From: Lactococcus termiticola
GTDB taxonomy: Bacteria > Bacillota > Bacilli > Lactobacillales > Streptococcaceae
Length of the DNA stretch: 64,000 bases
Reading direction: 5' to 3'
NCBI RefSeq assembly: GCF_003116835.1
Contig: NZ_BFFO01000007.1
Location: forward strand, 1 to 64,000
Under the pieces are notes generated by a model. The model saw only the letters and a list, made by a program, of their open reading frames with translations, made no database searches and had not been told where the DNA came from. The position numbers were made by a program, and so were the translations under genes. Below are positions 1 through 64,000 of this stretch, piece by piece. Position 1 is the first letter of the stretch. Each line of letters starts with the position of its first letter.

Positions 1-56
1 CGTTTGGTTTCAGGACTTTTAGAAACTTTAGGAAACGGGTATTCCTTATGAACATA

Positions 57-86
57 TAAAAAAATAGGCAACCGAGGTTACCTATT
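57..86 (-). terminator. Intrinsic terminator after the methyltransferase gene
   Basis: A hairpin with AATAGG/CCTATT and AACC/GGTT pairing (63-86) is followed, on the minus strand, by a run of seven U. It lies about 45 nt downstream of the stop codon at 133 and probably closes the folate transcription unit. Confidence 0.75.
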
Positions 87-132
87 ATCTTTGAGATTTT
101 AAATCCCACACGATTTGACAAAGAGCCGTTTA

Positions 133-735
133 TTACTGCTTCTTCAACTCATAATACTGAATCTGCAATGTATTCTTCTGGTCTTCCATATAAAATTCGG
201 CCTCTTCAAAGAGCTCTTCCAATTCCCTTTGGCTATAGACCTTGACTTCTTCTTCAACATCAGCCGTCTGCTTCTCCAGACGTTTGTTGTAGAGTTTTCG
301 AAGGTCATAAAGTGGAATCCGAATCTCAGCAATGACGAGCCTTCCATCAGGCCTCAAGACACGTTCAGCTTCTCTCAAAAAGCGAAGCGGATCCGTGAAA
401 TGATGGAAGGAAGCCGAACAAACGATGATGTCATAGGCATCGTCAGGGAAAGGCAGTTGCTCCGCAGCACCGACAAAAAAGTTGAAGGCCGGATGCTTTT
501 CCTTGGCCAGCTGGATCATCTCCTCAGAGACATCCAGACCCGTGCCGTAGAAGTCATACTGGTCATAGAGCATGGCCAGAAGGTCACCATTGGCACAGCC
601 GACATCGAGCAGGGCAGGCTGTCCTTCAATCTCAAGATTTTTAACAACATAATCTTTAATTTTCTTAGGAAACTGTCCCTGCCATTGCTTTTTCAACTGC
701 TTGGAGAGTTTTTGGGAGTTTTTTTCTTTTGCCAT
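133..735 (-). CDS. Class I SAM-dependent methyltransferase
   Basis: A 200-residue protein with the Rossmann methyltransferase fold. Motif I is LDVGCANG (about residue 43), an acidic residue follows in GTGLDVS, and a post-motif stretch reads SFHHFTDPLRFLREAERVLRPDGRLVIAE. This is the Methyltransf_11/UbiE-like layout, so SAM is the methyl donor, but the acceptor cannot be told from sequence. It is the last gene of the minus-strand folate block, separated from the kinase gene by 76 nt. It has its own extended -10 promoter and a good GGAG ribosome site, so it can also be expressed alone. Confidence 0.8.
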   Translation of the reverse strand: MAKEKNSQKLSKQLKKQWQGQFPKKIKDYVVKNLEIEGQPALLDVGCANGDLLAMLYDQYDFYGTGLDVSEEMIQLAKEKHPAFNFFVGAAEQLPFPDDAYDIIVCSASFHHFTDPLRFLREAERVLRPDGRLVIAEIRIPLYDLRKLYNKRLEKQTADVEEEVKVYSQRELEELFEEAEFYMEDQKNTLQIQYYELKKQ

Positions 736-765
736 AGGGTCTCCTTCTCATCATCTTTTAAGACT

Positions 766-774
766 ATTATAGCA
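766..774 (-). promoter_or_regulatory. Extended -10 promoter of the methyltransferase gene
   Basis: TGC-TATAAT reads on the minus strand about 31 nt upstream of the ATG, with GGAG between the two. No strong -35 hexamer is evident. Confidence 0.6.
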
Positions 775-811
775 GACTTTATCACAATTTCATAACAAAA
801 ATTAAAGAGAA

Positions 812-1450
812 TTATAACAAATCAAGCTTTTTTAATTTTTCATCAATCTGATTCAAAACATAGGCCAGGTCCTGTTGGTTATTGACGAAGTCAATTTTGT
901 CGCCGTCAATCCGGAGTTTTGGCGAGACATCATAGTCTTCATACCAAGATGGGTACTCGCCGTGAACCTGCTTGTAGTAAGCTTTGAGCTCAGGTTGGTC
1001 ATCAAAAAGCTCAAAGCTCCGACCCCGATTGCTGATGCGTGAGAGCATGGTATCAAAGGAAACATCGATATAGACGAGGAGGTCAGGTCGCTTTTTCGGC
1101 ATGCCTTCGAGCTCTTCGAGCATGTTGTTGAGGAGTTCTTTATAGATATTGAGCTCAGTCTCTGTCACATTGCCGTTTTTATAATTAAGTGTTAAGAAAA
1201 GCTCGTCTTCAAAAATCGACCGGTCAAGGACATTGTTATCCTCACGGTAGGCCTGCTTGATGGACTCAAAACGCTTGTTCAAAAAATAAATTTGCAACAA
1301 AAAAGCATACTTCTGTGGGTCCTGATAATAAAGGTCAAGGACGGGGTTATTGTCTACACTTTCATAAAAAACTTCTGTATGAAGGTGCTCTCCGAGTGCC
1401 TTGGCCAGACTAGACTTCCCAGCCCCGATGGTTCCTGCTAATACGATCAA
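812..1450 (-). CDS. Deoxynucleoside kinase (deoxyadenosine/deoxyguanosine kinase type)
   Basis: A 212-residue member of the dNK family, which phosphorylates deoxynucleosides with ATP for nucleotide salvage. The P-loop GTIGAGKSS is at residues 6-14, YESVDNNPVL follows, and the DRS motif is at 76-78 (DRSIFED). A C-terminal IDGDKIDFV segment is typical of lactic acid bacterial dAK/dGK enzymes. The start codon is TTG (1448-1450), supported by an AGAGGAAAG ribosome site. Only one kinase is present, whereas lactobacilli often carry a dAK/dGK pair, and its substrate cannot be assigned. The start region is part of a 27-bp direct repeat described separately. Confidence 0.85.
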   Translation of the reverse strand: MIVLAGTIGAGKSSLAKALGEHLHTEVFYESVDNNPVLDLYYQDPQKYAFLLQIYFLNKRFESIKQAYREDNNVLDRSIFEDELFLTLNYKNGNVTETELNIYKELLNNMLEELEGMPKKRPDLLVYIDVSFDTMLSRISNRGRSFELFDDQPELKAYYKQVHGEYPSWYEDYDVSPKLRIDGDKIDFVNNQQDLAYVLNQIDEKLKKLDLL

Positions 1451-1469
1451 AATTTTTCTTTCCTCTTTC
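1443..1469. repeat. 27-bp direct repeat, copy 1, covering the kinase start and ribosome site
   Basis: A perfect 27-bp match to 1592-1618, 149 bp away. It contains the AGAGGA ribosome site, the TTG start and the next codons of the deoxynucleoside kinase gene. Confidence 0.9.
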
Positions 1470-1477
1470 TAGGTCTT

Positions 1478-1503
1478 GCGGAGAAGCAAAATTTGCCCTC
1501 CGC
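1478..1503 (-). other. Hairpin in the kinase leader
   Basis: GCGGAG/CTCCGC plus an inner GCAAA/TTTGC stem form a near-perfect hairpin about 28 nt upstream of the TTG start. A second hairpin (AATTTCAAG/CTTGAAATT, 1531-1553) lies further upstream. Neither has a U-run on the minus strand, so neither looks like a terminator there. The role is unknown. Confidence 0.5.
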
Positions 1504-1591
1504 TCTTATTTTAAGCTCATCGTAGATGTGAATTTCAAGGCAAGCTTGAAATTTTTATCCATCGATTTTTTGCTCACTTCAATCGCAAAAA

Positions 1592-1618
1592 ACGATCAAA
1601 ATTTTTCTTTCCTCTTTC
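1592..1618. repeat. 27-bp direct repeat, copy 2, an orphan ribosome site and start
   Basis: Identical to 1443-1469. Read on the minus strand it gives AGAGGA and TTG followed by a six-codon frame that stops. The 122 bp between the copies contains a 29-codon open frame ending in TAA that looks like a gene tail, so this may be an insertion with duplication of the kinase start. Confidence 0.8.
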
Positions 1619-1633
1619 GTTTCTTTTTATATT

Positions 1634-2902
1634 CTAGTCTTTACTTAAAAGATAAGCCCTAACTTGTGAAATGAAATAGAGCGAACCTGTCACAATTAAA
1701 ATCTCATCTTTCTGAATTTCTTTATCTACTTCCTCATACCAGTCTTCGACAAGTGTCAGGCCTGACCCCTTGAAGTCCTCCAAAGCCAGGGCCTTAGGAT
1801 AATCAAAAGTCGTCAGGCTAAGACTAGCCCCAGGCACAGCCTTCAGTAAGTCCAGCATCTGTCCGATGTCCTTGGTCGTGATAGCTGAAAAGAGAAGCCT
1901 GAGCTTCTTGCCAGCAAATTCCGTCTCAAGATTATCAATCAAACGTCTGATGGCATGGACGTTGTGGGCCCCGTCGATAAAGACAGAAGGGGCAATCTCT
2001 TCCATGCGTCCTGGCCAAAAGGCTTTGGCAACAGCTTTAGAAATAAGGTCTTCTGAAAGTTCAATCCCCTTTTGCCTTGCATAAATCAGCGACATCTCAA
2101 TCGCCATGCCTGCATTTTCAATCTGATGCTTGCCTTGGAGGCCTTTCACAAGGCCAGAAAGCCTCATGCCTTGGCCTTCAAAATCAAAGCGCTCTTCAGG
2201 ATTGCCGTCATAGTTAAGCTTATAGTCCTGGCCGTAGCGATAATGCCGACTAGCATGCTGTTTCGCTGTCTCATCAATCACAGCCATCGCCTCAGGAATA
2301 ATATTTCCCGTCACGAGAGGCACCTTATCCTTGATAATACCGGCCTTTTGACTAGCAATCGCCTCATAGCTGTCACCCAAGATGTCAACATGGTCCAGTC
2401 CAATGGTCGTTATGGCCGTCAGCTCAGGTAAAATGACATTGGTGCTGTCAAGAAGACCACCAAGCCCGACCTCGATAATGGCCAGGTCGACAGTCTCATC
2501 CGCAAAGTACTTGAAGGCCATGGCTGTGATGATTTCAAACTCGGTCACACCAGCCAGCTCATCAATGCTGTCCATCTCCTCAACCATTGGCTTCATCAGG
2601 TCGACATAGGTAATCAGTCGCTCATCAGGGATAGGCTCGCTATTAATAGACATCCGCTCGCCAAAGCTGACAATGAAGGGGCTTGTAAAGGTCGCCACTC
2701 TGAGACCAGCCTCTCTAAAAATCGAAGCCGTAAAAGCTACGGTAGAGCCTTTGCCATTGGTCCCAGCCACATGAATCATAGACAGGGACCGATCGGGATG
2801 CTCAAGCCGGTCTAGAAGGGCCTCGACTCTCGATAAACCAGGTCGAATATTAAATTTTAGCCGGGAGTGAATCCAGTCTAGGGCTTCATCAATCCTTGTC
2901 AT
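1634..2902 (-). CDS. folC: Folylpolyglutamate synthase / dihydrofolate synthase
   Basis: A 422-residue Mur-ligase-like protein. It adds glutamate to dihydropteroate or tetrahydrofolate with ATP. The P-loop HVAGTNGKGST sits near residues 45-55. The FTSPFIVSFGERM segment, the ALIEVGLGG-type motif (LAIIEVGLGGLLDSTN) and ITTIGLDHVDILG are all characteristic, as is FIDGAHNVHA in the C-terminal domain. The length is normal. It lies 7 nt after the Nudix gene in the fol operon and is the last recognised folate gene, as in L. lactis. Confidence 0.93.
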   Translation of the reverse strand: MTRIDEALDWIHSRLKFNIRPGLSRVEALLDRLEHPDRSLSMIHVAGTNGKGSTVAFTASIFREAGLRVATFTSPFIVSFGERMSINSEPIPDERLITYVDLMKPMVEEMDSIDELAGVTEFEIITAMAFKYFADETVDLAIIEVGLGGLLDSTNVILPELTAITTIGLDHVDILGDSYEAIASQKAGIIKDKVPLVTGNIIPEAMAVIDETAKQHASRHYRYGQDYKLNYDGNPEERFDFEGQGMRLSGLVKGLQGKHQIENAGMAIEMSLIYARQKGIELSEDLISKAVAKAFWPGRMEEIAPSVFIDGAHNVHAIRRLIDNLETEFAGKKLRLLFSAITTKDIGQMLDLLKAVPGASLSLTTFDYPKALALEDFKGSGLTLVEDWYEEVDKEIQKDEILIVTGSLYFISQVRAYLLSKD

Positions 2903-2909
2903 CTCATCT

Positions 2910-3392
2910 TCATCTTTCTAAATCAAAATATGGCTTAAATTCTTCTGGGGCTTCTGCCCTTGTCATCAGTTTGACCTTGAGTTCTGCTTCTTCAGCTGGC
3001 TTATCCTCCACCAGCTCCAATAAATAACGAAAGTCAATATGCCTGTGAGCTGGCTCGTGCTTTATGACATTCTCTGGAATTTTAATGATATTCAGGTCAA
3101 CTAAGAGGCCGGCTTTTGCAAACAGGCCTGTTTCTTCATGAAATTCTCTGATGGCTGTCTCAAGCGGTTGCTCGTCCAACTCGACGTGGCCAGCCGGTAG
3201 CAACCAGTCTTTTTGATAGGGGTGCTCGATAAAATAGAGTCGCTCCCCAGAGAAGACCAGGGCACTGGCCGAGAGCTGTACTCGAGGATTTTGCTTGCCT
3301 CTAAGGTCTGTCTCACTTGCCATAAGCTCCCTGATCTCATCGAACTTTGAGCCTCTAAAATCCTGGATTTCTTCTAATAAATCAAAATTCAT
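2910..3392 (-). CDS. Nudix hydrolase, probable dihydroneopterin triphosphate pyrophosphohydrolase
   Basis: A 160-residue protein with a perfect Nudix box at residues 68-90 (G-x5-E-x7-REFHEETGL). Lactococcus folate clusters carry a Nudix gene in this place (ylgG/folQ) whose product removes pyrophosphate from dihydroneopterin triphosphate, and position and size fit that role. The assignment rests on context, because Nudix specificity cannot be read from the box. The start overlaps the folP end by 11 bp, which implies translational coupling. The downstream neighbour is folC. Confidence 0.82.
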
Positions 3393-4446
3393 GATAAAGT
3401 CGATTTCCCTTAATCAGACGCTGGGTCTCGGCCACATCATGGACCCGCAAGACCCTCCCTCCTTGCTCAATCATCTCTCTGGCAAAAATCAGCGAGCCAA
3501 AGAGACGCTCGCCTGGGCTCATCTCAAAGATATTGGTCATATAAGACTTTCTTGAGATGGCTACCATGACGGGCAGACCTTGACGGCTGAGGAGCTCCGT
3601 CGCCTTAATCCGGTAGACAGAGTCTGAACCCGAATCGCCAGTCCAGAAGCCAACTCCGGCATCTAAGACAATGTTTTCAGGCTTGAGTCCTCTAGCAAGG
3701 AGCTCTTTTTCCTTATTTTCAAAGAAAAGCGCTAGCTCGTCAAAGACATTATCAGCGTAGCTGAAGCCCGCCCGGCCGTTATTCATCACGACGACGGCTG
3801 GCTTGTAGCTTTCGATAATCTTGAGTTTTTCCTCAGTGTCAAAGCCGTCAATGTCGTTGATAATGTCAACACCGGCATCCAGGACCCGCTCCATGACATA
3901 GGCCTCGTCGGTGTCGACGGCCAGGATGCTTTGAGGAAATTCCTGCTTGATGGCTGGTATCACAGCCTTCAGCCGGCTCCATTCTTCTTCTGGACTGATG
4001 TCTTCATAGCCCGGTCTTGAGGACTTGCCGCCGAGTTCGAGGACAGAAGCCCCCTTTTCTAGGTCATAGCTGGCTTTTTTCAAGACATTGTCGACCGAGA
4101 GATTGGCTTCAGCCCCATCAAAAAAGGAATCTGGAGTAACATTGAGAATGGCGTAGACGATAGGATCTAGCGTTAGGTCAAAGCTGAAGTTTTGACCTGA
4201 CCATTGGACGGTCTGGGCTTTAAGGATCTTTTCTAGCTCTGCCTTGCCGGCCTCAAGAGACCAGCTCTTGAGCAGTTGCTCCAGCTCAAAAACAGTAAAA
4301 AAGGCTAGACAATCTTCAGTTGTCAACATTGCCTTTTTATCATGCCTTTCGAGAGCCTTCAAAGCTAGCTCTTCTTTAGCTATTCCCTCAAAGCGGATGG
4401 GGATGGCTGAGAGGGATTTTCCTTCTGAGACGGCTGAAATCTTCAC
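3382..4446 (-). CDS. folP: Dihydropteroate synthase
   Basis: A 354-residue protein that joins p-aminobenzoate to the pterin pyrophosphate and is the sulfonamide target. The catalytic domain begins near residue 98 with the NVTPDSF motif (102-108), followed by [21 protein letters not shown] and DAGVGFW. About 95 residues precede the conserved domain, an N-terminal extension also found in Lactococcus FolP and absent from the roughly 270-residue common form. The gene overlaps folKE by 4 bp and the Nudix gene by 11 bp. Confidence 0.93.
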
Positions 4447-5480
4447 TTGATCGCCTCCAAAAATTCCTGGCGTTGATTAAGATTGCTGTCATATTCACCG
4501 AGGAAAAAGGTCGTCTTGGTCTTTGAATTAAGCTTTTTCACGCCCCGCATCTCAATGCACATGTGCCGGGCCTCAACAAGGACAGCTACGCCCTTTGGCT
4601 TCAGGATCTCATTCATGGTCTCAGCAATCTCACGAGTGATGTTTTCTTGGACGGAAAGCCGGCGTGAGACATAGTCTACCAGACGAGGAATCTTGCTCAG
4701 ACCAATGATATTCCCATCGGTCGGAAGATAGGCCACATGAGCCACACCAAAAAATGGGAGCATGTGGTGCTCGCACATCGAATAAAAGGGAATGTCCTTG
4801 ACCAGAATCTCCTGGTCCTGCTCGGCCACATCGATCTTGAAGAGTTTGTACTCATCAAACTTGGCCTTCTTTTGGCTGGATAAAATCTCAGCATACATCT
4901 TGGCCACCCGGCTAGGTGTCTCAAGGAGGCCTTCACGACTCGGGTCTTCGCCGACAGCCTTGAGAATCTCTCCGACAGCATCTTCCAGGCGTTCTTCGGC
5001 CGGAGCTTCTGCTTCAACCACCTGGACAGCCTGGTCAGTTTTTGATAATTGCTCAATCGCTGTCTTAATCCGTCCGTCATCTGGCAAGAGCTCTGCCAAG
5101 GGCTCAAGAACAAAGAGGCGCTTAAAGAGCTCTGGATGTGGCAGGGTTAAATCGTCAGAATTCATTTCCAGCTCATCATAAAGCAGGATGTCGATGTCAA
5201 TCGTCCGTGGACCCCAGTGGATCAGTCGTTCACGGCCAAGCTTCGCCTCAACCTCATGGATAAAGGCGAGGAGCTCGTCAGGCCCAAGCGTCGTCGACAG
5301 TTTGAGGGCTACATTGATAAAGTCATCTTGGACTACACCCCCCACTGGGCTGGTCTCATAAAAGCGAGAGACTTGCTCCATCAAAATACCTGGGTTTTCT
5401 CCCAGCGAAGCAATCGCCCGGCGGAGGTAATCCTGCCGGTCTCCCATATTTGAACCCAGGCTTAAATAAACGCTATGCAT
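4443..5480 (-). CDS. folKE: Bifunctional HPPK / GTP cyclohydrolase I fusion
   Basis: A 345-residue fusion of two folate enzymes. Residues 1-155 are 6-hydroxymethyl-dihydropterin pyrophosphokinase (SLGSNMGDR at 7-15, GPRTIDIDILLYDE at 90-103). Residues 165-345 are GTP cyclohydrolase I, with the zinc ligands visible as CEHH (236-239) and C308 in ARHMCIEMRG. The two activities catalyse non-adjacent steps. The fusion is a marker of Lactococcus folate operons. The gene lies 2 nt after folB and overlaps folP by 4 bp. Confidence 0.95.
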   Translation of the reverse strand: MHSVYLSLGSNMGDRQDYLRRAIASLGENPGILMEQVSRFYETSPVGGVVQDDFINVALKLSTTLGPDELLAFIHEVEAKLGRERLIHWGPRTIDIDILLYDELEMNSDDLTLPHPELFKRLFVLEPLAELLPDDGRIKTAIEQLSKTDQAVQVVEAEAPAEERLEDAVGEILKAVGEDPSREGLLETPSRVAKMYAEILSSQKKAKFDEYKLFKIDVAEQDQEILVKDIPFYSMCEHHMLPFFGVAHVAYLPTDGNIIGLSKIPRLVDYVSRRLSVQENITREIAETMNEILKPKGVAVLVEARHMCIEMRGVKKLNSKTKTTFFLGEYDSNLNQRQEFLEAIK

Positions 5481-5482
5481 GC

Positions 5483-5833
5483 CTATCCTCTCATCTCAAT
5501 TTCTACATGGTCAAAAATGCCGTCAATCGGTACTGCCAGCTTTCTCAGGTGGACTTCTACTGCACCTATCCGATTATCCAAAGCCTTAATCCGATCAATC
5601 ATCTGGTAGGCCAGTGTCTCAATCAGGTCAACCCTGCTCTGTGCCACAAGCTTCTCCAACTCCTCATAAAAAGCCACATAGGACAAAGTCTCATCCAACT
5701 GGTCTTTGCCAGAAAAATTAAAGTTAGTCTCAACGATTAGGTCAACCTCCAGCTTCTGGCCGAGGACCTTCTCTTCTGGCAGGACACCGATGTGCCCGAA
5801 AAACTGCATCTTATTGATTTTAATCTTGTACAT
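5483..5833 (-). CDS. folB: Dihydroneopterin aldolase
   Basis: A 116-residue FolB, starting at [16 protein letters not shown]. The open frame extends further upstream, but the family start and size fit the ATG at 5831-5833. The motif [10 protein letters not shown] and the C-terminal [14 protein letters not shown] are typical. The enzyme converts dihydroneopterin to hydroxymethyl-dihydropterin and glycolaldehyde. The first codons overlap the last codons of engB (14 bp), so translation is probably coupled to engB. Confidence 0.9.
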
Positions 5834-6413
5834 AAATATATTGTTCCAAGGCCTTCCAGGCCTCTGAAATCCCGGTCTTGTCAAAGGACGAAAAGATGAC
5901 AAAGTCATCGGTCGAATCAAATTGCAGGGCCTTTTTAATCATGGCCTCGTGCTTGTTCCATTTTCCTCTGGCAATCTTGTCGGCTTTTGTCGCCACGACA
6001 ATCACAGGAATCTCATAAAATTTGAGAAATTCATACATGAGAATGTCGTCTTCTGAAGGCTCATGGCGGATGTCGACGAGCGAGACGACCGCACGAAGGT
6101 TTTCACGCTGGGTCAGATAGTCTTCAATCATCTTCCCCCATTTTTCCCGCTCTTTTTTAGAAACCCGGGCATAGCCGTAGCCTGGCACATCAACAAAGTG
6201 AACTGTATCGTCAATATTATAAAAGTTCAGCAACTGGGTCTTCCCCGGCTGACCAGATGTCCTGGCAAAGTTTTTACGATTGAGAATCGTATTGATAAAG
6301 CTTGACTTTCCGACATTAGAGCGGCCAGCCAGAGCGATTTCAGGTATGTTGGTCTCAGGATATTGCTTGCTTGAAGCCGCTGAAATGGTCAGGGATAGAT
6401 TGTTGATATTCAT
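5820..6413 (-). CDS. engB: Ribosome-biogenesis GTPase EngB/YsxC
   Basis: A 197-residue GTPase needed for assembly of the 50S subunit. G1 is GRSNVGKSS (30-38), G3 is DVPGYGYA, and G4 is TKAD. The start at [11 protein letters not shown] matches the family (B. subtilis and streptococcal EngB begin the same way), although the frame stays open for 24 more codons. The purine-rich AGAAGG lies only 1 nt from this ATG, too close for normal use, and a TGATAAAAT box ends 7 nt before it, so the message may be leaderless. In streptococci engB follows clpX directly, whereas here a PTS operon intervenes. Confidence 0.93.
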
Positions 6414-6420
6414 GCCTTCT

Positions 6421-6429
6421 ATTTTATCA
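6421..6429 (-). promoter_or_regulatory. Extended -10 promoter of engB-fol, apparently leaderless
   Basis: TGA-TAAAAT on the minus strand ends 7 nt upstream of the engB ATG, which puts the expected start of transcription at or next to the A of ATG. It would drive the engB-fol unit independently of the upstream bgl operon. Confidence 0.55.
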
Positions 6430-6487
6430 TAAATTGAGGGAGAATGAAGGGCTTCTTTTTTAGGAAATGATGGAGAAAAAAGCATCT

Positions 6488-6514
6488 AAAAAAGCGACAG
6501 CATCTGCCATCACT
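6488..6514 (-). terminator. Terminator of the bgl operon
   Basis: A ten-pair stem with GU wobbles (6493-6514), then a U-run on the minus strand, just after the 6-phospho-beta-glucosidase stop codon. It isolates the bgl operon from engB. Confidence 0.75.
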
Positions 6515-6522
6515 TTCTATGC

Positions 6523-9877
<3,355 letters not shown>

Positions 9878-9916
9878 AGGAATCTCCTTTTTATATAATT
9901 TATAAATTAGTACACA

Positions 9917-10726
9917 TTAATTAATCAAGCGGGTCAGATGAATCGAGAGATAGAGCAACTCATCTCTGGCTGGCCTGTAGTCATACTGACTTTCGATATA
10001 GTCAGCTAAGCGTTCGCTGACCGCATAGGCCTCAGGATACTTGGCCCGAATCATCTCCAACATGTCGTCATCGGCCCTATCACTCCTGCTTCCTGACTGG
10101 CTCAAAATCCGCTCAGCAAAGAAGCTCAAATGGGTCATGAAACGCTGGAAATATATGTCTTCTTCATCAAAGGTCTGATTCAGACTAAATCGAATCAGCG
10201 TGAGAATCTCCTCCATCAGCTTGGTCAGCTTGCTGGCATCAGCCGTCTGACTAGAATTGATGACATGCAAGGCAACAAAGCCCGCCTCATCTTCTGCTAG
10301 CCTAACGCCAAAGGTCTCTTCAACCAGGTCAAGTGCAAAACGGCCGACCTCAAACTGCCTAGAAAAGAGTCGCTTGATGTCCCAGAGCAGGAAGTTCTTC
10401 ACCTCCAGCTCAGCCTGGTCCCGGCTGAGGGCGGCTGACAGGTGGTCAGCAATGGCTACAAAGCTCAGGTCAGAGAGCTTGGCCTCCAGTTGCTCTTCTG
10501 CGTAGGCCAGTGTCTTGTGTGAAATGTCGAGAAGCCTGGGATCCAGAGAGGCAAGGAGGCTGTCTGAGCCCTTTCCTGTCAGACTATAAACCTTCTCGGC
10601 CAGCTCAATATCTAGGCGCTCGCCCTGCTTCTTTCCAAAGGCAATCCCCCGGCCCATCGCCACCTTTTCTTCTTCGCCATCCACCACCAAGGCCGTATTA
10701 TGATTTAGAATCTTAATTATTCTCAC
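9917..10726 (-). CDS. BglG/LicT-family transcriptional antiterminator
   Basis: A 269-residue protein. Residues 1-55 form the RNA-binding CAT domain (MRIIKILNHNTALVVDGE). Two PRD domains follow (about 65-170 and 171-269) with the conserved histidines that PTS proteins phosphorylate (for example AIADHLSAAL and ALHVINS). In this family the dimer binds the RAT RNA and prevents a terminator from forming. The start is GTG (10724-10726) behind AAGGAG. The cognate RAT/terminator lies directly upstream, so the operon is likely autoregulated. Confidence 0.92.
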   Translation of the reverse strand: MRIIKILNHNTALVVDGEEEKVAMGRGIAFGKKQGERLDIELAEKVYSLTGKGSDSLLASLDPRLLDISHKTLAYAEEQLEAKLSDLSFVAIADHLSAALSRDQAELEVKNFLLWDIKRLFSRQFEVGRFALDLVEETFGVRLAEDEAGFVALHVINSSQTADASKLTKLMEEILTLIRFSLNQTFDEEDIYFQRFMTHLSFFAERILSQSGSRSDRADDDMLEMIRAKYPEAYAVSERLADYIESQYDYRPARDELLYLSIHLTRLIN

Positions 10727-10740
10727 ATTTTCTCCTTAGC

Positions 10741-10812
10741 AAAAAAGACGAAACCATGTAGAAGATATTCTTTCCTCTTACCTGATTTCGCCTAATTTAA
10801 TAGTCACGACTC
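10741..10812 (-). promoter_or_regulatory. RAT antiterminator element overlapping a terminator, bgl leader
   Basis: Read on the minus strand, a RAT-like sequence (10783-10812; GAGTCGTGACT ... TAGGCGAAATC) resembles the LicT/BglG consensus GGATTGTTACTG ... CAGGCAAAACC. Its 3' half, GGCGAAATC (10784-10792), can instead pair with GGTTTCGTC (10747-10755), followed by six U, to form a terminator. The two structures are mutually exclusive, as in the known Bgl switches. Confidence 0.75.
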
Positions 10813-10836
10813 ATTTCGCTTTTTAATTTTAATCTA

Positions 10837-10865
10837 ATGATAACAAGAAATGTAAGCCTTGTCAA
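10837..10865 (-). promoter_or_regulatory. bgl operon promoter
   Basis: TTGACA (10860-10865) and TATCAT (10837-10842) are separated by exactly 17 bp on the minus strand. Transcription would begin about 25 nt before the RAT element. Confidence 0.82.
10851..10864. promoter_or_regulatory. Candidate CcpA site (cre) over the bgl -35
   Basis: TGTAAGCCTTGTCA matches the cre pattern TGWAARCGYWWWCA at 12 of 14 positions and overlaps the -35 hexamer. CcpA bound there would block RNA polymerase when glucose is present. Confidence 0.55.
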
Positions 10866-10871
10866 GCTTTT

Positions 10872-12119
10872 TTATTTATAAATTTTTTCAGGCTTAGCTT
10901 CGCCCCGCACAGCCCCTGCTGTAATCACAATTTTCGCCACTTCCTCTTCACTCGGCACCTCAAACATGACATCCATCATGATTTCTTCGATAATCGAGCG
11001 GAGACCACGGGCACCGGTCTTGCGTTCCAAAGCCTTCTCGGCAATCGCCTGCAAGGCCTCATCTTCAAACTCCAGCTCGACCTCATCATAGGCCATCAAC
11101 TGCTTGTACTGCTTAATGAGGGCATTCTTTGGCTCTGTCAAAATCCGGACCAGGTCCTCTTCAGTCAACGGTTCAAGGGCAGCGACAACAGGCAAACGGC
11201 CGATAAACTCAGGAATCAGACCAAATTTTTGAATATCATCAGCGATGATGGCCTGCATATAGGACTCGTCGTCAGCCAAGGCTTGATTATTTGATCCGAA
11301 GCCGATAATCTTCTCTCCCAGCCGTTGCTTGACGATTTCTTCGATGCCATCAAAGGCACCGCCGACGATAAAGAGAATATTCTTTGTATCGACCTGAATC
11401 ATCTCCTGGTTCGGGTGCTTACGACCGCCCTGTGGTGGCACGCTGGCAACAGTCCCCTCGATAATCTTCAGGAGGGCCTGTTGAACCCCTTCACCTGAAA
11501 CATCTCGGGTAATAGAAACATTTTCAGACTTTTTAGCAATCTTATCAATCTCGTCAATATAGATAATTCCACGCTCAGCCCGCTCGATATTGAAATCACT
11601 GGCCTGCAAAAGCTTCAGCAGGATATTCTCTACGTCTTCTCCGACATAGCCGGCCTCAGTCAGGCTGGTCGCATCAGCAATCGCCAGAGGTACATTCAGT
11701 GATTTCGCCAGGGTCTGAGCCAGGAAGGTCTTCCCTGAGCCAGTCGGCCCAATCAGCATGATATTTGACTTTTGAAGCTCGACGGCCCCGTCATCGCCAT
11801 GCTGGTCCTCGTCTTGAAAGGCAATCCGCTTATAGTGGTTGTAGACAGCGACAGCCAGGGCACGTTTGGCACGTTCTTGCCCAATCACATACTGGCTGAG
11901 TTCTTCAAACATCTCCTTGGGAGTCTTGACAGAGAGGACGTCCTCAGAGAGCTCTTTTTTAGACTCTTCCTGGAGGATGCTCTCTGAGAGGGCGATACAT
12001 TCATTACAAATAGCGACGCCATTGCCAAGGATTAGGCGTTGGACCTCTTCTTGAGGCTTACCGCAAAAAGAACAACGGAGTTCTGGGTTCATATTCATTT
12101 CTTTGTCTTTATCTGACAT
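10872..12119 (-). CDS. clpX: ClpX, ATPase subunit of the Clp protease
   Basis: A 415-residue AAA+ unfoldase that feeds substrates to ClpP. The N-terminal zinc domain has C16, C19, C38 and C41. Walker A is GPTGSGKT (124-131), Walker B is IIYIDEID, and the sensor/pore motifs GYVGEDVEN and [10 protein letters not shown] are present. The ClpP-binding loop lies in the FGSNNQA region as an IGF tripeptide. Length and start are standard. The dfrA and 56-residue ORF neighbours are the conserved streptococcal arrangement. Confidence 0.96.
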
Positions 12120-12140
12120 GATTAAACTTCTTTCTCAATC

Positions 12141-12311
12141 TTAGAAAAGGGTGCCAAAAAAGGCATGGATGGAGTTGACGATATTGGTAAAGGCATTGAG
12201 CAAGAAAATTAGGCCCAGGCCCCAACGCTTTCTTCTAAAGGCCTGTCCTGCAATGATGACACAGGCCACGCACAAGAGGGCTGTAAAGAGCCCAAAAAGA
12301 TTTTTTGTCAT
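12141..12311 (-). CDS. Small conserved membrane protein between dfrA and clpX
   Basis: A 56-residue ORF with two hydrophobic stretches (about residues 4-22 and 31-52) around a basic loop (FRRKRW). The ATG is 1 nt after the dfrA stop codon, and the gene ends 21 nt before clpX. Streptococcal genomes carry a small ORF of the same size in this slot, which supports a real gene. The function is unknown. Confidence 0.75.
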   Translation of the reverse strand: MTKNLFGLFTALLCVACVIIAGQAFRRKRWGLGLIFLLNAFTNIVNSIHAFFGTLF

Positions 12312-12312
12312 A

Positions 12313-12816
12313 TTATTTTAGTCTTCCAAATTCTTTTACAGTAAAGGCATAGGGGTTCTTCTCATCCTGCTCGTGCCGTTTTTGACGTAATAGTTCAAAG
12401 TCAGCAAAGCTTAAATTTTCAGGAAAATAAGCATCCCCCTCAAATTCGCCATGGACTAGAGTCTGATAGAGCTTTTCATAGTGGCCGTCAAAAGCTTTTA
12501 GAATCTCAGCCCCACCGATGATGTAGAGGTCGTCGGCCTGCTTTTGATACCAGGCCAGGACCTCGTCTACGCTGTGCATGACCAGAACGGCCTCATTTTC
12601 AGCATCATAGTCTGCCTGCTTGGTCAAGACAATACTGGTCCGGCCAGGCAGGACACGCTTATTCATACCTTCATAGGTCTTGCGACCCATCAGGATGCTT
12701 TGCCCCATGGTCGTCGCCTTAAAATGGGCCAGTTCAGCCGGCAGTCGCCAGGGCAGATGGCCATCGACACCAATCAGTCTCTTTTCATCTTCTGCCCAAA
12801 TTGCAGCAATCGTCAT
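12313..12816 (-). CDS. folA: Dihydrofolate reductase
   Basis: A 167-residue DHFR, the trimethoprim target, reducing dihydrofolate with NADPH. The N-terminal segment AAIWAEDEKRLIGVDGHLPWRLPAELAHFK holds the substrate and nicotinamide contacts. LMGRKTYEGM, LPGRTSIVLT and IIGGAEILKAF are the cofactor-binding motifs. The start is well placed behind an AAGGGGAG site. It is first in the folA / small ORF / clpX unit. Confidence 0.95.
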   Translation of the reverse strand: MTIAAIWAEDEKRLIGVDGHLPWRLPAELAHFKATTMGQSILMGRKTYEGMNKRVLPGRTSIVLTKQADYDAENEAVLVMHSVDEVLAWYQKQADDLYIIGGAEILKAFDGHYEKLYQTLVHGEFEGDAYFPENLSFADFELLRQKRHEQDEKNPYAFTVKEFGRLK

Positions 12817-12844
12817 GCTCAGCTCCCCTTTCTTTTTATGATTT

Positions 12845-12853
12845 ATTATAGCA
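12845..12853 (-). promoter_or_regulatory. Extended -10 promoter of folA-clpX
   Basis: TGC-TATAAT on the minus strand ends 28 nt upstream of the folA ATG, with AAGGGGAG between them. The -35 region is weak, which fits an extended -10 promoter. Confidence 0.7.
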
Positions 12854-12882
12854 AATTAAGAGCGGATATGCTTTATTGAATT

Positions 12883-14049
12883 TTAGTCTTCAGACTGGAT
12901 TTCGACCTGGTAGGTCTGCTTCGTATTCCAGAGCATGCCCAGCAAATTGTTAATCAAAAGCATGATCCAGGCAAAACTCAGACTAAAAGACAGCATCTCA
13001 AAGGCCGTCAGACTGAAATAATGAAAGGGATGCCAGAGCAGATAAGAAAGAATAATCAATGCCACAATCCCGTAGGAAATCCAGTAGATGTTTTCAGACA
13101 TGGTCGGCAGAAACCAGCGAATTCCCAGGATAGAAAGACTCATAAAGAGGACGATGGCCTGGGCCGCCAGGTCATGGGCCACATGGGCCAGCCCTTCGCC
13201 GTTATTTGGAATCATGCCGACCAGGGCGATGGAAGCCGCACAAAGCGTTAGCGTAGACTGCAAGATGATATGCCGGACCTTGACCCCGACTTTTTCACGC
13301 AGGCTCACAAAGATATAATCAAAGAGGGCAATCATCAGGGCGGCTGAGACAATCAAAGTAAGATTGAACTGTAAATTAGAATCAGAGGCCCTCGTCCCCA
13401 GCTCTGAGAAATTCCTCTGCCACCAATAAGGATTTCCTGAGGTCGCCATGCTCGACAATAGCCCACCAATCGAGACCCCAATCAGCATGGTCACCATCAT
13501 ATTGACTGAAAAACTGTCCACGATGAAAATCATAAAATAATTTAGAATCGCAGAAAAGACGGCAAAGATGATGGTCGATGTGACCAGATCAAATTTTACA
13601 CCGTGAAAAATCTGACCCAAAAACCAGAAAAGGCCCAACAAAATCAGCGACATGATGATCAAGACCGAGACCACCACCGTCAAGAAGGTCCGCCAATAAG
13701 AACGTGGCGACATGTTACGGTAAAAGGTCTTCCGCTTATGGAAATAAGCAATCGTAAAAGTAATAATCGCTACAGCATTGGCCCCGACAGACACAGCCGT
13801 CGACAGCGACAGATTCCCCGTCAGAGCCAGCACATGGCCCTGATGAATGAAATAAAGAAGGAGCGAGAAAATCAGCGTCGCAATGACCGTCGGCAGGATA
13901 AACCAGCGAGGGGCATAGTCGCTATGATGGTTGGCATCGACCGCCTTGACCGTAAAGCTATCTCTGGCGATGTCGATCACTTCAATCTCCTGACCCTGCT
14001 CCAGCTCTAGCTTTTCATAAAGCTCCTTTGGAAGAATAATCTTAGACAT
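12883..14049 (-). CDS. AbrB-like domain plus DUF998-type membrane protein
   Basis: A 388-residue protein. The first 45 residues (IILPKELYEKLELEQGQEIEV) look like a SpoVT/AbrB swapped-hairpin domain. The rest has about eight hydrophobic segments typical of the DUF998 family, including the NPYWWQRNFSELGT motif between two of them. Its role is unknown. A DNA-binding-like fold tethered to the membrane is unusual, but this arrangement recurs in lactic acid bacteria. I chose the ATG at 14047-14049, which overlaps the upstream gene by 8 bp, and a second in-frame ATG lies three codons upstream. Confidence 0.7.
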   Translation of the reverse strand: MSKIILPKELYEKLELEQGQEIEVIDIARDSFTVKAVDANHHSDYAPRWFILPTVIATLIFSLLLYFIHQGHVLALTGNLSLSTAVSVGANAVAIITFTIAYFHKRKTFYRNMSPRSYWRTFLTVVVSVLIIMSLILLGLFWFLGQIFHGVKFDLVTSTIIFAVFSAILNYFMIFIVDSFSVNMMVTMLIGVSIGGLLSSMATSGNPYWWQRNFSELGTRASDSNLQFNLTLIVSAALMIALFDYIFVSLREKVGVKVRHIILQSTLTLCAASIALVGMIPNNGEGLAHVAHDLAAQAIVLFMSLSILGIRWFLPTMSENIYWISYGIVALIILSYLLWHPFHYFSLTAFEMLSFSLSFAWIMLLINNLLGMLWNTKQTYQVEIQSED

Positions 14050-14434
14050 TCTGTTCACCCCAGTGAATGTTGAGTTGATAGCTTGAAAAGGCCTGTCCCT
14101 TTTGAGCTAAGCGGTAATGGACACTGAGCAGGCCTCGGGCCTCATCCAGATGATACTGGTCGGTCAGGAGCTCGAGAGGCCCCAAGCCTGGAAACTTCAT
14201 CTGAGTCTCCAAATCCCTGTTAAATCGCATGACCAGAGCTCCTTCAGCTGTATAACGACTCATTGAAAGGCCGCTTTCGTCAAATTTCAAGAGGACCTTT
14301 TCCCCTTCTTCATTGACATAATTCAGGGCTGAGCCTTGACTGAGTTTCTTAAATGTTCCGTCAAACTCATTGTGAATCAGCTCTTCTTCTTTGCTGTCCA
14401 ACATTTTAATCCTATTTTGGATGATAATTTTCAT
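14042..14434 (-). CDS. DUF1934 (YwiB-like) protein
   Basis: A 130-residue beta-rich protein with the DUF1934 pattern (YVNEEGEKVLLKFDESGLSMSR and LHYHLDEARGLLSVHYRLAQ-like strands). The family has a calycin-like fold and no settled function. It is the first gene of a two-gene unit with the DUF998-type protein. TAAAAT ends 6 nt before the ATG and AAGGA is too close to serve, so it may be read from a leaderless message. Confidence 0.75.
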   Translation of the reverse strand: MKIIIQNRIKMLDSKEEELIHNEFDGTFKKLSQGSALNYVNEEGEKVLLKFDESGLSMSRYTAEGALVMRFNRDLETQMKFPGLGPLELLTDQYHLDEARGLLSVHYRLAQKGQAFSSYQLNIHWGEQNV

Positions 14435-14513
14435 TCCTTTATTTTATCTTATTTTCCCGCTTTTTGCGAGCCCTTTAAGAGCGTTAAGCCTTTTCATCTT
14501 TTTTTAATTAGGT

Positions 14514-14519
14514 TATAAT
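14514..14519 (+). promoter_or_regulatory. -10 element of the HD/HAD operon
   Basis: TATAAT on the plus strand is 30 nt upstream of the ATG at 14550, with a weak TTTTCA -35 at 17-bp spacing and AAAGGA as ribosome site. It lies in the divergent region shared with the DUF1934 gene. Confidence 0.6.
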
Positions 14520-14549
14520 AAAAGGAGTTAAGCCCAAGAAAGGATACTT

Positions 14550-15830
14550 ATGGAAAAAGTCTTCCGTGACCCTGTTCACAACTATATTACGGTGCAAAAT
14601 CAGACCATCTACGACCTGATCAACACCGCGGAATTTCAACGTCTCCGCAGAATCAAACAACTCGGCACCTCAAGCTTTACCTTTCACGGGGCTGAGCACA
14701 GCCGTTTTAGCCACTGCATGGGCGTCTACCATATCGCAAAGAAAATCACAGATTATTTCACAGCGACCTATCCCGATCGCTGGAATCCTGAAGAAAACCT
14801 GGTGACCCAGACTGCCGCCCTCCTCCATGATGTCGGCCACGGGGCCTATTCCCACACCTTTGAGGGCCTCTTTGGGACCGACCACGAGGCGGTGACCCAG
14901 GAAATCATTACCAGCCCTGAGACAGAAATTAACGCTGTCTTACGTCAGGTCTCTCCTGATTTTCCAGAAAAAGTGGCCAGTGTCATCTCCCACAAATATC
15001 CCAACCGCCAGGTCGTCCAGCTGATTTCTTCTCAGATTGATGCGGACCGGATGGACTATCTCCTCCGGGATGCTTATTATTCTGGGGCAGTTTATGGCGA
15101 ATTTGACCTGACCCGGATTCTTCGTGTCATTATTCCGATGGAAAATGGGATTGCCTTTAAGGCCAACGGCATGCACGCTGTCGAGGACTATCTGATCAGC
15201 CGTTATCAGATGTATATGCAGGTCTACTTCCATCCGGCCAGTCGGGCCATGGAGGTCCAGCTGGCTAAGCTTCTCGCCCGGGCCAAAGACCTCTATCTAA
15301 AAGAAGACAGTTTCTTTAAGATGACCAGCCCCAATCTGGTCCCCTTCTTCGAGCAAAAAAACCAACTCAAGGATTATCTGGCCCTTGATGATGGGGTCAT
15401 GAATACCTATTTCCAGGCCTGGATTCAGCATCCTGACCCGATTCTTTCAGACTTGGCTGCTAGTTACATCAACCGCCATCTGCTCAAATCTGTCATCTAT
15501 CATAAGAATGACGAAGAACAGCTCAAGGTCCTGATCGACCAGGTCGCTGAGGGCGGCTTTGACCCTGACTACTATACCGGTCTCCATTCTAACTTTGACC
15601 TGCCTTATGATTTCTATCGACCAAATTCAGAAAAGCCTAGAACTCAGATTGAAATTCTGGCCAAGGATGGTACGCTGACTGAGCTCTCAGAGCTGTCGCC
15701 CGTCGTTGCTTCCATTACTGGAACCAGTCACGGTAATGCCCGCTTCTACTTCCCAAAAATCATGCTGGACAAGCCTGAATTTACCCAATATATCAAGAAT
15801 GAAAGCTTTTTTCCAAAGGAGGAACTATGA
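14550..15830 (+). CDS. HD-domain phosphohydrolase, YwfO/dGTPase-like
   Basis: A 426-residue member of the HD superfamily related to dNTP triphosphohydrolases. Metal ligands are visible as H55 in HSRFSH, H93-D94 in LLHDVGHGAYSH and a later aspartate in QIDADRMDYLLRDA. The family hydrolyses dNTPs or other phosphoesters, and the true substrate is not evident. It overlaps the downstream HAD gene by 4 bp (ATGA), so the two are co-translated. Both are on the plus strand in a mostly minus-strand region. Confidence 0.85.
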   Translation: MEKVFRDPVHNYITVQNQTIYDLINTAEFQRLRRIKQLGTSSFTFHGAEHSRFSHCMGVYHIAKKITDYFTATYPDRWNPEENLVTQTAALLHDVGHGAYSHTFEGLFGTDHEAVTQEIITSPETEINAVLRQVSPDFPEKVASVISHKYPNRQVVQLISSQIDADRMDYLLRDAYYSGAVYGEFDLTRILRVIIPMENGIAFKANGMHAVEDYLISRYQMYMQVYFHPASRAMEVQLAKLLARAKDLYLKEDSFFKMTSPNLVPFFEQKNQLKDYLALDDGVMNTYFQAWIQHPDPILSDLAASYINRHLLKSVIYHKNDEEQLKVLIDQVAEGGFDPDYYTGLHSNFDLPYDFYRPNSEKPRTQIEILAKDGTLTELSELSPVVASITGTSHGNARFYFPKIMLDKPEFTQYIKNESFFPKEEL

Positions 15831-16630
15831 TTAAACTTGTTGCCATCGACCTCGATGGAACCCTACTCGACCCAGACCGCAAGATTGTCGCCGAAGTCAA
15901 AGAAGCTGTCGCTAAGGCCAAGAAGGCGGGCGTGAAAATCGTCATCACGACCGGCCGTCCCCTGATGGGCGTCAAAGACATCCTCGACGAGCTCAATCTC
16001 AATGAGCCTGGCGACTACGTCATCACCTACAATGGTGCCCTGGTTCAGCGGGCAGACACAGGCGAAGAATTCATCAGAGAAAGCTTGACCGCTGAAGATT
16101 ATTTAAACATTGAGGCCGCTGCCCGTAAGATTGGCTCACCCTTACACGCCATCACTATCGACGGCATCTACACCAGCAACAGAGACATCGGCAAATACAC
16201 GGTCCACGAGGCCGAGATGGTCAAGATGCCCCTCCATTTTCGCCAGCCTGAAGAAATCGCAGGCCTGGAAATCGCCAAGGTTATGATCGTCGATGAGGCA
16301 GAAAGCCTCGACAACGCCATCGCCTACCTGCCCTTTGAGTTCTTTGAACGCTACACCATGGTCAAATCAACCCCTTACTACCTGGAATTCATGAATAAAA
16401 AGGCCAGCAAGGGAAATGCCGTCCTTGAGCTTGCTGAGAAGCTCTTCTTGGACAAGGACGAACTCATGGCCATCGGAGACGAAGAAAACGACCGCTCCAT
16501 GCTTGAAGCCGTCGGCAACCCCGTCGTCATGGAAAACGGCAAAGAAGCCCTCAAAAAAATCGCCAAATACATCACCAAGTCAAATGCTGAGGCCGGTGTC
16601 GCCCATGCGATTAATACTTGGGTATTGTAA
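15827..16630 (+). CDS. Cof-type HAD-IIB sugar-phosphatase-like protein
   Basis: A 267-residue HAD phosphatase. Motif I is IDLDGTLLD (7-15), motif II is TTGRP, and motif III/IV reads MAIGDEENDRSML. The C2B cap lies in the middle of the protein. Members dephosphorylate sugar phosphates or flavin mononucleotide with broad specificity. The 4-bp overlap with the HD gene shows it is second in a two-gene operon that ends at a strong terminator. Confidence 0.87.
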   Translation: MIKLVAIDLDGTLLDPDRKIVAEVKEAVAKAKKAGVKIVITTGRPLMGVKDILDELNLNEPGDYVITYNGALVQRADTGEEFIRESLTAEDYLNIEAAARKIGSPLHAITIDGIYTSNRDIGKYTVHEAEMVKMPLHFRQPEEIAGLEIAKVMIVDEAESLDNAIAYLPFEFFERYTMVKSTPYYLEFMNKKASKGNAVLELAEKLFLDKDELMAIGDEENDRSMLEAVGNPVVMENGKEALKKIAKYITKSNAEAGVAHAINTWVL

Positions 16631-16657
16631 AAGTCTTTCCGGATTTGGAAAGACTTT
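16631..16657. terminator. Bidirectional terminator between convergent operons
   Basis: AAGTCTTTCC pairs with GGAAAGACTT, followed by T residues on the plus strand and preceded by A residues. It serves the HAD gene and, less strongly, the convergent nif3 gene. Confidence 0.85.
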
Positions 16658-16658
16658 T

Positions 16659-17432
16659 TTAAATATCATAAAATGGATTCGTATTCGCCTGACTCTGAAT
16701 GACCTCTACATCGCTATCAAAGCTTTCCAGCTTCCTAGCTACCAGAGGGATAAAGTATTGCTCCATATAATGGCCAGGGTCAATCCCTAAAAGCCCGCCA
16801 CTCAGCATGTCATGTCCAACATGATAATAGACATCTGCCGTGATATAGAGGTCTGCACCTTTGGCCTTTGCAATAGGCCAGAGCTTCGCTCCAGAGCCAC
16901 CGCAGACAGCAATACGGCGGATTTCCTGCTTGAGCTCCTGGTCATAACTGATCAATCTTAAACGCTCTTGACCAAGGGCCTTCTTGACCTTCTCGCTAAA
17001 GTCAGCGAGACTGGTCGGCTCGATATTACCGACTCGTCCTAGACTCTCTGCGTCATCTAGGACTTCTAGGTCGGTCATCCCCAGCATCTCTGCAAAGTAA
17101 TCATTCAGACCGCCCTTGACCACATCAATATTGCTGTGACTGGTATAGACTGCGATGTGATGGCTGGCCAGGTCAAGGACCAACTTTTCCTGGGGTTCCA
17201 GACTAGTCAGATTCTTCAGCGGGCTGAAAATCAAGGGGTGCTTAGCTAAAATCAGATCGACTCCCAGGCGAATCGCCTCTTCAACGACCTGTTCACGAAT
17301 ATCCAGTGTCACGAGGACCTTCTTAATTTCCATTTCTGGAGAACCAACCTGGAGGCCGACTGGGTCACCTTCCAGGGCGAGTTCCTTAGGACAAAAGGCC
17401 TCATATTCTGCTACAAAATCCTTTAATTTCAT
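16659..17432 (-). CDS. Nif3/YqfO-like dinuclear metal-centre protein
   Basis: A 257-residue Nif3 family protein (NGG1p-interacting factor 3 like) without the inserted PII-like domain of the longer B. subtilis YqfO. Metal ligands are in AKHPLIFSP, TSHSNIDVVKGG and CGGSGAKLW ... DVYYHVGHD. The reaction is unproven, and GTP cyclohydrolase-like activity has been suggested for some members. The gene overlaps trmK by 4 bp, and this pairing is conserved across Firmicutes. Confidence 0.88.
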   Translation of the reverse strand: MKLKDFVAEYEAFCPKELALEGDPVGLQVGSPEMEIKKVLVTLDIREQVVEEAIRLGVDLILAKHPLIFSPLKNLTSLEPQEKLVLDLASHHIAVYTSHSNIDVVKGGLNDYFAEMLGMTDLEVLDDAESLGRVGNIEPTSLADFSEKVKKALGQERLRLISYDQELKQEIRRIAVCGGSGAKLWPIAKAKGADLYITADVYYHVGHDMLSGGLLGIDPGHYMEQYFIPLVARKLESFDSDVEVIQSQANTNPFYDI

Positions 17433-18112
17433 TTCAATAGCTCCTGAATCTCTTTTTGTTTTGCCATGACCTCGGCCCGCTTTTCCTGGCGTTCTTCAGG
17501 CAATCGGGCGAGGATTTTGTCTAAGGTCCTCAGCTCTTTCTCCCACTTTTGCTTGAAGACAGAAGACTTTTCTTTTCTTAGGTGAGGTCCATAGTTCTTA
17601 TCAAGCTCCGTCAGATTAACTTGACCCGGTTGAGCGACAATAATCTCATAAAATTTGCCCGCTTCCAGCAGAATTTCTTCCTTTACAATAATAAAATTAT
17701 GTAATTCTAACCAGGAGCGTAAAACTTCTTCATGATTATTAGGTTGCAAGACCAGAGTCTTTACATCATCAAGCTTCTCAAGCCCATCATCAAGGATGTC
17801 TGAGATAAGAATCCCTCCCATCCCAGCAACAACAACGCAGTCGACTTGGTCTTCAATCTCAACAGCTTTAAGGCCATTAGCTAATCTAACATAAATGTTA
17901 TTATGTAAACTCTCTGAATCCACCTCTTTTTGAGCATTCTCAAAAGGCCCTTTGACCACTTCGCCAGCAATAGCAAAGTCAATCAGACCATCCTTGACCA
18001 GCTGAACCGGAAGGTAGGCATGGTCTGAGCCAATATCAGCCAACCTCGCCCCTTTTGGGACATAGCTGGCAACGGCTTTAAGCCGTTTGGATAAAATCGT
18101 ATCTTTAGACAT
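17429..18112 (-). CDS. trmK: tRNA (adenine22-N1)-methyltransferase
   Basis: A 227-residue TrmK/YqfN protein starting at MSKDTILSKRLKAVASYVPKG. It methylates A22 of tRNA with SAM. Motif I is LADIGSDHAYLP, then VVAGMGGILI and LVLQPNNHEEVLRSWL. The frame continues upstream for 30 codons into nth, but the family start is this ATG, overlapping nth by 8 bp. It is paired with nif3 as in other Firmicutes. Confidence 0.9.
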   Translation of the reverse strand: MSKDTILSKRLKAVASYVPKGARLADIGSDHAYLPVQLVKDGLIDFAIAGEVVKGPFENAQKEVDSESLHNNIYVRLANGLKAVEIEDQVDCVVVAGMGGILISDILDDGLEKLDDVKTLVLQPNNHEEVLRSWLELHNFIIVKEEILLEAGKFYEIIVAQPGQVNLTELDKNYGPHLRKEKSSVFKQKWEKELRTLDKILARLPEERQEKRAEVMAKQKEIQELLK

Positions 18113-18752
18113 TTTTATAGTGTTGCTTTCCATATTTGCAATATTCAATGACCGGACAGACCTCGCACTGGGGCTTCTTGGCCGTGCAGTGATAGCGACC
18201 AAAGAAGATGAGCTGGTGGTGTGACTGGGTCCAGTCTTCTTCTGGAATCCACTTCATCAGCTTTTCTTCTACCTCGAGGACTGTCGCCTTTTGTGGGACC
18301 AGATCGAGTCGCTTTGAAATCCGCTCGACATGGGTGTCGACCGCGATACCAGGGACACCGTAGGCTTCGCCAAGCACCACATTGGCCGTTTTTCTGCCTA
18401 CGCCAGGCAGGAGCTGGAGGGTTTTCTTATCTCGCGGAAGCTCTGAGTTAAAGTCTGAGACCAGCATTTGAGCTGTCCGAATGATATTTTTAGCTTTGGT
18501 CCTATAAAGGCCAATCGTCTTGATGCAGGCTTCCACTTCTGAAAGCTCAGCCTGGGCCAGTTTTTCCGCATCTGGAAATTTGGCAAAGAGGGCTGGCGTT
18601 GCCTTATTCACGCCCTTGTCTGTTGTCTGGGCTGAAAGTATCACGGCGATCAAGAGCTGAAAGGGGGTCTCCCAGTCCAGCTCCCCCTTGGCATCAGGGA
18701 ACATCTCATCGATGATTTTTAGGGCTGCTAAAAAATTCTTTTTTGTAATCAT
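18105..18752 (-). CDS. nth: Endonuclease III
   Basis: A 215-residue DNA glycosylase/AP lyase for oxidised pyrimidines. The helix-hairpin-helix LPGVGRKTANVVL contains the catalytic lysine, the conserved aspartate lies in AVDTHVERIS, and the 4Fe-4S cluster motif is C-x6-C-x2-C-x5-C near the C-terminus. The ribosome site GGAG is inside the end of dnaD, which ends just 1 nt after the nth start. The pair dnaD-nth is common in Firmicutes. Confidence 0.95.
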   Translation of the reverse strand: MITKKNFLAALKIIDEMFPDAKGELDWETPFQLLIAVILSAQTTDKGVNKATPALFAKFPDAEKLAQAELSEVEACIKTIGLYRTKAKNIIRTAQMLVSDFNSELPRDKKTLQLLPGVGRKTANVVLGEAYGVPGIAVDTHVERISKRLDLVPQKATVLEVEEKLMKWIPEEDWTQSHHQLIFFGRYHCTAKKPQCEVCPVIEYCKYGKQHYKNV

Positions 18753-18753
18753 A

Positions 18754-19398
18754 TCAGTGACTCCATGGGCCGTCTAGGGGAATAAAGAAGTTATCTGCTG
18801 ATTCTGGCTCAGGGCCAGCATTCTTCTCTTGCTTAAGCTCTTGACGACTGGCAGAAACCCCGTCATTCCGCCAATTCTTGAGGATGGCCTTGATATAGTT
18901 AAAATTGGTCTTACGATTTAAGGTCGCTTCTTTTAGGGCCAGACGAATGGTCTCTGGCTCATACTGGTCTTCATAAAGCAGGGCCTGGATTTCCTCCTGC
19001 TGCATGGGCGTAATCATACCCATCTCAGCTTCAAAGGCCTGGATGAGCTCTGACAGAGGATTGTCTCCTTCTTCAGCCTGCTGATGTCCTTCCAACTGAC
19101 CAGAAAGCTGATCGAGGTGGCGGAAGGCCTCAGAGACATCAAAGTTCATGTCCTGGCCGTTGCTATGAAAGGTCAGCTTGAGAGCCCCGATTTCCTGGAG
19201 CTGGCTGATGCTTTGATTGACCTCAGCCAGGGGTTTATTAATTTTTTGAGCAATTTCACTAGGAGCAATGTCCTTGTTGTCAAGGAAATAAAGCCATACT
19301 AAAAAATCATCCGCATTCTTAAAAAGCCCTGCGAAATGATCCAGAAAAGCTTTGGGCAGATGGATTGCCCCTTCTTGATAGGCCTGGTAATATGTCAT
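18754..19398 (-). CDS. dnaD: DnaD replication-initiation protein
   Basis: A 214-residue DnaD. The N-terminal winged helix covers about residues 10-90 (FLVWLYFLDNKDIAPSEIAQKI), and the C-terminal DnaD/DnaB2 domain carries the family motif near 180 (NFNYIKAILKNWRNDG). It helps load the replicative helicase at oriC and restart sites. No Shine-Dalgarno sequence precedes the ATG. The -10 ends 6 nt before the ATG, so the transcript should start at or next to it. Immediately upstream is the mobile-element remnant. Confidence 0.9.
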   Translation of the reverse strand: MTYYQAYQEGAIHLPKAFLDHFAGLFKNADDFLVWLYFLDNKDIAPSEIAQKINKPLAEVNQSISQLQEIGALKLTFHSNGQDMNFDVSEAFRHLDQLSGQLEGHQQAEEGDNPLSELIQAFEAEMGMITPMQQEEIQALLYEDQYEPETIRLALKEATLNRKTNFNYIKAILKNWRNDGVSASRQELKQEKNAGPEPESADNFFIPLDGPWSH

Positions 19399-19404
19399 AG
19401 TAAT

Positions 19405-19433
19405 ATTATATCATACCCCATAAGACGACACAA
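19405..19433 (-). promoter_or_regulatory. dnaD promoter, apparently leaderless
   Basis: TTGTGT, 17 bp, then TATAAT with TGA before it (extended -10), ending 6 nt before the dnaD ATG. The element remnant begins only 14 bp further upstream, so the insertion spared the promoter. Confidence 0.72.
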
Positions 19434-19446
19434 AATTTCAGTTGTT

Positions 19447-20925
19447 TCACTCTGCCAGATTCCCAACAAAGCGATAAATAATATTGATTTTTTGTTTTAT
19501 TTTGTCGTCCACTTTAGTTTTTTCTCCAATTTCTATTTTTTCAATCAACGCCCGAACCATATCGGGTTCAAGCGTTGTGGGGTTAAGATACTTTTTGGCC
19601 ACTTGAATAAATGAAACAATCCCGGCACTTGCTTCCTCAGCTTTTTCCTGTGCTTCACGTAGAGAGCTCAGAGTTTGCACAAGCGTCGCCTGTTCTAGCT
19701 CGTACTGCGCACTCATTTTCGCGTACCTCGCGTCGTTCACTTTCCCTGAGAGATTGTCCTCATAAAGCCGCTGGAGAATCACATCCAGCTCTTGATCCCG
19801 ACGCTCAGCTTTTTGGAGGAGCAACCGCTCGTTTTCCAATGTACGAGTCGTTGTTTGTTGAGCCCTCTTTTCAAGAAAAGCAACCAATTCGCTTTCATTC
19901 GCCTTAAGTTTTGACATCACTCCCTGAATATTCTGAAGCACTTTTTCCATGAGCACTTTCTCTTGAATATTATGTGGACTCGCACAAGCTTTTATTCGTC
20001 TCTTGTTCGCCGCACAAAAATAAAATGGAGAGCGGGTCTCTCTTTGGGCATTGTAGCGGTGTATCGTGCCACAATCTGCACAACACACAACGCCAGAGAA
20101 CAGTCCCACACTTTTAGTCTTGGTGACTCTCGGGCGATAAGTCCCTCGTTTTTCCTGTACCAACTCAAACAGCTCTTCATCAATGATTGCCTCATGCGTA
20201 TTTTTGAAGATTTTCTGCTCGGACAAGGAATGAGGTAAACATTTTTTTGTCTTGTAGGACTTTTTATAGGTCTTAAAATTCACCGTATGCCCACAATATT
20301 CCCGATAGCCCAAAACTTGCCGCACAATTTGAGAATTCCAACCGTGAGGGACAGTGGTCATCTTATTAGGTTTCACACCAAGACTGAGCTTGTGGGCTGC
20401 AGGGGTCCGAATTTTCTCATTTTTTAACTCACGAGCAATCTCAGTCATGCTCTTACCAGAAGCATAGTCATGAAATACCCGCCGAATGACCACTGCGGCT
20501 TCCTCATCAACTATCCACTCATGCGTTTGGGGATAATTTTCCCCTTTCAAATACCCATAAGGGACATTGGCTGTCATTGGAAGTCCTGCATTGCCTTTCG
20601 CATGCTTCACCGCTTTGATTTTCTTGCTACAGTCTCTGGCATACCATTCGTTAAACAAATTCCGAAAAGGAGCGAGTGAATTGTCATCCTCCCGCTCACT
20701 GTCCACGTTATCATTAATTGCAATAAAGCGGACATTCTTTTCAGGAAAAGCCACTTCGGTAAACGCCCCCACTTTCAGATAATCTCGTCCAAAGCGAGAC
20801 AAGTCCTTCACAATAAAGTTTTTGACCAGTCCGCGATCCACAAGGTCGATCGCCTGTTGAAAGGCAGGACGATTAAAAGTCGTTCCAGAGATCCCGTCAT
20901 CGGCGAGAAAGACGCAGGGTGCCAT
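19447..20925 (-). pseudogene. Large serine recombinase (TndX/TnpX type) lacking its catalytic N-terminus
   Basis: The 492-codon frame begins with MAPCVFLADDGISGTTFNRP, which in intact TndX/TnpX-type resolvases lies about 45-55 residues into the protein. The part missing includes the YxRxS region with the nucleophilic serine. Still present are the rest of the resolvase domain (VKDLSRFGRDYLKVG, NEWYARDCSKKIKAV), the Recombinase domain (NVPYGYLKG ... IRTPAAH), the zinc ribbon (CCADCG ... FYFCAANKRR) and a coiled-coil C-terminus. A stop codon two codons upstream of this ATG bars extension. Upstream DNA belongs to a toxin-like gene in another frame, so a deletion or rearrangement joined the two. 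Confidence 0.85.
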
Positions 20926-21737
20926 TTTTTACCTGTAATCCAGTTCATAAACCCAGTAGCTTCTTGACCAACCCATTTTGTGGCCTGTCCTGCCGATTTT
21001 TCGAGATCTTTTCCTGTTTTTGCTATATCTTTTCCCGCATCACTCCAATTTCCCGTGAACAATGAACCGACTCCGTTTTCAAAATCTTTAACGGCCGCAA
21101 CGTGTTCATACAAATAGTCGTTTGCAGCTCCCACAACAAAACCAACACCGACTGCAACACCCACGGCGAGCCAACCGACAGGACCAGAACCAACTACAAC
21201 AGCCATGCCAGCTGATACTAATGCAGTCGTTCCCCATGTTACCGCTCCGCTCACAACAGCTTTACCAACACCTGCTTCTTTATCACTTTTAGAATCTGCC
21301 GTTGCATAAGCAATAACACCTCCTACAGCGATTCCAGCAATACCGCCGTAATCCGTTGCGCCCTCACCTAATGTATTACCGAGCACTCCATCTACTGAAC
21401 GACTATAAACTTTACTGGCGGCTTTATTAGCAAGACTTTCAGCATCACTTGCTCCTTCGACACCTCCTTTTTCTGCAAAGGTATTCCACCATGTGGAGTT
21501 TTCTTGAGCGGTTAAGCTACTATGCGGTGCTAAAGCAGAAGTTTTCCATGCTTCCGTACCAGTCGCATCTCTTATTGCCTGCATGGGTGCAGAAGTATTT
21601 TTGAGATTTGCAATCACTGTTTTTCCCTGCCCGCCGATGCTTTTTATACTTCCTTCCATGATTCCGTTAGAAATTGCACCAGTACCATTCACTCCTGCAT
21701 CTATGCCACGCGCATTCCAAAAATCTGTTTCACTCAT
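20808..21737 (-). pseudogene. Truncated type VII secretion-type toxin joined to recombinase DNA
   Basis: The frame starts at MSETDFWNARGIDAG behind GGAG and overlaps the preceding gene by 8 bp. It encodes about 270 residues of its own: a polar N-terminal half, then long Gly/Ala-rich hydrophobic runs (about 125-200; GPVGWLAVGVAVGVGFVVG) like the glycine-zipper region of some LXG effectors, then charged helices. After FMNWITGKKW near 20926 the frame runs over recombinase sequence out of frame for about 38 residues, so the natural C-terminus is lost. No LXG domain is seen, and the toxin assignment is inference from the DUF4176 neighbour and composition. Confidence 0.6.
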
Positions 21738-22533
21738 CTTTAATCTCCATTTCATCAAAATTTTCTAAAGGCATCATTTCCATAAGGCAACCAACAATTA
21801 TCGCTATACCAAAAACAAACATTGAATCTGATATGGGCATAATCAATGAATTTTTTTCAATTGATGCTTGAATCATTAAACCAATGATAGCGATTAACCA
21901 TGCAATCAAGGCTGTTCTATTCTTAGTTCTACCACCGCCTCTAATTTTAATCTTTTTTCCTGTTTTTATCTTATTTTGAATCTCCTTATAGGTAAATCTG
22001 CTCCCTACTCGCCAGAAACCATACATTAATAAAAACCAAATGAGAAAACCCATCAAAAGTAAACCAAAAGTAAAAATAAATTTACTCCATGACGATAAAT
22101 CAGATTTTGAAAAGTTAAAAGTAAAATCTGCAAAACGCTGAACTTGGCTCAAAATGATGAGTGCAACAGCAATCCCAAAACCCGTTCCTATAGGAAGCCC
22201 ACCAGATTTTGTCACAGATTCCTCTAAAAAGTCGTGCGGGAGCACGTAAGCCGTGCGCCAAATTTTACTAGATAAAAAGGGGAAAAGAGCAGCAAGAAGA
22301 TTGCTTTGTTTAACAACGATCCATCCTTCTTTTAGAGGATGTGTTTTTTCCCATTCCCTACGTTCACTTGGAGAAAGGTCAAAATCTTTATTGTAGGGAT
22401 CCTCACTATAGGTAATAAAATCAAAGCCAGAGGTATGAAGAATACCAAGCTGCGTTTTATCTGCAGGTATATCGGAAATGACTAAGTTGTCTTCCTTTAT
22501 TTTCAGAAAATCTGATATGCTTTTCAAATCCAT
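21730..22533 (-). CDS. Unknown membrane protein of the type VII-like cluster
   Basis: A 267-residue protein I do not recognise. Residues 1-105 are polar. Four to five hydrophobic segments follow (about 118-135, 153-178, 210-228 and 235-255), with a basic loop KIKTGKKIKIRGGGRTKN between the second and third. It starts at a TAATG overlap with the DUF4176 gene and overlaps the truncated toxin by 8 bp, so the three are one operon. A role as immunity protein to a membrane-acting toxin is possible from position and topology but is not shown. The DNA is more AT-rich than the flanking genes. Confidence 0.6.
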   Translation of the reverse strand: MDLKSISDFLKIKEDNLVISDIPADKTQLGILHTSGFDFITYSEDPYNKDFDLSPSERREWEKTHPLKEGWIVVKQSNLLAALFPFLSSKIWRTAYVLPHDFLEESVTKSGGLPIGTGFGIAVALIILSQVQRFADFTFNFSKSDLSSWSKFIFTFGLLLMGFLIWFLLMYGFWRVGSRFTYKEIQNKIKTGKKIKIRGGGRTKNRTALIAWLIAIIGLMIQASIEKNSLIMPISDSMFVFGIAIIVGCLMEMMPLENFDEMEIKDE

Positions 22534-22859
22534 TAACTTTCCTCATCCATGAGTATATATTTATCCTGATTTGCTTTTTTCCATTCTTCCAAAACTACCT
22601 GATATCTTTGTTCTTCGTCATCACTATATCCTGGAAACACTACTTTTTCAATTTGTTCTTGATTGAAATAATATCGGTTGTCTACGTCATAACCTTGTGG
22701 ATATAGAGAACCAAGATAATCAAAGTATGTAGGTTTATTTTCATTTTCTTTCAATTTTACAAGCTGCCCGCGTGCAATAACCACAACTTTCAGTGTTCCC
22801 TCTTTTAAGTACACTACGCTCCCTACGGATAATAATTGTTCTAAGTTGTTTTCTGTCAT
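22533..22859 (-). CDS. DUF4176 protein, type VII secretion associated
   Basis: A 108-residue protein with the DUF4176 pattern: LLSVGSVVYLKEGTLKVVVIARGQ, then YFDYLGSLYPQGY and FNQEQIEKVVFPGY. The family occurs in type VII (LXG) secretion loci of Firmicutes, where its role is not settled. The start at MTENN is backed by AGAGGA 7 nt upstream, and another ATG six codons earlier has no site. It stands between two unknown genes, and no EssC, EsxA or other secretion core gene is in the window. Confidence 0.75.
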   Translation of the reverse strand: MTENNLEQLLSVGSVVYLKEGTLKVVVIARGQLVKLKENENKPTYFDYLGSLYPQGYDVDNRYYFNQEQIEKVVFPGYSDDEEQRYQVVLEEWKKANQDKYILMDEES

Positions 22860-22880
22860 TCTGATTTCCTCTTTCATTTA

Positions 22881-23441
22881 TTATTCTGTCCCAAAGCCAT
22901 CTTCTGGCAGGACGATATTATAATATTCATCTTCATTAATGGCATGAATCACGTTATAAGCAAATTTCTTTTTCCGATCTTCATAAGGCAAATCTGAGAT
23001 GATTTGTTGCCCATCAAGCCCACCACCAAATAGGGCGAGACTCACATTTTCACGTAGAAGTGTCGTCATATCCTCAAAACTTGTACCAACCTTTTGTACG
23101 CTATCTAGGAAAATAAACTGGATTTGTTCATTTTGATTATTCAGCCAATTATAGACCTCATTGTATTCAAGATAGAGCTCAAGATTTATTCCACGTAAAA
23201 AGACCGCATATTTCATATTTATCATTTCTTTCCTAGGAGTTTTAGCTATAAAGGCAAGGAAGGTCTGGTAGCGTTTTTCAAAGGGGATTTCAGTGATGGT
23301 TTGATTTAAAGACCAGCTGTAATGATAGGGGTCAATAAATTCCGCATTTTTAGAACCAAAAAACTCTGAAACATCACGTGATTTTTGGGCTCCCAGCGAA
23401 ATTGCTTGCTCTAAAGTAGCCTCAATATTTTCTACTTCCAT
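22881..23441 (-). CDS. Unknown protein at the head of the type VII-like cluster
   Basis: A 186-residue soluble protein I do not recognise. It has two related stretches, ITEIPFEKRYQTFLAFIA and ISDLPYEDRKKKFAYNVI, about 95 residues apart, suggesting an internal duplication. I placed the start at MEVENIEATLEQ because GGAG lies 5 nt before it. The open frame runs 22 codons further up. The gene ends 21 nt before the DUF4176 start and is AT-rich like its neighbours. A chaperone or adaptor role is only a guess. Confidence 0.6.
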   Translation of the reverse strand: MEVENIEATLEQAISLGAQKSRDVSEFFGSKNAEFIDPYHYSWSLNQTITEIPFEKRYQTFLAFIAKTPRKEMINMKYAVFLRGINLELYLEYNEVYNWLNNQNEQIQFIFLDSVQKVGTSFEDMTTLLRENVSLALFGGGLDGQQIISDLPYEDRKKKFAYNVIHAINEDEYYNIVLPEDGFGTE

Positions 23442-23694
23442 TTGCTCTCCCGCACTACCGTTTGGGTTGCACAGGATGACCATTGAACAAAAAAGGCGTT
23501 TGTCCAACGGTTATCCTGCACGCTAGTAAGGGTGTCTATTGGTCACCCACAGATTTCCATGAAGCCTCTTTAATTTGTATATATAGTTTATTATAGCAAA
23601 AATCAACCTAAAACGCTTTGAGTTCATGGAAACAAAATAAAAAGAACCAAACCCAAAAGTCTGATTCCTTTACATCCATTTTTTAACAAATTTC

Positions 23695-23734
23695 TGGCAG
23701 TGGTTTTGGCAGGCGTTTGGCAGGCGTTTGGCAG
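23695..23734. repeat. Four helically phased TGGCAG direct repeats
   Basis: TGGCAG occurs at 23695-23700, 23707-23712, 23718-23723 and 23729-23734, with 12, 11 and 11 bp periods. The last two copies share GCGTTTGGCAG. The same hexamer ends guaA itself on the opposite strand. Such phasing fits cooperative protein binding, for example arm sites of an integrase. Confidence 0.75.
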
Positions 23735-23760
23735 GATATTTATGTAATTTACATAATATC
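23735..23760. repeat. 26-bp imperfect palindrome beside the phased repeats
   Basis: GATATTTATGTAA and its inverted counterpart TTTACATAATATC meet at the centre with one unpaired base. It directly abuts the last TGGCAG repeat and is 56 bp from the guaA stop codon. It could be a terminator-less operator or recombinase core site. Confidence 0.65.
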
Positions 23761-23815
23761 CAAAACCAAGAATGCTGTTAAATCAAGGTTTTTGCCCTTA
23801 TCGCAAGGCTGCTCC

Positions 23816-25357
23816 TTACTGCCATTCCACCGTAGCAGGTGGCTTCGGCGTCACATCATAGACAATCCGGTTGACGTGGTCGACCTCATTAACAATCCGG
23901 TTTGAAATTTTCTGAAGGACCTCCCAAGGGAGCTTAGCGAAGTCTGCGGTCATGCCGTCGATTGAAGTAATCGCGCGGATGGCAATGGTATAGTCGTAGG
24001 TCCGGATATCACCCATGACACCAACTGAGCGGACATCTGTATTGACCGTGAAGTACTGCCAAACATCACGTTCTAGGCCAGCCAGAGCGATTTCTTCCCG
24101 AAGAATAGCGTCTGATTCACGCACGGTTTTCAGTTTTTCTTCGGTCAGATCGCCGAGGACACGGATGGCAAGGCCTGGACCTGGGAAGGGCTGACGCCAG
24201 ACGATTTCGTCAGGCATGCCAAGTTGGGTCCCCAGGGCACGAACTTCGTCTTTGAAGAGGGTGTTAAGCGGTTCAATCAGCTGGAACTGCATATCTTCAG
24301 GCAGACCGCCGACATTGTGGTGGCTCTTGATGGTCTGAGCCGTATCAGTTCCTGACTCGATGACATCGGTATAGAGGGTCCCTTGGGCGAGGAAGTCCAC
24401 ATCCTTCAGCTTGCTGGCTTCATCATCAAAGACATAGACAAACTCATTTCCGATGATCTTCCGCTTCTGCTCTGGGTCAGAGAGACCTTCGAGCTTATCC
24501 ATAAAGCGTTTTTGAGCATCCACCTTGATGATATTGAGGCCAAATTTTCCGCCGAGCATGGCCATGACCTGGTCTGCTTCGCCCTTGCGGAGGAAACCGT
24601 GGTCAACGAAGATAGAAGTCAACTGGTCGCCGATAGCCTTTTGCAGGAGGACACCAACGACGGATGAGTCAACCCCACCAGAGAGACCAAGCAGGACCTT
24701 CTTGTCGCCGACCTTGGCACGGATGTCTTCGATTTGCATGTCAATGAAATTGGCCATTGACCAGCTCCCCTTGGCCCCACAGATATTGAGGGCAAAGTTC
24801 TTCAAGATGTCTGTCCCATACTCAGAGTGGCGAACTTCTGGGTGGAACTGGATGCCGTAAAAGTCCTTGTCAGAATTTTCAACAGCAGCGTAGGGGCTGT
24901 TTGGAGAAACGGCTGTGATATGGAAGCCTTCTGGAATGGCTGTGACCTTATCTCCGTGACTCATGAGGACCTGCTGGCTTTCAGGCGTGCCGGCAAAGAG
25001 CTTAGAGTCGGCCTGGAGCTTGAGCTCGGCCTGGCCGTATTCAGCCTCTGAAGCGGCTTCGACATTGCCACCAAGTTTTTGACTCATCAGTTGCATGCCA
25101 TAACAGATGCCCAAAATCGGCAGTCCCAGCTCAAAAATCTCAGGGTCAATGCTAAAAGCGTCTTCTGCATAAACCGAGTTAGGGCCACCAGAGAGGATAA
25201 TCCCCTTGGGAGCCAGCTCACGGATTTCCGCCGCTGTGATTTTGTGGCTCTTGAGCTCTGAGAAGACCCCGATTTCACGAATGCGACGGGCAATCAGCTG
25301 ATTGTACTGGCTTCCGTAGTCAAGGACGATGATTTTTTCAAGTGTATGTTCTGGCAC
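23816..25357 (-). CDS. guaA: GMP synthase (glutamine-hydrolysing)
   Basis: A 513-residue enzyme converting XMP to GMP. The class I amidotransferase domain (1-190) has the nucleophile in GICYGMQ and the His/Glu pair in FHPEV. The ATP-pyrophosphatase P-loop is SGGVDSSV (about 227-234), and the C-terminal dimerisation domain ends in PPATVEWQ. The start codon is GTG (25355-25357) after AAGGAG. The 3' end of guaA is a frequent integration site for genomic islands, and here foreign DNA does begin just downstream. Confidence 0.96.
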
Positions 25358-25385
25358 GTTAGTCTCCTTAAATTTTATTAGTCAT

Positions 25386-25391
25386 ATTATA
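25386..25391 (-). promoter_or_regulatory. -10 element of guaA
   Basis: TATAAT on the minus strand, 28 nt upstream of the GTG. TTGCCG lies 17 bp further up as a weak -35. An inverted repeat (AAAATGGCG/CGTCATTTT, 25397-25430) covers the -35 region. Confidence 0.55.
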
Positions 25392-25441
25392 ACGTAAAAT
25401 GGCGAAAACGGCAATTTTCCGTCATTTTACTTATCTAAATA

Positions 25442-25458
25442 GCGACCAGGGCGGTCGC
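25442..25458. terminator. Hairpin after the acetolactate decarboxylase gene
   Basis: GCGACC pairs with GGTCGC around a 5-nt loop. The U-tract is weak on the minus strand and stronger on the plus strand. Confidence 0.5.
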
Positions 25459-25465
25459 TCGATTT

Positions 25466-26122
25466 TTAGAAATTAAATTTTTGAAAGTTTTCATTATCTG
25501 TCGGAAAATGCTGGGTCATGTCTGTGATTTGACCGACTTCTGCTTGTGCTTCCACCACATCAAAGGCGACAAGATGGGCCCCAAAGTCCTTGTCTTCACT
25601 GATAAAATGGAGATGGAAACCGTCGCCATAAAGGCCAGAGAGATGATTGGGCGACCAGATGCCGACGATGCTTCCCTTAATGTTTTCCCTTGTGAAATGG
25701 GGTTGTTTGGCCATGATTTCTGGATAAGCTTCTGTATTGTTGGCTGGTTTGGAGCTGATTTCAATTTTTTCAAAATTCCCAGTCAGGGCAATGGAAAAAG
25801 CTGTGCTCTGTGAAGGGAGCTGGCCCAGGATTTCTGCCAGGGCCTGGTCGTTGGCCAAGTCTTTTAGCTCAAAGCTCTTGTCGGCCTGATGCTCTAGGAC
25901 AGCGACATAAGGGAGTTTTTCTTTGCCATCCACAAACCGAACCTGATTCTGAGCATCGCCATGATAGGCGATGCCATCAAGAATGATGACTTCCCCATTG
26001 GCTCCGTCAAGTGTTCCGATGCCGACAGTCCCATGTGTCAGAGCTTCTTCTAGGCTGATTGTTCCCTCGTAAAAACCACCGTTGAGCGTTCTGTATGAGC
26101 CTTCTTGGAAAATTTTAGACAT
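25466..26122 (-). CDS. Alpha-acetolactate decarboxylase family protein
   Basis: A 218-residue ALDC, turning alpha-acetolactate into acetoin. The N-terminal half has GGFYEGTISLEEALTHGTVGIGTLDGANGEVIILDG, and the zinc-site region reads GIWSPNHLSGLYGDGFHLHFISEDKDFGAHLVAF, with HLHF and a later histidine as metal ligands. The length is slightly under the common 235 residues and no signal peptide is seen. It is a stand-alone gene with its own promoter, not next to ilv or als genes. Confidence 0.88.
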   Translation of the reverse strand: MSKIFQEGSYRTLNGGFYEGTISLEEALTHGTVGIGTLDGANGEVIILDGIAYHGDAQNQVRFVDGKEKLPYVAVLEHQADKSFELKDLANDQALAEILGQLPSQSTAFSIALTGNFEKIEISSKPANNTEAYPEIMAKQPHFTRENIKGSIVGIWSPNHLSGLYGDGFHLHFISEDKDFGAHLVAFDVVEAQAEVGQITDMTQHFPTDNENFQKFNF

Positions 26123-26149
26123 TTTTATCCTCCTATTACTATAAATTAA

Positions 26150-26158
26150 ATTATAGCA
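26150..26158 (-). promoter_or_regulatory. Extended -10 promoter of the acetolactate decarboxylase gene
   Basis: TGC-TATAAT on the minus strand, directly downstream of the terminator of the phosphatase pseudogene, with AGGAGG near the ATG. Confidence 0.65.
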
Positions 26159-26162
26159 CAGA

Positions 26163-26190
26163 AGAAAAAAAGACCTGTCTTAGGTCTTTT
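26163..26190 (-). terminator. Terminator of the secreted phosphatase gene
   Basis: AAAAGACCT and AGGTCTTTT pair around GTCTT-type loop bases, and a U-run follows on the minus strand. Confidence 0.8.
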
Positions 26191-26196
26191 GAAAAT

Positions 26197-27586
26197 TTAA
26201 TTTTTCCCTGCCAGTAATTTTTGTCCTTCTTTAGAATAGGCCGTGTCACTGGCATAGTCAACCTTATAAGTCTTGTCTTTAGGATTGTAGGTAACCTTCG
26301 AGATGCTGGCATTAGCCAGGCTCTTGTCGCCAAAGTACTTGTCACCGGCGGTCGGGTCAAGTGAGGTCAAGAGGACTTCGAGGCTAAGGCCTGAGCTGAC
26401 GACGAGGACATTGTGGCGGTTCCCTTTTTGGGCATCGTTAATGACCTCTTCCGTCCCCTGTTTCATCCGTTTGATGACCCGGTCATAGTCTTCTGCAAGG
26501 GGAATTCCCTTGAGGTTTTGGTCGGGATTGTTAGGATTTTGCCCATAGACCTTGACATCAGACTCACGGAGCCAGTTGAGGTGGGCTTTGAGGTTTCGAC
26601 CGCCATTAGCAAAGAGCTGGGCCTGATAGTTAACCCCTTTATCATTGTAGCCGCCAGCGACTAAGGGCTTGCCCTCCTTATCATAGTTATAGCCGGCCAG
26701 CTCATAGATGCCCTTATTGCCTTCTTCAAAGGTCAGGCCTTCAAAGTCGCCGTCGCCACTTTCACGAAAGTCACTGGTCGCCTTGATGGGCAGATTGCTC
26801 TGGCCGAGTTGGTCTAAGAAGAGCTTGGCTGTAGACTGGTGACGGCCAGCATCTCCTGAGTAGACCAGGTCGAATTTTAAGTCAGGATGGACCTTATCTC
26901 CTGGAATCCCATGCTTGATACCTTCTGCTGTCTCTTTGGCAACCCGGATGCCATCTGCTGTCAAGGGCGAATCGGACCAGCCTTGAAGGCGGTCTAGGAC
27001 ATTGAACATGGTCTTGCCATGGCGGGCAAAATAGATGTTAATCGGCTGGTCATCCGGCTGACTAGGTGTCTCTGGAGCTGAGCCCTGAGCGTACCAGGCA
27101 ATTCCTTCATAACGCCAGCCATGCTTGCTGACCAGGACGTCCCGCTCATAGCTACTCAGCGTGTTGAAATGGGCACCGACACCTGCCTGGGCATTGTAGA
27201 GCCGATAGACAGGCTGGCCACCCGAGGGGACAGAATAGAAGGCAACACCCTCAGAGGTCCAGCCCTTGTCTGTCAGGCTTTTGATCTCAATGCTGGACGA
27301 GCTGTAAAGATGCTCACCGCTCTTGGGATTATAAATCCGGTAGACCTTGTCTCCTGAGCTTGCTCCCTGCCAGGCGATACCCTCCTGTTGCCAGTTTTTA
27401 TCCTGGGCGGGTAACTGCTTATTTTCATTGGCTGAAGCCGTATAAAGATGGGCCTTGCTGGCTTGATTGTAGGCGGTAGACGGGCTGACTGCTATCAGCC
27501 TGGGCTCTTTGTGTGGCGATGCCTAGGGTCAGGCCGGCTCCTGCCAGCATTGAAAAGGCGAGAATTTTCCTAAAATTTGATTTCAT
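26197..27586 (-). pseudogene. Secreted histidine phosphatase with DUF5648 repeats, frameshifted
   Basis: The first frame begins at ATG 27584-27586 behind AAGGAG and encodes a signal peptide (MKSNFRKILAFSMLAGAGL ... AQA) and the start of a DUF5648 domain, SSQPVYRL. It then loses frame near 27468-27473 and stops 18 codons later. In the next frame the DUF5648 region continues without a stop (VYRIYNPKSGEHLYSSSS, VYRLYNAQAGVGAHFNTLSSYER) into a phosphoglycerate-mutase-like domain that starts with the catalytic RHGKT (about 27015). Two missing bases in a CTCT-like stretch would explain it. The downstream frame alone has no good start that keeps RHGKT. It may be a true mutation, phase variation or a sequencing error. 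Confidence 0.82.
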
Positions 27587-27756
27587 CAGTACTCCTTATC
27601 TTATTTTTTGAAGGGGCGACAGCTCTATTATAGCTTTTAGTCAAGGCCTTGTGGCCTACTTAAAGTAAACATTTTGTAAATAAATCAGGGCGTTTTATTA
27701 AGTCGACTCAACAAATTAATTAAGAAAGCCAGAGTAAAAATCATTCAATTTTATAG

Positions 27757-27762
27757 TATAAT
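27757..27762 (+). promoter_or_regulatory. -10 element of murT-gatD, apparently leaderless
   Basis: TATAAT ends 6 nt before the murT ATG and no ribosome site lies between. The -35 region is poor, and an alternative TATAGT overlaps. Confidence 0.55.
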
Positions 27763-27768
27763 AAGAAC

Positions 27769-29112
27769 ATGACTATTAAAACAAGTTTAGCAAGGCTTGC
27801 TGGCAAGTCCAGCCAGCTGGTGCTTGAAAAAATATTCCACCGTGGCTCTACCATGCCGGGTAAAATTGCCCTCACTCTTGATGCCAATATCCTGGCTCAG
27901 TTGACCAAAAATTATGAAATCATCGTCATTACTGGGACCAACGGCAAGACACTGACCACAGCACTGACTGTCGGCATTCTTGAGAAGGCCTTTGGGGCTG
28001 TCGTGACCAACCCTTCTGGTGCCAATATGAACACTGGGATTGTCTCTACTTTCTTAAAAGCTCCAAAAATTAAGGATGGTAAAAAAGGCTTTGCAGTCTT
28101 AGAAATCGACGAGGCCAGTCTGCCTAAAATCACAGAGATTATTAAGCCGAGCCTTTTTGTCTTTACCAACATCTTCCGTGACCAGATGGACCGCTACGGG
28201 GAAATCTATACCACCTATAACTTCATCATGAAGGGGGCAGAAAACGCACCTGAGGCAACGGTTCTCCTCAATGGCGACAGTCCGATTTTCAACTCGAAAA
28301 AACTGGTCAATCCTGTGAAGTACTACGGCTTTGACCACATCTCAGGCCAGCCAGAGCGGGCCCACTATAATACTGAAGGCATCCTCTGTCCGGACTGCCA
28401 CTACATTCTCGACTATAAGATGAATAGCTACGCCAATCTCGGCGACTATGTCTGCCAGCACTGTGGTTTCACGCGTCCTGAGCTGGATTACCGCCTGACG
28501 GACTTGACTGAGATCACTGAGCATTCTTCAAGCTTTGTGATTGATGGTAAGGGCTATAAAATCAATGTTGGTGGCCTCTACAACATCTACAATGCCTTGG
28601 CTGCTGTGGCTGTGGCTGAGTTCTACGATGTCCCTGCTGAGACCATCAAGGCTGGCTTTGACGAATCTAAAGCGGTCTTTGGCCGTCAAGAGACCTTTAA
28701 CATCGGCGACAAGCAAGCCACCATTGTCCTCATCAAGAATCCTGTCGGTGCCAACCAAGCCCTGGAAATGATGAAACTGGCCCCGCATAATTTTACTGTA
28801 GTGGCCCTGCTCAACGCCAACTATGCTGATGGGATTGACACCAGCTGGATTTGGGATGCTGATTTTGAAAAGCTCAAGGAGATGGATGTGGATAGCGTCA
28901 TCACTGGTGGTGTCCGCCACAGTGAGATGACCCGTCGCCTGCGTGTGGCGGGCTTCCCTGAGATTACAGACGAGGAAAGCCTGACTGCTGTCTTTGAGGC
29001 CATTCAAAAAGCTCCGTCTGAGCATATCTATATTTTGGCGACCTATACGGCCATGCTTGAGATGCGGGAATTGCTCGCAAATGCTGGCCTGGTCAACAAG
29101 GAAATGCGCTAA
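27769..29112 (+). CDS. murT: Lipid II isoglutaminyl synthase, MurT subunit
   Basis: A 447-residue Mur-ligase homologue that, with GatD, amidates the D-glutamate of lipid II to D-isoglutamine. The P-loop [13 protein letters not shown] is at 55-66. A four-cysteine zinc ribbon typical of MurT is inserted in the middle domain (CPDCHY ... CQHCGF). The C-terminal DUF1727 domain includes [21 protein letters not shown]. It is followed 15 nt later by gatD. No Shine-Dalgarno sequence precedes the ATG. Confidence 0.94.
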
Positions 29113-29127
29113 AGGAGGAGGACAACG

Positions 29128-29919
29128 ATGACCTATATTTCTCTACAAACAGAACATCCTGAGCAATATCGTTACCAGCTCAAGGTCGCCCATCTCTTTG
29201 GCGACCTGATGAACACCTATGGTGACAATGGCAATATTCTCATGCTCAAATACATCGCTGAGAAGCTGAATGCTGCCATGACCATCGAGATTGTAAGTCT
29301 TGGCGACAGCTTTGACGATCAGTACTTTGACTTGACCTTCTGGGGTGGTGGCCAGGACTATGAGCAGGAAATCATCTCTGACCAGCTCGAAGCCATCACA
29401 CCACCTCTCAGTCGCTTTATCGAGGATGGCAAGCCTATGCTCGCCATCTGTGGGGGCTACCAGTTTCTTGGCCAATATTATATTCTCGCCTCTGGAAAGA
29501 AAATTCCTACAACCGGTATCCTTGGTCACTACACCGTGAGTGGTGGCGAAGACCGGATTATCGGTGATGTCGAGATTCACAATGAAGAATTTAACGAGAG
29601 CTACTACGGCTTTGAAAATCACGGTGGACGAACCTATCTCGCTGACAATGAAAAGCCCCTCGGCAAGGTCGTCTACGGTGGTGGCAATAACGGCAGCTCC
29701 GGTGAAGAAGGCCTCCACTATAAGAACACCTTCGGAAGCTACTTCCACGGCCCCCTCCTATCCAGGAATGCCCGGATTGCTTATCGCTTAGTCACGACAG
29801 CCCTCAAGCAAAAATACGGTGAAGAGCTCGAGCTAGCAAGCTACGAAGACCTCTTCAGCAATCTGGATGACAAGGAAGTCATGAAGGATTTCAAGCGGAA
29901 GGTAGAAGAAAAGAGCTGA
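29128..29919 (+). CDS. gatD: Lipid II isoglutaminyl synthase, GatD glutaminase subunit
   Basis: A 263-residue CobQ/GatD-type glutamine amidotransferase supplying ammonia to MurT. The nucleophile is C108 in MLAICGGYQFLGQ, and the catalytic histidine is in SYFHGPLLSRN. FENHGGRTYL is also conserved. A strong AAAGGAGGAGG site precedes it. Together murT-gatD form a two-gene operon ending at the terminator at 29911-29934, whose stem includes the stop codon. Confidence 0.94.
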   Translation: MTYISLQTEHPEQYRYQLKVAHLFGDLMNTYGDNGNILMLKYIAEKLNAAMTIEIVSLGDSFDDQYFDLTFWGGGQDYEQEIISDQLEAITPPLSRFIEDGKPMLAICGGYQFLGQYYILASGKKIPTTGILGHYTVSGGEDRIIGDVEIHNEEFNESYYGFENHGGRTYLADNEKPLGKVVYGGGNNGSSGEEGLHYKNTFGSYFHGPLLSRNARIAYRLVTTALKQKYGEELELASYEDLFSNLDDKEVMKDFKRKVEEKS

Positions 29920-29934
29920 TGACAGCTCTTTTTT
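29911..29934 (+). terminator. Terminator of murT-gatD
   Basis: AAGAGCTG and CAGCTCTT pair around ATGA, then six T. The gatD stop codon is inside the stem-loop. Confidence 0.85.
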
Positions 29935-30014
29935 GTGCGTAATTCCTTCTCCTCTTCCTCTCCCTCAAACTCCTCCCAAACCAAAAGCAGACCTACCTAT
30001 ACAGTGGACCTTCC

Positions 30015-30130
30015 GAAAAGCCCGGGTTTGCTGGTGAAAAAAGGCAAAACTTGAGACCGTTAGGGCTCAAGTTTTAGACATGGAAGCCTACGGCTTCGCT
30101 GTCGGCCTCACCAGCAAACCCGGGCTTTTC
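30015..30130 (-). repeat. Structured intergenic element, copy A
   Basis: A 116-bp element closed by a perfect 23-bp inverted repeat (30015-30037 with 30108-30130). Read on the minus strand it folds as follows: outer stem P1; a GGC/GCC extension beyond a TTTTT bulge; stem P2 (GACA/TGTC and GAAGCC/GGCTTC around a GC/CA internal loop); TA; then stem P3 (AAACTTGAG/CTCAAGTTT) with loop CCCTAACGGT. Copy B (38526-38640) has the same plan with different paired bases. It lies 48 nt past the small basic protein gene. Confidence 0.85.
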
Positions 30131-30178
30131 TGGAGCGGAACGGAAAGACAAGAAAAAAACCATTGCATCAGCAACAGC

Positions 30179-30289
30179 TTATTTTTCATCTTTTTTAACT
30201 TCTTCTGCTTTTGGTTTTGGACGGAGTCCCACTTTTTCAAAGTGCTTCTTGCCGTTACGTTTACCAAATTTACGAGATCTGTAAGCCAT
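30179..30289 (-). CDS. 36-residue basic protein, unknown
   Basis: A short ORF beginning MAYRSRKFGKRNGKKH and ending in an acidic/lysine tail (AEEVKKDEK). It is very rich in Arg/Lys, like small ribosome-associated proteins. It has the best expression signals of any small ORF in the window: GAAAGGAG six nt before the ATG and a TTGAAA-17-TAGAAT promoter with extended -10. I do not recognise the family. It stands alone between nadE and the structured element A. Confidence 0.75.
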   Translation of the reverse strand: MAYRSRKFGKRNGKKHFEKVGLRPKPKAEEVKKDEK

Positions 30290-30321
30290 GACCTGCTCCT
30301 TTCAAGGTTTTTCTGTATTCT

Positions 30322-30350
30322 ATTCTAGCATAAGACCGGGCTTTTTTCAA
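30322..30350 (-). promoter_or_regulatory. Promoter of the 36-residue basic protein gene
   Basis: TTGAAA (30345-30350), 17 bp, TAGAAT (30322-30327), with TGC just before the -10. It lies 32 nt upstream of the start codon. Confidence 0.8.
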
Positions 30351-30357
30351 GAATCGT

Positions 30358-31182
30358 TCATTTCCAAAAATCATCAAAAATGCTGATTGGCAAATGACGT
30401 TTATGCTCTGTCTTCAGCCACCAGTTCTCAATCTTGGCCTTAGCATCGTCTGAAACTGCACGACCCTCAGTATAGTCGTCAATGTCGGCATAAGTCACAC
30501 CAAGAGCCACTTCATCAGCAAGGCCAGGCTTGCCATCTTCAAGGTCTGCAGTCGGCACCTTTTCATAGATGGCTGGATCAGCCCCCAGCTCAGCAAGCAA
30601 GGCCTTCCCCTGGCGTTTATTCAGTCGGAAAAGAGGCAGGAGGTCAGCCCCGCCGTCGCCAAACTTGGTAAAGAAGCCAGTGATGTTCTCTGCCGCATGG
30701 TCAGTCCCCAGGACCGCCCCAGAGCGTTCTCCGGCGATGGCATATTGAGTAATCATGCGTTGACGGGCCTTGATATTGCCTTTATTAAAGTCAGAAATTT
30801 TAAGGCCTGTCGCTTCGAGGGCATCAACTTGGCCGTCTACACCAGGCTTGATATTGACTGCCATATTGACATCAGGCTGGATGAATTTCAAGGACCGCTG
30901 GGCATCTTCTTCGTCAGCCTGGACACCGTAAGGCAGGCGGACAGCGATAAACTGGTAGCTGTCATCTCCGGTCTCTGCCCGCATTTCCTCCATCGTCATC
31001 TGGGCCAGTCGTCCAGCCAAAGATGAATCCTGGCCTCCTGAAATGCCTAGAACAAAAGTCTTAATAAAGGGATACTTTTTAAGATAAGCCTTCATAAAGT
31101 CAATCGACTTGCGGATTTCTTCTTTAGGGTCAATGCTTGGCTTCACGCCAAGTTGCTTGATAATATCGTCTTGTAGGGTCAT
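30358..31182 (-). CDS. nadE: NH3-dependent NAD+ synthetase
   Basis: A 274-residue NadE, which amidates deamido-NAD with ATP and ammonia. The PP-loop is [15 protein letters not shown] (about 42-56). [26 protein letters not shown] is the substrate and second metal region. There is no glutaminase domain, so free ammonia is the nitrogen source. An AAAAGGAG site precedes the ATG. It stands alone, 51 nt after the SprT-like gene. Confidence 0.95.
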
Positions 31183-31233
31183 GTCTTCTCCTTTTTTCTA
31201 ATTATAGCTTATCTTTTAGCTTGCTGTCAAAGG

Positions 31234-32151
31234 CTACCTAATTCCCTTAAATTCAAAGCGCTGAGAATCACAACGCTGACAGCCTATGTTGTCCAAACAA
31301 AAGGGACTTTCCCGTCTTTCATAACGCTTGCAGTCCTTGCAGCGATAGAGATAGGGTGACTCGACAAAGTCATCCCAGGCCTGGTAATGGTCGAGGACCT
31401 GGCCCTCTCGCTGGTCGGCTTCACGTCTAGCTTCTGCGAGGTCACGGGTCCAGAAGGCCTGCCTTAGCGACATGGTCGACTTGTCCTGGGCGATGCTGAT
31501 TGGCTGGACCAGCTGTCGGCCTCCTTTTACGGGTCCGAGGGGAAGATAGCTAGCCTCGCCTCTGATGTAGCTCCCGTCTGGCAGGCCGACGACATAGCGT
31601 GGATGCTCCAGGATTTCCTGGCGACGATGGTCAGCCTGCTTCATCCAAGCCTTGTTGTAGCCAAAGAGGTCTTCGACTTCGAGTTTGGCCGACTGACAAT
31701 TTGGACAGGTCTGTCCTGCATTCTCAGACTGATAATTCTGCCGGTAGACCTTCTTACAGTGTGGACAGGCCAGTCTAAGATAAAGGTACTCGAGACCTCT
31801 ATGATGGTAGGTCCCGCCGGCATCGACCTGGTTTGACATCTGCTTAAAGGCCCGATTGTGGCCAAAGTCCTCGCCGTCAATATAGAGAAAGTAATGAATC
31901 AGCTCATGCCTGACCGTCTTGACAAACTTGGGGTCCATAAAGTCTCTGGCCCTGAGCTCGATGACAATGTCAGACTTTCTTCTTTCTTCTGGGTCAGCAT
32001 GCAAGATTCTGCTATTGGGATTCATCCGGCCGGCAGTATTGCCATGGTAGTTCAGAGGCAAAAACTGGGCCCGATGTAAAAAAGGCCGGCCGAAATCTCG
32101 CTCGGCCACCTTGTGCACATAGTCATTGATTAAATTGTCAAAATCAGACAT
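31234..32151 (-). CDS. Extended SprT-like metalloprotease-fold protein
   Basis: A 305-residue protein, about twice the usual SprT length. Residues 1-110 are SprT-like with the zinc motif HELIHYFLYIDGEDFGHNRAF (HExxH). A first zinc ribbon follows (CPHCKKVYRQ ... CPNCQSAK, about 129-155). The added C-terminal part (160-305) has a linker with DHRRQEILEHPRYVVGL and then a second ribbon with two CxxC pairs (CKDCKRYE ... CQRCDSQRF). SprT-like proteins act on DNA-protein crosslinks in eukaryotes, but the bacterial role is open. It overlaps the next gene by 8 bp. Confidence 0.82.
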   Translation of the reverse strand: MSDFDNLINDYVHKVAERDFGRPFLHRAQFLPLNYHGNTAGRMNPNSRILHADPEERRKSDIVIELRARDFMDPKFVKTVRHELIHYFLYIDGEDFGHNRAFKQMSNQVDAGGTYHHRGLEYLYLRLACPHCKKVYRQNYQSENAGQTCPNCQSAKLEVEDLFGYNKAWMKQADHRRQEILEHPRYVVGLPDGSYIRGEASYLPLGPVKGGRQLVQPISIAQDKSTMSLRQAFWTRDLAEARREADQREGQVLDHYQAWDDFVESPYLYRCKDCKRYERRESPFCLDNIGCQRCDSQRFEFKGIR

Positions 32152-32755
32152 TTTTTACTTTCTTTTTATAAAAATAGAGGTAGCCAAAGAAGAGCAGATA
32201 AATCAGGCCGGCCAGGATAAAGCAGTGGAGGAAGAAAGACTCGGGCAGGACGGTAATAATCGGGTCGGTCTTCGGGTCAAAGAGCCAATCTTCATTTCTA
32301 AATAAGAGCTCATGAAAGAGAACAAAGAACTGGTCAAAGCCGAGTAATACCGCTGTCAAGACCGCCAAAAATGGCAGGCTCAGAATCATCGTCAATCCCC
32401 TCCTGAAAAAAATGTTCAGGTATTCCTTTACAAAAACCACAAATGCCGGCAAGAGGACAATGAGGCAGGCCAGGGCGACCATAAAGAAGACCTTGACCTC
32501 AAAGAAATGCTCCAAACCGCTCGCCGACGATGGAAAATCAGGCATCACAAGACGGCCTGAAAAAGGATTGAGCAGGTAATGAATCAGGAGCTGATAATTA
32601 TGGCTCAGGGCAGGACTAGACAGACCTGCCAGCTCATCAAGCCGTCCCCAGCCAATCTCCAGCTGAAAGAGCGGAATCGAGAGCAGGACCGTCCCAATCA
32701 CAGTCAGGGCAAGCCCCCACAAAAAAGTCCCGGCAAATAAGAGTCGGTCTCTCAC
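32144..32755 (-). CDS. DUF1461 / TIGR01906 integral membrane protein
   Basis: A 203-residue protein with about four hydrophobic segments and the family motif FHELLFRNEDWLFDPKTDPIITVLPESFF. The function is unknown. I place the start at GTG 32753-32755, 1 nt past the HAD gene stop codon with GGGAAG in front. The ORF can be extended to an ATG 6 or 12 codons upstream inside the HAD gene. The pairing with a NagD-like HAD gene is conserved in lactic acid bacteria. Confidence 0.75.
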   Translation of the reverse strand: MRDRLLFAGTFLWGLALTVIGTVLLSIPLFQLEIGWGRLDELAGLSSPALSHNYQLLIHYLLNPFSGRLVMPDFPSSASGLEHFFEVKVFFMVALACLIVLLPAFVVFVKEYLNIFFRRGLTMILSLPFLAVLTAVLLGFDQFFVLFHELLFRNEDWLFDPKTDPIITVLPESFFLHCFILAGLIYLLFFGYLYFYKKKVKNV

Positions 32756-32756
32756 G

Positions 32757-33530
32757 TTAAACTTCCCATTCATCAAGGCTTGCCACGACATGAGTCGGTG
32801 CTGGATTCAGGCCAGGCACTTCTTCTGGGGCTGTAAAACCGGTCGTGACGAGGAGGCTGTCGATGCCGTTGTCAATACCGGTGTGGATGTCAGTCAGATA
32901 GTTGTCGCCAACCATGAGAAGTTCTTCCTTTGGCAGGCCGATTTTTTCGACAGCTTTTTCAGCAATGATGGCTTCAGGCTTGCCGATATAGGTCGCCTTG
33001 ACCCGGGTCGCCGCCTCAATCATGGTCACCAGTGAGCCTGCACCAGGCAGGAGGCCTCGTTCGCTCGGCAGGTTGAGATCGGGATTGGTCCCGATAAGCT
33101 TGGCCCCCCGATGGATGGCAAGGGTTGCCAGGGCTAGCATCTCATAGGTCAAGTCAGAATCCAGGGCGACCACGACATAGGCCGGATTTTCCCGCTCTTT
33201 CTTGTAGCCTGCCTCGTAGATAGCTTCTTTTAGGCCATCTTCGCCGATGATGTAGACGGTCTTTTCAAGGCCGAGTTCATTCATGTAGTCGACGGTGGCA
33301 AGGCTGGCCGTGTAGATGGTCTCAAGACCCGTCTCGATGTTAAATTTTTCAGCCAGGCGTTTTTGGACGACTCGAGGCGTCTTCGTCGTGTTATTGGTCA
33401 AAAAGAGGTAGGGAATCCCTGCCGTCTGCAAGCGATGGATAAAGGCTTCACCCGCTGGAATCCGGTCGTTGCCCATGTAGATGGTTCCATCGAGGTCGAT
33501 CAGGTAGCCCTTGTATTTTTTATTCGTCAT
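32757..33530 (-). CDS. HAD-IIA (NagD/YutF-like) phosphatase
   Basis: A 257-residue HAD phosphatase. Motif I is [11 protein letters not shown], motif II is [10 protein letters not shown], and motif IV is [14 protein letters not shown]. The C2A cap covers the middle. TIGR01457-like members dephosphorylate small sugar or nucleotide phosphates, and the substrate here is unknown. The start is [15 protein letters not shown]. Six more codons in frame are likely not used. It overlaps the thioesterase gene by 11 bp. Confidence 0.87.
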
Positions 33531-34257
33531 TATTTTTTGTCCACTCAATTTCTATTTCAGTCGCATTGCCATTCAGCTTGTGGTGGCTGGTCAGGCCATC
33601 CATATCCATTTCAAAGAGGGCCTCGACGGTCTCGCCATAGCGGACCTCGTGATTATACTTGATATAGACCTTCTTTGGCTGGTGGCTGGCCCTAAAGTCA
33701 TAATCAATCATGTCGGCCGCCCAGTCATAGTACTTGGCATTGTTGACGTGGCCGTTCATGTCCAGGTCAGAAAATCGAACCGGATAGCTGGTCACTTCAG
33801 GATTTAGCAGCTCTTTTTTGAACTTGTGTGACCTTTGGATTTTGCTGGATTTATCTGCAGCATAAGGGGCAACAATGTCATCGTGGACCCGCTCAACCTT
33901 GCGACTCTCAAGTCCCATGAGGACCCAGCTGGCGTGGATGGTCAAGAGCAGTTCGCCATTTTCAGCAATGAATCTGAAATCCCGGTAGCAGAAAAACTTG
34001 TTGTAGCTGGTCGCTTCGGTCTCAATCGTGATGTCTTCCATGAAGCGGGGCAAGCGATTGATTTCCAGCTCATACTCCGTCACTGCCCAAAAGAGCTTGT
34101 AGTGGTCATTGAGCCAGACGTCGCTTCGATTGAGCTCGACAGATTGTTCGCCAGAAACCTGGAGGGCGAAGGCCAATATATTAGAAATTTTCATATTCTT
34201 AAAGCGGTCACTTTCATAAAAAGGCACGCTAAAAGGTCTTTGATAGGTCAATCCCAT
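33520..34257 (-). CDS. Acyl-ACP thioesterase
   Basis: A 245-residue double hot-dog thioesterase of the FatA/PF01643 family, releasing fatty acids from acyl carrier protein. [25 protein letters not shown] begins the first hot-dog. The second has [24 protein letters not shown] with the catalytic Asn/His. It is part of a compact run SprT-like, DUF1461, HAD, thioesterase, comEB. Confidence 0.87.
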
Positions 34258-34266
34258 AATCTTCTC

Positions 34267-34701
34267 CTAGATTTTTTCAACGTCGATGCTCAAGGTCTTA
34301 ATTAACTGCTCTTCATAAGGATCTTTGGCATGGTATTCATTGATGTACTTGATTTCCTTGACACCGGCCGCCAGAGCAAGCTTGAGGCAGGCGATGCAGG
34401 GAAAGAGGGTCGTATAGAGGGTCGAGCCACTCGGCGAAACCCCGTGCTTGGCAGCCTGTGCGATGGCGTTTTGCTCAGCATGAACAGTGGCAATGCAGTG
34501 GCCATCCTTGTCTTCCAGACAGCCGACATCGGTACAGTGGGGCATGCCAGAGACAGAGCCATTGTAGCCGGTAGAGAGCAGCTGGCCTTCAGGCGAGACC
34601 AGAAGGGCACCGACCTGGGCATGGGTACAGGTTGATCGGGTCGCTACCACTTCTACGATTTCTTTGAAATATTCATTTTTACTTGGACGTTGAAAGGTCA
34701 T
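34267..34701 (-). CDS. comEB: dCMP deaminase / ComEB
   Basis: A 144-residue zinc deaminase converting dCMP to dUMP. Zinc ligands are visible in ATVHAEQNAI and LFPCIACLKLAL, and the substrate segment is GYNGSVSGMPHC. The name comes from the competence operon of B. subtilis, but here no comEA or comEC is adjacent. It is the first gene of the run towards nadE. Confidence 0.9.
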   Translation of the reverse strand: MTFQRPSKNEYFKEIVEVVATRSTCTHAQVGALLVSPEGQLLSTGYNGSVSGMPHCTDVGCLEDKDGHCIATVHAEQNAIAQAAKHGVSPSGSTLYTTLFPCIACLKLALAAGVKEIKYINEYHAKDPYEEQLIKTLSIDVEKI

Positions 34702-34725
34702 GATTTCTCCTTTTTCAATAGTTTT

Positions 34726-34734
34726 ATTATAGCA
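34726..34734 (-). promoter_or_regulatory. Extended -10 promoter of the comEB run
   Basis: TGC-TATAAT on the minus strand lies 24 nt upstream of the comEB ATG, with AAAAAGGAG between. It probably drives comEB to the SprT-like gene. Confidence 0.65.
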
Positions 34735-34856
34735 AAAATGGGCGGGGATTTGCTGGCTTGCTGGATTCTGATAAATGCGTCATTGCCTTTCAGAAAAGAG
34801 CTGGCCTTTGCCCTGGGGCCGGAAGCGAAGTCTCAGACTTACATTCCTAATTCCAC

Positions 34857-34877
34857 AAAAAAACGGGCTCAGCCCGC
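34857..34877 (-). terminator. Terminator containing the lysozyme gene stop codon
   Basis: CGGGCTGAGCCCG followed by seven U on the minus strand. The TGA stop is the loop of the hairpin. Confidence 0.85.
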
Positions 34878-35696
34878 ATTCAAAAACAACTTCTTATATT
34901 CTGCCTCTGAGCGAATCAAGCTCAGGTCGACGTTTTCATTATAGCCAGGGACGGTACCCTTATCGGTAAACTGATGCATGTCGTAGGGGAGCTCGGTGTT
35001 TGGCGAGCTGTTCCAGTAGCCATTGTCGATGCCGTAGTCGGCCATCCAGATGGCTGTGAACTTGCTGACATCAATCTTGTTTTGAGTGATAAACCAGTCC
35101 TGGGCGTAAATCCCGATGTTCTTGACACCCTTTGAGGCCAGCTCGCTACGGAAGGTTTCAATCCCCTTGTTGAGGTCAGGCATGTTAGACTCTTCGACAT
35201 CGAGCCAGTAATAGGTCGGATGATAAGGACTGGCATTCTTATAAAAGAGGTCGGCCTGTTCCTTCATTTCATTGTCGTCCTTACCCTTGACATAAGCGTA
35301 GACAGCAACGGGGACCTTTCTGGCCTGGAAGGCTTCGATATGTTCCTTGTAGGCCTTGTCTGTCCCATCCTTGGTCGCCGCCGTGTTTTCCTTGGACTGG
35401 GCCCCGGCCTGGACCCGGATGATGGCTCCGAGGACATTGCGGGAAACCGTGTCATAGTCAATATCCTTTGGCTGTTGCCAGGCTGAGAAGTCAACGATGT
35501 ATTTATTGGCCTCAAAGTGGGGTTGCTCAGGCTCATTCATGGCCTTACTGAAAATGTTCTTTGGTTGGGCACCAGCAACATTTCCCGACTTGGGCTGATA
35601 GTGCATGGCCTTGACCAGAACAGCAAAAACAACCATCAAGGCAAAGAACATGATCGCTACTGGTAGTTTTAGTTTTCGTCTCATGGTTGGTTTCAT
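34869..35696 (-). CDS. GH25 family lysozyme, membrane-anchored
   Basis: A 275-residue protein. Residues 6-30 are one hydrophobic anchor or uncleaved signal after a basic start (MRRKLKLPVAIMFFALMVV). The GH25 muramidase domain spans about 65-270, with acidic residues in VDFSAWQ, YYWLDVEES and AIWMADYGIDN, and a C-terminal QFTDKGTVPG. It should cut the glycan strand of peptidoglycan at the cell surface. The ATG used lies 7 nt after an extended -10 and has no ribosome site, so a leaderless message is likely. Another ATG is four codons in. Confidence 0.85.
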   Translation of the reverse strand: MKPTMRRKLKLPVAIMFFALMVVFAVLVKAMHYQPKSGNVAGAQPKNIFSKAMNEPEQPHFEANKYIVDFSAWQQPKDIDYDTVSRNVLGAIIRVQAGAQSKENTAATKDGTDKAYKEHIEAFQARKVPVAVYAYVKGKDDNEMKEQADLFYKNASPYHPTYYWLDVEESNMPDLNKGIETFRSELASKGVKNIGIYAQDWFITQNKIDVSKFTAIWMADYGIDNGYWNSSPNTELPYDMHQFTDKGTVPGYNENVDLSLIRSEAEYKKLFLNAG

Positions 35697-35703
35697 TACA
35701 CAT

Positions 35704-35712
35704 ATTATAACA
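35704..35712 (-). promoter_or_regulatory. Extended -10 promoter of the lysozyme gene, apparently leaderless
   Basis: TGT-TATAAT on the minus strand ends 7 nt before the ATG at 35694-35696. No Shine-Dalgarno sequence is present. Confidence 0.65.
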
Positions 35713-35757
35713 AAAAATAATTGCAAATTCTTTAGTTATGCACTCAGTCCTTGTTAT

Positions 35758-35833
35758 AGCTGACTATATCGGGCTTTTTAGGCTTCAATCAAGCCATGAA
35801 AATGATAAAAAAGAGCCCATATATGTCAGAGCT
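35758..35833. repeat. Long imperfect hairpin upstream of the lysozyme gene
   Basis: AGCTGACTATATCGGGCT at the left pairs imperfectly with AGCCCATATATGTCAGAGCT at the right, with an inner GGCTT/AAGCC hairpin. It lies between the hemW terminator and the lysozyme promoter. It lacks the conserved loop of elements A and B. Confidence 0.55.
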
Positions 35834-35846
35834 GTCATGAAAATTT

Positions 35847-35876
35847 GATGAAAAAAAGGACAGGCTTACTGTCCAA
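35847..35876 (-). terminator. Terminator of the hemW operon
   Basis: GGACAG and CTGTCC pair around GCTTA, then seven U on the minus strand, 7 nt after the hemW stop codon. Confidence 0.85.
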
Positions 35877-35882
35877 GATTTT

Positions 35883-37016
35883 TTATTTCTCCGGCAGGTC
35901 GTCCAGCAAGAAGGCCTCAAAGACCTCGTTGCCCAGCTCAAAGCCCTTGTCGGTCATCTGAACCAGGCCAGGCTTATCTTCAAGCAGGCCTTGTCCTATC
36001 AGCTCTTTGACCTGCTGTCCATAGAGCTCATGAAAATCAAGCTGAAATTTAGCTTCAAAGCTCTCAATAGTAACGCCTGACTTCTTTCGCAGGCCGAGGA
36101 ACATCTCTTCTTCTACTTTTTCCTTGAGGCTCAGGACTTCTTCATTGACCCGCTTCTGGCCAGCCTCTGCCTCGAGATAGTGGTGGACAGGCCCGTAGTT
36201 CTTATAGCGGACCCCATCCAGATAGCCAGAGGCCCCAGCCCCGATACCGTAGTACACAGCATTGTCCCAGTAGGTCAGATTGTGCTTGCTCTCAAAGCCT
36301 GGCTTTGAAAAATTCGAGACCTCATAGTGCTCATAGCCATGCTTGACCAGGGTCTCGATGATGTATTCATACATGTCGGCATTCTTGTCTTCAGAAGGCA
36401 GATGGAGGAGGCCTCGACGTTCCCGGTTCATAAAGACGGTATGATTTTCTAAAATCAGGCTGTAGAGGGCAATGTGGGGGAGGTCCAGAGCCAAAAACTT
36501 CTCAACATCAGAGACGACAGTCGCCATCTCTTGGCCGGGCAGGGCGTAAATCAGGTCTATGGTAATGTTCTCAAAGCCTGCCGTCCGCAGGCGGGCAATA
36601 GCGTCATAGACCTCTGCTTCTCTATGCGTCCGGCCGATCCTCTGTAAGAGCTTGTCATCAAAAGACTGGACGCCCAGGGAAATCCGGTTGACCGGGCTCT
36701 TGGCGAGGACGGCAATCATCTCGTCAGACAGGTCTGAAGGATTGGCCTCGACAGTAAATTCCTCCAGCAAGCTCAAATCAAGTTCTTGAGTTAAGCCAGT
36801 TAGCAATTTCTCCATCTGTGGAACGGTCAAGACAGTCGGCGTCCCACCTCCAATATAAAGGGTCCGCAGACTCTTGATGCCATAGCTCCGGTATTCCTCA
36901 AGAAGACTGTCAATATAATCATCCACCGGCTGGCCCTCGAGCAGGACCTTAGCAAAATCGCAGTAATAACAGATGTGTGAGCAAAAGGGAATGTGGATAT
37001 AGGCGGCATTAGCCAT
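35883..37016 (-). CDS. hemW: HemW, radical SAM heme chaperone (HemN-like)
   Basis: A 377-residue radical SAM protein. The cluster cysteines are C12, C16 and C19 in PFCSHICYYCDF. GGGTPTVL and the long HemN C-terminal domain follow (ISLGVQSFDDKLLQRIGRTH). Such proteins are often called coproporphyrinogen oxidases, but in lactococci, which make no heme, the HemW heme-chaperone role is the better match. It overlaps the upstream membrane protein gene by 8 bp. Confidence 0.9.
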   Translation of the reverse strand: MANAAYIHIPFCSHICYYCDFAKVLLEGQPVDDYIDSLLEEYRSYGIKSLRTLYIGGGTPTVLTVPQMEKLLTGLTQELDLSLLEEFTVEANPSDLSDEMIAVLAKSPVNRISLGVQSFDDKLLQRIGRTHREAEVYDAIARLRTAGFENITIDLIYALPGQEMATVVSDVEKFLALDLPHIALYSLILENHTVFMNRERRGLLHLPSEDKNADMYEYIIETLVKHGYEHYEVSNFSKPGFESKHNLTYWDNAVYYGIGAGASGYLDGVRYKNYGPVHHYLEAEAGQKRVNEEVLSLKEKVEEEMFLGLRKKSGVTIESFEAKFQLDFHELYGQQVKELIGQGLLEDKPGLVQMTDKGFELGNEVFEAFLLDDLPEK

Positions 37017-37590
37017 GTTTCACCAACTTTCTTTGGCGTCCAAAAATGACAGCAAATAAAATGAGATTTACCAGAAAAAGATAAATCGGAAAGGCCGAGG
37101 TCGTGAAATTCCAGTGCTGGATAAGGAGGACGGCTACGATGGCATTGATTACCCCCGCCAAATAAGGGCCGATACCTTCCGTCTCCGGATGCCTCCAGGA
37201 CTTGACCAGGGTCGGCATGACAGCGAGCAGATCAGCGACCAGCGACAAAATCAGGGCTGTATCTGGATTCTTTGTGAAATACCAGAGCAGGAGGGCCAGC
37301 AGAGCCAGGACCAGACAAGTCCAGTCAAAGCTCCGGATTTCCCAGTAGGCCTTGCGGTTGACAAAGCTGGAGAGGAGAATCAGGGCGGTCGAGGCCACTG
37401 ATACCAGCACCGGCATCTGGCCCAGGTCAAAGCCTTTTGAAAGTGAGGCAACAAGGCCAATCGACGGGGCCAATGTCCAAATCAGCCAGGAGATTTTATT
37501 TGGCCTGACCTTGCCCTGAATGCTGGCGATGGCATAGGGGATATTTGCAAACAAGGTCACGACGACCGAGATAATCAGCAGGAAATTCAT
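37009..37590 (-). CDS. Unknown six-helix membrane protein
   Basis: A 193-residue protein with about six hydrophobic segments. Two proline-containing motifs, NIPYAIASIQGKVRPNKISW and MPTLVKSWRHPETEGI, stand at equivalent places in the two halves, which suggests an internal duplication like PQ-loop or SWEET carriers. That link is tentative. It shares an operon with hemW (8-bp overlap). TGC-TACAAT ends 6 nt before the ATG, so it may be leaderless. Confidence 0.7.
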   Translation of the reverse strand: MNFLLIISVVVTLFANIPYAIASIQGKVRPNKISWLIWTLAPSIGLVASLSKGFDLGQMPVLVSVASTALILLSSFVNRKAYWEIRSFDWTCLVLALLALLLWYFTKNPDTALILSLVADLLAVMPTLVKSWRHPETEGIGPYLAGVINAIVAVLLIQHWNFTTSAFPIYLFLVNLILFAVIFGRQRKLVKHG

Positions 37591-37596
37591 TCTTTC

Positions 37597-37605
37597 ATTG
37601 TAGCA
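37597..37605 (-). promoter_or_regulatory. Extended -10 promoter of the hemW operon, apparently leaderless
   Basis: TGC-TACAAT on the minus strand ends 6 nt before the ATG at 37588-37590. GAAAGA lies in those 6 nt, too close to act as a ribosome site. Confidence 0.6.
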
Positions 37606-37615
37606 TGTTTCAGGA

Positions 37616-37648
37616 CAAGAAAAAAGACTGGGGTTTCCAGTCTTTTTA
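37616..37648 (-). terminator. Terminator of tpiA
   Basis: AAAGACTGG and CCAGTCTTT pair, with U-runs on the minus strand. It lies 11 nt after the tpiA stop codon. Confidence 0.85.
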
Positions 37649-37658
37649 ATGCTCTTGC

Positions 37659-38417
37659 TTATTTGTAGATTTCAAGCAAAGCAAGGAAGCTTTCAGCTTC
37701 AAGTGAAGCTCCACCAACGAGTGCGCCGTCGATGTTTTCTTTAGCCATCAATCCTTCGATTGTTTCAGGTTTAACTGATCCACCGTATTGGATACGTACA
37801 GCTTCTGAAACTTCTTTACCGTAGAGTTTTTCAACTGTTGAACGAACAACACCACAAGTTTCGTCAGCGATTTCATTTGTAGCAGTTTTACCTGTACCGA
37901 TAGCCCAGATTGGTTCGTAAGCGATAACGAGTTTAGAAACTTGTTCAGCTGTCAAGCCTTCAAGACCAGCTTCGATTTGAGCGGATACAAACTCAGCTGT
38001 TTTTCCAGCTTCGAAAGTTTCCAAAGTTTCACCACAGCAAAGGATTGGCGTCAAGCCGTTTGCGAAGATTGCTTTCGCTTTTTTGTTGATGTCTTCATCA
38101 GTTTCGTGGAAATATTCACGACGTTCTGAGTGACCGATGATGATGTATTCGATACCAAGGTCAGCGATTGCTGCTGGAGAGTTTTCACCAGTGAATGCAC
38201 CAGCATTTTCAAAGTAGCTGTTTTCTGCAGCAAGTTGAAGTTCTGAACCTTGACGTGAGTAAGCCATAGGTGCCAAGAAAAGTGCAGGTGCACCGATAAC
38301 TGAATCAACTTTTTCAGATGATGGCAAGTTATTTTTAACAGCATCTACAAAAGCTTGAGCTTCTGAGAGTGTTTTGTTCATTTTCCAGTTACCAGCAATG
38401 ATAGGTTTGCGTGACAT
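37659..38417 (-). CDS. tpiA: Triosephosphate isomerase
   Basis: A 252-residue TIM-barrel enzyme of glycolysis. GNWKMNKT holds the active-site lysine, [11 protein letters not shown] the catalytic histidine, and [14 protein letters not shown] the catalytic glutamate and loop 6. [10 protein letters not shown] and GALVGGASL bind phosphate. Codon use is markedly biased and more AT-rich at third positions than in its neighbours, as expected of a highly expressed gene. It is monocistronic with its own terminator and promoter. Confidence 0.97.
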
Positions 38418-38452
38418 GTTGTACCTCTTTTTTTATTTTTATTTACTTGTTT

Positions 38453-38461
38453 ATTTTAGCA
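38453..38461 (-). promoter_or_regulatory. Extended -10 promoter of tpiA
   Basis: TGC-TAAAAT on the minus strand, 35 nt upstream of the ATG, with AAAGAGG in the leader. TGCAAT lies 16 bp upstream as a weak -35. Confidence 0.65.
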
Positions 38462-38525
38462 TAATTTGTGACGGATTGCACTTGATAATGATGTGGGGCT
38501 TTCTGGACATTTGGGCTTGCCTTGC

Positions 38526-38640
38526 AGGAATATCAGGCTTGCTGTGAGGCCGCAAGCAGACAGCTTGGCTGTCTCATTGCTAAATTAGGAGCCCTAGGGT
38601 CTCCCAATTTGCCTTATTTCACGGCAAGCCTGATATTCCT
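38526..38640 (+). repeat. Structured intergenic element, copy B
   Basis: A 115-bp element closed by a 22-bp stem with one wobble (38526-38547 with 38619-38640). On the plus strand: P1; GGC/GCC beyond a TTATT bulge; P2 (GCAA/TTGC and AGACAGC/GCTGTCT around GC/CA); TA; P3 (AATTAGGAG/CTCCCAATT, one mismatch) with loop CCCTAGGGT. Every unpaired feature matches copy A at 30015-30130, while the paired bases differ and compensate. It lies between the tpiA promoter and a short ORF, whose 3' end it covers. Confidence 0.85.
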
Positions 38641-38707
38641 TCCACTCCAGCTTGTCCATGAACTTGAGCAGAGCCCAGTCATTTTTTATGATGAATTTTT
38701 CTGACAT
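38594..38707 (-). CDS. Possible 37-residue ORF running into element B
   Basis: An ATG with AGGAG 7 nt upstream opens a frame MSEKFIIKNDWALLKF ... that enters element B after 25 codons and stops inside its P3 loop. A -10-like TGC-TGTAAT lies just upstream. I do not recognise it. It may be the stump of a longer gene cut by the element, a real micro-protein, or chance. Confidence 0.35.
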   Translation of the reverse strand: MSEKFIIKNDWALLKFMDKLEWKEYQACREIRQIGRP

Positions 38708-38739
38708 ATTTATTCTCCTGGCTATATTACAGCACTAAA

Positions 38740-38766
38740 AAAGCAGGAAGATTGTCCTGCTTCTGC
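38740..38766 (-). terminator. Terminator of the gene at 38781
   Basis: AGCAGGA and TCCTGCT pair around CAATCT, followed by six U on the minus strand. Confidence 0.8.
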
Positions 38767-38780
38767 TATTAGCTATTTCC

Positions 38781-39350
38781 TCATATACTTTCAACAAAAA
38801 TCCCGGTTAAAATGAACGATATTATAGTCCCCAAAACTAGGGGGACGACCGCAATTAGGAGTAGGGTACGATTGTGCTTTTTCAACCAGGCTAGGAGGAC
38901 AAAAACGAGCCCTATTAAAGCAAAAAATAGGCCCCCAAAGGGAAGAAAACTCAACAGCAGAGAGAGGCCTGAAAAGGTCACTGCCAAGATAGAAAGAACA
39001 ATCTTGTCAAGTTTAGCAGAAGCAATTGCAGGGTCAGAAAGCTCATCCTTAAAATTTCCTGCAAGAAAAGGGGATAAATCAAGCCAAGGTTTTTTCTCAA
39101 AACGGCTCAGTTCCTTTCCTCTCACTGTAAAGTGAACTTCAGAAGCCCAAGGCTCTGAATGAAATCGTCTCGCTAATTCTTGACCGGCAAATTTTTCAGC
39201 AGCTGCTAAATCAACTGCCTTGACACGAAAGCTTCCCTCATGTCGATGAAAAGAAGCTAGGGTCACAGCATCTGCCATCCCCTTTAGACTAAATTCTGTC
39301 AGCAGTGGTGCATTAGTGTACATGACCTGGTAGCTTTTCAGTGTCTCCAT
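38781..39350 (-). CDS. Unknown protein with C-terminal membrane segments
   Basis: A 189-residue protein I do not recognise. Residues 1-115 are soluble and contain Trp/Phe-rich strands (FHSEPWASEVHFTVRGKELSR). Three hydrophobic segments follow (about 117-135, 138-155 and 162-185). It starts 21 nt after ribF stops and could be the last gene of a truB-ribF unit. A ribosome site AAAGGATGG lies at a longer than usual distance. Confidence 0.55.
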   Translation of the reverse strand: METLKSYQVMYTNAPLLTEFSLKGMADAVTLASFHRHEGSFRVKAVDLAAAEKFAGQELARRFHSEPWASEVHFTVRGKELSRFEKKPWLDLSPFLAGNFKDELSDPAIASAKLDKIVLSILAVTFSGLSLLLSFLPFGGLFFALIGLVFVLLAWLKKHNRTLLLIAVVPLVLGTIISFILTGIFVESI

Positions 39351-39371
39351 TTAGCTTGCCATCCTTTCAGA

Positions 39372-40280
39372 TTATTCAGCAGCAAGATAATTTCTCGCCT
39401 TCTCCTCATCCCGCTTCATCTGAGCCACAAGACCATCAATCCCATCAAACTTCTGCATGTCTCGAATCTTGTCGAGCCAGCGAACGGTCAGGCTTTCACC
39501 GTAAATTTCCTCAGAAAAGTCGAAGATATGGACCTCGATGGTCTTTTCTTTACCCCCAAAGGTTTCATTATAGCCAATCGAGGCAAAGCCACGGCGCCAG
39601 GTCCCTTCTTCTTTGATATCAACGGTATAGACACCCGCTGCAGGCAGATGGATAAAGTCTTTGATGACCAAATTGGCCGTCGGATAGCCTAGCTCACGGC
39701 CCCGGGCAAAACCGTGGACGACGAGGCCGGTGATTTCGTACTTGTAGCCTAGGAGCTCATTGGCCAGGGCGACATTGCCGGCTTGAATGGCCTCACGGAT
39801 CCGGCTAGAGGAAATCTTGCCCTCCCTATCCTTGACCTCAGAGACATTAATGACCTTCAGGTCTTCCGTCGAATGAAGATTGACCATGTCAGAGCCGGTC
39901 GTATAATCAAAGCCAGTGACGATGACTTCAGGCTTAAACTTCGGCCGGATAGCAGACAAAAATTCGCTGGAATTTTGATGGGCAAACTTAGAGGTAAAGT
40001 CCTTGTAGACCAAATAATCCACGCCGTTTTCTTCAAACAAGCGCTCCCGCTGGACGTCGCTGGTCAGCTTGAGGAGCATCTCGGCCTCAAACTTCTGGAA
40101 GGTCAAGGTCGGCTTTTCTGGAAAGGTCAGGACAGCAATCTTCAGATTGAGGACAGTTGCGACCTTTCTTGCCTCCTCAAAAAGGGCCTGGTGGCCCCGG
40201 TGGAGGCCGTCAAAATAACCAAGGACGAGGACTGTCTTCTCAGGTAGGCTCGTGATATTGTCATAATTAAAAATTTGCAT
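39372..40280 (-). CDS. ribF: Bifunctional riboflavin kinase / FAD synthetase
   Basis: A 302-residue RibF making FMN then FAD. The N-terminal adenylyltransferase domain has VLGYFDGLHRGHQALF, and SSSRIREAIQAG follows. The C-terminal flavokinase domain has GRELGYPTANLV and GVYTVDI. It begins immediately after the truB stop codon (TAA then ATG), so the two are translationally coupled, a common pairing in Firmicutes. Confidence 0.95.
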   Translation of the reverse strand: MQIFNYDNITSLPEKTVLVLGYFDGLHRGHQALFEEARKVATVLNLKIAVLTFPEKPTLTFQKFEAEMLLKLTSDVQRERLFEENGVDYLVYKDFTSKFAHQNSSEFLSAIRPKFKPEVIVTGFDYTTGSDMVNLHSTEDLKVINVSEVKDREGKISSSRIREAIQAGNVALANELLGYKYEITGLVVHGFARGRELGYPTANLVIKDFIHLPAAGVYTVDIKEEGTWRRGFASIGYNETFGGKEKTIEVHIFDFSEEIYGESLTVRWLDKIRDMQKFDGIDGLVAQMKRDEEKARNYLAAE

Positions 40281-41186
40281 TTATTGGATTACCTTATGGG
40301 GTTTGATGGTGTCGGCCTGCTCTGGATGGTGCATGTAGACAGCGAGGAGCTTGCCTTCATAAAACATGGCCAGACGGTCTTGAAATTCAGGAAAGTCAGA
40401 GCTTGCAAACTTTTTGCCCTGCCTGATGGCGATGGCCTGCTCAGGAGCAACCTCAAAGCCTGGTAGGTCGCTTACGGCGACTTCAAGCGGCTGGAGGATT
40501 TGCTCAATCTGGCCTTCTGCCATGGCTTGGGCAATGTCATCCAGGCTCTTGGCTTCAGAGATGTCCAAGCCATTAGACGAGGTCCTGACCAGGCGGGACA
40601 TGTGGCCGGCATAGCCCAGCCTCTTGGCCAGGTCAACCGCCAGTGTCCTCACATAGGTGCCCTTACTGCAGGCAACTCGAAAGTCAAAGCTGAGCGTCTG
40701 CTTTTCTTCGTCAAAAACAGGATTCGAAGTCCGCTCAAAAGCTGAGATGCGGATGGTCCGGACCGGCCGTTCGACCGCCTCGCCAGCCCTGGCATACTCG
40801 TAAAGGCGTTTGCCCTTGACCTTGACGGCAGAGTACATGGGTGGGACCTGCTGGATTTCTCCGATAAAGGCCTGCATGGCCTGGTCGATGGCGTCGACAG
40901 GGATAGGAGCCTTGAGCGCCGTCTCCTCAACGACCGCCCCTTCAGCATCCTCAGTCTCAGTCGAAAAGCCCAGTGTTACCGTGCCTTCGTAGACCTTGCC
41001 GGCTGACTCCATATACTCGAGCAAGCGGGTTGCTGAGCCGACAGCGACAGGAAGGACCCCTGTCACTGCAGGGTCAAGCGTGCCCCCATGCCCTATTTTC
41101 TTTGTTTTCAAGATGCCCCGCAACTTTGCGACCACATCAAAAGAGGTCCAACCGGCCTCCTTGTAGACGTTTAGAATTCCATTCAT
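40281..41186 (-). CDS. truB: tRNA pseudouridine-55 synthase
   Basis: A 301-residue TruB that isomerises U55 in the T loop of tRNAs. The catalytic aspartate is D38 in GHGGTLDPAVTGVLPV. Further motifs are YEGTVTLGFSTET, QVPPMYSAVKVKGKRLYEYAR and CSKGTYVRTLAVDL. The ATG is 8 nt after an extended -10 and lacks a ribosome site, so its mRNA is probably leaderless. Confidence 0.95.
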   Translation of the reverse strand: MNGILNVYKEAGWTSFDVVAKLRGILKTKKIGHGGTLDPAVTGVLPVAVGSATRLLEYMESAGKVYEGTVTLGFSTETEDAEGAVVEETALKAPIPVDAIDQAMQAFIGEIQQVPPMYSAVKVKGKRLYEYARAGEAVERPVRTIRISAFERTSNPVFDEEKQTLSFDFRVACSKGTYVRTLAVDLAKRLGYAGHMSRLVRTSSNGLDISEAKSLDDIAQAMAEGQIEQILQPLEVAVSDLPGFEVAPEQAIAIRQGKKFASSDFPEFQDRLAMFYEGKLLAVYMHHPEQADTIKPHKVIQ

Positions 41187-41194
41187 TTGTGTTA

Positions 41195-41203
41195 ATTATA
41201 ACA
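41195..41203 (-). promoter_or_regulatory. Extended -10 promoter of truB-ribF, apparently leaderless
   Basis: TGT-TATAAT on the minus strand ends 8 nt before the truB ATG. The intervening TAACACAA has no Shine-Dalgarno character. Confidence 0.65.
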
Positions 41204-41239
41204 TTTTTAAGGAAAATTTGGATGGCTTAGCTTCCCTCG

Positions 41240-41926
41240 CTAAATCAACTCAAAAACATCCTTTGCATCCCCAAGATAGGTCCCCTCCAGATTTCCCAAG
41301 GCAATCGACTCCCGATTAATCGCATAAATTTTAGCTTCAGGAGGGGCGACATCAATCAAGCTGGCAAAGGGATAGACCTTGAAGGTCGTCCCGACAATAA
41401 AGATGCTATCGGCTGTCTCAAACAGTTCCACAGCCTTCTCGATAGTCTCCGCCTTGATGGCCTCATCATAAAAGACAACATCCGGCCGGACGAGACCACC
41501 ACAGGCCTTGTGCCGATAGTCATCGAGAAAGTCCTCCGTCTTCACATCCTGTCCACATTGCTCACAATAGTGCTGGCGGATAGAGCCGTGAAATTCAACC
41601 AGCTCCTGACTTCCTGCCTGAGCATGAAGACCATCAATATTCTGCGTGATGACGGGAGCTCCGAGACGGGCAATCGCCTCGTGGATAAGGTTTGGCTTGG
41701 CCTCAGGATGGTAGAGCTGTTTGACAAAGCTATACCAGTCTTTGCTGTCCTGGATCATGGCCCGGCGACTGAGCAAGTACTCTGGATTTTTGAGGCCAGT
41801 CGTCGTATAGATGCCTGTCATCGAGCGATAGTCGGGGATTCCTGATAGGGTCGATACACCCGCACCAGTCATAAAGACAGGACGCTGACTCGCCTGGATG
41901 GCTTCAGCCATAGCTTTTGCTTGCAT
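41240..41926 (-). CDS. Sirtuin (SIR2 family NAD-dependent deacylase)
   Basis: A 228-residue SIR2 protein. The NAD site has MTGAGVSTLSGIPDYRS, then TQNIDGLHAQAG and the catalytic histidine in EFHGS. The zinc module has YCEQCGQD, but the second pair reads HKACGG, so one usual cysteine is a histidine or is missing. It should remove acyl groups from lysines using NAD. It forms an operon with the 88-residue membrane protein, 2 nt apart. Confidence 0.88.
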   Translation of the reverse strand: MQAKAMAEAIQASQRPVFMTGAGVSTLSGIPDYRSMTGIYTTTGLKNPEYLLSRRAMIQDSKDWYSFVKQLYHPEAKPNLIHEAIARLGAPVITQNIDGLHAQAGSQELVEFHGSIRQHYCEQCGQDVKTEDFLDDYRHKACGGLVRPDVVFYDEAIKAETIEKAVELFETADSIFIVGTTFKVYPFASLIDVAPPEAKIYAINRESIALGNLEGTYLGDAKDVFELI

Positions 41927-41928
41927 TG

Positions 41929-42195
41929 CTATTCTCCTTCTCTCGTGAGCATGTTCAGATATTTGACCACAAAGACAATAAGGCCAATCAGGCCCAATGC
42001 CATCCAGATGAAGGGCAGGACGAGAAAGGAGGGAATATAGTCATAGTGGAGCTGACCGTGGAGGCCAGCGACGATCAGGGCGGGGCCCACAAATATCACA
42101 ATCCAGGCCAGGACAAAGAGCCAGCCTGATAGTGTCACAGGAGTCAGCCCCCAGCCAATGACTTTCCGCTTGAACATGTGTTTTTTCTCATTCAT
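41929..42195 (-). CDS. Small two-helix membrane protein
   Basis: An 88-residue protein with hydrophobic segments at about 20-44 and 55-77 and a basic N-terminus (EKKHMFKRK). The family is not recognised. It lies between the nitroreductase and sirtuin genes with 18 and 2 nt spacing, so it is part of the same unit. Confidence 0.65.
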   Translation of the reverse strand: MNEKKHMFKRKVIGWGLTPVTLSGWLFVLAWIVIFVGPALIVAGLHGQLHYDYIPSFLVLPFIWMALGLIGLIVFVVKYLNMLTREGE

Positions 42196-42213
42196 CCTTT
42201 GCTTCAGTCCTTT

Positions 42214-42951
42214 TTATGCCAACTTAAAGCCTTGTGCCTTGAGGAAATCCGTGAAATCAGGCCGGAGCTCATGGTCCATGTAGTCGGCCATCTGCTGGGA
42301 CCAGTCGCTGGCCTTTTGATTGCTGCCACGGCTGGCGTAGTAGGCCCTCATCTCTTCGTCAAAGCCTGTCACATTTGTCAAGATTGCCTGATCATAGCTG
42401 TTTTCTGAGACCTGATTAGTCAAAGGAAGGCGAGGTTTCTTGCCATTGCGACTGGCTGGGATGCCGATGCAGAGACCAAAAAGGGGCACTGTGTACTTAG
42501 GTAGTTTCAGTAGTTCTGCAGACTTGGCAATGTCATTTCTGATACCTCCGATATAGCAGATGCCAAGGTCCATCGACTCTGAAGCCAGCGCCATATTTTG
42601 AGCCGCTATCGCTGTATCGACCATGGCGACGGTCAGGGCTTCATTATTGGCCAGACCGCTGTCGTCCTTGCCCTTGGCCTTAAGGACCGTCGACATCCGG
42701 TAGAGGTCAGCGACAAAGACGTAAAACTTGGCCGCCCCTTCGACATAGGGCCCACAGTGAGAAATCTCGCCAAAGGCCTGTCTGAGCTCAGGGTCTGTCA
42801 CGTCAATAATGGAAAAGGCCTGGACATGGTGGGATGTCGAGCCGGATTGACTGGCAAGGAGGAGGCTTTCGACCTGTTCTTCGCTCAGCTTTTCATCTGA
42901 AAAATCACGGACACTGGCGTGGGCCAGCATTTTTTGGATACTATCGTTCAT
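42214..42951 (-). CDS. NfrA-type NADPH-dependent oxidoreductase (nitroreductase family)
   Basis: A 245-residue FMN flavoprotein. The N-terminal SVRDFSDEKLSEEQVESLL and SSTHHVQAFSIIDV-type region bind FMN, and the centre has GICYIGGIRND, then PLFGLCIGIP. Such enzymes reduce FMN, nitro compounds or quinones with NADPH. The C-terminal 45 residues (YASRGSNQKASDWSQQM) are typical of NfrA. An AAAAAGGAG site precedes the start. Confidence 0.88.
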   Translation of the reverse strand: MNDSIQKMLAHASVRDFSDEKLSEEQVESLLLASQSGSTSHHVQAFSIIDVTDPELRQAFGEISHCGPYVEGAAKFYVFVADLYRMSTVLKAKGKDDSGLANNEALTVAMVDTAIAAQNMALASESMDLGICYIGGIRNDIAKSAELLKLPKYTVPLFGLCIGIPASRNGKKPRLPLTNQVSENSYDQAILTNVTGFDEEMRAYYASRGSNQKASDWSQQMADYMDHELRPDFTDFLKAQGFKLA

Positions 42952-42977
42952 ATTTTATCTCCTTTTTTTGCAAGTAA

Positions 42978-43024
42978 AAAGGCTTGCCTTGTACCTGTTG
43001 TAGCACTTTGGCTAGCCTTTTTCA
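42978..43024. terminator. Terminator between the repeat protein and the oxidoreductase genes
   Basis: AAAAAGGCT and AGCCTTTTT pair with an inner GCC/GGC. It follows the stop codon of the 640-residue protein gene by 27 nt, and the symmetric ends allow either direction. Confidence 0.65.
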
Positions 43025-43050
43025 AGCATATTTTTATTTTAGGATGCGAT

Positions 43051-44973
43051 TTATTTCACGCCATACCAGGCAATGCCTTCAAACTTCCAACCTGCCTTGA
43101 CCAGTTGAGTTTTTTCGTAGCTACTTGAAGTATTGAAGTGGGCTCCGATGCCGGCTGCTGGATTGTAGAGGCGGTAGACAGGGCTTCCTGTCTTATCGGC
43201 CGTATGGAAGGCCACGCCTTCTGACTTCCAGCCTGCTTGGCTGGTCAGGACCTTGACTTCATAGCTTGAGGTCGTGTAGAGGTGTTCACCAGATTTTGGA
43301 TTGTAGACCCGGTAGACACTAGCTCCGCTGCTTGGAGCCTTAAAGCCGATGCCCTCTTGCTTCCAGTTCTTATCTTGCTTGATGAGCTGGTTGTATTCAT
43401 AGCTTGATGAGGTGTAGAGATGCTCGCCACTGACCTTATTGTAGAGGCGGTATACGGCCTGACTCTTGACCGTTGTAGACGGTTTTTCAGCAGGTTTGCT
43501 TGCTGTTTTATTCAAAGTCACTTTCACTGTCTTTGTAGCAATAACTTTGCTCGTGTCTGCCGCAGTTCCTGCTGTATTGCTCGCATAGATTTTCACGGTC
43601 GCAGTGTAGGTCTTAGTGCCGTTGGCCCGCAGTGTGTCCAAAAGCTTCTGGCCGGTTGCTCCGTTGGTCCCTGCCAGGTCAACTTCATAGAAGTAATTGC
43701 CTTTTGCGAGACCATCCACTGGAAGGAGGGCAGGATTTTTAGCTGTACCATTGTCTGACCAAGCTGCTTGTGAGGCTGAGTTCAAGAGCAGGCGAGTCAG
43801 CATACCATCACCACCAAAGGCTTCAAATGGAATCGTCTGGTTCACGCCCGCAGTGAAAGGTCCAGGGGCTTTCGCCTTGTCAAGCTTGTCTGCAGAGACG
43901 TTGGTTGTGGCATTGATGTTATCCGTAAGACCTGCGACATTGACTTGGATTGTCTTAGTAGCGATGACCTTATGGGTATCTGCTGTGCCGTCAGTGCCTG
44001 CATTGTAGACTTTTACAGTAGCCATATAGCTCTTCTTGCCGTTGGCACGAAGTGTATCAAGGAGTTGCTGGCCGGTCGCTCCGTTAGTGCCTGCAAGGTC
44101 GACTTCATAGAAGTATTTTCCTGAGCTCAGGCCATCAACTGGTAAAAGGCCAGGGTTCTTAGCTGAGCCATTATCAGACCAAGGCGCTTTTGAGGCTGAG
44201 TTCAAGAGCAGGCGGGTCAACATACCGTCGCCACCAAAGGCTTCATAAGGGATGACCTGATTGACACCGGCAGTGAATGGGCCAGGTGCCTTTGCATTGG
44301 CGAGCTGGCCTGCAGTGACGTTTGTTGTGCTATTGATGTTATCTGTCAGGCCCTGGATGTTAATATTGATGCTCTTGCTTGTGATGATTTTTGAAGTGTC
44401 CGCTGTCCCAGTCGATGCATCAGCCGCGTAGACTTTTACAGTGGCTGTATAGGCCTTTGTGCCGTTTTCACGAAGTGTGTCGAGGAGGGCTTGACCTGTC
44501 GCTCCGTCTGTACCGTCAATATCGACTTCATAGAAGTATTTTCCAGAAGCAAGGCCATCAACTGGCAAGATAGCGCTGTTTTTGTCTGTGCCGTTATCTG
44601 ACCAGGCTGATGTCGCTCCCTTGGCAAGCAAGAGACGAGTCAGCATGCCGTCACCGCCAAAGGCCTCCAGAGGGATAACAGAGTTGACGCCGGCAGTAAA
44701 TGGACCAGGTGCTGAAGCATTTGCCAGCTTTTTAGCATCGACCGTTGTTGTCGCATTGACGTTGGATGCGATACCAGACGCAACGGCCTGGTCTTCAGTA
44801 GACAGGGCCTGAGGCTGGACTTGTGTGCTTTGATTTGTTGTTTCAGCGAGGGCTGTGACGGTACTGCCAACGACTCCTCCAGCTGTCATAAGCAGTGAGA
44901 GGACTGAGGCTGAGTAGAGCCAGGTCTTGCCTGATTTCCATGAGCGGAAGTTTGTTTTGTTTTCATTTTTCAT
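43051..44973 (-). CDS. Secreted protein with three tandem repeats and DUF5648 C-terminus
   Basis: A 640-residue exported protein. The N-terminus is a KxYKxGKxW-type signal (FRSWKSGKTWLYSASVLSLL, cleavage near 43). Three repeats of about 138 residues follow (roughly 72-210, 211-348 and 349-490). Each has KAPGPFTAGVN, PxEAFGGDGMLTRLLL, WSDNGTxKNxxxLPVDGL and KYFYEVDxxGTxGATGQ. Residues 505-640 are DUF5648 repeats (YRLYN, GEHLYT, GVAFHTADK). There is no LPXTG or GW anchor. A surface binding role is likely, but the ligand is unknown. Confidence 0.82.
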   Translation of the reverse strand: MKNENKTNFRSWKSGKTWLYSASVLSLLMTAGGVVGSTVTALAETTNQSTQVQPQALSTEDQAVASGIASNVNATTTVDAKKLANASAPGPFTAGVNSVIPLEAFGGDGMLTRLLLAKGATSAWSDNGTDKNSAILPVDGLASGKYFYEVDIDGTDGATGQALLDTLRENGTKAYTATVKVYAADASTGTADTSKIITSKSININIQGLTDNINSTTNVTAGQLANAKAPGPFTAGVNQVIPYEAFGGDGMLTRLLLNSASKAPWSDNGSAKNPGLLPVDGLSSGKYFYEVDLAGTNGATGQQLLDTLRANGKKSYMATVKVYNAGTDGTADTHKVIATKTIQVNVAGLTDNINATTNVSADKLDKAKAPGPFTAGVNQTIPFEAFGGDGMLTRLLLNSASQAAWSDNGTAKNPALLPVDGLAKGNYFYEVDLAGTNGATGQKLLDTLRANGTKTYTATVKIYASNTAGTAADTSKVIATKTVKVTLNKTASKPAEKPSTTVKSQAVYRLYNKVSGEHLYTSSSYEYNQLIKQDKNWKQEGIGFKAPSSGASVYRVYNPKSGEHLYTTSSYEVKVLTSQAGWKSEGVAFHTADKTGSPVYRLYNPAAGIGAHFNTSSSYEKTQLVKAGWKFEGIAWYGVK

Positions 44974-45103
44974 TTTTAGGTTCTCCTTTTTCTTTGAGAA
45001 GGTTAAATATCATTTACAAATTAAGTATAAGAAAAAAGCCAGTTTTGAACTACTGACATTTTCTGTATTTTTTATGTGAAATTCACAGAAAGTTTAAGAA
45101 GGC

Positions 45104-45562
45104 TTATCTTCCTTCTTCTTCCTTGCCTGTCTTCTCCTCCAAAAGTTTAATTCGACTCATCAGCTGATGCTCGCCCAAAAGAATCACAAGGAGCAAAATC
45201 CCCCAACCGGCCATAAATCCAGCAGTTGATAAGAGGCCGTCCGCTGTCCGGCTCAAAAAGACCCGCTCAGGATACTTGTTGGCCACATAGACGGTCAGCT
45301 TCTCTCCCTCTTGTCCCAGGCTCCTAAAATAGGCATCCAGTGGCCGACGTTCGTAGTTTTTTCCTTCAAAGCTGTATCTGACCTCGTGGACAGAGCGGAT
45401 ATCATCGCCTCTGACAATCAGGCCCTGGGTCGGACTCTTTTCAAGATTTTTATTGGCAATGTGCACGCCGGTCAAAAAAATCGAGCTGGCCAAGAGACCA
45501 ATGCCTACGATAAGCATGACCAGGCGGATGATGACCTGGATGATTTTCACTGTTTTCTTCAT
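45104..45562 (-). CDS. DUF3592-like membrane protein
   Basis: A 152-residue protein with a hydrophobic segment at about 10-33, an extracellular-type beta stretch (VRYSFEGKNYERRPLDAYF ... EKLTVYVANKYPERVFL) and a second segment at about 107-130, ending in a charged tail. This two-helix plan resembles DUF3592 proteins. The function is unknown. TACAAT ends 6 nt before the ATG with no ribosome site, so it may be leaderless. Confidence 0.65.
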   Translation of the reverse strand: MKKTVKIIQVIIRLVMLIVGIGLLASSIFLTGVHIANKNLEKSPTQGLIVRGDDIRSVHEVRYSFEGKNYERRPLDAYFRSLGQEGEKLTVYVANKYPERVFLSRTADGLLSTAGFMAGWGILLLVILLGEHQLMSRIKLLEEKTGKEEEGR

Positions 45563-45568
45563 AAAACT

Positions 45569-45577
45569 ATTGTACCA
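45569..45577 (-). promoter_or_regulatory. Extended -10 promoter of the DUF3592-like gene, apparently leaderless
   Basis: TGG-TACAAT on the minus strand ends 6 nt before the ATG at 45560-45562. Confidence 0.6.
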
Positions 45578-45632
45578 TTTTTAAGGCTAAAATTATGTTA
45601 AAATTAAAGTAATTAGAATTAGAAACAGGTAA

Positions 45633-47252
45633 ATGAAAATGTCTTTTGACGGTGTCTTTTTACATCACATGACGGCTGAACTGAGCAATGTCCTCACGGC
45701 AGGCCGGATTCAAAAAATCAATCAGCCCTTTGAGGCTGAACTTCTCTTGACGGTCCGTAGCGAGCGGGTGACCCACAAGGTCTTGCTATCTTCACACCCG
45801 CAATTTGGCCGTGTCCAGCTGACCAAGAAGGATTATATCAATCCTCAAGAGGCCAACACCTTTGTCATGGTCTTGCGGAAATATCTGGCCGGTGCCTTTA
45901 TCGAAAAAATCGAGCAGGTCGACAATGACCGCCAGCTCTGGATTCACATCTCGACCAAGGATGAAATTGGCGACAATCTCAAGATTGCCCTGGTCATCGA
46001 AATCATGGGCAAGCACTCTAACATCATCCTGATGGACAAGACTTCTGGTAAGATTATCGAGTCGATCAAGCACGTTGGCTTCTCTCAGAATCAATACCGG
46101 ACGATACTTCCGGGCTCAACCTACATTGCCCCGCCAAAATCTGAATTTCCCAATCCTTTTACGGCCTCTCGAGAAACCATCTTTGAGGCCCTCCAGACCA
46201 ATCAGCCACTGATGGGGGTCGCTAAAGACACTCGACAGGGGCTCGCTAGCCTCTCTATCGACGCCTTCCAGGAGGCCTTGGAGACAGTCGTCCCCTCTAT
46301 CTATCCTAACGACCGCTTTTCAGCCATCAAGATAGCTGAGGATTATCAGGCCTTTGACAGCCTCTCTGACATGCTTGACTTCTATTATGCTGACAAGGCT
46401 GAGCGGGACCGGGTCAAACAGGTGGCGGCTGAAGTCATTCGCCGGGTCCAAAATGAGCTCAAGAAAAATCGGGATAAGCTCAAAAAGCAGGAGCAAGAGC
46501 TTGCAGCTACCGACAAGGCTGAGATTTTCCGCCAGAAAGGCGAACTGCTCAACACCTATATCTCGCAGGTCCCTAATGACAAGCCTAGCGTCACGCTGGA
46601 TAACTACTATACCAATGAGCCTATCGAGATTGCCCTCGACCTCTCTCGCACACCGGCCCAAAACGCCCAACGCTACTTCCACCGCTATCAAAAGCTAAAG
46701 CAGGCTGTCAAGTTCCTCGGCGAACAGATTGACCATACAAAGGAGACCATCAGCTATCTGGAATCGGTCGAGAGTAACCTGGAAAACGCCGACGTCGCTG
46801 AAATTTCCGACATACGTGAAGAACTCATCCAGACCGGCTTTATCAAGCAACGCCACCGCAATAAAAAGCAGAAAATGCTGCCGCCTGAAAAATATCAGGC
46901 TGAGGACGGGACCATTATCCTGGTCGGCAAAAACAACCTGCAAAATGAGCAGGTCAGCTTCAAGCTGGCAAAAAAGGGCGACCTCTGGTTCCACGTCAAG
47001 GATATTCCAGGGTCCCACGTCTTGATTACCGGCAATAGCGACCCGAGCGATGAGACCATCACCTTTGCGGGCGAGCTGGCCGCCTACTTTAGCAAGGCCA
47101 GAAACTCAAATCTGGTCCAGGTCGATGTCTTGGATGCTAAGAAACTGCATAAACCGACCGGTACACCGCCTGGCTTTGTGACCTATAATCGAGAGAAGAC
47201 GATTCGAGTGACGGCGGATGAGGCGACGATAAAAGCAAGAAAAGTAAAATAA
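45633..47252 (+). CDS. rqcH: RqcH / NFACT family protein (PavA-FbpA-like)
   Basis: A 539-residue protein of the Rqc2/NEMF family. In B. subtilis RqcH binds stalled 50S subunits and directs alanine-tail addition, while streptococcal homologues were described as fibronectin-binding. The NFACT-N domain begins MSFDGVFLHHMTAEL. Long coiled coils cover about 255-300 and 350-400. NFACT-R follows with GNxDLWFHVKDIPGSHVLI-like sequence (GDLWFHVKDIPGSH) and PPGFVTYNREKTI. The family start may be the second ATG at 45639. Confidence 0.93.
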   Translation: MKMSFDGVFLHHMTAELSNVLTAGRIQKINQPFEAELLLTVRSERVTHKVLLSSHPQFGRVQLTKKDYINPQEANTFVMVLRKYLAGAFIEKIEQVDNDRQLWIHISTKDEIGDNLKIALVIEIMGKHSNIILMDKTSGKIIESIKHVGFSQNQYRTILPGSTYIAPPKSEFPNPFTASRETIFEALQTNQPLMGVAKDTRQGLASLSIDAFQEALETVVPSIYPNDRFSAIKIAEDYQAFDSLSDMLDFYYADKAERDRVKQVAAEVIRRVQNELKKNRDKLKKQEQELAATDKAEIFRQKGELLNTYISQVPNDKPSVTLDNYYTNEPIEIALDLSRTPAQNAQRYFHRYQKLKQAVKFLGEQIDHTKETISYLESVESNLENADVAEISDIREELIQTGFIKQRHRNKKQKMLPPEKYQAEDGTIILVGKNNLQNEQVSFKLAKKGDLWFHVKDIPGSHVLITGNSDPSDETITFAGELAAYFSKARNSNLVQVDVLDAKKLHKPTGTPPGFVTYNREKTIRVTADEATIKARKVK

Positions 47253-47261
47253 GATACAGAG

Positions 47262-47288
47262 ACGCAGAAATAACTTTCTGCGTTTTTT
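47262..47288 (+). terminator. Terminator of rqcH
   Basis: ACGCAGAAA and TTTCTGCGT pair around TAAC, then T residues. Confidence 0.85.
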
Positions 47289-47323
47289 ATCTAAAAACTA
47301 AGAACAATAAGCCTAGTTTATCA

Positions 47324-47352
47324 TTGACTTATGGTAAAGATAAGAATATAAT
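47324..47352 (+). promoter_or_regulatory. Promoter of the secreted DUF5648 protein gene
   Basis: TTGACT (47324-47329), 17 bp, TATAAT (47347-47352). The leader is about 48 nt long and ends in AAAAGGGGAAG before the ATG. Confidence 0.82.
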
Positions 47353-47359
47353 AAAGTTG

Positions 47360-47373
47360 TGAAAGCGTTTTAA
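47360..47373. promoter_or_regulatory. CcpA site (cre) at the transcription start
   Basis: TGAAAGCGTTTTAA matches TGWAARCGYWWWCA at 13 of 14 positions and lies at about +1 to +14 relative to the predicted start, the classic position for carbon catabolite repression. Confidence 0.75.
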
Positions 47374-47406
47374 TTTGTTTGAAACTTTAACTAAAAGGGG
47401 AAGCCT

Positions 47407-48168
47407 ATGAACAAAAAGCTTGTCGCAAGCGGTCTTGTCGCTTTTGCTCTCTTAGGGAGTGTAGCTTTTGCAAAAGAGGCCAGTGCAAACAGTACCATCT
47501 ATCGTCTCTACAATACCAACAATCAGGCCCATCTCTGGACTTCTAGCACAAATGAAGCTCAGTCTCTACCTGGGATTGACTGGAACTGGAATTATGAAGG
47601 CCGTGCCTGGGTAGCTCCTAGCAAGGGTACTAACATCTACCGGGTCTACAATCCAAAATCTGGCGAGCACATCTACACTGAGTCAACCAATGAGGTCGAT
47701 GTCTTGTCTAAGAACGGTTGGCGATCTGAAGGTGTGGCCTTCCATTCAGCTGACAAGTGGGGCAAGCCTGTCTATCGTTTGTTCAATGCTAAGGCTGGCA
47801 TCGGTGCCCATTTCGTCACCCTGAGTAGCTATGAACGTGACCAGCTTGTCAAATCAGGCTGGAAATATGAAGGCATTGCCTGGCGCGCCCTCGGGAACTT
47901 CAACTGGACAAAGGCGCAATATAATGCCCTGAAAGAAGGCTCATACACTGGAGCTGGAGGAACAAGCTATAGTAGCATCGTCTCACAACATGGTAATCCT
48001 CAGGAAACTTCAACAACAGAATACGGTAATATTACCTACTTAGCCGTTAGCTATAACAATAGCGACGACTTAATTGATCAAACCTATCGTTCTGTCACCC
48101 TCCTCTTTGTTAAGCAAGCCAATGGTGCTTACAATCTCGTAGATAAGAGCATCACAAATGTGAAATAA
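47407..48168 (+). CDS. Secreted DUF5648 protein with BLIP-like C-terminal domain
   Basis: A 253-residue exported protein. Residues 1-27 are a signal peptide (MNKKLVASGLVAFALLGSVAFA). DUF5648 repeats span about 31-162 (YRLYNTNNQAHLWT, YRVYNPKSGEHIYT, YRLFNAKAGIGAHF). Residues 165-253 (WTKAQYNALKEGSY ... ISIVSQHGNPQE-like) resemble DUF4947/DUF3862 modules of the SmpA/BLIP fold. The role is unknown. It shares its DUF5648 region with the 640-residue protein and the phosphatase pseudogene. The promoter and cre site suggest glucose repression. Confidence 0.82.
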   Translation: MNKKLVASGLVAFALLGSVAFAKEASANSTIYRLYNTNNQAHLWTSSTNEAQSLPGIDWNWNYEGRAWVAPSKGTNIYRVYNPKSGEHIYTESTNEVDVLSKNGWRSEGVAFHSADKWGKPVYRLFNAKAGIGAHFVTLSSYERDQLVKSGWKYEGIAWRALGNFNWTKAQYNALKEGSYTGAGGTSYSSIVSQHGNPQETSTTEYGNITYLAVSYNNSDDLIDQTYRSVTLLFVKQANGAYNLVDKSITNVK

Positions 48169-48170
48169 AA

Positions 48171-48196
48171 GAAAAGCCACTTTGAAGTGGCTTTTC
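48171..48196. terminator. Bidirectional terminator after the DUF5648 gene
   Basis: GAAAAGCCACTT and AAGTGGCTTTTC pair around a 2-nt loop, flanked by A and T runs. Confidence 0.88.
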
Positions 48197-48226
48197 TTTA
48201 CCCTTTATCCTGCTCTCAAGACCAAG

Positions 48227-48248
48227 AAAAAACCAGTCAAACACTGGT
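48227..48248 (-). terminator. Terminator of rnr
   Basis: ACCAGT and ACTGGT pair around five bases, and six U follow on the minus strand, 8 nt after the rnr stop codon. Confidence 0.82.
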
Positions 48249-48255
48249 CTTACTT

Positions 48256-50259
48256 TTACAAAATCTGCTCAAAATCAATCTTCCCAGCCCGCTTATCCGC
48301 AGAGATAGGATGGACCACAATCTTATCGCCAATCCGATAAGCAAAGTCGGTCTTATTGCCCTTGATAATCTCTTCTTCCTCATCGAAGTCGAGCTTTTCC
48401 TTGGTCGGGCTCTTGAGATTCATGATGCGGACGAGGCCCTCGATGGTATTGGGCAACTCGACAAAGCAGCCAAATTTCTGGATGCTGGTGATGGTGCCTT
48501 CAAAGGTCTCATCGAGGTGGTCAGCCATGTATTCTGCCTTCTTCATGGCATCAACCATGCGTTCAGCGACGACTGCCCGACGTTCCCGCTCAGAGCTCTG
48601 CTTGGCAATGGCAGGGATTTTCTCCTTTTGCTCTTCCTTGATTTTATTAGAATGATTGTCAATATAGAGATGAATCAAGCGATGCACGAGCAGGTCAGGG
48701 TAACGTCGGATAGGACTGGTAAAGTGGGTGTAGTTCTTTGAGGCCAGCCCGTAGTGGCCAGTATTCTTTTCAGAATAAATCGCAGTCGACATGGTATGAC
48801 GGAGCTGGTAGCTCATCGACAGCTCATAAGGCGTCCCCTTGATTTCTTCTTGGAAGTACTGGAGGGCCTGGTTGCTGTTGGACGACAGATTGAAGCCCTT
48901 GTCTGCAGCCATGTCTTGGAGTTTTGCAAAGGCCTTTTCTTTTGGCAAGTCGTGGATCCGGTAGATGGACGGGAGCTTGTTCTTGATAAAGTAGGCCGCA
49001 ACCGTCTCATTGGCCGCCAGCATGAAGGACTCAATCATCCGCTCCGCCGTGTCCCGGTCGCGTTTGATGATGTCGATAGGGTGGCCTTTTTCATCGAGGA
49101 CAATCTTGGCCTCAGACTCAGGAAATTCAATCGCCCCCCGGTCGTCACGAGAGCCTTCTAAAATCTCGTGGAGGTCTTTTGCGACTTCGAGCGAATCAAC
49201 AATCTTATCAAATTTATCCCGCATCTCCCGGTGGCCTTCAGCCCCCTTGGTCAGGATTTTATTGACGTTGTTGTAGGTCATCCGGTAGGTCGTCTTGATA
49301 ACAGACGGCATGATTTCAGACTTGACGACCTTGCCCTTATGGTCAATTTCCATGACACATGAGAGGGTCAGGCGTTCTTCTGCTTCATTGAGAGAGCAAA
49401 TCCCGTTAGACAGGCGTTCAGGGAGCATTGGCACCACCCGGTCAACGACGTAGACAGAGGTCCCCCGCTCGATGGCCTCTTCATCAATGATAGAGCCTTC
49501 GGTCACATAGTGAGAGACGTCAGCGATATGAACACCGAGCTCAAAATTACCATTGTCTAATTTTTTAATATGAATCGCATCATCCAGGTCCTTAGAGTCG
49601 TCGCCGTCAATGGTGTAGGTCAGCTCCTCACGGAAGTCCCGCCGGCCTTCAAGATCGGCTTCATCAATGGTCTCAGGAATGCTGTTTGCCATCTTGAGCA
49701 CTGGCTCTGGGAAGCCTTCAGGAATGCCGTTGCCTGAAAGAATCTCAAGAACATCAAGGCCTGGGTCACCCTTGTGACCGATGACATCCGTCACTTTCCC
49801 AATAAAATGCTTGCGATAGGCTGGATACTGGATGATTTTGACCCGGACCAGATCTTCTGCCTGGAAGCCGGCTTCTTTGACAAAAAGATTGTCAGGCAAT
49901 TTCTCATTGCGGACGATGATCCGGGCGACAAAACCATCTTTAGAGAAGTTTTCCCGGTCCTTCTTGCCAAAAGGAATGTAGCTCCCGACCACTTCTGTCG
50001 TCGCACGTTCGACCACCTTATTGATGACCCCGTCAGCCCCGCGTTTGGCTGATTTTGGATGGAGGACCTTGACTTCGACCGTATCACCGTGCATGGCATC
50101 CTTGGTGTTACGAGGGCCGATGAAGATGTCGTTTTCCTTGGTCGTTTCAGTTTCAGGTGTCACAAAGCCAAAGCCCTTGGGATGGGAGTGGAAGACACCT
50201 TTAATTTTATCTTTTTCTTTTGTTTCAGTTTTTACTTCAGTTTTTTCGGCTTTAGCCAT
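48256..50259 (-). CDS. rnr: Ribonuclease R
   Basis: A 667-residue 3'-5' exoribonuclease. Cold-shock domains fill about 20-165, the RNB catalytic domain has DGDDSKDLDDAIHI (aspartates for Mg) and RDDRGAIEFPESEAKI, and an S1 domain lies near 570-650 (TFEGTITSIQKFGCFVELP). It is shorter than the usual 750-800 residues, but lactococci also have one RNase R of this shorter class. A lysine/glutamate-rich head of 18 residues precedes the first domain. Confidence 0.93.
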   Translation of the reverse strand: MAKAEKTEVKTETKEKDKIKGVFHSHPKGFGFVTPETETTKENDIFIGPRNTKDAMHGDTVEVKVLHPKSAKRGADGVINKVVERATTEVVGSYIPFGKKDRENFSKDGFVARIIVRNEKLPDNLFVKEAGFQAEDLVRVKIIQYPAYRKHFIGKVTDVIGHKGDPGLDVLEILSGNGIPEGFPEPVLKMANSIPETIDEADLEGRRDFREELTYTIDGDDSKDLDDAIHIKKLDNGNFELGVHIADVSHYVTEGSIIDEEAIERGTSVYVVDRVVPMLPERLSNGICSLNEAEERLTLSCVMEIDHKGKVVKSEIMPSVIKTTYRMTYNNVNKILTKGAEGHREMRDKFDKIVDSLEVAKDLHEILEGSRDDRGAIEFPESEAKIVLDEKGHPIDIIKRDRDTAERMIESFMLAANETVAAYFIKNKLPSIYRIHDLPKEKAFAKLQDMAADKGFNLSSNSNQALQYFQEEIKGTPYELSMSYQLRHTMSTAIYSEKNTGHYGLASKNYTHFTSPIRRYPDLLVHRLIHLYIDNHSNKIKEEQKEKIPAIAKQSSERERRAVVAERMVDAMKKAEYMADHLDETFEGTITSIQKFGCFVELPNTIEGLVRIMNLKSPTKEKLDFDEEEEIIKGNKTDFAYRIGDKIVVHPISADKRAGKIDFEQIL

Positions 50260-50297
50260 GTTTTTTTATTTCTCGCTTATTCTAAAATTCTTTTCTT

Positions 50298-50306
50298 ATT
50301 ATAACA
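50298..50306 (-). promoter_or_regulatory. Extended -10 promoter of rnr
   Basis: TGT-TATAAT on the minus strand, 38 nt upstream of the rnr ATG and just beyond the purK stop codon. No clear ribosome site is seen in the AT-rich leader. Confidence 0.6.
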
Positions 50307-50319
50307 CAAAAAAAGGACC

Positions 50320-51432
50320 TCAGATAGCCCTTGTTTCCCATAAGCCTGTAGCCTTAATCTCTTGGAGGCTTGCCTCCATATCATCCGTCAAGATGGTAAT
50401 GTGGCCCATCTTCCGGTTATGCTTGGCTTCTGGCTTGCCATAGTCGTGCTGATGCCAGGCTGGATGGCTGGCTTTAAGTGCTTCAGCCCCTGCGACATGT
50501 TGGCCCAAGACATTCATCATCAGGGCAGGCTTGAGAAGCTCTGGCTCAGGGAGTGCCTCGCCCAAAATCCCCTTGATATGCAGGTCAAACTGGCTGAAGT
50601 CACAGGCCTCAATCGTGTAGTGACCACTATTGTGCGGGCGGGGAGCCAGTTCATTGACATAGAGTTCGCCCTCAGCCGTCAGAAACATCTCGACACAGAG
50701 AGTACCGGCTAGCTTCAGCTTCTTAGCAATCATTAGGGCCATGCTATAGGCCTTTTCCTCGACTGCCTTAGAAATCCTGGCCGGTGCAATGGTTCTGTGC
50801 AGGATATTCTCCCGGTGATCATTTTCAGCGATGGGAAAGAAGACGACCTCTTGACCATTGCCTGACATGATGACTGAAATCTCCTGCTCAAAGGCGACGA
50901 AATCTTCGAGAACGCAGTCGGTCTGAGTTAAAAGATCACGGGCCACCACCAAGTCCTCATCCGTCTTGATCACCACCTGCCCATGACCATCATAGCCACC
51001 TGTTGTGGTCTTAAGGACCTGCTTTTTGACGACCTGTTCAGGCAGAGCTTTAGGGTCATCTAACCAGCTCCAGTCAGCTAAATTCACACCACAAGATGCC
51101 AAAAAGGTCTTTTCAGCCTTGCGGTTCTGCGTGATTTCCAACATCTTGATGGACTGGGGAATCGCAACCACCTCTTCAATCTCACGCAGGGCCTCTGCTG
51201 AGACGTTTTCAAACTCATAGGTCACGACATCAGAGGCATAGGCCATCCGCAAGAGGGCGTTGACATCATCATAGTCAGCCTGAATCAGCTCATCAGAAGT
51301 CTTAGCCGCCGAGCAATTAGGATTAGGGTCGAGGCTAATGACCTTGTGTCCCATGTACTGGGCTGAGATGGCCATCATCTGGCCCAACTGGCCCCCACCA
51401 ATAATACCTATCGTCTTCTTTTTATTTTCCAT
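50320..51432 (-). CDS. purK: N5-carboxyaminoimidazole ribonucleotide synthase
   Basis: A 370-residue ATP-grasp enzyme that carboxylates AIR for PurE in purine synthesis. IGIIGGGQLGQMMAI starts the first domain, KTTTGGYDGHGQVVI is the ATP loop, and FLTAEGELYVNELAPRPHNSGHYTIEAC closes the site. It is normally next to purE, but here the dlt cluster and two hydrolases lie between them. Its ATG is 6 nt after TATAAT and has no ribosome site. Two PurBoxes lie upstream. Confidence 0.95.
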   Translation of the reverse strand: MENKKKTIGIIGGGQLGQMMAISAQYMGHKVISLDPNPNCSAAKTSDELIQADYDDVNALLRMAYASDVVTYEFENVSAEALREIEEVVAIPQSIKMLEITQNRKAEKTFLASCGVNLADWSWLDDPKALPEQVVKKQVLKTTTGGYDGHGQVVIKTDEDLVVARDLLTQTDCVLEDFVAFEQEISVIMSGNGQEVVFFPIAENDHRENILHRTIAPARISKAVEEKAYSMALMIAKKLKLAGTLCVEMFLTAEGELYVNELAPRPHNSGHYTIEACDFSQFDLHIKGILGEALPEPELLKPALMMNVLGQHVAGAEALKASHPAWHQHDYGKPEAKHNRKMGHITILTDDMEASLQEIKATGLWETRAI

Positions 51433-51438
51433 AATCTT

Positions 51439-51444
51439 ATTATA
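51439..51444 (-). promoter_or_regulatory. -10 element of purK, apparently leaderless
   Basis: TATAAT on the minus strand ends 6 nt before the purK ATG, placing the expected start of transcription at the A of the start codon. Confidence 0.65.
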
Positions 51445-51450
51445 GGATTT

Positions 51451-51463
51451 TCGTTCGGAAAAA
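51451..51463 (-). promoter_or_regulatory. PurBox-like motif, proximal, at purK
   Basis: TTTTCCGAACGAA keeps the CCGAAC core of AWWWCCGAACWWT and is centred about 25 bp upstream of the start codon. Confidence 0.5.
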
Positions 51464-51502
51464 GGCCTCTCTTATCCCAAAATATAGAAAAAAACCAAAA
51501 CT

Positions 51503-51515
51503 AACGTTCGGTTTT
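51503..51515 (-). promoter_or_regulatory. PurBox, distal, at purK
   Basis: AAAACCGAACGTT matches AWWWCCGAACWWT at 12 of 13 positions and is centred about 77 bp upstream of the predicted transcription start, close to the -76 reported for PurR activation in L. lactis. Confidence 0.75.
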
Positions 51516-52783
51516 TACTGATCAAAATTATCATTATCCCATTCTGGAGAGAGAAATTCCTCATTATCCAGCGTATAGTCGGTCTGACTCGGAGCCTTCA
51601 AGAAACTCTGAATCTGCTTATCGACAGCCAGCCAGCCCCGATTGCCGAAGTGGATGGTTTCTTCGACATAATACTTTTCATTGTACTTGTCGGTCAGGTC
51701 GAGAATATTCGTAAAGCCTTGCGACTGGAGCTGATAAGTAATCTTGTTGGAGAAGTCCTCCAGCTTGTCGTAAGAAAGGCCGGTGTAAGAATACCAGGCA
51801 CCATTGACGGGCTGGATGACAAATTGCACATCGTCATGATTCTTGGCAAAGAGATTGAGGAGTTGCTGGAAGTCAGAGTACTCCGGGCTTTGGAGGTAGC
51901 TGACATTCTTCATTGAGTCCTTCCTCTGCTTCTCTTGCGGAGCCAGATTCTTGGTCCAGACACTGTTTTTGACCTGGTATTTGTTATTATCTGAAGCCTT
52001 TTCACCAGCCTCATAGGCCAGCTTGTCCAGCTCGTCAAAATTTAATTTGTCTGGCAACTCTTGATTGAGGGCGGTCAGATTTTCAGGGTGGAGCTTCAGC
52101 TTGCCCAGGTTCAGCCCTGAAAAGAGGGCATCCTCCCGGTCATGAAGCCGAGAGCCTGCATCAATCTGGAGCTTGTCGGCCAGATAAATCGGATGCCCCG
52201 CCGCCAACTGTCGCATGGCATTGACGATGGCCGGGTCATCCAGAGACTTGAAGCCTAGCATCCGCTTGGCCAGACTCTGTGTGGCCTTGTCCTTAGGGTC
52301 AGCCGACTTCAGCCAGCTGTAGAGGGCGTCTTTGGAGACAAAATTGCTGAGCTCCGCCTCACTGGTCCCTTTTTTAGAGAACCACTGAGGACTGATGATG
52401 AAGACGATTTTACGGTTTTTCATCCGATTGCCGGTCGAGCTCAGATAATAGAAATTCGCCAGTGACTGGGTCCCTGGAGCCCCAATCAGATAGGGCGTGA
52501 CCTTGGGGTCATATTTGGCAAAAAAACTGCTGGGATGGAAGGCATCAAAGTGCTCCAGCTCAGACGAGCCCATGATGGGCAAAAAAGTCTTATCCGCCAA
52601 GGCCTGGTCTTTTACAGAGCTCCCGATGTAAAATTCCCGGATTTTTGGATTGATTGCGACTTCCTTTAGCGTATCCTTGGCATATTTTGGTGTGATGGAC
52701 CAGGGGCCAAAAATGACCAACCCCACCAGGATAAAGGCGAAAATCACAGGCAGGATATGATTCCAAATCTTGTGTTTTTTCAT
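51515..52783 (-). CDS. dltD: DltD, D-alanylation of teichoic acid
   Basis: A 422-residue protein with one N-terminal membrane segment (about 9-28) and an extracytoplasmic SGNH-like domain. Conserved parts are FLPIMGSSELEHFDAFHPSSFF (the GSSEL serine block), FIISPQWFSKKGTS and EETIHFGNRGWLAVD with the catalytic histidine. It moves D-alanine to lipoteichoic acid with DltB. It is the last gene of the dlt operon. Its stop codon lies next to the distal PurBox of purK, so no terminator separates the two. Confidence 0.94.
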   Translation of the reverse strand: MKKHKIWNHILPVIFAFILVGLVIFGPWSITPKYAKDTLKEVAINPKIREFYIGSSVKDQALADKTFLPIMGSSELEHFDAFHPSSFFAKYDPKVTPYLIGAPGTQSLANFYYLSSTGNRMKNRKIVFIISPQWFSKKGTSEAELSNFVSKDALYSWLKSADPKDKATQSLAKRMLGFKSLDDPAIVNAMRQLAAGHPIYLADKLQIDAGSRLHDREDALFSGLNLGKLKLHPENLTALNQELPDKLNFDELDKLAYEAGEKASDNNKYQVKNSVWTKNLAPQEKQRKDSMKNVSYLQSPEYSDFQQLLNLFAKNHDDVQFVIQPVNGAWYSYTGLSYDKLEDFSNKITYQLQSQGFTNILDLTDKYNEKYYVEETIHFGNRGWLAVDKQIQSFLKAPSQTDYTLDNEEFLSPEWDNDNFDQ

Positions 52784-52816
52784 TTGTTCTTCCTTAGTTA
52801 AATCTTTTATAACATC

Positions 52817-53047
52817 TTAGAGTTTCTCTTGAATCCGGTCAGCAATCTTGTTGGCCGTATTCCATTCTTCCCGGTCCATTTCTGAAGGTGGCAGGCTCAC
52901 ACTAAAAGAGCTTTCCAGCTCGACGATAAGCATAATCGCCTTCATTGAGTCGAGAATTCCTTCTTCAAAAAGGTCCATGTCCAGATCTTCACGAAATTCA
53001 TCCGTGCCTGAGACTTGTTCGATGACGTCAAATACTTGTTCTTTCAT
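52817..53047 (-). CDS. dltC: D-alanyl carrier protein
   Basis: A 76-residue acyl-carrier-like protein. The phosphopantetheine site is S34 in FEEGILDSMKAIML. It carries D-alanine from DltA to the membrane step. It lies 33 nt before dltD but 115 nt after dltB, where the family normally leaves almost no gap. Confidence 0.95.
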   Translation of the reverse strand: MKEQVFDVIEQVSGTDEFREDLDMDLFEEGILDSMKAIMLIVELESSFSVSLPPSEMDREEWNTANKIADRIQEKL

Positions 53048-53078
53048 TTTGTTCTACTTTCTAATGTTTATGACCTAA

Positions 53079-53146
53079 AATATGAAAACGATAATTTTTC
53101 ATAATTTTACTAATAAGATGGCTACCTTCGGCTTACTTAAGTGAGC
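53079..53146. other. Hairpins in the long dltB-dltC gap
   Basis: Two inverted repeats lie in the 115-bp gap: TATGAAAA/TTTTTCATA (about 53079-53102) and the 16-bp palindrome GCTTACTTAAGTGAGC (53131-53146). They may process or stabilise the dlt message. Confidence 0.5.
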
Positions 53147-53162
53147 TACAAGCATTGCCAGA

Positions 53163-54386
53163 TTAAAAGTTTGGAATTTCAACATGCATTCCCAAAGCCC
53201 GTTGCAGTGCTGTCCAAGGCAGGCCTGAGAAAATCAGGAAGCCAATCATGACCGCATTAAAGGTAATGAAGATGCTGACCGCCCGGGTCCATCGGTTATC
53301 TGGAATTTTAATTTTCCGTTTTTTCTTAAAGCGGGTCCACCAGTCATAGCCAATCATGAGCAGGGCGTGGTAGATCCCGTAGGCTACATAATAAGGCGTG
53401 AAGCCGTGCCAGAAACCCATGATGGTCATATTGACCAGGTAGCCGACATTCGAAGTCGTCGTCATCTGCTTAAACCAGCGTTTGACCATCATGAATTTGA
53501 CAAATCGCATGAAGACAAAGTCTCGGAACCAGAAGCTAAGACTCATGTGCCAGCGTTGCCAGAAATCATGAATCGACTTGGCCAAGAAGGGCTTGTTAAA
53601 GTTAATCGGCGTGTCAATCCCCATGATATAACTGATCCCAATCGCAAAGAGACTGTAGCCGGCAAAGTTAAAGAAGAGATAGAGGCCGTAGGCATAGGCT
53701 GAGATGGCCATATTGACAAAGCCAGGATTTTGGACAGCCTGAATGGCCACCCCGTGCAGGACATAGGTCTGAATCAGGTAGCCGATAATAAAGTTGTATA
53801 GAAAACCTTGGAAGATAAAGAAAATCCCTTTACCAAGCTTCTCAACATACTTTTCCCTATCGACTGGCGTCTGCATATCCTTCTGAAAACGCCTGAAGCG
53901 GTCAATCGGACCTGACGAAATCGTCGGATAAAAGTAAAGGAAATAGAGGAAATCCTTTACTGGCAGAGCCTTAATCAGGCCATCCCGAATTTCTAAAATT
54001 GTAGAAACGGTCTTAAAGGTCACATAGGATATCCCCAGAAAGCCAATGATTGACGAGGGATGAGCCGGGTCAATGACCGGCGTGAGCTTAACCACAAACA
54101 ATGGGGCAATCGACAAGAGGACGGCGACTACAAAGACCCAGGTCTTATTTGCCGAACCCTCACGGGTCCTGTAATGCTCGTAGAGCTTGATCAGGAGGGT
54201 CTCAAAGACACCAAAGCCCAGAATCGACCAGATGCTCATGGTCGAGCCAAAAGTCAGCCAAAGAAAGGCCAGTGTAAAGAGGACCTGATAGCCCATCCAC
54301 TTCTTGCCATAGGCATGCGCGATAACGAGCGGGATAAGGGCCAGGCCCAACCAGATAAAGTAGGCGGGTGTTCCGTAAGGTTGCAC
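53163..54386 (-). CDS. dltB: DltB, MBOAT acyltransferase for D-alanine export
   Basis: A 407-residue membrane-bound O-acyltransferase with ten or more hydrophobic segments. The catalytic histidine lies in NMTIMGFWHGFTPYYVAYG, and YPTISSGPIDRFRRF and HDFWQRWHMSLSFWFRDFVFMR are MBOAT landmarks. It passes D-alanine from DltC across the membrane. The start overlaps the end of dltA (shared base), so translation is coupled. Confidence 0.95.
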   Translation of the reverse strand: MQPYGTPAYFIWLGLALIPLVIAHAYGKKWMGYQVLFTLAFLWLTFGSTMSIWSILGFGVFETLLIKLYEHYRTREGSANKTWVFVVAVLLSIAPLFVVKLTPVIDPAHPSSIIGFLGISYVTFKTVSTILEIRDGLIKALPVKDFLYFLYFYPTISSGPIDRFRRFQKDMQTPVDREKYVEKLGKGIFFIFQGFLYNFIIGYLIQTYVLHGVAIQAVQNPGFVNMAISAYAYGLYLFFNFAGYSLFAIGISYIMGIDTPINFNKPFLAKSIHDFWQRWHMSLSFWFRDFVFMRFVKFMMVKRWFKQMTTTSNVGYLVNMTIMGFWHGFTPYYVAYGIYHALLMIGYDWWTRFKKKRKIKIPDNRWTRAVSIFITFNAVMIGFLIFSGLPWTALQRALGMHVEIPNF

Positions 54387-55873
54387 TAAGCTTTACCTCC
54401 TAGACTCGCCTCCAGGGCCTTTCTATCGACCTTGCCATTTTGATTGAGCGGGAAATCATCGACATAGACAAATTTTGTCGGCATCATGTAGTCCATGATG
54501 CTGGTCGAAAGCTCTGCCTTCAATGCCTTGGTATAGGCCCGGTCGGGACTTTCTTCTTTGACGACCAGGATGGCGACGAGGCCTGTGACCTTGTGGTCGG
54601 CATTTTCTTGAGGCAGGACGAGTGCTTTTTCGACTTGCTCTAAGCCAAGCAGGTGGGACTCGATGTCCTGGAGCTCGATTCTAAAGCCGTTAAACTTGAC
54701 TTGAAAGTCAATCCGACCGTTATAATTCAGGATGCCACGTTCATCGATAAAGCCGGCGTCGCCCGTATGATAGGCAGGCTGACCATCGATCTCAAAGAAG
54801 GCCTCGGCCGTCTTTTCAGGATTTTCAAAGTATTCCTTAGCCACAGAGTCGCCGAGGATGACGATTTCCTTGTCAATGATGCGGAGCTCTACACCAGGCT
54901 TGGCCCGGCCGATAGGGACCCGTTTGTATTGCTCGAGAATTTCAGGCGTGACCTGGATTTCAGAGATGGCACCAGTCGCTTCCGTCGGCCCGTAGGTATT
55001 GTAGATAGCCACATTAGGAAAGGCCTTGAGGAGCTTGGTCCCTGTCTTGTGAGTCAGCTCCTCGCCACAGAAGATAAACTGCTGAAGGCTAGGATGATTA
55101 GCCTCGACAAAACTGGGGTCTAGCAGGCAGATGTCAACGAAAGATGGGGTTGAAATCCAGGTGTTGATGGTCGTGCTGTTGAGTCGTTCAAACAAGAGCT
55201 TGAAGTTATTGGTCTCGTCTTTAGAGAGGGAGACCAGGCTCCCACCCTGGGTCAGGCTGGGATACAAGCTGAAGATAGAAAGGTCAAAGCTGTATGGGGG
55301 TTGCTCGAGAATTTGATTGTCAGAAATCTTGACAAAATCCTCATTCATCCAGCGGGTAAAGCTGACCAGATTGTCATGGGTTACCGCAACACCCTTGGGC
55401 ACGCCCGTCGTCCCTGAGGTATAGATGATGTAGTTAATGTCACTACCTGAGACGGCCTTACTCGTATCAAGCTTGTCAAGATCAAAATCAGGATTGGCCT
55501 GGTAGGCCGTGAAGTCGATGGCTTGGCTAAAGAGCTGTTTGAAGTTGCCTTCAACTTCTGCTGTCAGGATGACAACAGAGGGCTGAGAAACACTCAAAAT
55601 CAGCTCTGTCCGCTCAGCTGGCGTGTGGGCATCGACAGGGATATAGGCACGCCCCGTGAGATTAGTCCCCAGCATGGCTGCAAGGCTCAGAAAGTCATTG
55701 CGACCAAAAACCAGGACAGGACGCATGCTGTCGGCCTCTGCTTCGATGAGCTTGGCGATCTGGACGCTGGCATCCATCAGCTCCCGATAGCTAAAGGCCC
55801 GGTCTTTTTCAGCAAGAGCAGTAAAGTCCGGCTTCTGCTTAGCAACATCAATAATTTGTTCTAATAATTTCAT
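54386..55873 (-). CDS. dltA: D-alanine--D-alanyl carrier protein ligase
   Basis: A 495-residue adenylating enzyme. IIYTSGTTGVPKGVAVTH is the ATP-binding P-loop-like motif, and IYNTYGPTEATGAI, YHTGDAGFIDERG, GRIDFQVKFNGFRIEL and PLNQNGKVDRKAL are adenylation motifs A5-A10. It activates D-alanine and loads DltC. A GGGAGAACAAA-type site precedes the ATG. It lies 20 nt after dltX. Confidence 0.96.
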   Translation of the reverse strand: MKLLEQIIDVAKQKPDFTALAEKDRAFSYRELMDASVQIAKLIEAEADSMRPVLVFGRNDFLSLAAMLGTNLTGRAYIPVDAHTPAERTELILSVSQPSVVILTAEVEGNFKQLFSQAIDFTAYQANPDFDLDKLDTSKAVSGSDINYIIYTSGTTGVPKGVAVTHDNLVSFTRWMNEDFVKISDNQILEQPPYSFDLSIFSLYPSLTQGGSLVSLSKDETNNFKLLFERLNSTTINTWISTPSFVDICLLDPSFVEANHPSLQQFIFCGEELTHKTGTKLLKAFPNVAIYNTYGPTEATGAISEIQVTPEILEQYKRVPIGRAKPGVELRIIDKEIVILGDSVAKEYFENPEKTAEAFFEIDGQPAYHTGDAGFIDERGILNYNGRIDFQVKFNGFRIELQDIESHLLGLEQVEKALVLPQENADHKVTGLVAILVVKEESPDRAYTKALKAELSTSIMDYMMPTKFVYVDDFPLNQNGKVDRKALEASLGGKA

Positions 55874-55893
55874 TTTGTTCTCCCTAAAAGCGA

Positions 55894-56022
55894 TTAGAAC
55901 TCATTGTAGATAAAGTGGGCACCGCCAGAATGACTATAGGAATAGAGATAAAGCAGGGCCATGATGATTAAAAAGTACATCAATGTCTTCCCGATAATCT
56001 TCCAAATTTCTTTACTTTTCAT
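55894..56022 (-). CDS. dltX: DltX, small membrane protein of the dlt operon
   Basis: A 42-residue protein: MKSKEIWKIIGKTLMYFLII, one hydrophobic helix (about 12-30), and the conserved C-terminal end HFIYNEF. It is required for D-alanylation in other Firmicutes, and its C-terminal tyrosine is proposed to carry D-alanine. A strong GGAGGAG site overlaps a -10-like TAGAAT. Confidence 0.92.
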   Translation of the reverse strand: MKSKEIWKIIGKTLMYFLIIMALLYLYSYSHSGGAHFIYNEF

Positions 56023-56038
56023 ACTCCTCCATTCTAGC

Positions 56039-56082
56039 AAAAAAATCAGGGCCCAACCTTACAATTTTGTAAGATAAGCCCT
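56039..56082 (-). terminator. Terminator-like hairpin in the dlt leader
   Basis: AGGGC/GCCCT and CTTACA/TGTAAG stems are followed by seven U on the minus strand, just before the dltX ribosome site. It ends the upstream hydrolase transcript. Because a promoter (56110-56138) lies upstream of it, it would also stand in the dlt 5' leader as a possible attenuator. Confidence 0.75.
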
Positions 56083-56109
56083 CATTTTATTGCACTTATC
56101 CTTAATTTA

Positions 56110-56138
56110 ATTATACACTTTTATGTTAGGAGTGTAAA
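56110..56138 (-). promoter_or_regulatory. Candidate dlt promoter upstream of the hairpin
   Basis: TTTACA (56133-56138), 17 bp, TATAAT (56110-56115) on the minus strand. An alternative TGC-TAGAAT (56031-56039) lies after the hairpin and would give a transcript that starts within about 8 nt of the dltX ATG. Confidence 0.65.
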
Positions 56139-56152
56139 ATAACTGAAAAAGA

Positions 56153-57079
56153 CTAGCTATAAAAGAAACGCTCGATAATCCCCTGAGCCTGCGGGTTTTC
56201 ACAGACCTTCCCGTGGTTGGTATTATACTCGCTTCCCCCAAAGACCTCAAAGCTGACCGGACCCCCTTTTTTCTTGAAGAAATGATAGGTCGAAAAGCTA
56301 TCCGCCCAAGGAACAAAATTATCCGACTCCTTACTGCCCGGGTGTTTAGCTGAGAGTAGGAGGGTCTGCGTATCTTTAGGAAACTTCTCTGAATTCTCGG
56401 CCCAATAACTATATTCGGGCGAGCGCTGCTTTGGACCATTTTTTAAGATGTCCTTGAGGCTTTCGCCTGGTTCAGCAGCATAGCGGTCGTTGAACATGCC
56501 GTCCAGCGAGACAAACTTGCCGACCTTTGGCAGTTCCTTATCATTAGAATAATTCATCAAATAACGCAGGACCCCCGCCGCACCGGTCGAGTAGCCCAGC
56601 ATATTGACATGTGGCATATCGTAGTGGGCGACCAGGTAGTCCATGGCTGCCTTTATGCTGTACTCGTAGAGCTTGGGGTCGTTGGTCCCCTTGGTCATGC
56701 CGAGGGCAATCATCGGGTAGAGGTTGCCTTTTTCAATTTTCCCTGTGACATTGACCTTGTAGCCGTCGGTCGGGTCAACCAAGATTTTCAGGCCTGGTTT
56801 GGCTGGATTATTATCAGACTGGTCAATGGCTTTGATCAGCCGGTCAATATTTTTCGTCGTGTCACCTGAAGAGCCCGTCATATATAGGCTTGGGATGACG
56901 ACCAGCTTATGGTCAACCTTGGCATAGACCTGCTTCTCAGGCGGCTGATTGGTCTCAATAAAATATTTGTAAGAAAGGACACCAGCTAAAAAGACCAGGC
57001 CGAGACCTGCTAAAATCAGGAGGCCGTTGAGTATCCTCTTGGTCCTTCGCTTATTTTTTCTACTTCTCAATACAATCAA
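56153..57079 (-). CDS. DUF915 alpha/beta hydrolase, membrane-anchored (paralogue 1)
   Basis: A 308-residue protein with a basic start and one hydrophobic anchor (about 17-37), then an alpha/beta hydrolase. The nucleophile elbow is GYSTGAAG and the C-terminal histidine lies in NTNHGKVCENP. It belongs to the DUF915 cell-surface hydrolase family, whose substrate is unknown. The start codon is TTG (57077-57079) with AGAAAG in front. It shares its plan with the gene upstream. Confidence 0.82.
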   Translation of the reverse strand: MIVLRSRKNKRRTKRILNGLLILAGLGLVFLAGVLSYKYFIETNQPPEKQVYAKVDHKLVVIPSLYMTGSSGDTTKNIDRLIKAIDQSDNNPAKPGLKILVDPTDGYKVNVTGKIEKGNLYPMIALGMTKGTNDPKLYEYSIKAAMDYLVAHYDMPHVNMLGYSTGAAGVLRYLMNYSNDKELPKVGKFVSLDGMFNDRYAAEPGESLKDILKNGPKQRSPEYSYWAENSEKFPKDTQTLLLSAKHPGSKESDNFVPWADSFSTYHFFKKKGGPVSFEVFGGSEYNTNHGKVCENPQAQGIIERFFYS

Positions 57080-57088
57080 TCTTTCTAA

Positions 57089-57952
57089 TTATTGATAAAA
57101 GAATACCTTGGCGTAGTTGATAGCCTTTTCATTTTGGGCCACATGGGCATGGTCTGAATAAGGGCCATCAAAGATGTGATAGCTCACTGGATTGCCGTTT
57201 TTTTGAAGAAGCCAGTAGACAGAAAAAGTATCTGCCCAGGGCACGACCCCGTCTGTCTCTTCTTTGGTGTTGTAGTTGCCGGCCAGGAAAGAAACCTGGA
57301 TGTCGGGCGAGAGCTTCTGGTAGTTGTCCAGCCAGAATTTGTAGTATTTGGACTGGATTTTCGCCCCGGTCTGTAAGACTTCCTTGTAGTCCTGGTCAGG
57401 CTGGGCGGTTGAGGCATTGTACTGGCCATCAAGCGAGAGGAACTTCTTAACAGGAGGCAGGCTCCGGTCAAAGCTGTAATCAATCAGATAGTGATAGACG
57501 CCTGAACCACCGGCTGAATAGCCCATGACATTGACATAGGGAACATCGTATTTGCCGGCCAGATAGGACATGACAGCGTGGAGGGCCTCCTCGTACTTGG
57601 TAGAGTTATTGGTCCCCTTTTCCATGCCGACCTCGATGATGGGGTTATGGCTTCGCTTATCCAGCTTGCCTGAGACCTTCAGGCTGTTATCCTTGTTCAC
57701 GACAATCTCAAGACCCCGCTCAGCGTGGACGGTCTTATCCTTCAAGATTTCGGTAATCATTGGGTCAATGCTTGAGATTTGGCCATCCGAGCCTGTGATG
57801 TAAATCGTCGGATAGATAGTAAGCTTGCCGCCTGATTTTTCAGCTGGAGGCTCGTGGGTCGCATTGCTATAGGCAATACCTGAGGCAAAGCCTCCGGCCA
57901 GGAGGGCGAGCCCTGTAGCAATGCTCAAGCTAATTTTCACCGTTTTTTTCAT
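57089..57952 (-). CDS. DUF915 alpha/beta hydrolase, exported (paralogue 2)
   Basis: A 287-residue protein. Residues 1-27 form a signal or anchor (MKKTVKISLSIATGLALLAGG). The hydrolase domain has PTIYITGSDGQISSID, MGYSAGGSGVYHYL with the nucleophile, LAGNYN and a late histidine (DHAHVAQNE). It aligns throughout with the next gene (9 nt apart), so the pair arose by tandem duplication. A GAGGA site precedes the ATG. Confidence 0.82.
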   Translation of the reverse strand: MKKTVKISLSIATGLALLAGGFASGIAYSNATHEPPAEKSGGKLTIYPTIYITGSDGQISSIDPMITEILKDKTVHAERGLEIVVNKDNSLKVSGKLDKRSHNPIIEVGMEKGTNNSTKYEEALHAVMSYLAGKYDVPYVNVMGYSAGGSGVYHYLIDYSFDRSLPPVKKFLSLDGQYNASTAQPDQDYKEVLQTGAKIQSKYYKFWLDNYQKLSPDIQVSFLAGNYNTKEETDGVVPWADTFSVYWLLQKNGNPVSYHIFDGPYSDHAHVAQNEKAINYAKVFFYQ

Positions 57953-58042
57953 TATTTTGTCCTCGCGAGCTATTTTAGAAAATTATAAGTCATTGAACTG
58001 AAAGCCAGCTGAAATGAGTGGGAAAATTTACGATTGTCTGAG

Positions 58043-58098
58043 AAAGGCCTCTGGCACAACAACGCTGTTTATCTAAGCGTTATGGCCAGAAGCCTTTT
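58043..58098 (-). terminator. Terminator of the purDE unit
   Basis: An interrupted stem (AAAGGC ... GCCTTT, CTGGC/GGCCAG and AACGC/GCGTT) begins right at the purE stop codon. The U-tract is short, so termination may be partial. Confidence 0.6.
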
Positions 58099-58585
58099 AC
58101 TTGTTCAGTTCTTCAGTTGAGGCTATTGACTGCTCAGCAGACGCATTTCTGAAGGCCTCTAAGCTCTTGTAAAGCTGGGCATCTTCATTGGCCAGGAGCT
58201 GGGTCGCATAGAGGGCTGCATTTTTTGCCCCGGCCACACCGATCGCCATGCTGGCCACCGGCACTCCAGCCGGCATCTGCACAATGCTATAGAGGCTGTC
58301 AACACCTGACAGGGCCCGGCTCTGTATGGGCACCCCAATCACTGGCACCAGTGTCTGGGCGGCGACCATGCCAGGCAGGTGGGCGGCCCCACCAGCTCCA
58401 GCGATGATGGCCTTGTAGCCAGCAGACTTTGCTCCAGCCGCAAAGTCTGCCATAAGGGCAGGTGTCCGGTGGGCTGAGACGACCTTCTTGTCGTATTCAA
58501 TTCCAAAATCGTTCAGGATTTTTCCTGCTTCTTTCATGGTCTCCCAGTCTGAGATAGAACCCATGATGATTGCTATTTTTGCCAT
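58097..58585 (-). CDS. purE: N5-CAIR mutase
   Basis: A 162-residue class I PurE that converts N5-CAIR to CAIR. The motif GSISDWETM at the N-terminus, the catalytic histidine in SAHRTP, and [14 protein letters not shown] are clear. It follows the LURP-one gene by 9 nt and is the last gene before a terminator. Its partner purK is about 6.7 kb downstream. Confidence 0.95.
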
Positions 58586-58594
58586 TTTTTCTCC

Positions 58595-59083
58595 TTAGTC
58601 GATAGCGACAAGATTCTCCTCTTTCTTCACATAATCAATCGCAAGGACCAGCCCCAGCACCAGGAGCTCATCTGCCTTATTCATGACCTCGATTTGGTAC
58701 TTATCTCGGATGGAAACCCAGGCCTTATCAATCCGGCCCAGGGTCTGGCCATTGCGTTGAATCTCGAAATTCATATCCCAAATATTACCGACAAGCTTGA
58801 TGCCCAGGGCATCAATATCATATTTCGGCTTAAAGACAGAAAGCTTCTTCGTGATGGTCGCAACGGTCTCGCCGTCGATTTCTAGGAAAAATTTTGGCAG
58901 GAGACTGACCAACTTGTGAACCACACGGGCCCGGGCCTTGCCGTCCTTATCATAAATCGTAAATTCCTTTGGAACCTTCAAAAAACTGCCTTTGAGGCGA
59001 TATTTTTCATTGCCGGCCTCATCTTCGACCCAAAACTCGCCAGCCAGTGAAAAGATTTTTCCGTTGACCTCTAACATACTCAT
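58595..59083 (-). CDS. LURP-one-related (DUF567) protein
   Basis: A 162-residue beta-barrel protein of the Tubby-like LURP-one family. FSLAGEFWVEDEAGNEKYRLKG, KEFTIYDKDGKARARV and the FEIQRNGQTLGRIDKAW strands repeat the xxG/D-turn pattern. Members may bind phospholipids, but the bacterial role is not known. The ATG used is 1 nt after the purD stop codon, with GGGAG in front. It lies between purD and purE and must share their transcript. Confidence 0.8.
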   Translation of the reverse strand: MSMLEVNGKIFSLAGEFWVEDEAGNEKYRLKGSFLKVPKEFTIYDKDGKARARVVHKLVSLLPKFFLEIDGETVATITKKLSVFKPKYDIDALGIKLVGNIWDMNFEIQRNGQTLGRIDKAWVSIRDKYQIEVMNKADELLVLGLVLAIDYVKKEENLVAID

Positions 59084-59084
59084 G

Positions 59085-60320
59085 CTAAACTCCCTTACTT
59101 CCGATGTCATGACGGTAAAATAAGCCGTCAAATTTTATTTTATCAAGTTTATCATAGAGTAATTGTTGGGTTTTTGCAAGCTCTCTACCGCTCGCAGATA
59201 CAAGCAGGACCCGGCCACCTTTGGAATAAAGCTGACCATCTTTTTCCGTCACACCTGCATAGTAAAGCTCCATATCATCGCCCAGCTCTGGAAGCTTCAC
59301 AGAAGCCTCGACCTTGCCAGGATAGCCTTCTGAGGCAATGACAACACCGAGCCTGACGCCATCTTTCTCCCAGCGAGGCTCGACTTTCCTGCCTTCAAGA
59401 AGGGCTAAAATCAGTTCCAGCAGGTCAGACTCGAGTCGGGGCAGGACAACCTGGGTCTCTGGGTCGCCAAATCGGGCGTTGAATTCTATGGTTTTTATCC
59501 CATCTGCTGTCAGCATGAGGCCAGCGTAAAGGACACCAGTAAAAGAGCGTCCTTCAGCAATCATGCCAGCGACTGTCGGCTTGACCACCTGCTCAAAGGC
59601 CTCATTGACCACTGCTTCAGGAATATGGGGCACCGGACTATAGGCCCCCATGCCTCCTGTGTTTGGCCCCTTATCGCCATCAAAGGCCCGCTTATGGTCC
59701 TGGGCAATCGGCATCGGATAGATTCTGCCTTCATGGACAAAGCTAAAAAGTGAGAATTCTTCGCCTTCCAGATATTCTTCGATGACGACCTTGCCTTGGT
59801 CACCTTCAAAAATGTCTCGGAGGGCGACTTCTGCTGTGTCTAAATCCATGGCGACGGTCACACCTTTGCCAGCAGCGAGGCCATCTGCCTTGATGACAAT
59901 CGGTGCCCCTTGCTCACGGACATAGCTTAGAGAAGCCTCTAAGCTCTCAAAGCTGGAGTAGACCGCCGTTGGGACATCATATTTTGCCATCAGGGCCTTG
60001 GCAAAGTCCTTGCTGACTTCGATTTCAGAAGCTTCTTTAGTCGGACCAAAAATCTTGAGGCCGGCTTCTAAAAAGGCGTCGACAATGCCATTTGCCAGGG
60101 CAGTTTCCGGCCCTACAAAGGTCAGACCAATCTTATTTTCCTTGGCAAAGTTGACCAGGGCCTGATTATCCAGCTCACTGATAGCGACGGGCTCAATCCC
60201 GTCCTGCTTCATCCCAGGATTGCCAGGGGTAACGTAGACCCGCTCTGCCAGCGGGCTCTCCATCATCTTCTTTGCAATGGCGTGCTCACGACCGCCTGCT
60301 CCAATTACTAGTATATTCAT
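59085..60320 (-). CDS. purD: Phosphoribosylamine--glycine ligase
   Basis: A 411-residue ATP-grasp enzyme (GARS) of purine synthesis. The N-terminus is NILVIGAGGREHAIAKKM, and KADGLAAGKGVTVA, GPNTGGMGAYSP and FNARFGDPETQVVLPR mark the active site. Its ATG lies 6 nt after TAAAAT with no ribosome site. Two PurBoxes lie upstream. It is the first gene of purD / LURP-one / purE. Confidence 0.95.
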   Translation of the reverse strand: MNILVIGAGGREHAIAKKMMESPLAERVYVTPGNPGMKQDGIEPVAISELDNQALVNFAKENKIGLTFVGPETALANGIVDAFLEAGLKIFGPTKEASEIEVSKDFAKALMAKYDVPTAVYSSFESLEASLSYVREQGAPIVIKADGLAAGKGVTVAMDLDTAEVALRDIFEGDQGKVVIEEYLEGEEFSLFSFVHEGRIYPMPIAQDHKRAFDGDKGPNTGGMGAYSPVPHIPEAVVNEAFEQVVKPTVAGMIAEGRSFTGVLYAGLMLTADGIKTIEFNARFGDPETQVVLPRLESDLLELILALLEGRKVEPRWEKDGVRLGVVIASEGYPGKVEASVKLPELGDDMELYYAGVTEKDGQLYSKGGRVLLVSASGRELAKTQQLLYDKLDKIKFDGLFYRHDIGSKGV

Positions 60321-60326
60321 AGTTAT

Positions 60327-60332
60327 ATTTTA
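60327..60332 (-). promoter_or_regulatory. -10 element of purD, apparently leaderless
   Basis: TAAAAT on the minus strand ends 6 nt before the purD ATG, with TTTTCA at 17-bp spacing as -35. Confidence 0.6.
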
Positions 60333-60337
60333 TGCAA

Positions 60338-60350
60338 ATTGTTCGTCTTT
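60338..60350 (-). promoter_or_regulatory. PurBox-like motif, proximal, at purD
   Basis: AAAGACGAACAAT matches AWWWCCGAACWWT at 11 of 13 positions and is centred about 24 bp upstream of the start codon. Confidence 0.5.
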
Positions 60351-60379
60351 GAAAAGAAAAAGTCCTGATTCCAGGACGC

Positions 60380-61426
60380 TTATCTTTTTATTGTTCGGAA
60401 AAAGGCCTTGCTGACTTCTCGGGCTGTCCGCTCGACATTGGCCAGTGTGCCTTCTTTTTTCATGGCTTCATCAAGAGGCAGAGGCCTTGACTGGATGGAA
60501 AAGCTGGCCAGGAGTAGCTCATCAAGCTGACCTAGGTCGGCCTCCACAGTTCCTGCCAGGGCAATGACCGGTACAGAAGCCCGCTCAGCCAGTCTGGCAA
60601 TCCCATAAGGGACCTTGCCTTTTTGACTCTGGGCATCCAGCCGGCCTTCGCCAGTGACGACCAAGTCCACCTTTGGAATCGCCTGGTCAAGGCCGATGAT
60701 GCTGGCAATCGTCTGAAAGCCTGATTTTAGCTCACCATCAAGCAGGGCAATCGCGCCACCAAGACCGCCAGCTGCACCTGTTCCCGCAATTGCCTGAAGG
60801 TCGATGCCTTTTTCTTGCTTCATCATTTTAGCAAACTGCAGGGCCTGCTGGTCCATGGCTTCAATCTGCTCTGGGCTCGCCCCCTTTTGTCTGGCAAAGG
60901 TCCTGGCATAGCCTTCAGGGCCGGCGTAGACATTATCGACATCTGTCAGCCCAATCAGTCGGAGACCAGACAGATTTTCTTTTTCTAACGCCTCATAAAA
61001 TCCCAAGCCACCGTCAGAGCTCCCTGTCCCACCTAGGGCAAGCAGAATCTCCGTCGCCCCACGCTTTTTGGCATCCAGGACAAGCTTAGCTAAACCTCTG
61101 GAACTAGCCGCTGCGACCGTCTCAGAACTCGGCCTGATCTTGTCAATGCCCAATACTGTCGCTCCCTCGATAAAGGCCTGCTGGCCGGCTAAAAGATAGC
61201 TCGCCTGGACAGACCGTCCCAATAAGTCTAGCGTCTCAACAGGAATCATCTCTCCAGTAACCTCCTGGCGAATAGCTTCAAGGCTCCCCTCGCCACCATC
61301 GGCCACATCAAAGGTCAAAACTTCCGCATCCGAAAAAAGGGACAAGACGCCCTTTTTCACTGCCTGATTTAGTTCATGAGAGCTGGCTGAGCCCTTAAAG
61401 CTGTCAACTGCAACAAGAATCTTCAT
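60380..61426 (-). CDS. Glycerate kinase
   Basis: A 348-residue GlxK-type glycerate kinase family protein. Landmarks are KILVAVDSFKGSASSHELNQAVKKG, DVADGGEGSLEAI, LALGGTGSSDGGLGFYEALE, and VTGEGRLDAQSQKGKVPYGIARLA. It phosphorylates glycerate with ATP. The start is MKILVAV, with AGGAG before it. The ORF stays open 24 codons further through xseB. It ends 60 nt before purD, and its tail holds the distal PurBox. Confidence 0.9.
   Translation of the reverse strand: MKILVAVDSFKGSASSHELNQAVKKGVLSLFSDAEVLTFDVADGGEGSLEAIRQEVTGEMIPVETLDLLGRSVQASYLLAGQQAFIEGATVLGIDKIRPSSETVAAASSRGLAKLVLDAKKRGATEILLALGGTGSSDGGLGFYEALEKENLSGLRLIGLTDVDNVYAGPEGYARTFARQKGASPEQIEAMDQQALQFAKMMKQEKGIDLQAIAGTGAAGGLGGAIALLDGELKSGFQTIASIIGLDQAIPKVDLVVTGEGRLDAQSQKGKVPYGIARLAERASVPVIALAGTVEADLGQLDELLLASFSIQSRPLPLDEAMKKEGTLANVERTAREVSKAFFRTIKR
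60390..60402 (-). promoter_or_regulatory. PurBox, distal, at purD
   Basis: TTTTCCGAACAAT matches the PurBox at 12 of 13 positions. Its centre is about 76 bp from the predicted start of transcription, equal to the distance known for L. lactis PurR activation. It overlaps the end of the glycerate kinase gene. Confidence 0.78.
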
Positions 61427-61427
61427 C

Positions 61428-61652
61428 TTATTCTCCTGCAAATTCACTTTCGCTGTCGTCTTTTGCCACGATTTTGACCAACGTTTGTTCGGCCTCATCG
61501 AGGGTCTTTTTAAGCTTATCAGAAAGCTTCATGCCTTTTTGAAATTCAGCAATCGCATCCTCTAAGGCAACATCTCCAGATTCCAGCTTCTTGACGATAC
61601 TGTCAAGCTCCGAGAGATTTTCTTCAAATGTCGCTTCTTTTTTAGTTGGCAA
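61428..61652 (-). CDS. xseB: Exodeoxyribonuclease VII small subunit
   Basis: A 74-residue Xse[37 protein letters not shown] is the family core, a helical hairpin that caps XseA. It overlaps the end of xseA by 11 bp and ends 1 nt before glycerate kinase starts. Confidence 0.95.
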
Positions 61653-62898
61653 TGGTCGCCCCTACCTTTCCGTCAGCTAGGTCAAGTTCTACCTTGTCTC
61701 CAGCCTTCACATCTTTTTTAGATTTTATAATTTTTCCGTCTTCATTGGTTACCAGAGCAAAGCCTCTGGCCTTGATATTTGAAATATCAAGTAAGAGCAT
61801 GGCCTGGTAGAGTTGTTCAAAGCGGTGTTTTCTAGCTTCTAGTAGCTTCTTATAGGCCGGTGTCAAACGGCTATCTAGCATGCTATAGTCGTGCTTGCCC
61901 TGGGTCAGCTTTTGCTCTGTGAGTCGATGCATCCGCTCGGTCAGCTGTTCCAGCTTCATGATATGGCCGTCATAAAGCCGTTCCGGCTGTCTGAAGACCA
62001 CTGCATTAGAGAGCTTTTCTAAGCGAATCCTTAATTGTTTTGTCAAATTAAGCAAGGCATTACGTTCCCGCTGTTCTGCATCAGCTAGCCAGGCGAGTAA
62101 ATCCGCCTTGCTGTTTGGCGTTGCCAGCTCTGCCGCAGCTGTTGGCGTCGCCGCCCGTCGGTCTGCTGCAAAGTCTGAGAGGGTCGTATCGGTCTCGTGG
62201 CCTACACTGGAGATGATCGGCAGGCGACTCTCAAAAATGGCCCTAACCACGATTTCTTCATTGAAACACCAGAGGTCCTCAATCGAACCCCCACCCCGGC
62301 CAATAATCAGGAGGTCAATGTCCTCCCGAAGATTGGCCCGGCGGATGTTTTCAGCAATCTCCTGGGCTGAGCCCTCCCCCTGAACCTTGGTCGGATAGAG
62401 GACAATCTCAGACATGGGGAAACGTCGGTTGACCGTCGTGATAATGTCTCGGATGACAGCACCTGACGGGCTGGTCACCACTGCAATCTTCTTTGAAAAT
62501 TGGGGCAGGGCCTGCTTATGGCGGTCATCAAAGAGGCCTTCGGCCGTCAGCTTCTTCTTGAGCTGCTCAAACTGGACGGCGAGGGCCCCGATCCCATCAG
62601 GGACCAGCTCTTCAATCTGAATCGAATAAGAGCCATTCGGTGCATAGAGGGCCACACGGCCAATGGCTAGGACCTTCATGCCTTCTTCCAGCTGAAAATT
62701 AAGTTTTCTAAAATTTCCAGCCCACATGGTCGCCTGAATCACAGCATTTTCGTCTTTGAGGGCGAAATACTGGTGGCTGGGCCGTTGCCGGAAATTTGAG
62801 ACCTCGCCAGTCAGGTAGACCCGCTCCAAATAAGGGTCCTTGTCAAACTTGGCCTTGAGGTACTTGGTCAGGAGGGAAACAGATAAATATTCTGCCAT
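61642..62898 (-). CDS. xseA: Exodeoxyribonuclease VII large subunit
   Basis: A 418-residue XseA that degrades single-stranded DNA. The OB fold comprises about 1-100 ([24 protein letters not shown]). The catalytic region has [30 protein letters not shown] and [28 protein letters not shown], and a coiled coil follows. The start [10 protein letters not shown] lies just after the upstream gene stop codon with GGAG in front. Five more codons in frame are unlikely. Confidence 0.94.
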
Positions 62899-62899
62899 T

Positions 62900-63259
62900 T
62901 TAAGCTCCTCCATTTGTTGCTGTCAAAAAGATGGAAATGACGGCCACCAACAGCAGGCAGATGCCGACAAAGACCAGGCTCAGCCGTTGGATACCCTTGA
63001 GCTTTTTAAAATGAAATTTTCTAGCAAAGAAAATAAGAAGGCCAAGCAGGATAAGACTGTAGACAATCAAGAGCCAAGAGGGAATCCCAAAGCCTGGCAG
63101 GAAAAAATTGAGCAAAACAAAGACAAAGCTAATCAGCGTGGCAGATAAGCCAAGGCTTTTTGCCTCTTTGGTCGGCTCAATCCTGGCCCCAAAGCTAAAG
63201 GCGTAGACCAGGAAAATCAGGGCCAGGGCAGGAAGGCCTAACAAAAATAGAAATAACAT
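62900..63259 (-). CDS. Unknown four-helix membrane protein
   Basis: A 119-residue protein with four hydrophobic segments (about 1-22, 38-55, 60-78 and 92-112) and no recognised family. GAGGA precedes the ATG. It is between the 55-residue ORF and xseA in the folD-xse run. Confidence 0.65.
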
Positions 63260-63273
63260 AAGTCCTCAGTTCT

Positions 63274-63441
63274 TTAATGTGCGAAAAATATTAAAACGAA
63301 GAGAGCCAGATAAAGCAGAGTCACCAGATAAACCAGGATAATCCCCGCCTTCTGCATCAGACTCAAGCTTGAAAAGCTCTCTCGAAAGCCTAAAAACAAG
63401 AGCAGACTAGCAAGCAGTAAGGGTAAAAATAAAATAATCAT
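63274..63441 (-). CDS. Small two-helix membrane protein
   Basis: A 55-residue ORF made almost wholly of two hydrophobic helices (about 2-18 and 32-53) around FRESFSSLSLMQK. It starts 2 nt after the folD stop codon and ends 14 nt before the next gene, which suggests a real operon member. The ribosome site is weak. Confidence 0.55.
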   Translation of the reverse strand: MIILFLPLLLASLLLFLGFRESFSSLSLMQKAGIILVYLVTLLYLALFVLIFFAH

Positions 63442-63443
63442 TT

Positions 63444-64000
63444 TTATTTATCAACTCTTTCATTATCAAATCCGGCCGTCAAGCGCTCACAGGCCGTCAC
63501 CGTCTGCTTCATCAGCATCGTAATCGTCATCGGCCCTACGCCACCTGGCACGGGTGTGATCAGGCTCGCTTTTTCAGCGACTTCATCAAAGGCAACGTCG
63601 CCACAGAGCTTGCCTTCAGCATTGCGATTCATGCCGACATCAATCACAACCGCCCCTTCTTTGACAAAGTCAGCCTTGACAAACTCGGCCTGGCCGATGG
63701 CAGACACAATAATGTCTGCCTTCTGGCAGATAGCCTTGAGCCCCTGAGTCCTTGAATGGCAAAGGGTCACGGTCGCATTTTGGTCCATCATCAGCTGAGC
63801 CATGGGTTTGCCGACGATATTACTCCGGCCAAGCACGACTGCCTGTTTGCCCTCAAGTGAGATATCATAGGCTTTGAACATCTCCATCACACCAGCCGGT
63901 GTGCTCGGTACCATGACAGGCTGGCCCGTCCAGAGACGTCCCATATTCATCGGATGGAAGCCATCCACATCCTTATTCGGGTCAATCGCAAGCAGGACCT
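63444..64000 (-). CDS. folD: FolD, methylene-THF dehydrogenase / cyclohydrolase (5' part outside window)
   Basis: About 185 C-terminal residues are present, and the N-terminus continues beyond the window. [52 protein letters not shown] and [17 protein letters not shown] are diagnostic. The enzyme interconverts methylene- and formyl-tetrahydrofolate with NADP. It heads the run of two small membrane proteins, xseA, xseB and glycerate kinase. Confidence 0.95.

Follow-up and report, generated by a model that had tools for sequence, protein, structure and literature searches.

The question raised by this locus is whether a reading frame of only 36 codons, with expression signals as pronounced as those found here, is a gene in its own right and, if so, what its small basic product would do in the cell. 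An earlier note on the same DNA had proposed a highly expressed ribosome- or nucleoid-associated microprotein. Judged from sequence comparison, the frame is a real protein-coding gene, conserved in Lactococcus and some close relatives. Among the functions weighed below, the one we regard as most likely, while holding it tentatively, is that of a lineage-restricted accessory protein that binds the ribosome or rRNA.

Expression Signals

Positions are those of the window, by which we mean the whole 64,000-nucleotide stretch of Lactococcus termiticola DNA that was analyzed. The 36-codon ORF runs from 30289 to 30179 on the minus strand (coding sequence 30182..30289, stop codon TAA at 30179-30181), and its product is MAYRSRKFGKRNGKKHFEKVGLRPKPKAEEVKKDEK. 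Ahead of it on the same strand lie a sigma-70-type promoter, TTGAAA-17-TAGAAT with an extended -10 (TG), at 30322..30350, and the Shine-Dalgarno sequence GAAAGGAG at 30296..30303, 6 nt from the ATG. All of these were re-located where the earlier note had placed them and both signals have the form it described, so its positions are right, but the minus-strand orientation of gene, promoter and Shine-Dalgarno sequence had been left unstated.

The promoter (30350 to 30322) has 10 of 12 consensus matches in a scan of 701 bases, which returned two promoter-like sites against 0.4 expected. The pattern TTGAA[AT]-17-TANAAT stands no more than 130 nt upstream of the gene in 13 of the 14 family members described below, counting the window copy, compared with a mean of 0.017 members and a maximum of 1 in 300 trials with shuffled upstream regions, the pattern having been composed after inspection of the regions in which it was counted. 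It occurs once in the 64-kb window, both strands considered, and it accompanies the gene copies although their neighbors differ. AAGG is present inside the final 16 nt ahead of the start codon in all 14 members.

The upstream neighbor in the window is nadE, on the same strand and with its stop codon 8 nt ahead of the promoter, so that read-through from nadE into the microprotein gene may also occur; gatD converges on the gene from the opposite side. The stop codon of the microprotein overlaps the start of a predicted intrinsic terminator (30157..30180, minus strand), which reads from 30180 to 30157 as a 10-bp stem with 3 G-C pairs, a 4-nt loop and a T run. The terminator scan alone is no evidence, as it found one site in a region where chance would give 0.9, while the predicted fold of -10.1 kcal/mol (z of -4.25) beats 200 of 200 shuffles. 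By eye, a hairpin and T run follow the gene in 12 of 13 relatives, the remaining one (G027) having a hairpin without a T run.

Beyond this terminator lies element A, a long inverted repeat at 30015..30130 (no strand given) with a predicted fold of -79.3 kcal/mol and a z of -9.46. It begins 48 nt past the stop codon, the distance previously reported for it. Its proposed place in the 3' UTR of the microprotein gene is not supported, since the predicted terminator intervenes and the element is a multicopy dispersed repeat: BLAST of positions 30000-30140 against the window's own genome (E of 0.001) gave 28 rows, comprising the element itself, arm against arm, and 25 other places in 1.73 Mb with 74-95% identity, many of them partial. 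Element A is thus not special to the microprotein gene, and we rejected it as part of that gene.

Conservation and Distribution

The window's own genome holds a single match to the microprotein, which is the window copy itself. A profile search of 295 genomes of the family Streptococcaceae gave strong matches (E ≤ 4.4e-17) in 14, the window's own among them, so that the homologues on which the earlier proposal depended do exist, 13 in number. The carriers are 10 of 18 Lactococcus genomes and four from a second genus, which comprises Lactovum and allied MAGs. A single-sequence search already reaches homologues in both genera, with no match in another genome of the Lactovum-containing genus (G034, 81% complete). 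A pattern scan of named genomes located the gene at 10 loci, in Lactococcus cremoris, L. taiwanensis, L. nasutitermitis, L. hircilactis, Lactococcus sp. dk101, Lactovum miscens, three Streptococcaceae MAGs and one MAG titled only Bacillota.

Outside these two genera, the profile found no convincing homologue in overlapping sets of genomes from the family (295), the order (198), the class (398) and the phylum (398), and Streptococcus likewise gave no convincing match to the profile. Beyond the 14 true matches there are only weak rows with E from 7e-4 to 1. We inspected 20 of these, a set that leaves out L013-L015, L028-L031, L040, L043, L044, the rows without loci and the G009 row (E of 1.49), and judged all to be chance, as the matches cover 11 to about 30 positions; several cross stop codons and several apparently fall within a longer gene read in a different frame. 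Of the rows so judged, L023 and L024 are short frames with matches at only 16-18 positions. Plasmid and phage records contain no match to the family.

The eight Lactococcus genomes without the gene show nothing in the profile search at an E of 10 beyond two weak rows, one inspected and judged chance and the other the G009 row. One of the eight (G006) is only 71% complete, and the other seven fall into two clades on a tree of rpsD, which suggests two losses within Lactococcus; this tree (FastTree, midpoint root) is of a single gene and serves as a guide only.

Family members are 35-41 residues long with a pI of 10.1-10.9 in all 14 and a Lys/Arg share of 26-39%. Among the 13 distinct sequences, the window's included (alignment A2), the invariant residues in the numbering of the window copy are Y3, S5, K7, G9, K10, R11, N12, G13, H16 and G21, within a conserved head MAYKS.K.GKRN..SGG.KHF...GVK that is followed by a variable Lys/Glu tail. 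The family has two forms, told apart by a four-residue stretch (such as RKSG) that one has and the other lacks, and the SGG of the longer form is, by eye, missing from the window copy.

Over the alignable head of 24-29 codons, L. cremoris and G001 differ by 4 synonymous and 0 nonsynonymous changes, and G010 and G007 by 7 and 0. Across the pairs listed pN/pS ranges from 0.00 to 0.59; relative to the window copy it lies at 0.22-0.52, a comparison in which the synonymous sites are nearly saturated (pS of 0.64-0.83). By these counts the microprotein is under purifying selection. The existence of 13 other members in the family genomes searched, and the almost purely synonymous differences between close pairs, take the ORF beyond what would be expected of a chance reading frame.

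The same counts bear on the reading that the transcript is a regulatory or dual-function RNA whose ORF is secondary. The gene does have its own promoter and a predicted terminator, and the leaders of the nine other Lactococcus members are predicted to form hairpins, some of them weak (single-sequence folds of -4.2 to -29.3 kcal/mol). However, the selection seen in the close pairs acts on the amino acids, the leaders differ from one another in sequence and length, and that of the window copy is short, with 32 nt from the -10 to the ATG as opposed to 48-96 nt in the other nine and a predicted fold of only -1.4 kcal/mol. Rfam gives no match in the window at its gathering threshold. We consider this reading very improbable.

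Codon Usage

Measured against 18 ribosomal proteins of its own genome, the microprotein has a codon adaptation index (CAI) of 0.673, which lies within the range of 0.585-0.872 that these proteins themselves reach when left out one at a time. The reference was hand-picked by sequence, with some starts uncertain and rpsH and rpsN omitted. Among window ORFs with 150 codons or more the mean CAI is 0.324 and only 1 of 59 exceeds the microprotein, namely 37659-38417, which we take to be triosephosphate isomerase; 35-codon segments reach the value in 6 of 511 cases. With a less clean reference set that includes non-ribosomal ORFs, 1 of 59 window genes is likewise at or above the microprotein. With that set, 0 of 2000 synonymous recodings drawn from window usage attain the observed CAI, compared with 403 of 2000 drawn from the reference set's own usage. 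Codon adaptation, the conserved promoter and ribosome binding site, and the coding conservation together back, as sequence evidence, the earlier claim of strong expression, and the gene is apparently very highly expressed.

Such codon adaptation is also an argument against an exported cationic peptide of bacteriocin or signal type, which is the least probable of the readings that we weigh. The product is small and cationic and its occurrence in Lactococcus is patchy, as might suit a peptide of that kind. Yet the sequence has no hydrophobic signal, and the SGG of the longer form, absent from the window copy, follows no hydrophobic leader as judged by eye. An unsystematic look by eye recognized no bacteriocin export or immunity gene beside the copies; P-type ATPase and ABC-F genes do occur there.

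Genomic Neighborhood

The neighbors of the gene vary, with rpsD, sufB, dnaG, C69 dipeptidase, ABC-F and P-type ATPase genes beside one copy or another and nadE and gatD in the window. The commonest single neighbor is rpsD, found with 5 of the 13 other carriers. These five are among the nine other Lactococcus carriers, and in each rpsD lies downstream on the same strand at a distance of 0.3-1.8 kb: the gap is 301-417 nt in G001, G008, G010 and G012 and 1779 nt in L. cremoris (G015), where two ORFs intervene. In G007 the two genes are 20 kb apart, while in G004, G011, G013 and the window's genome rpsD is on another contig. Since rpsD is the most frequent neighbor, near in four Lactococcus genomes and L. 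cremoris, the site beside it may be the ancestral place of the gene in Lactococcus. As a side observation, the interval takes insertions, as seen in L. cremoris and G007 relative to the 0.3-0.4 kb of their relatives, and the two ORFs that fill it in L. cremoris (L056:2146-3587) look membrane-like by eye.

Elsewhere the location is not conserved. A C69 dipeptidase gene lies near three of the four copies in the other genus (one named by search, two by eye), and sufB is next to two Lactococcus copies (one named by search, the other by eye), so that the link to rpsD may be accidental and is not family-wide. In G068 (L022) the gene stands directly behind a cluster of tRNA-Gly, tRNA-Ile and tRNA-Ser genes on the same strand. 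This copy is the sole member without the TTGAAA-type promoter pattern, and because the tRNA cluster is immediately upstream its transcription probably starts at the tRNA promoter.

Possible Function

Searches of Pfam, NCBIfam, PHROGs and the PDB gave no significant match to the family. The only Pfam match, DUF3084 (PF11283) over residues 2-28, came from 1 of 13 members with an E of 0.019 and a score of 15.3 bits, below the cut-off of 25, and was set aside as chance; PHROGs gave one weak match, again from 1 of 13 members, with an E of 0.016. In the PDB the single-sequence search returned two matches, the better of which (eL37, E of 3.2) is chance, and the profile search returned nothing at an E of 10. 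When the family profile was compared with the 18 ribosomal proteins of the window's genome the best E was 0.34. Homology to known ribosomal proteins was rejected given these low scores. A likeness by eye to the N-terminus of bL27 and to a loop of uL2 (MA-K, RNG, GVK; RN...GGGHK) is superficial and was treated as chance; the profile gave an E of 5.5 against the genome's own uL2. One AlphaFold2 job returned a pLDDT of 57.6 and a pTM of 0.18, with one low-confidence helix at residues 8-20.

These comparisons also concern the possibility of a small protein that associates with the nucleoid or binds polyanions in general. A pI of about 10, a sequence rich in Lys and Arg, and high predicted expression would suit such a role. 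Against it, there is no significant match to any Pfam or NCBIfam family or PDB chain, and the invariant Gly, Asn, His and Tyr exceed what a generic basic tail would need; we therefore rate it as decidedly unlikely.

An accessory rRNA-binding protein fits best with the codon adaptation, the basic composition, the conserved head and the presence of rpsD beside about half of the other Lactococcus carriers. In the mechanism that we propose, a small gene strongly expressed from a promoter of its own would yield a basic protein of 35-41 residues whose conserved head would act as an extended or helical RNA-binding segment, making the protein an accessory, lineage-specific ribosomal or ribosome/rRNA-associated component. 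The mode could be that of bS22 or bL37, in which an unstructured basic peptide folds into an rRNA pocket, and the lack of a confident predicted fold alone is what an RNA-bound peptide might give. Such a protein would be dispensable, since part of Lactococcus is without the gene. The ribosome association put forward earlier thus keeps its plausibility from the pI, the placement near rpsD and the tRNA cluster in G068, and finds no backing in ribosomal protein homology or in the available L. lactis structure.

In this structure, the L. lactis 70S model 5MYJ (PDB), none of the chains matches the family. The underlying map, at 5.6 Å and from particles that were 100S dimers, was modeled from known ribosomal proteins (PMC5620043), so a 35-residue peptide could have been missed. 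It is accordingly conceivable, although we think it rather unlikely, that the microprotein is a true ribosomal protein specific to the Lactococcus lineage, a subunit component that occupies an rRNA pocket and was overlooked at this resolution. The account of the density in the same report mentions only two undescribed regions after all known ribosomal proteins had been placed. Its authors attribute both to long HPF (PMC5620043), and this speaks against a further protein in stoichiometric amounts, at least where 100S particles are concerned. The microprotein is in any case no core ribosomal part, because 8 of 18 Lactococcus genomes have no match beyond weak rows and no convincing one is found in Streptococcus.

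The density account is also in keeping with a cytosolic microprotein that binds and modulates some abundant target other than the ribosome, such as an acidic enzyme, an RNase, RNA polymerase or a regulatory RNA. For this reading, which we consider possible but doubtful, one may further cite a basic protein with no confident fold alone, a promoter of its own, a patchy presence, and neighbors too varied for any fixed pathway. It is less easily squared with rpsD as the commonest single neighbor, or with codon usage at the level of ribosomal proteins, which suggests stoichiometry with very abundant machinery.

Returning to the accessory ribosome- or rRNA-binding protein, a precedent is offered by bS22, described as present in mycobacteria, Bacteroidetes and Borrelia (PMC10618245). 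According to that paper, the Borrelia protein went unannotated until a structure and a translated genome search revealed its gene, its transcript was reported as highly abundant in fed nymphs, and the protein is 61% Lys/Arg and helical in its rRNA pocket; annotation can thus miss real ribosomal peptides, because this one did escape it. The microprotein resembles bS22 as described there in being very small and highly basic, and differs in its lower Lys/Arg share, in its Lys/Glu tail, in a lack of sequence similarity in the PDB searches and in that its ribosome binding is a proposal. The mycobacterial bL37, which the same paper presents as a helical ribosomal protein (PMC10618245), is likewise small and tied to a single lineage; here too the PDB searches show no similarity in sequence.

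Among the titles and abstract openings from literature searches on Lactococcus and on bL37 and bS22, none describes the gene; in L. lactis records the ORF may be annotated as a hypothetical protein. A novel 36-residue ORF of phage sk1, for which the source notes a likeness to a predicted membrane protein (PMC10986495), was taken as unrelated given that no phage record matches the family. Lactococcus serves as a model genus and is used in industry, and a conserved, strongly adapted gene without a model in Pfam, NCBIfam or PHROGs would mean that the description of its proteome, and perhaps of its ribosome, is incomplete.

A separate observation concerns the spc ribosomal protein operon of the window's genome, which is broken between rpsN and rpsH (contig C1, L099:3105-5165). 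The interruption spans about 2.7 kb on the same strand and encodes two proteins: by eye, one of 512 aa is Ala-rich and looks secreted, and one of 146 aa looks membrane-like.
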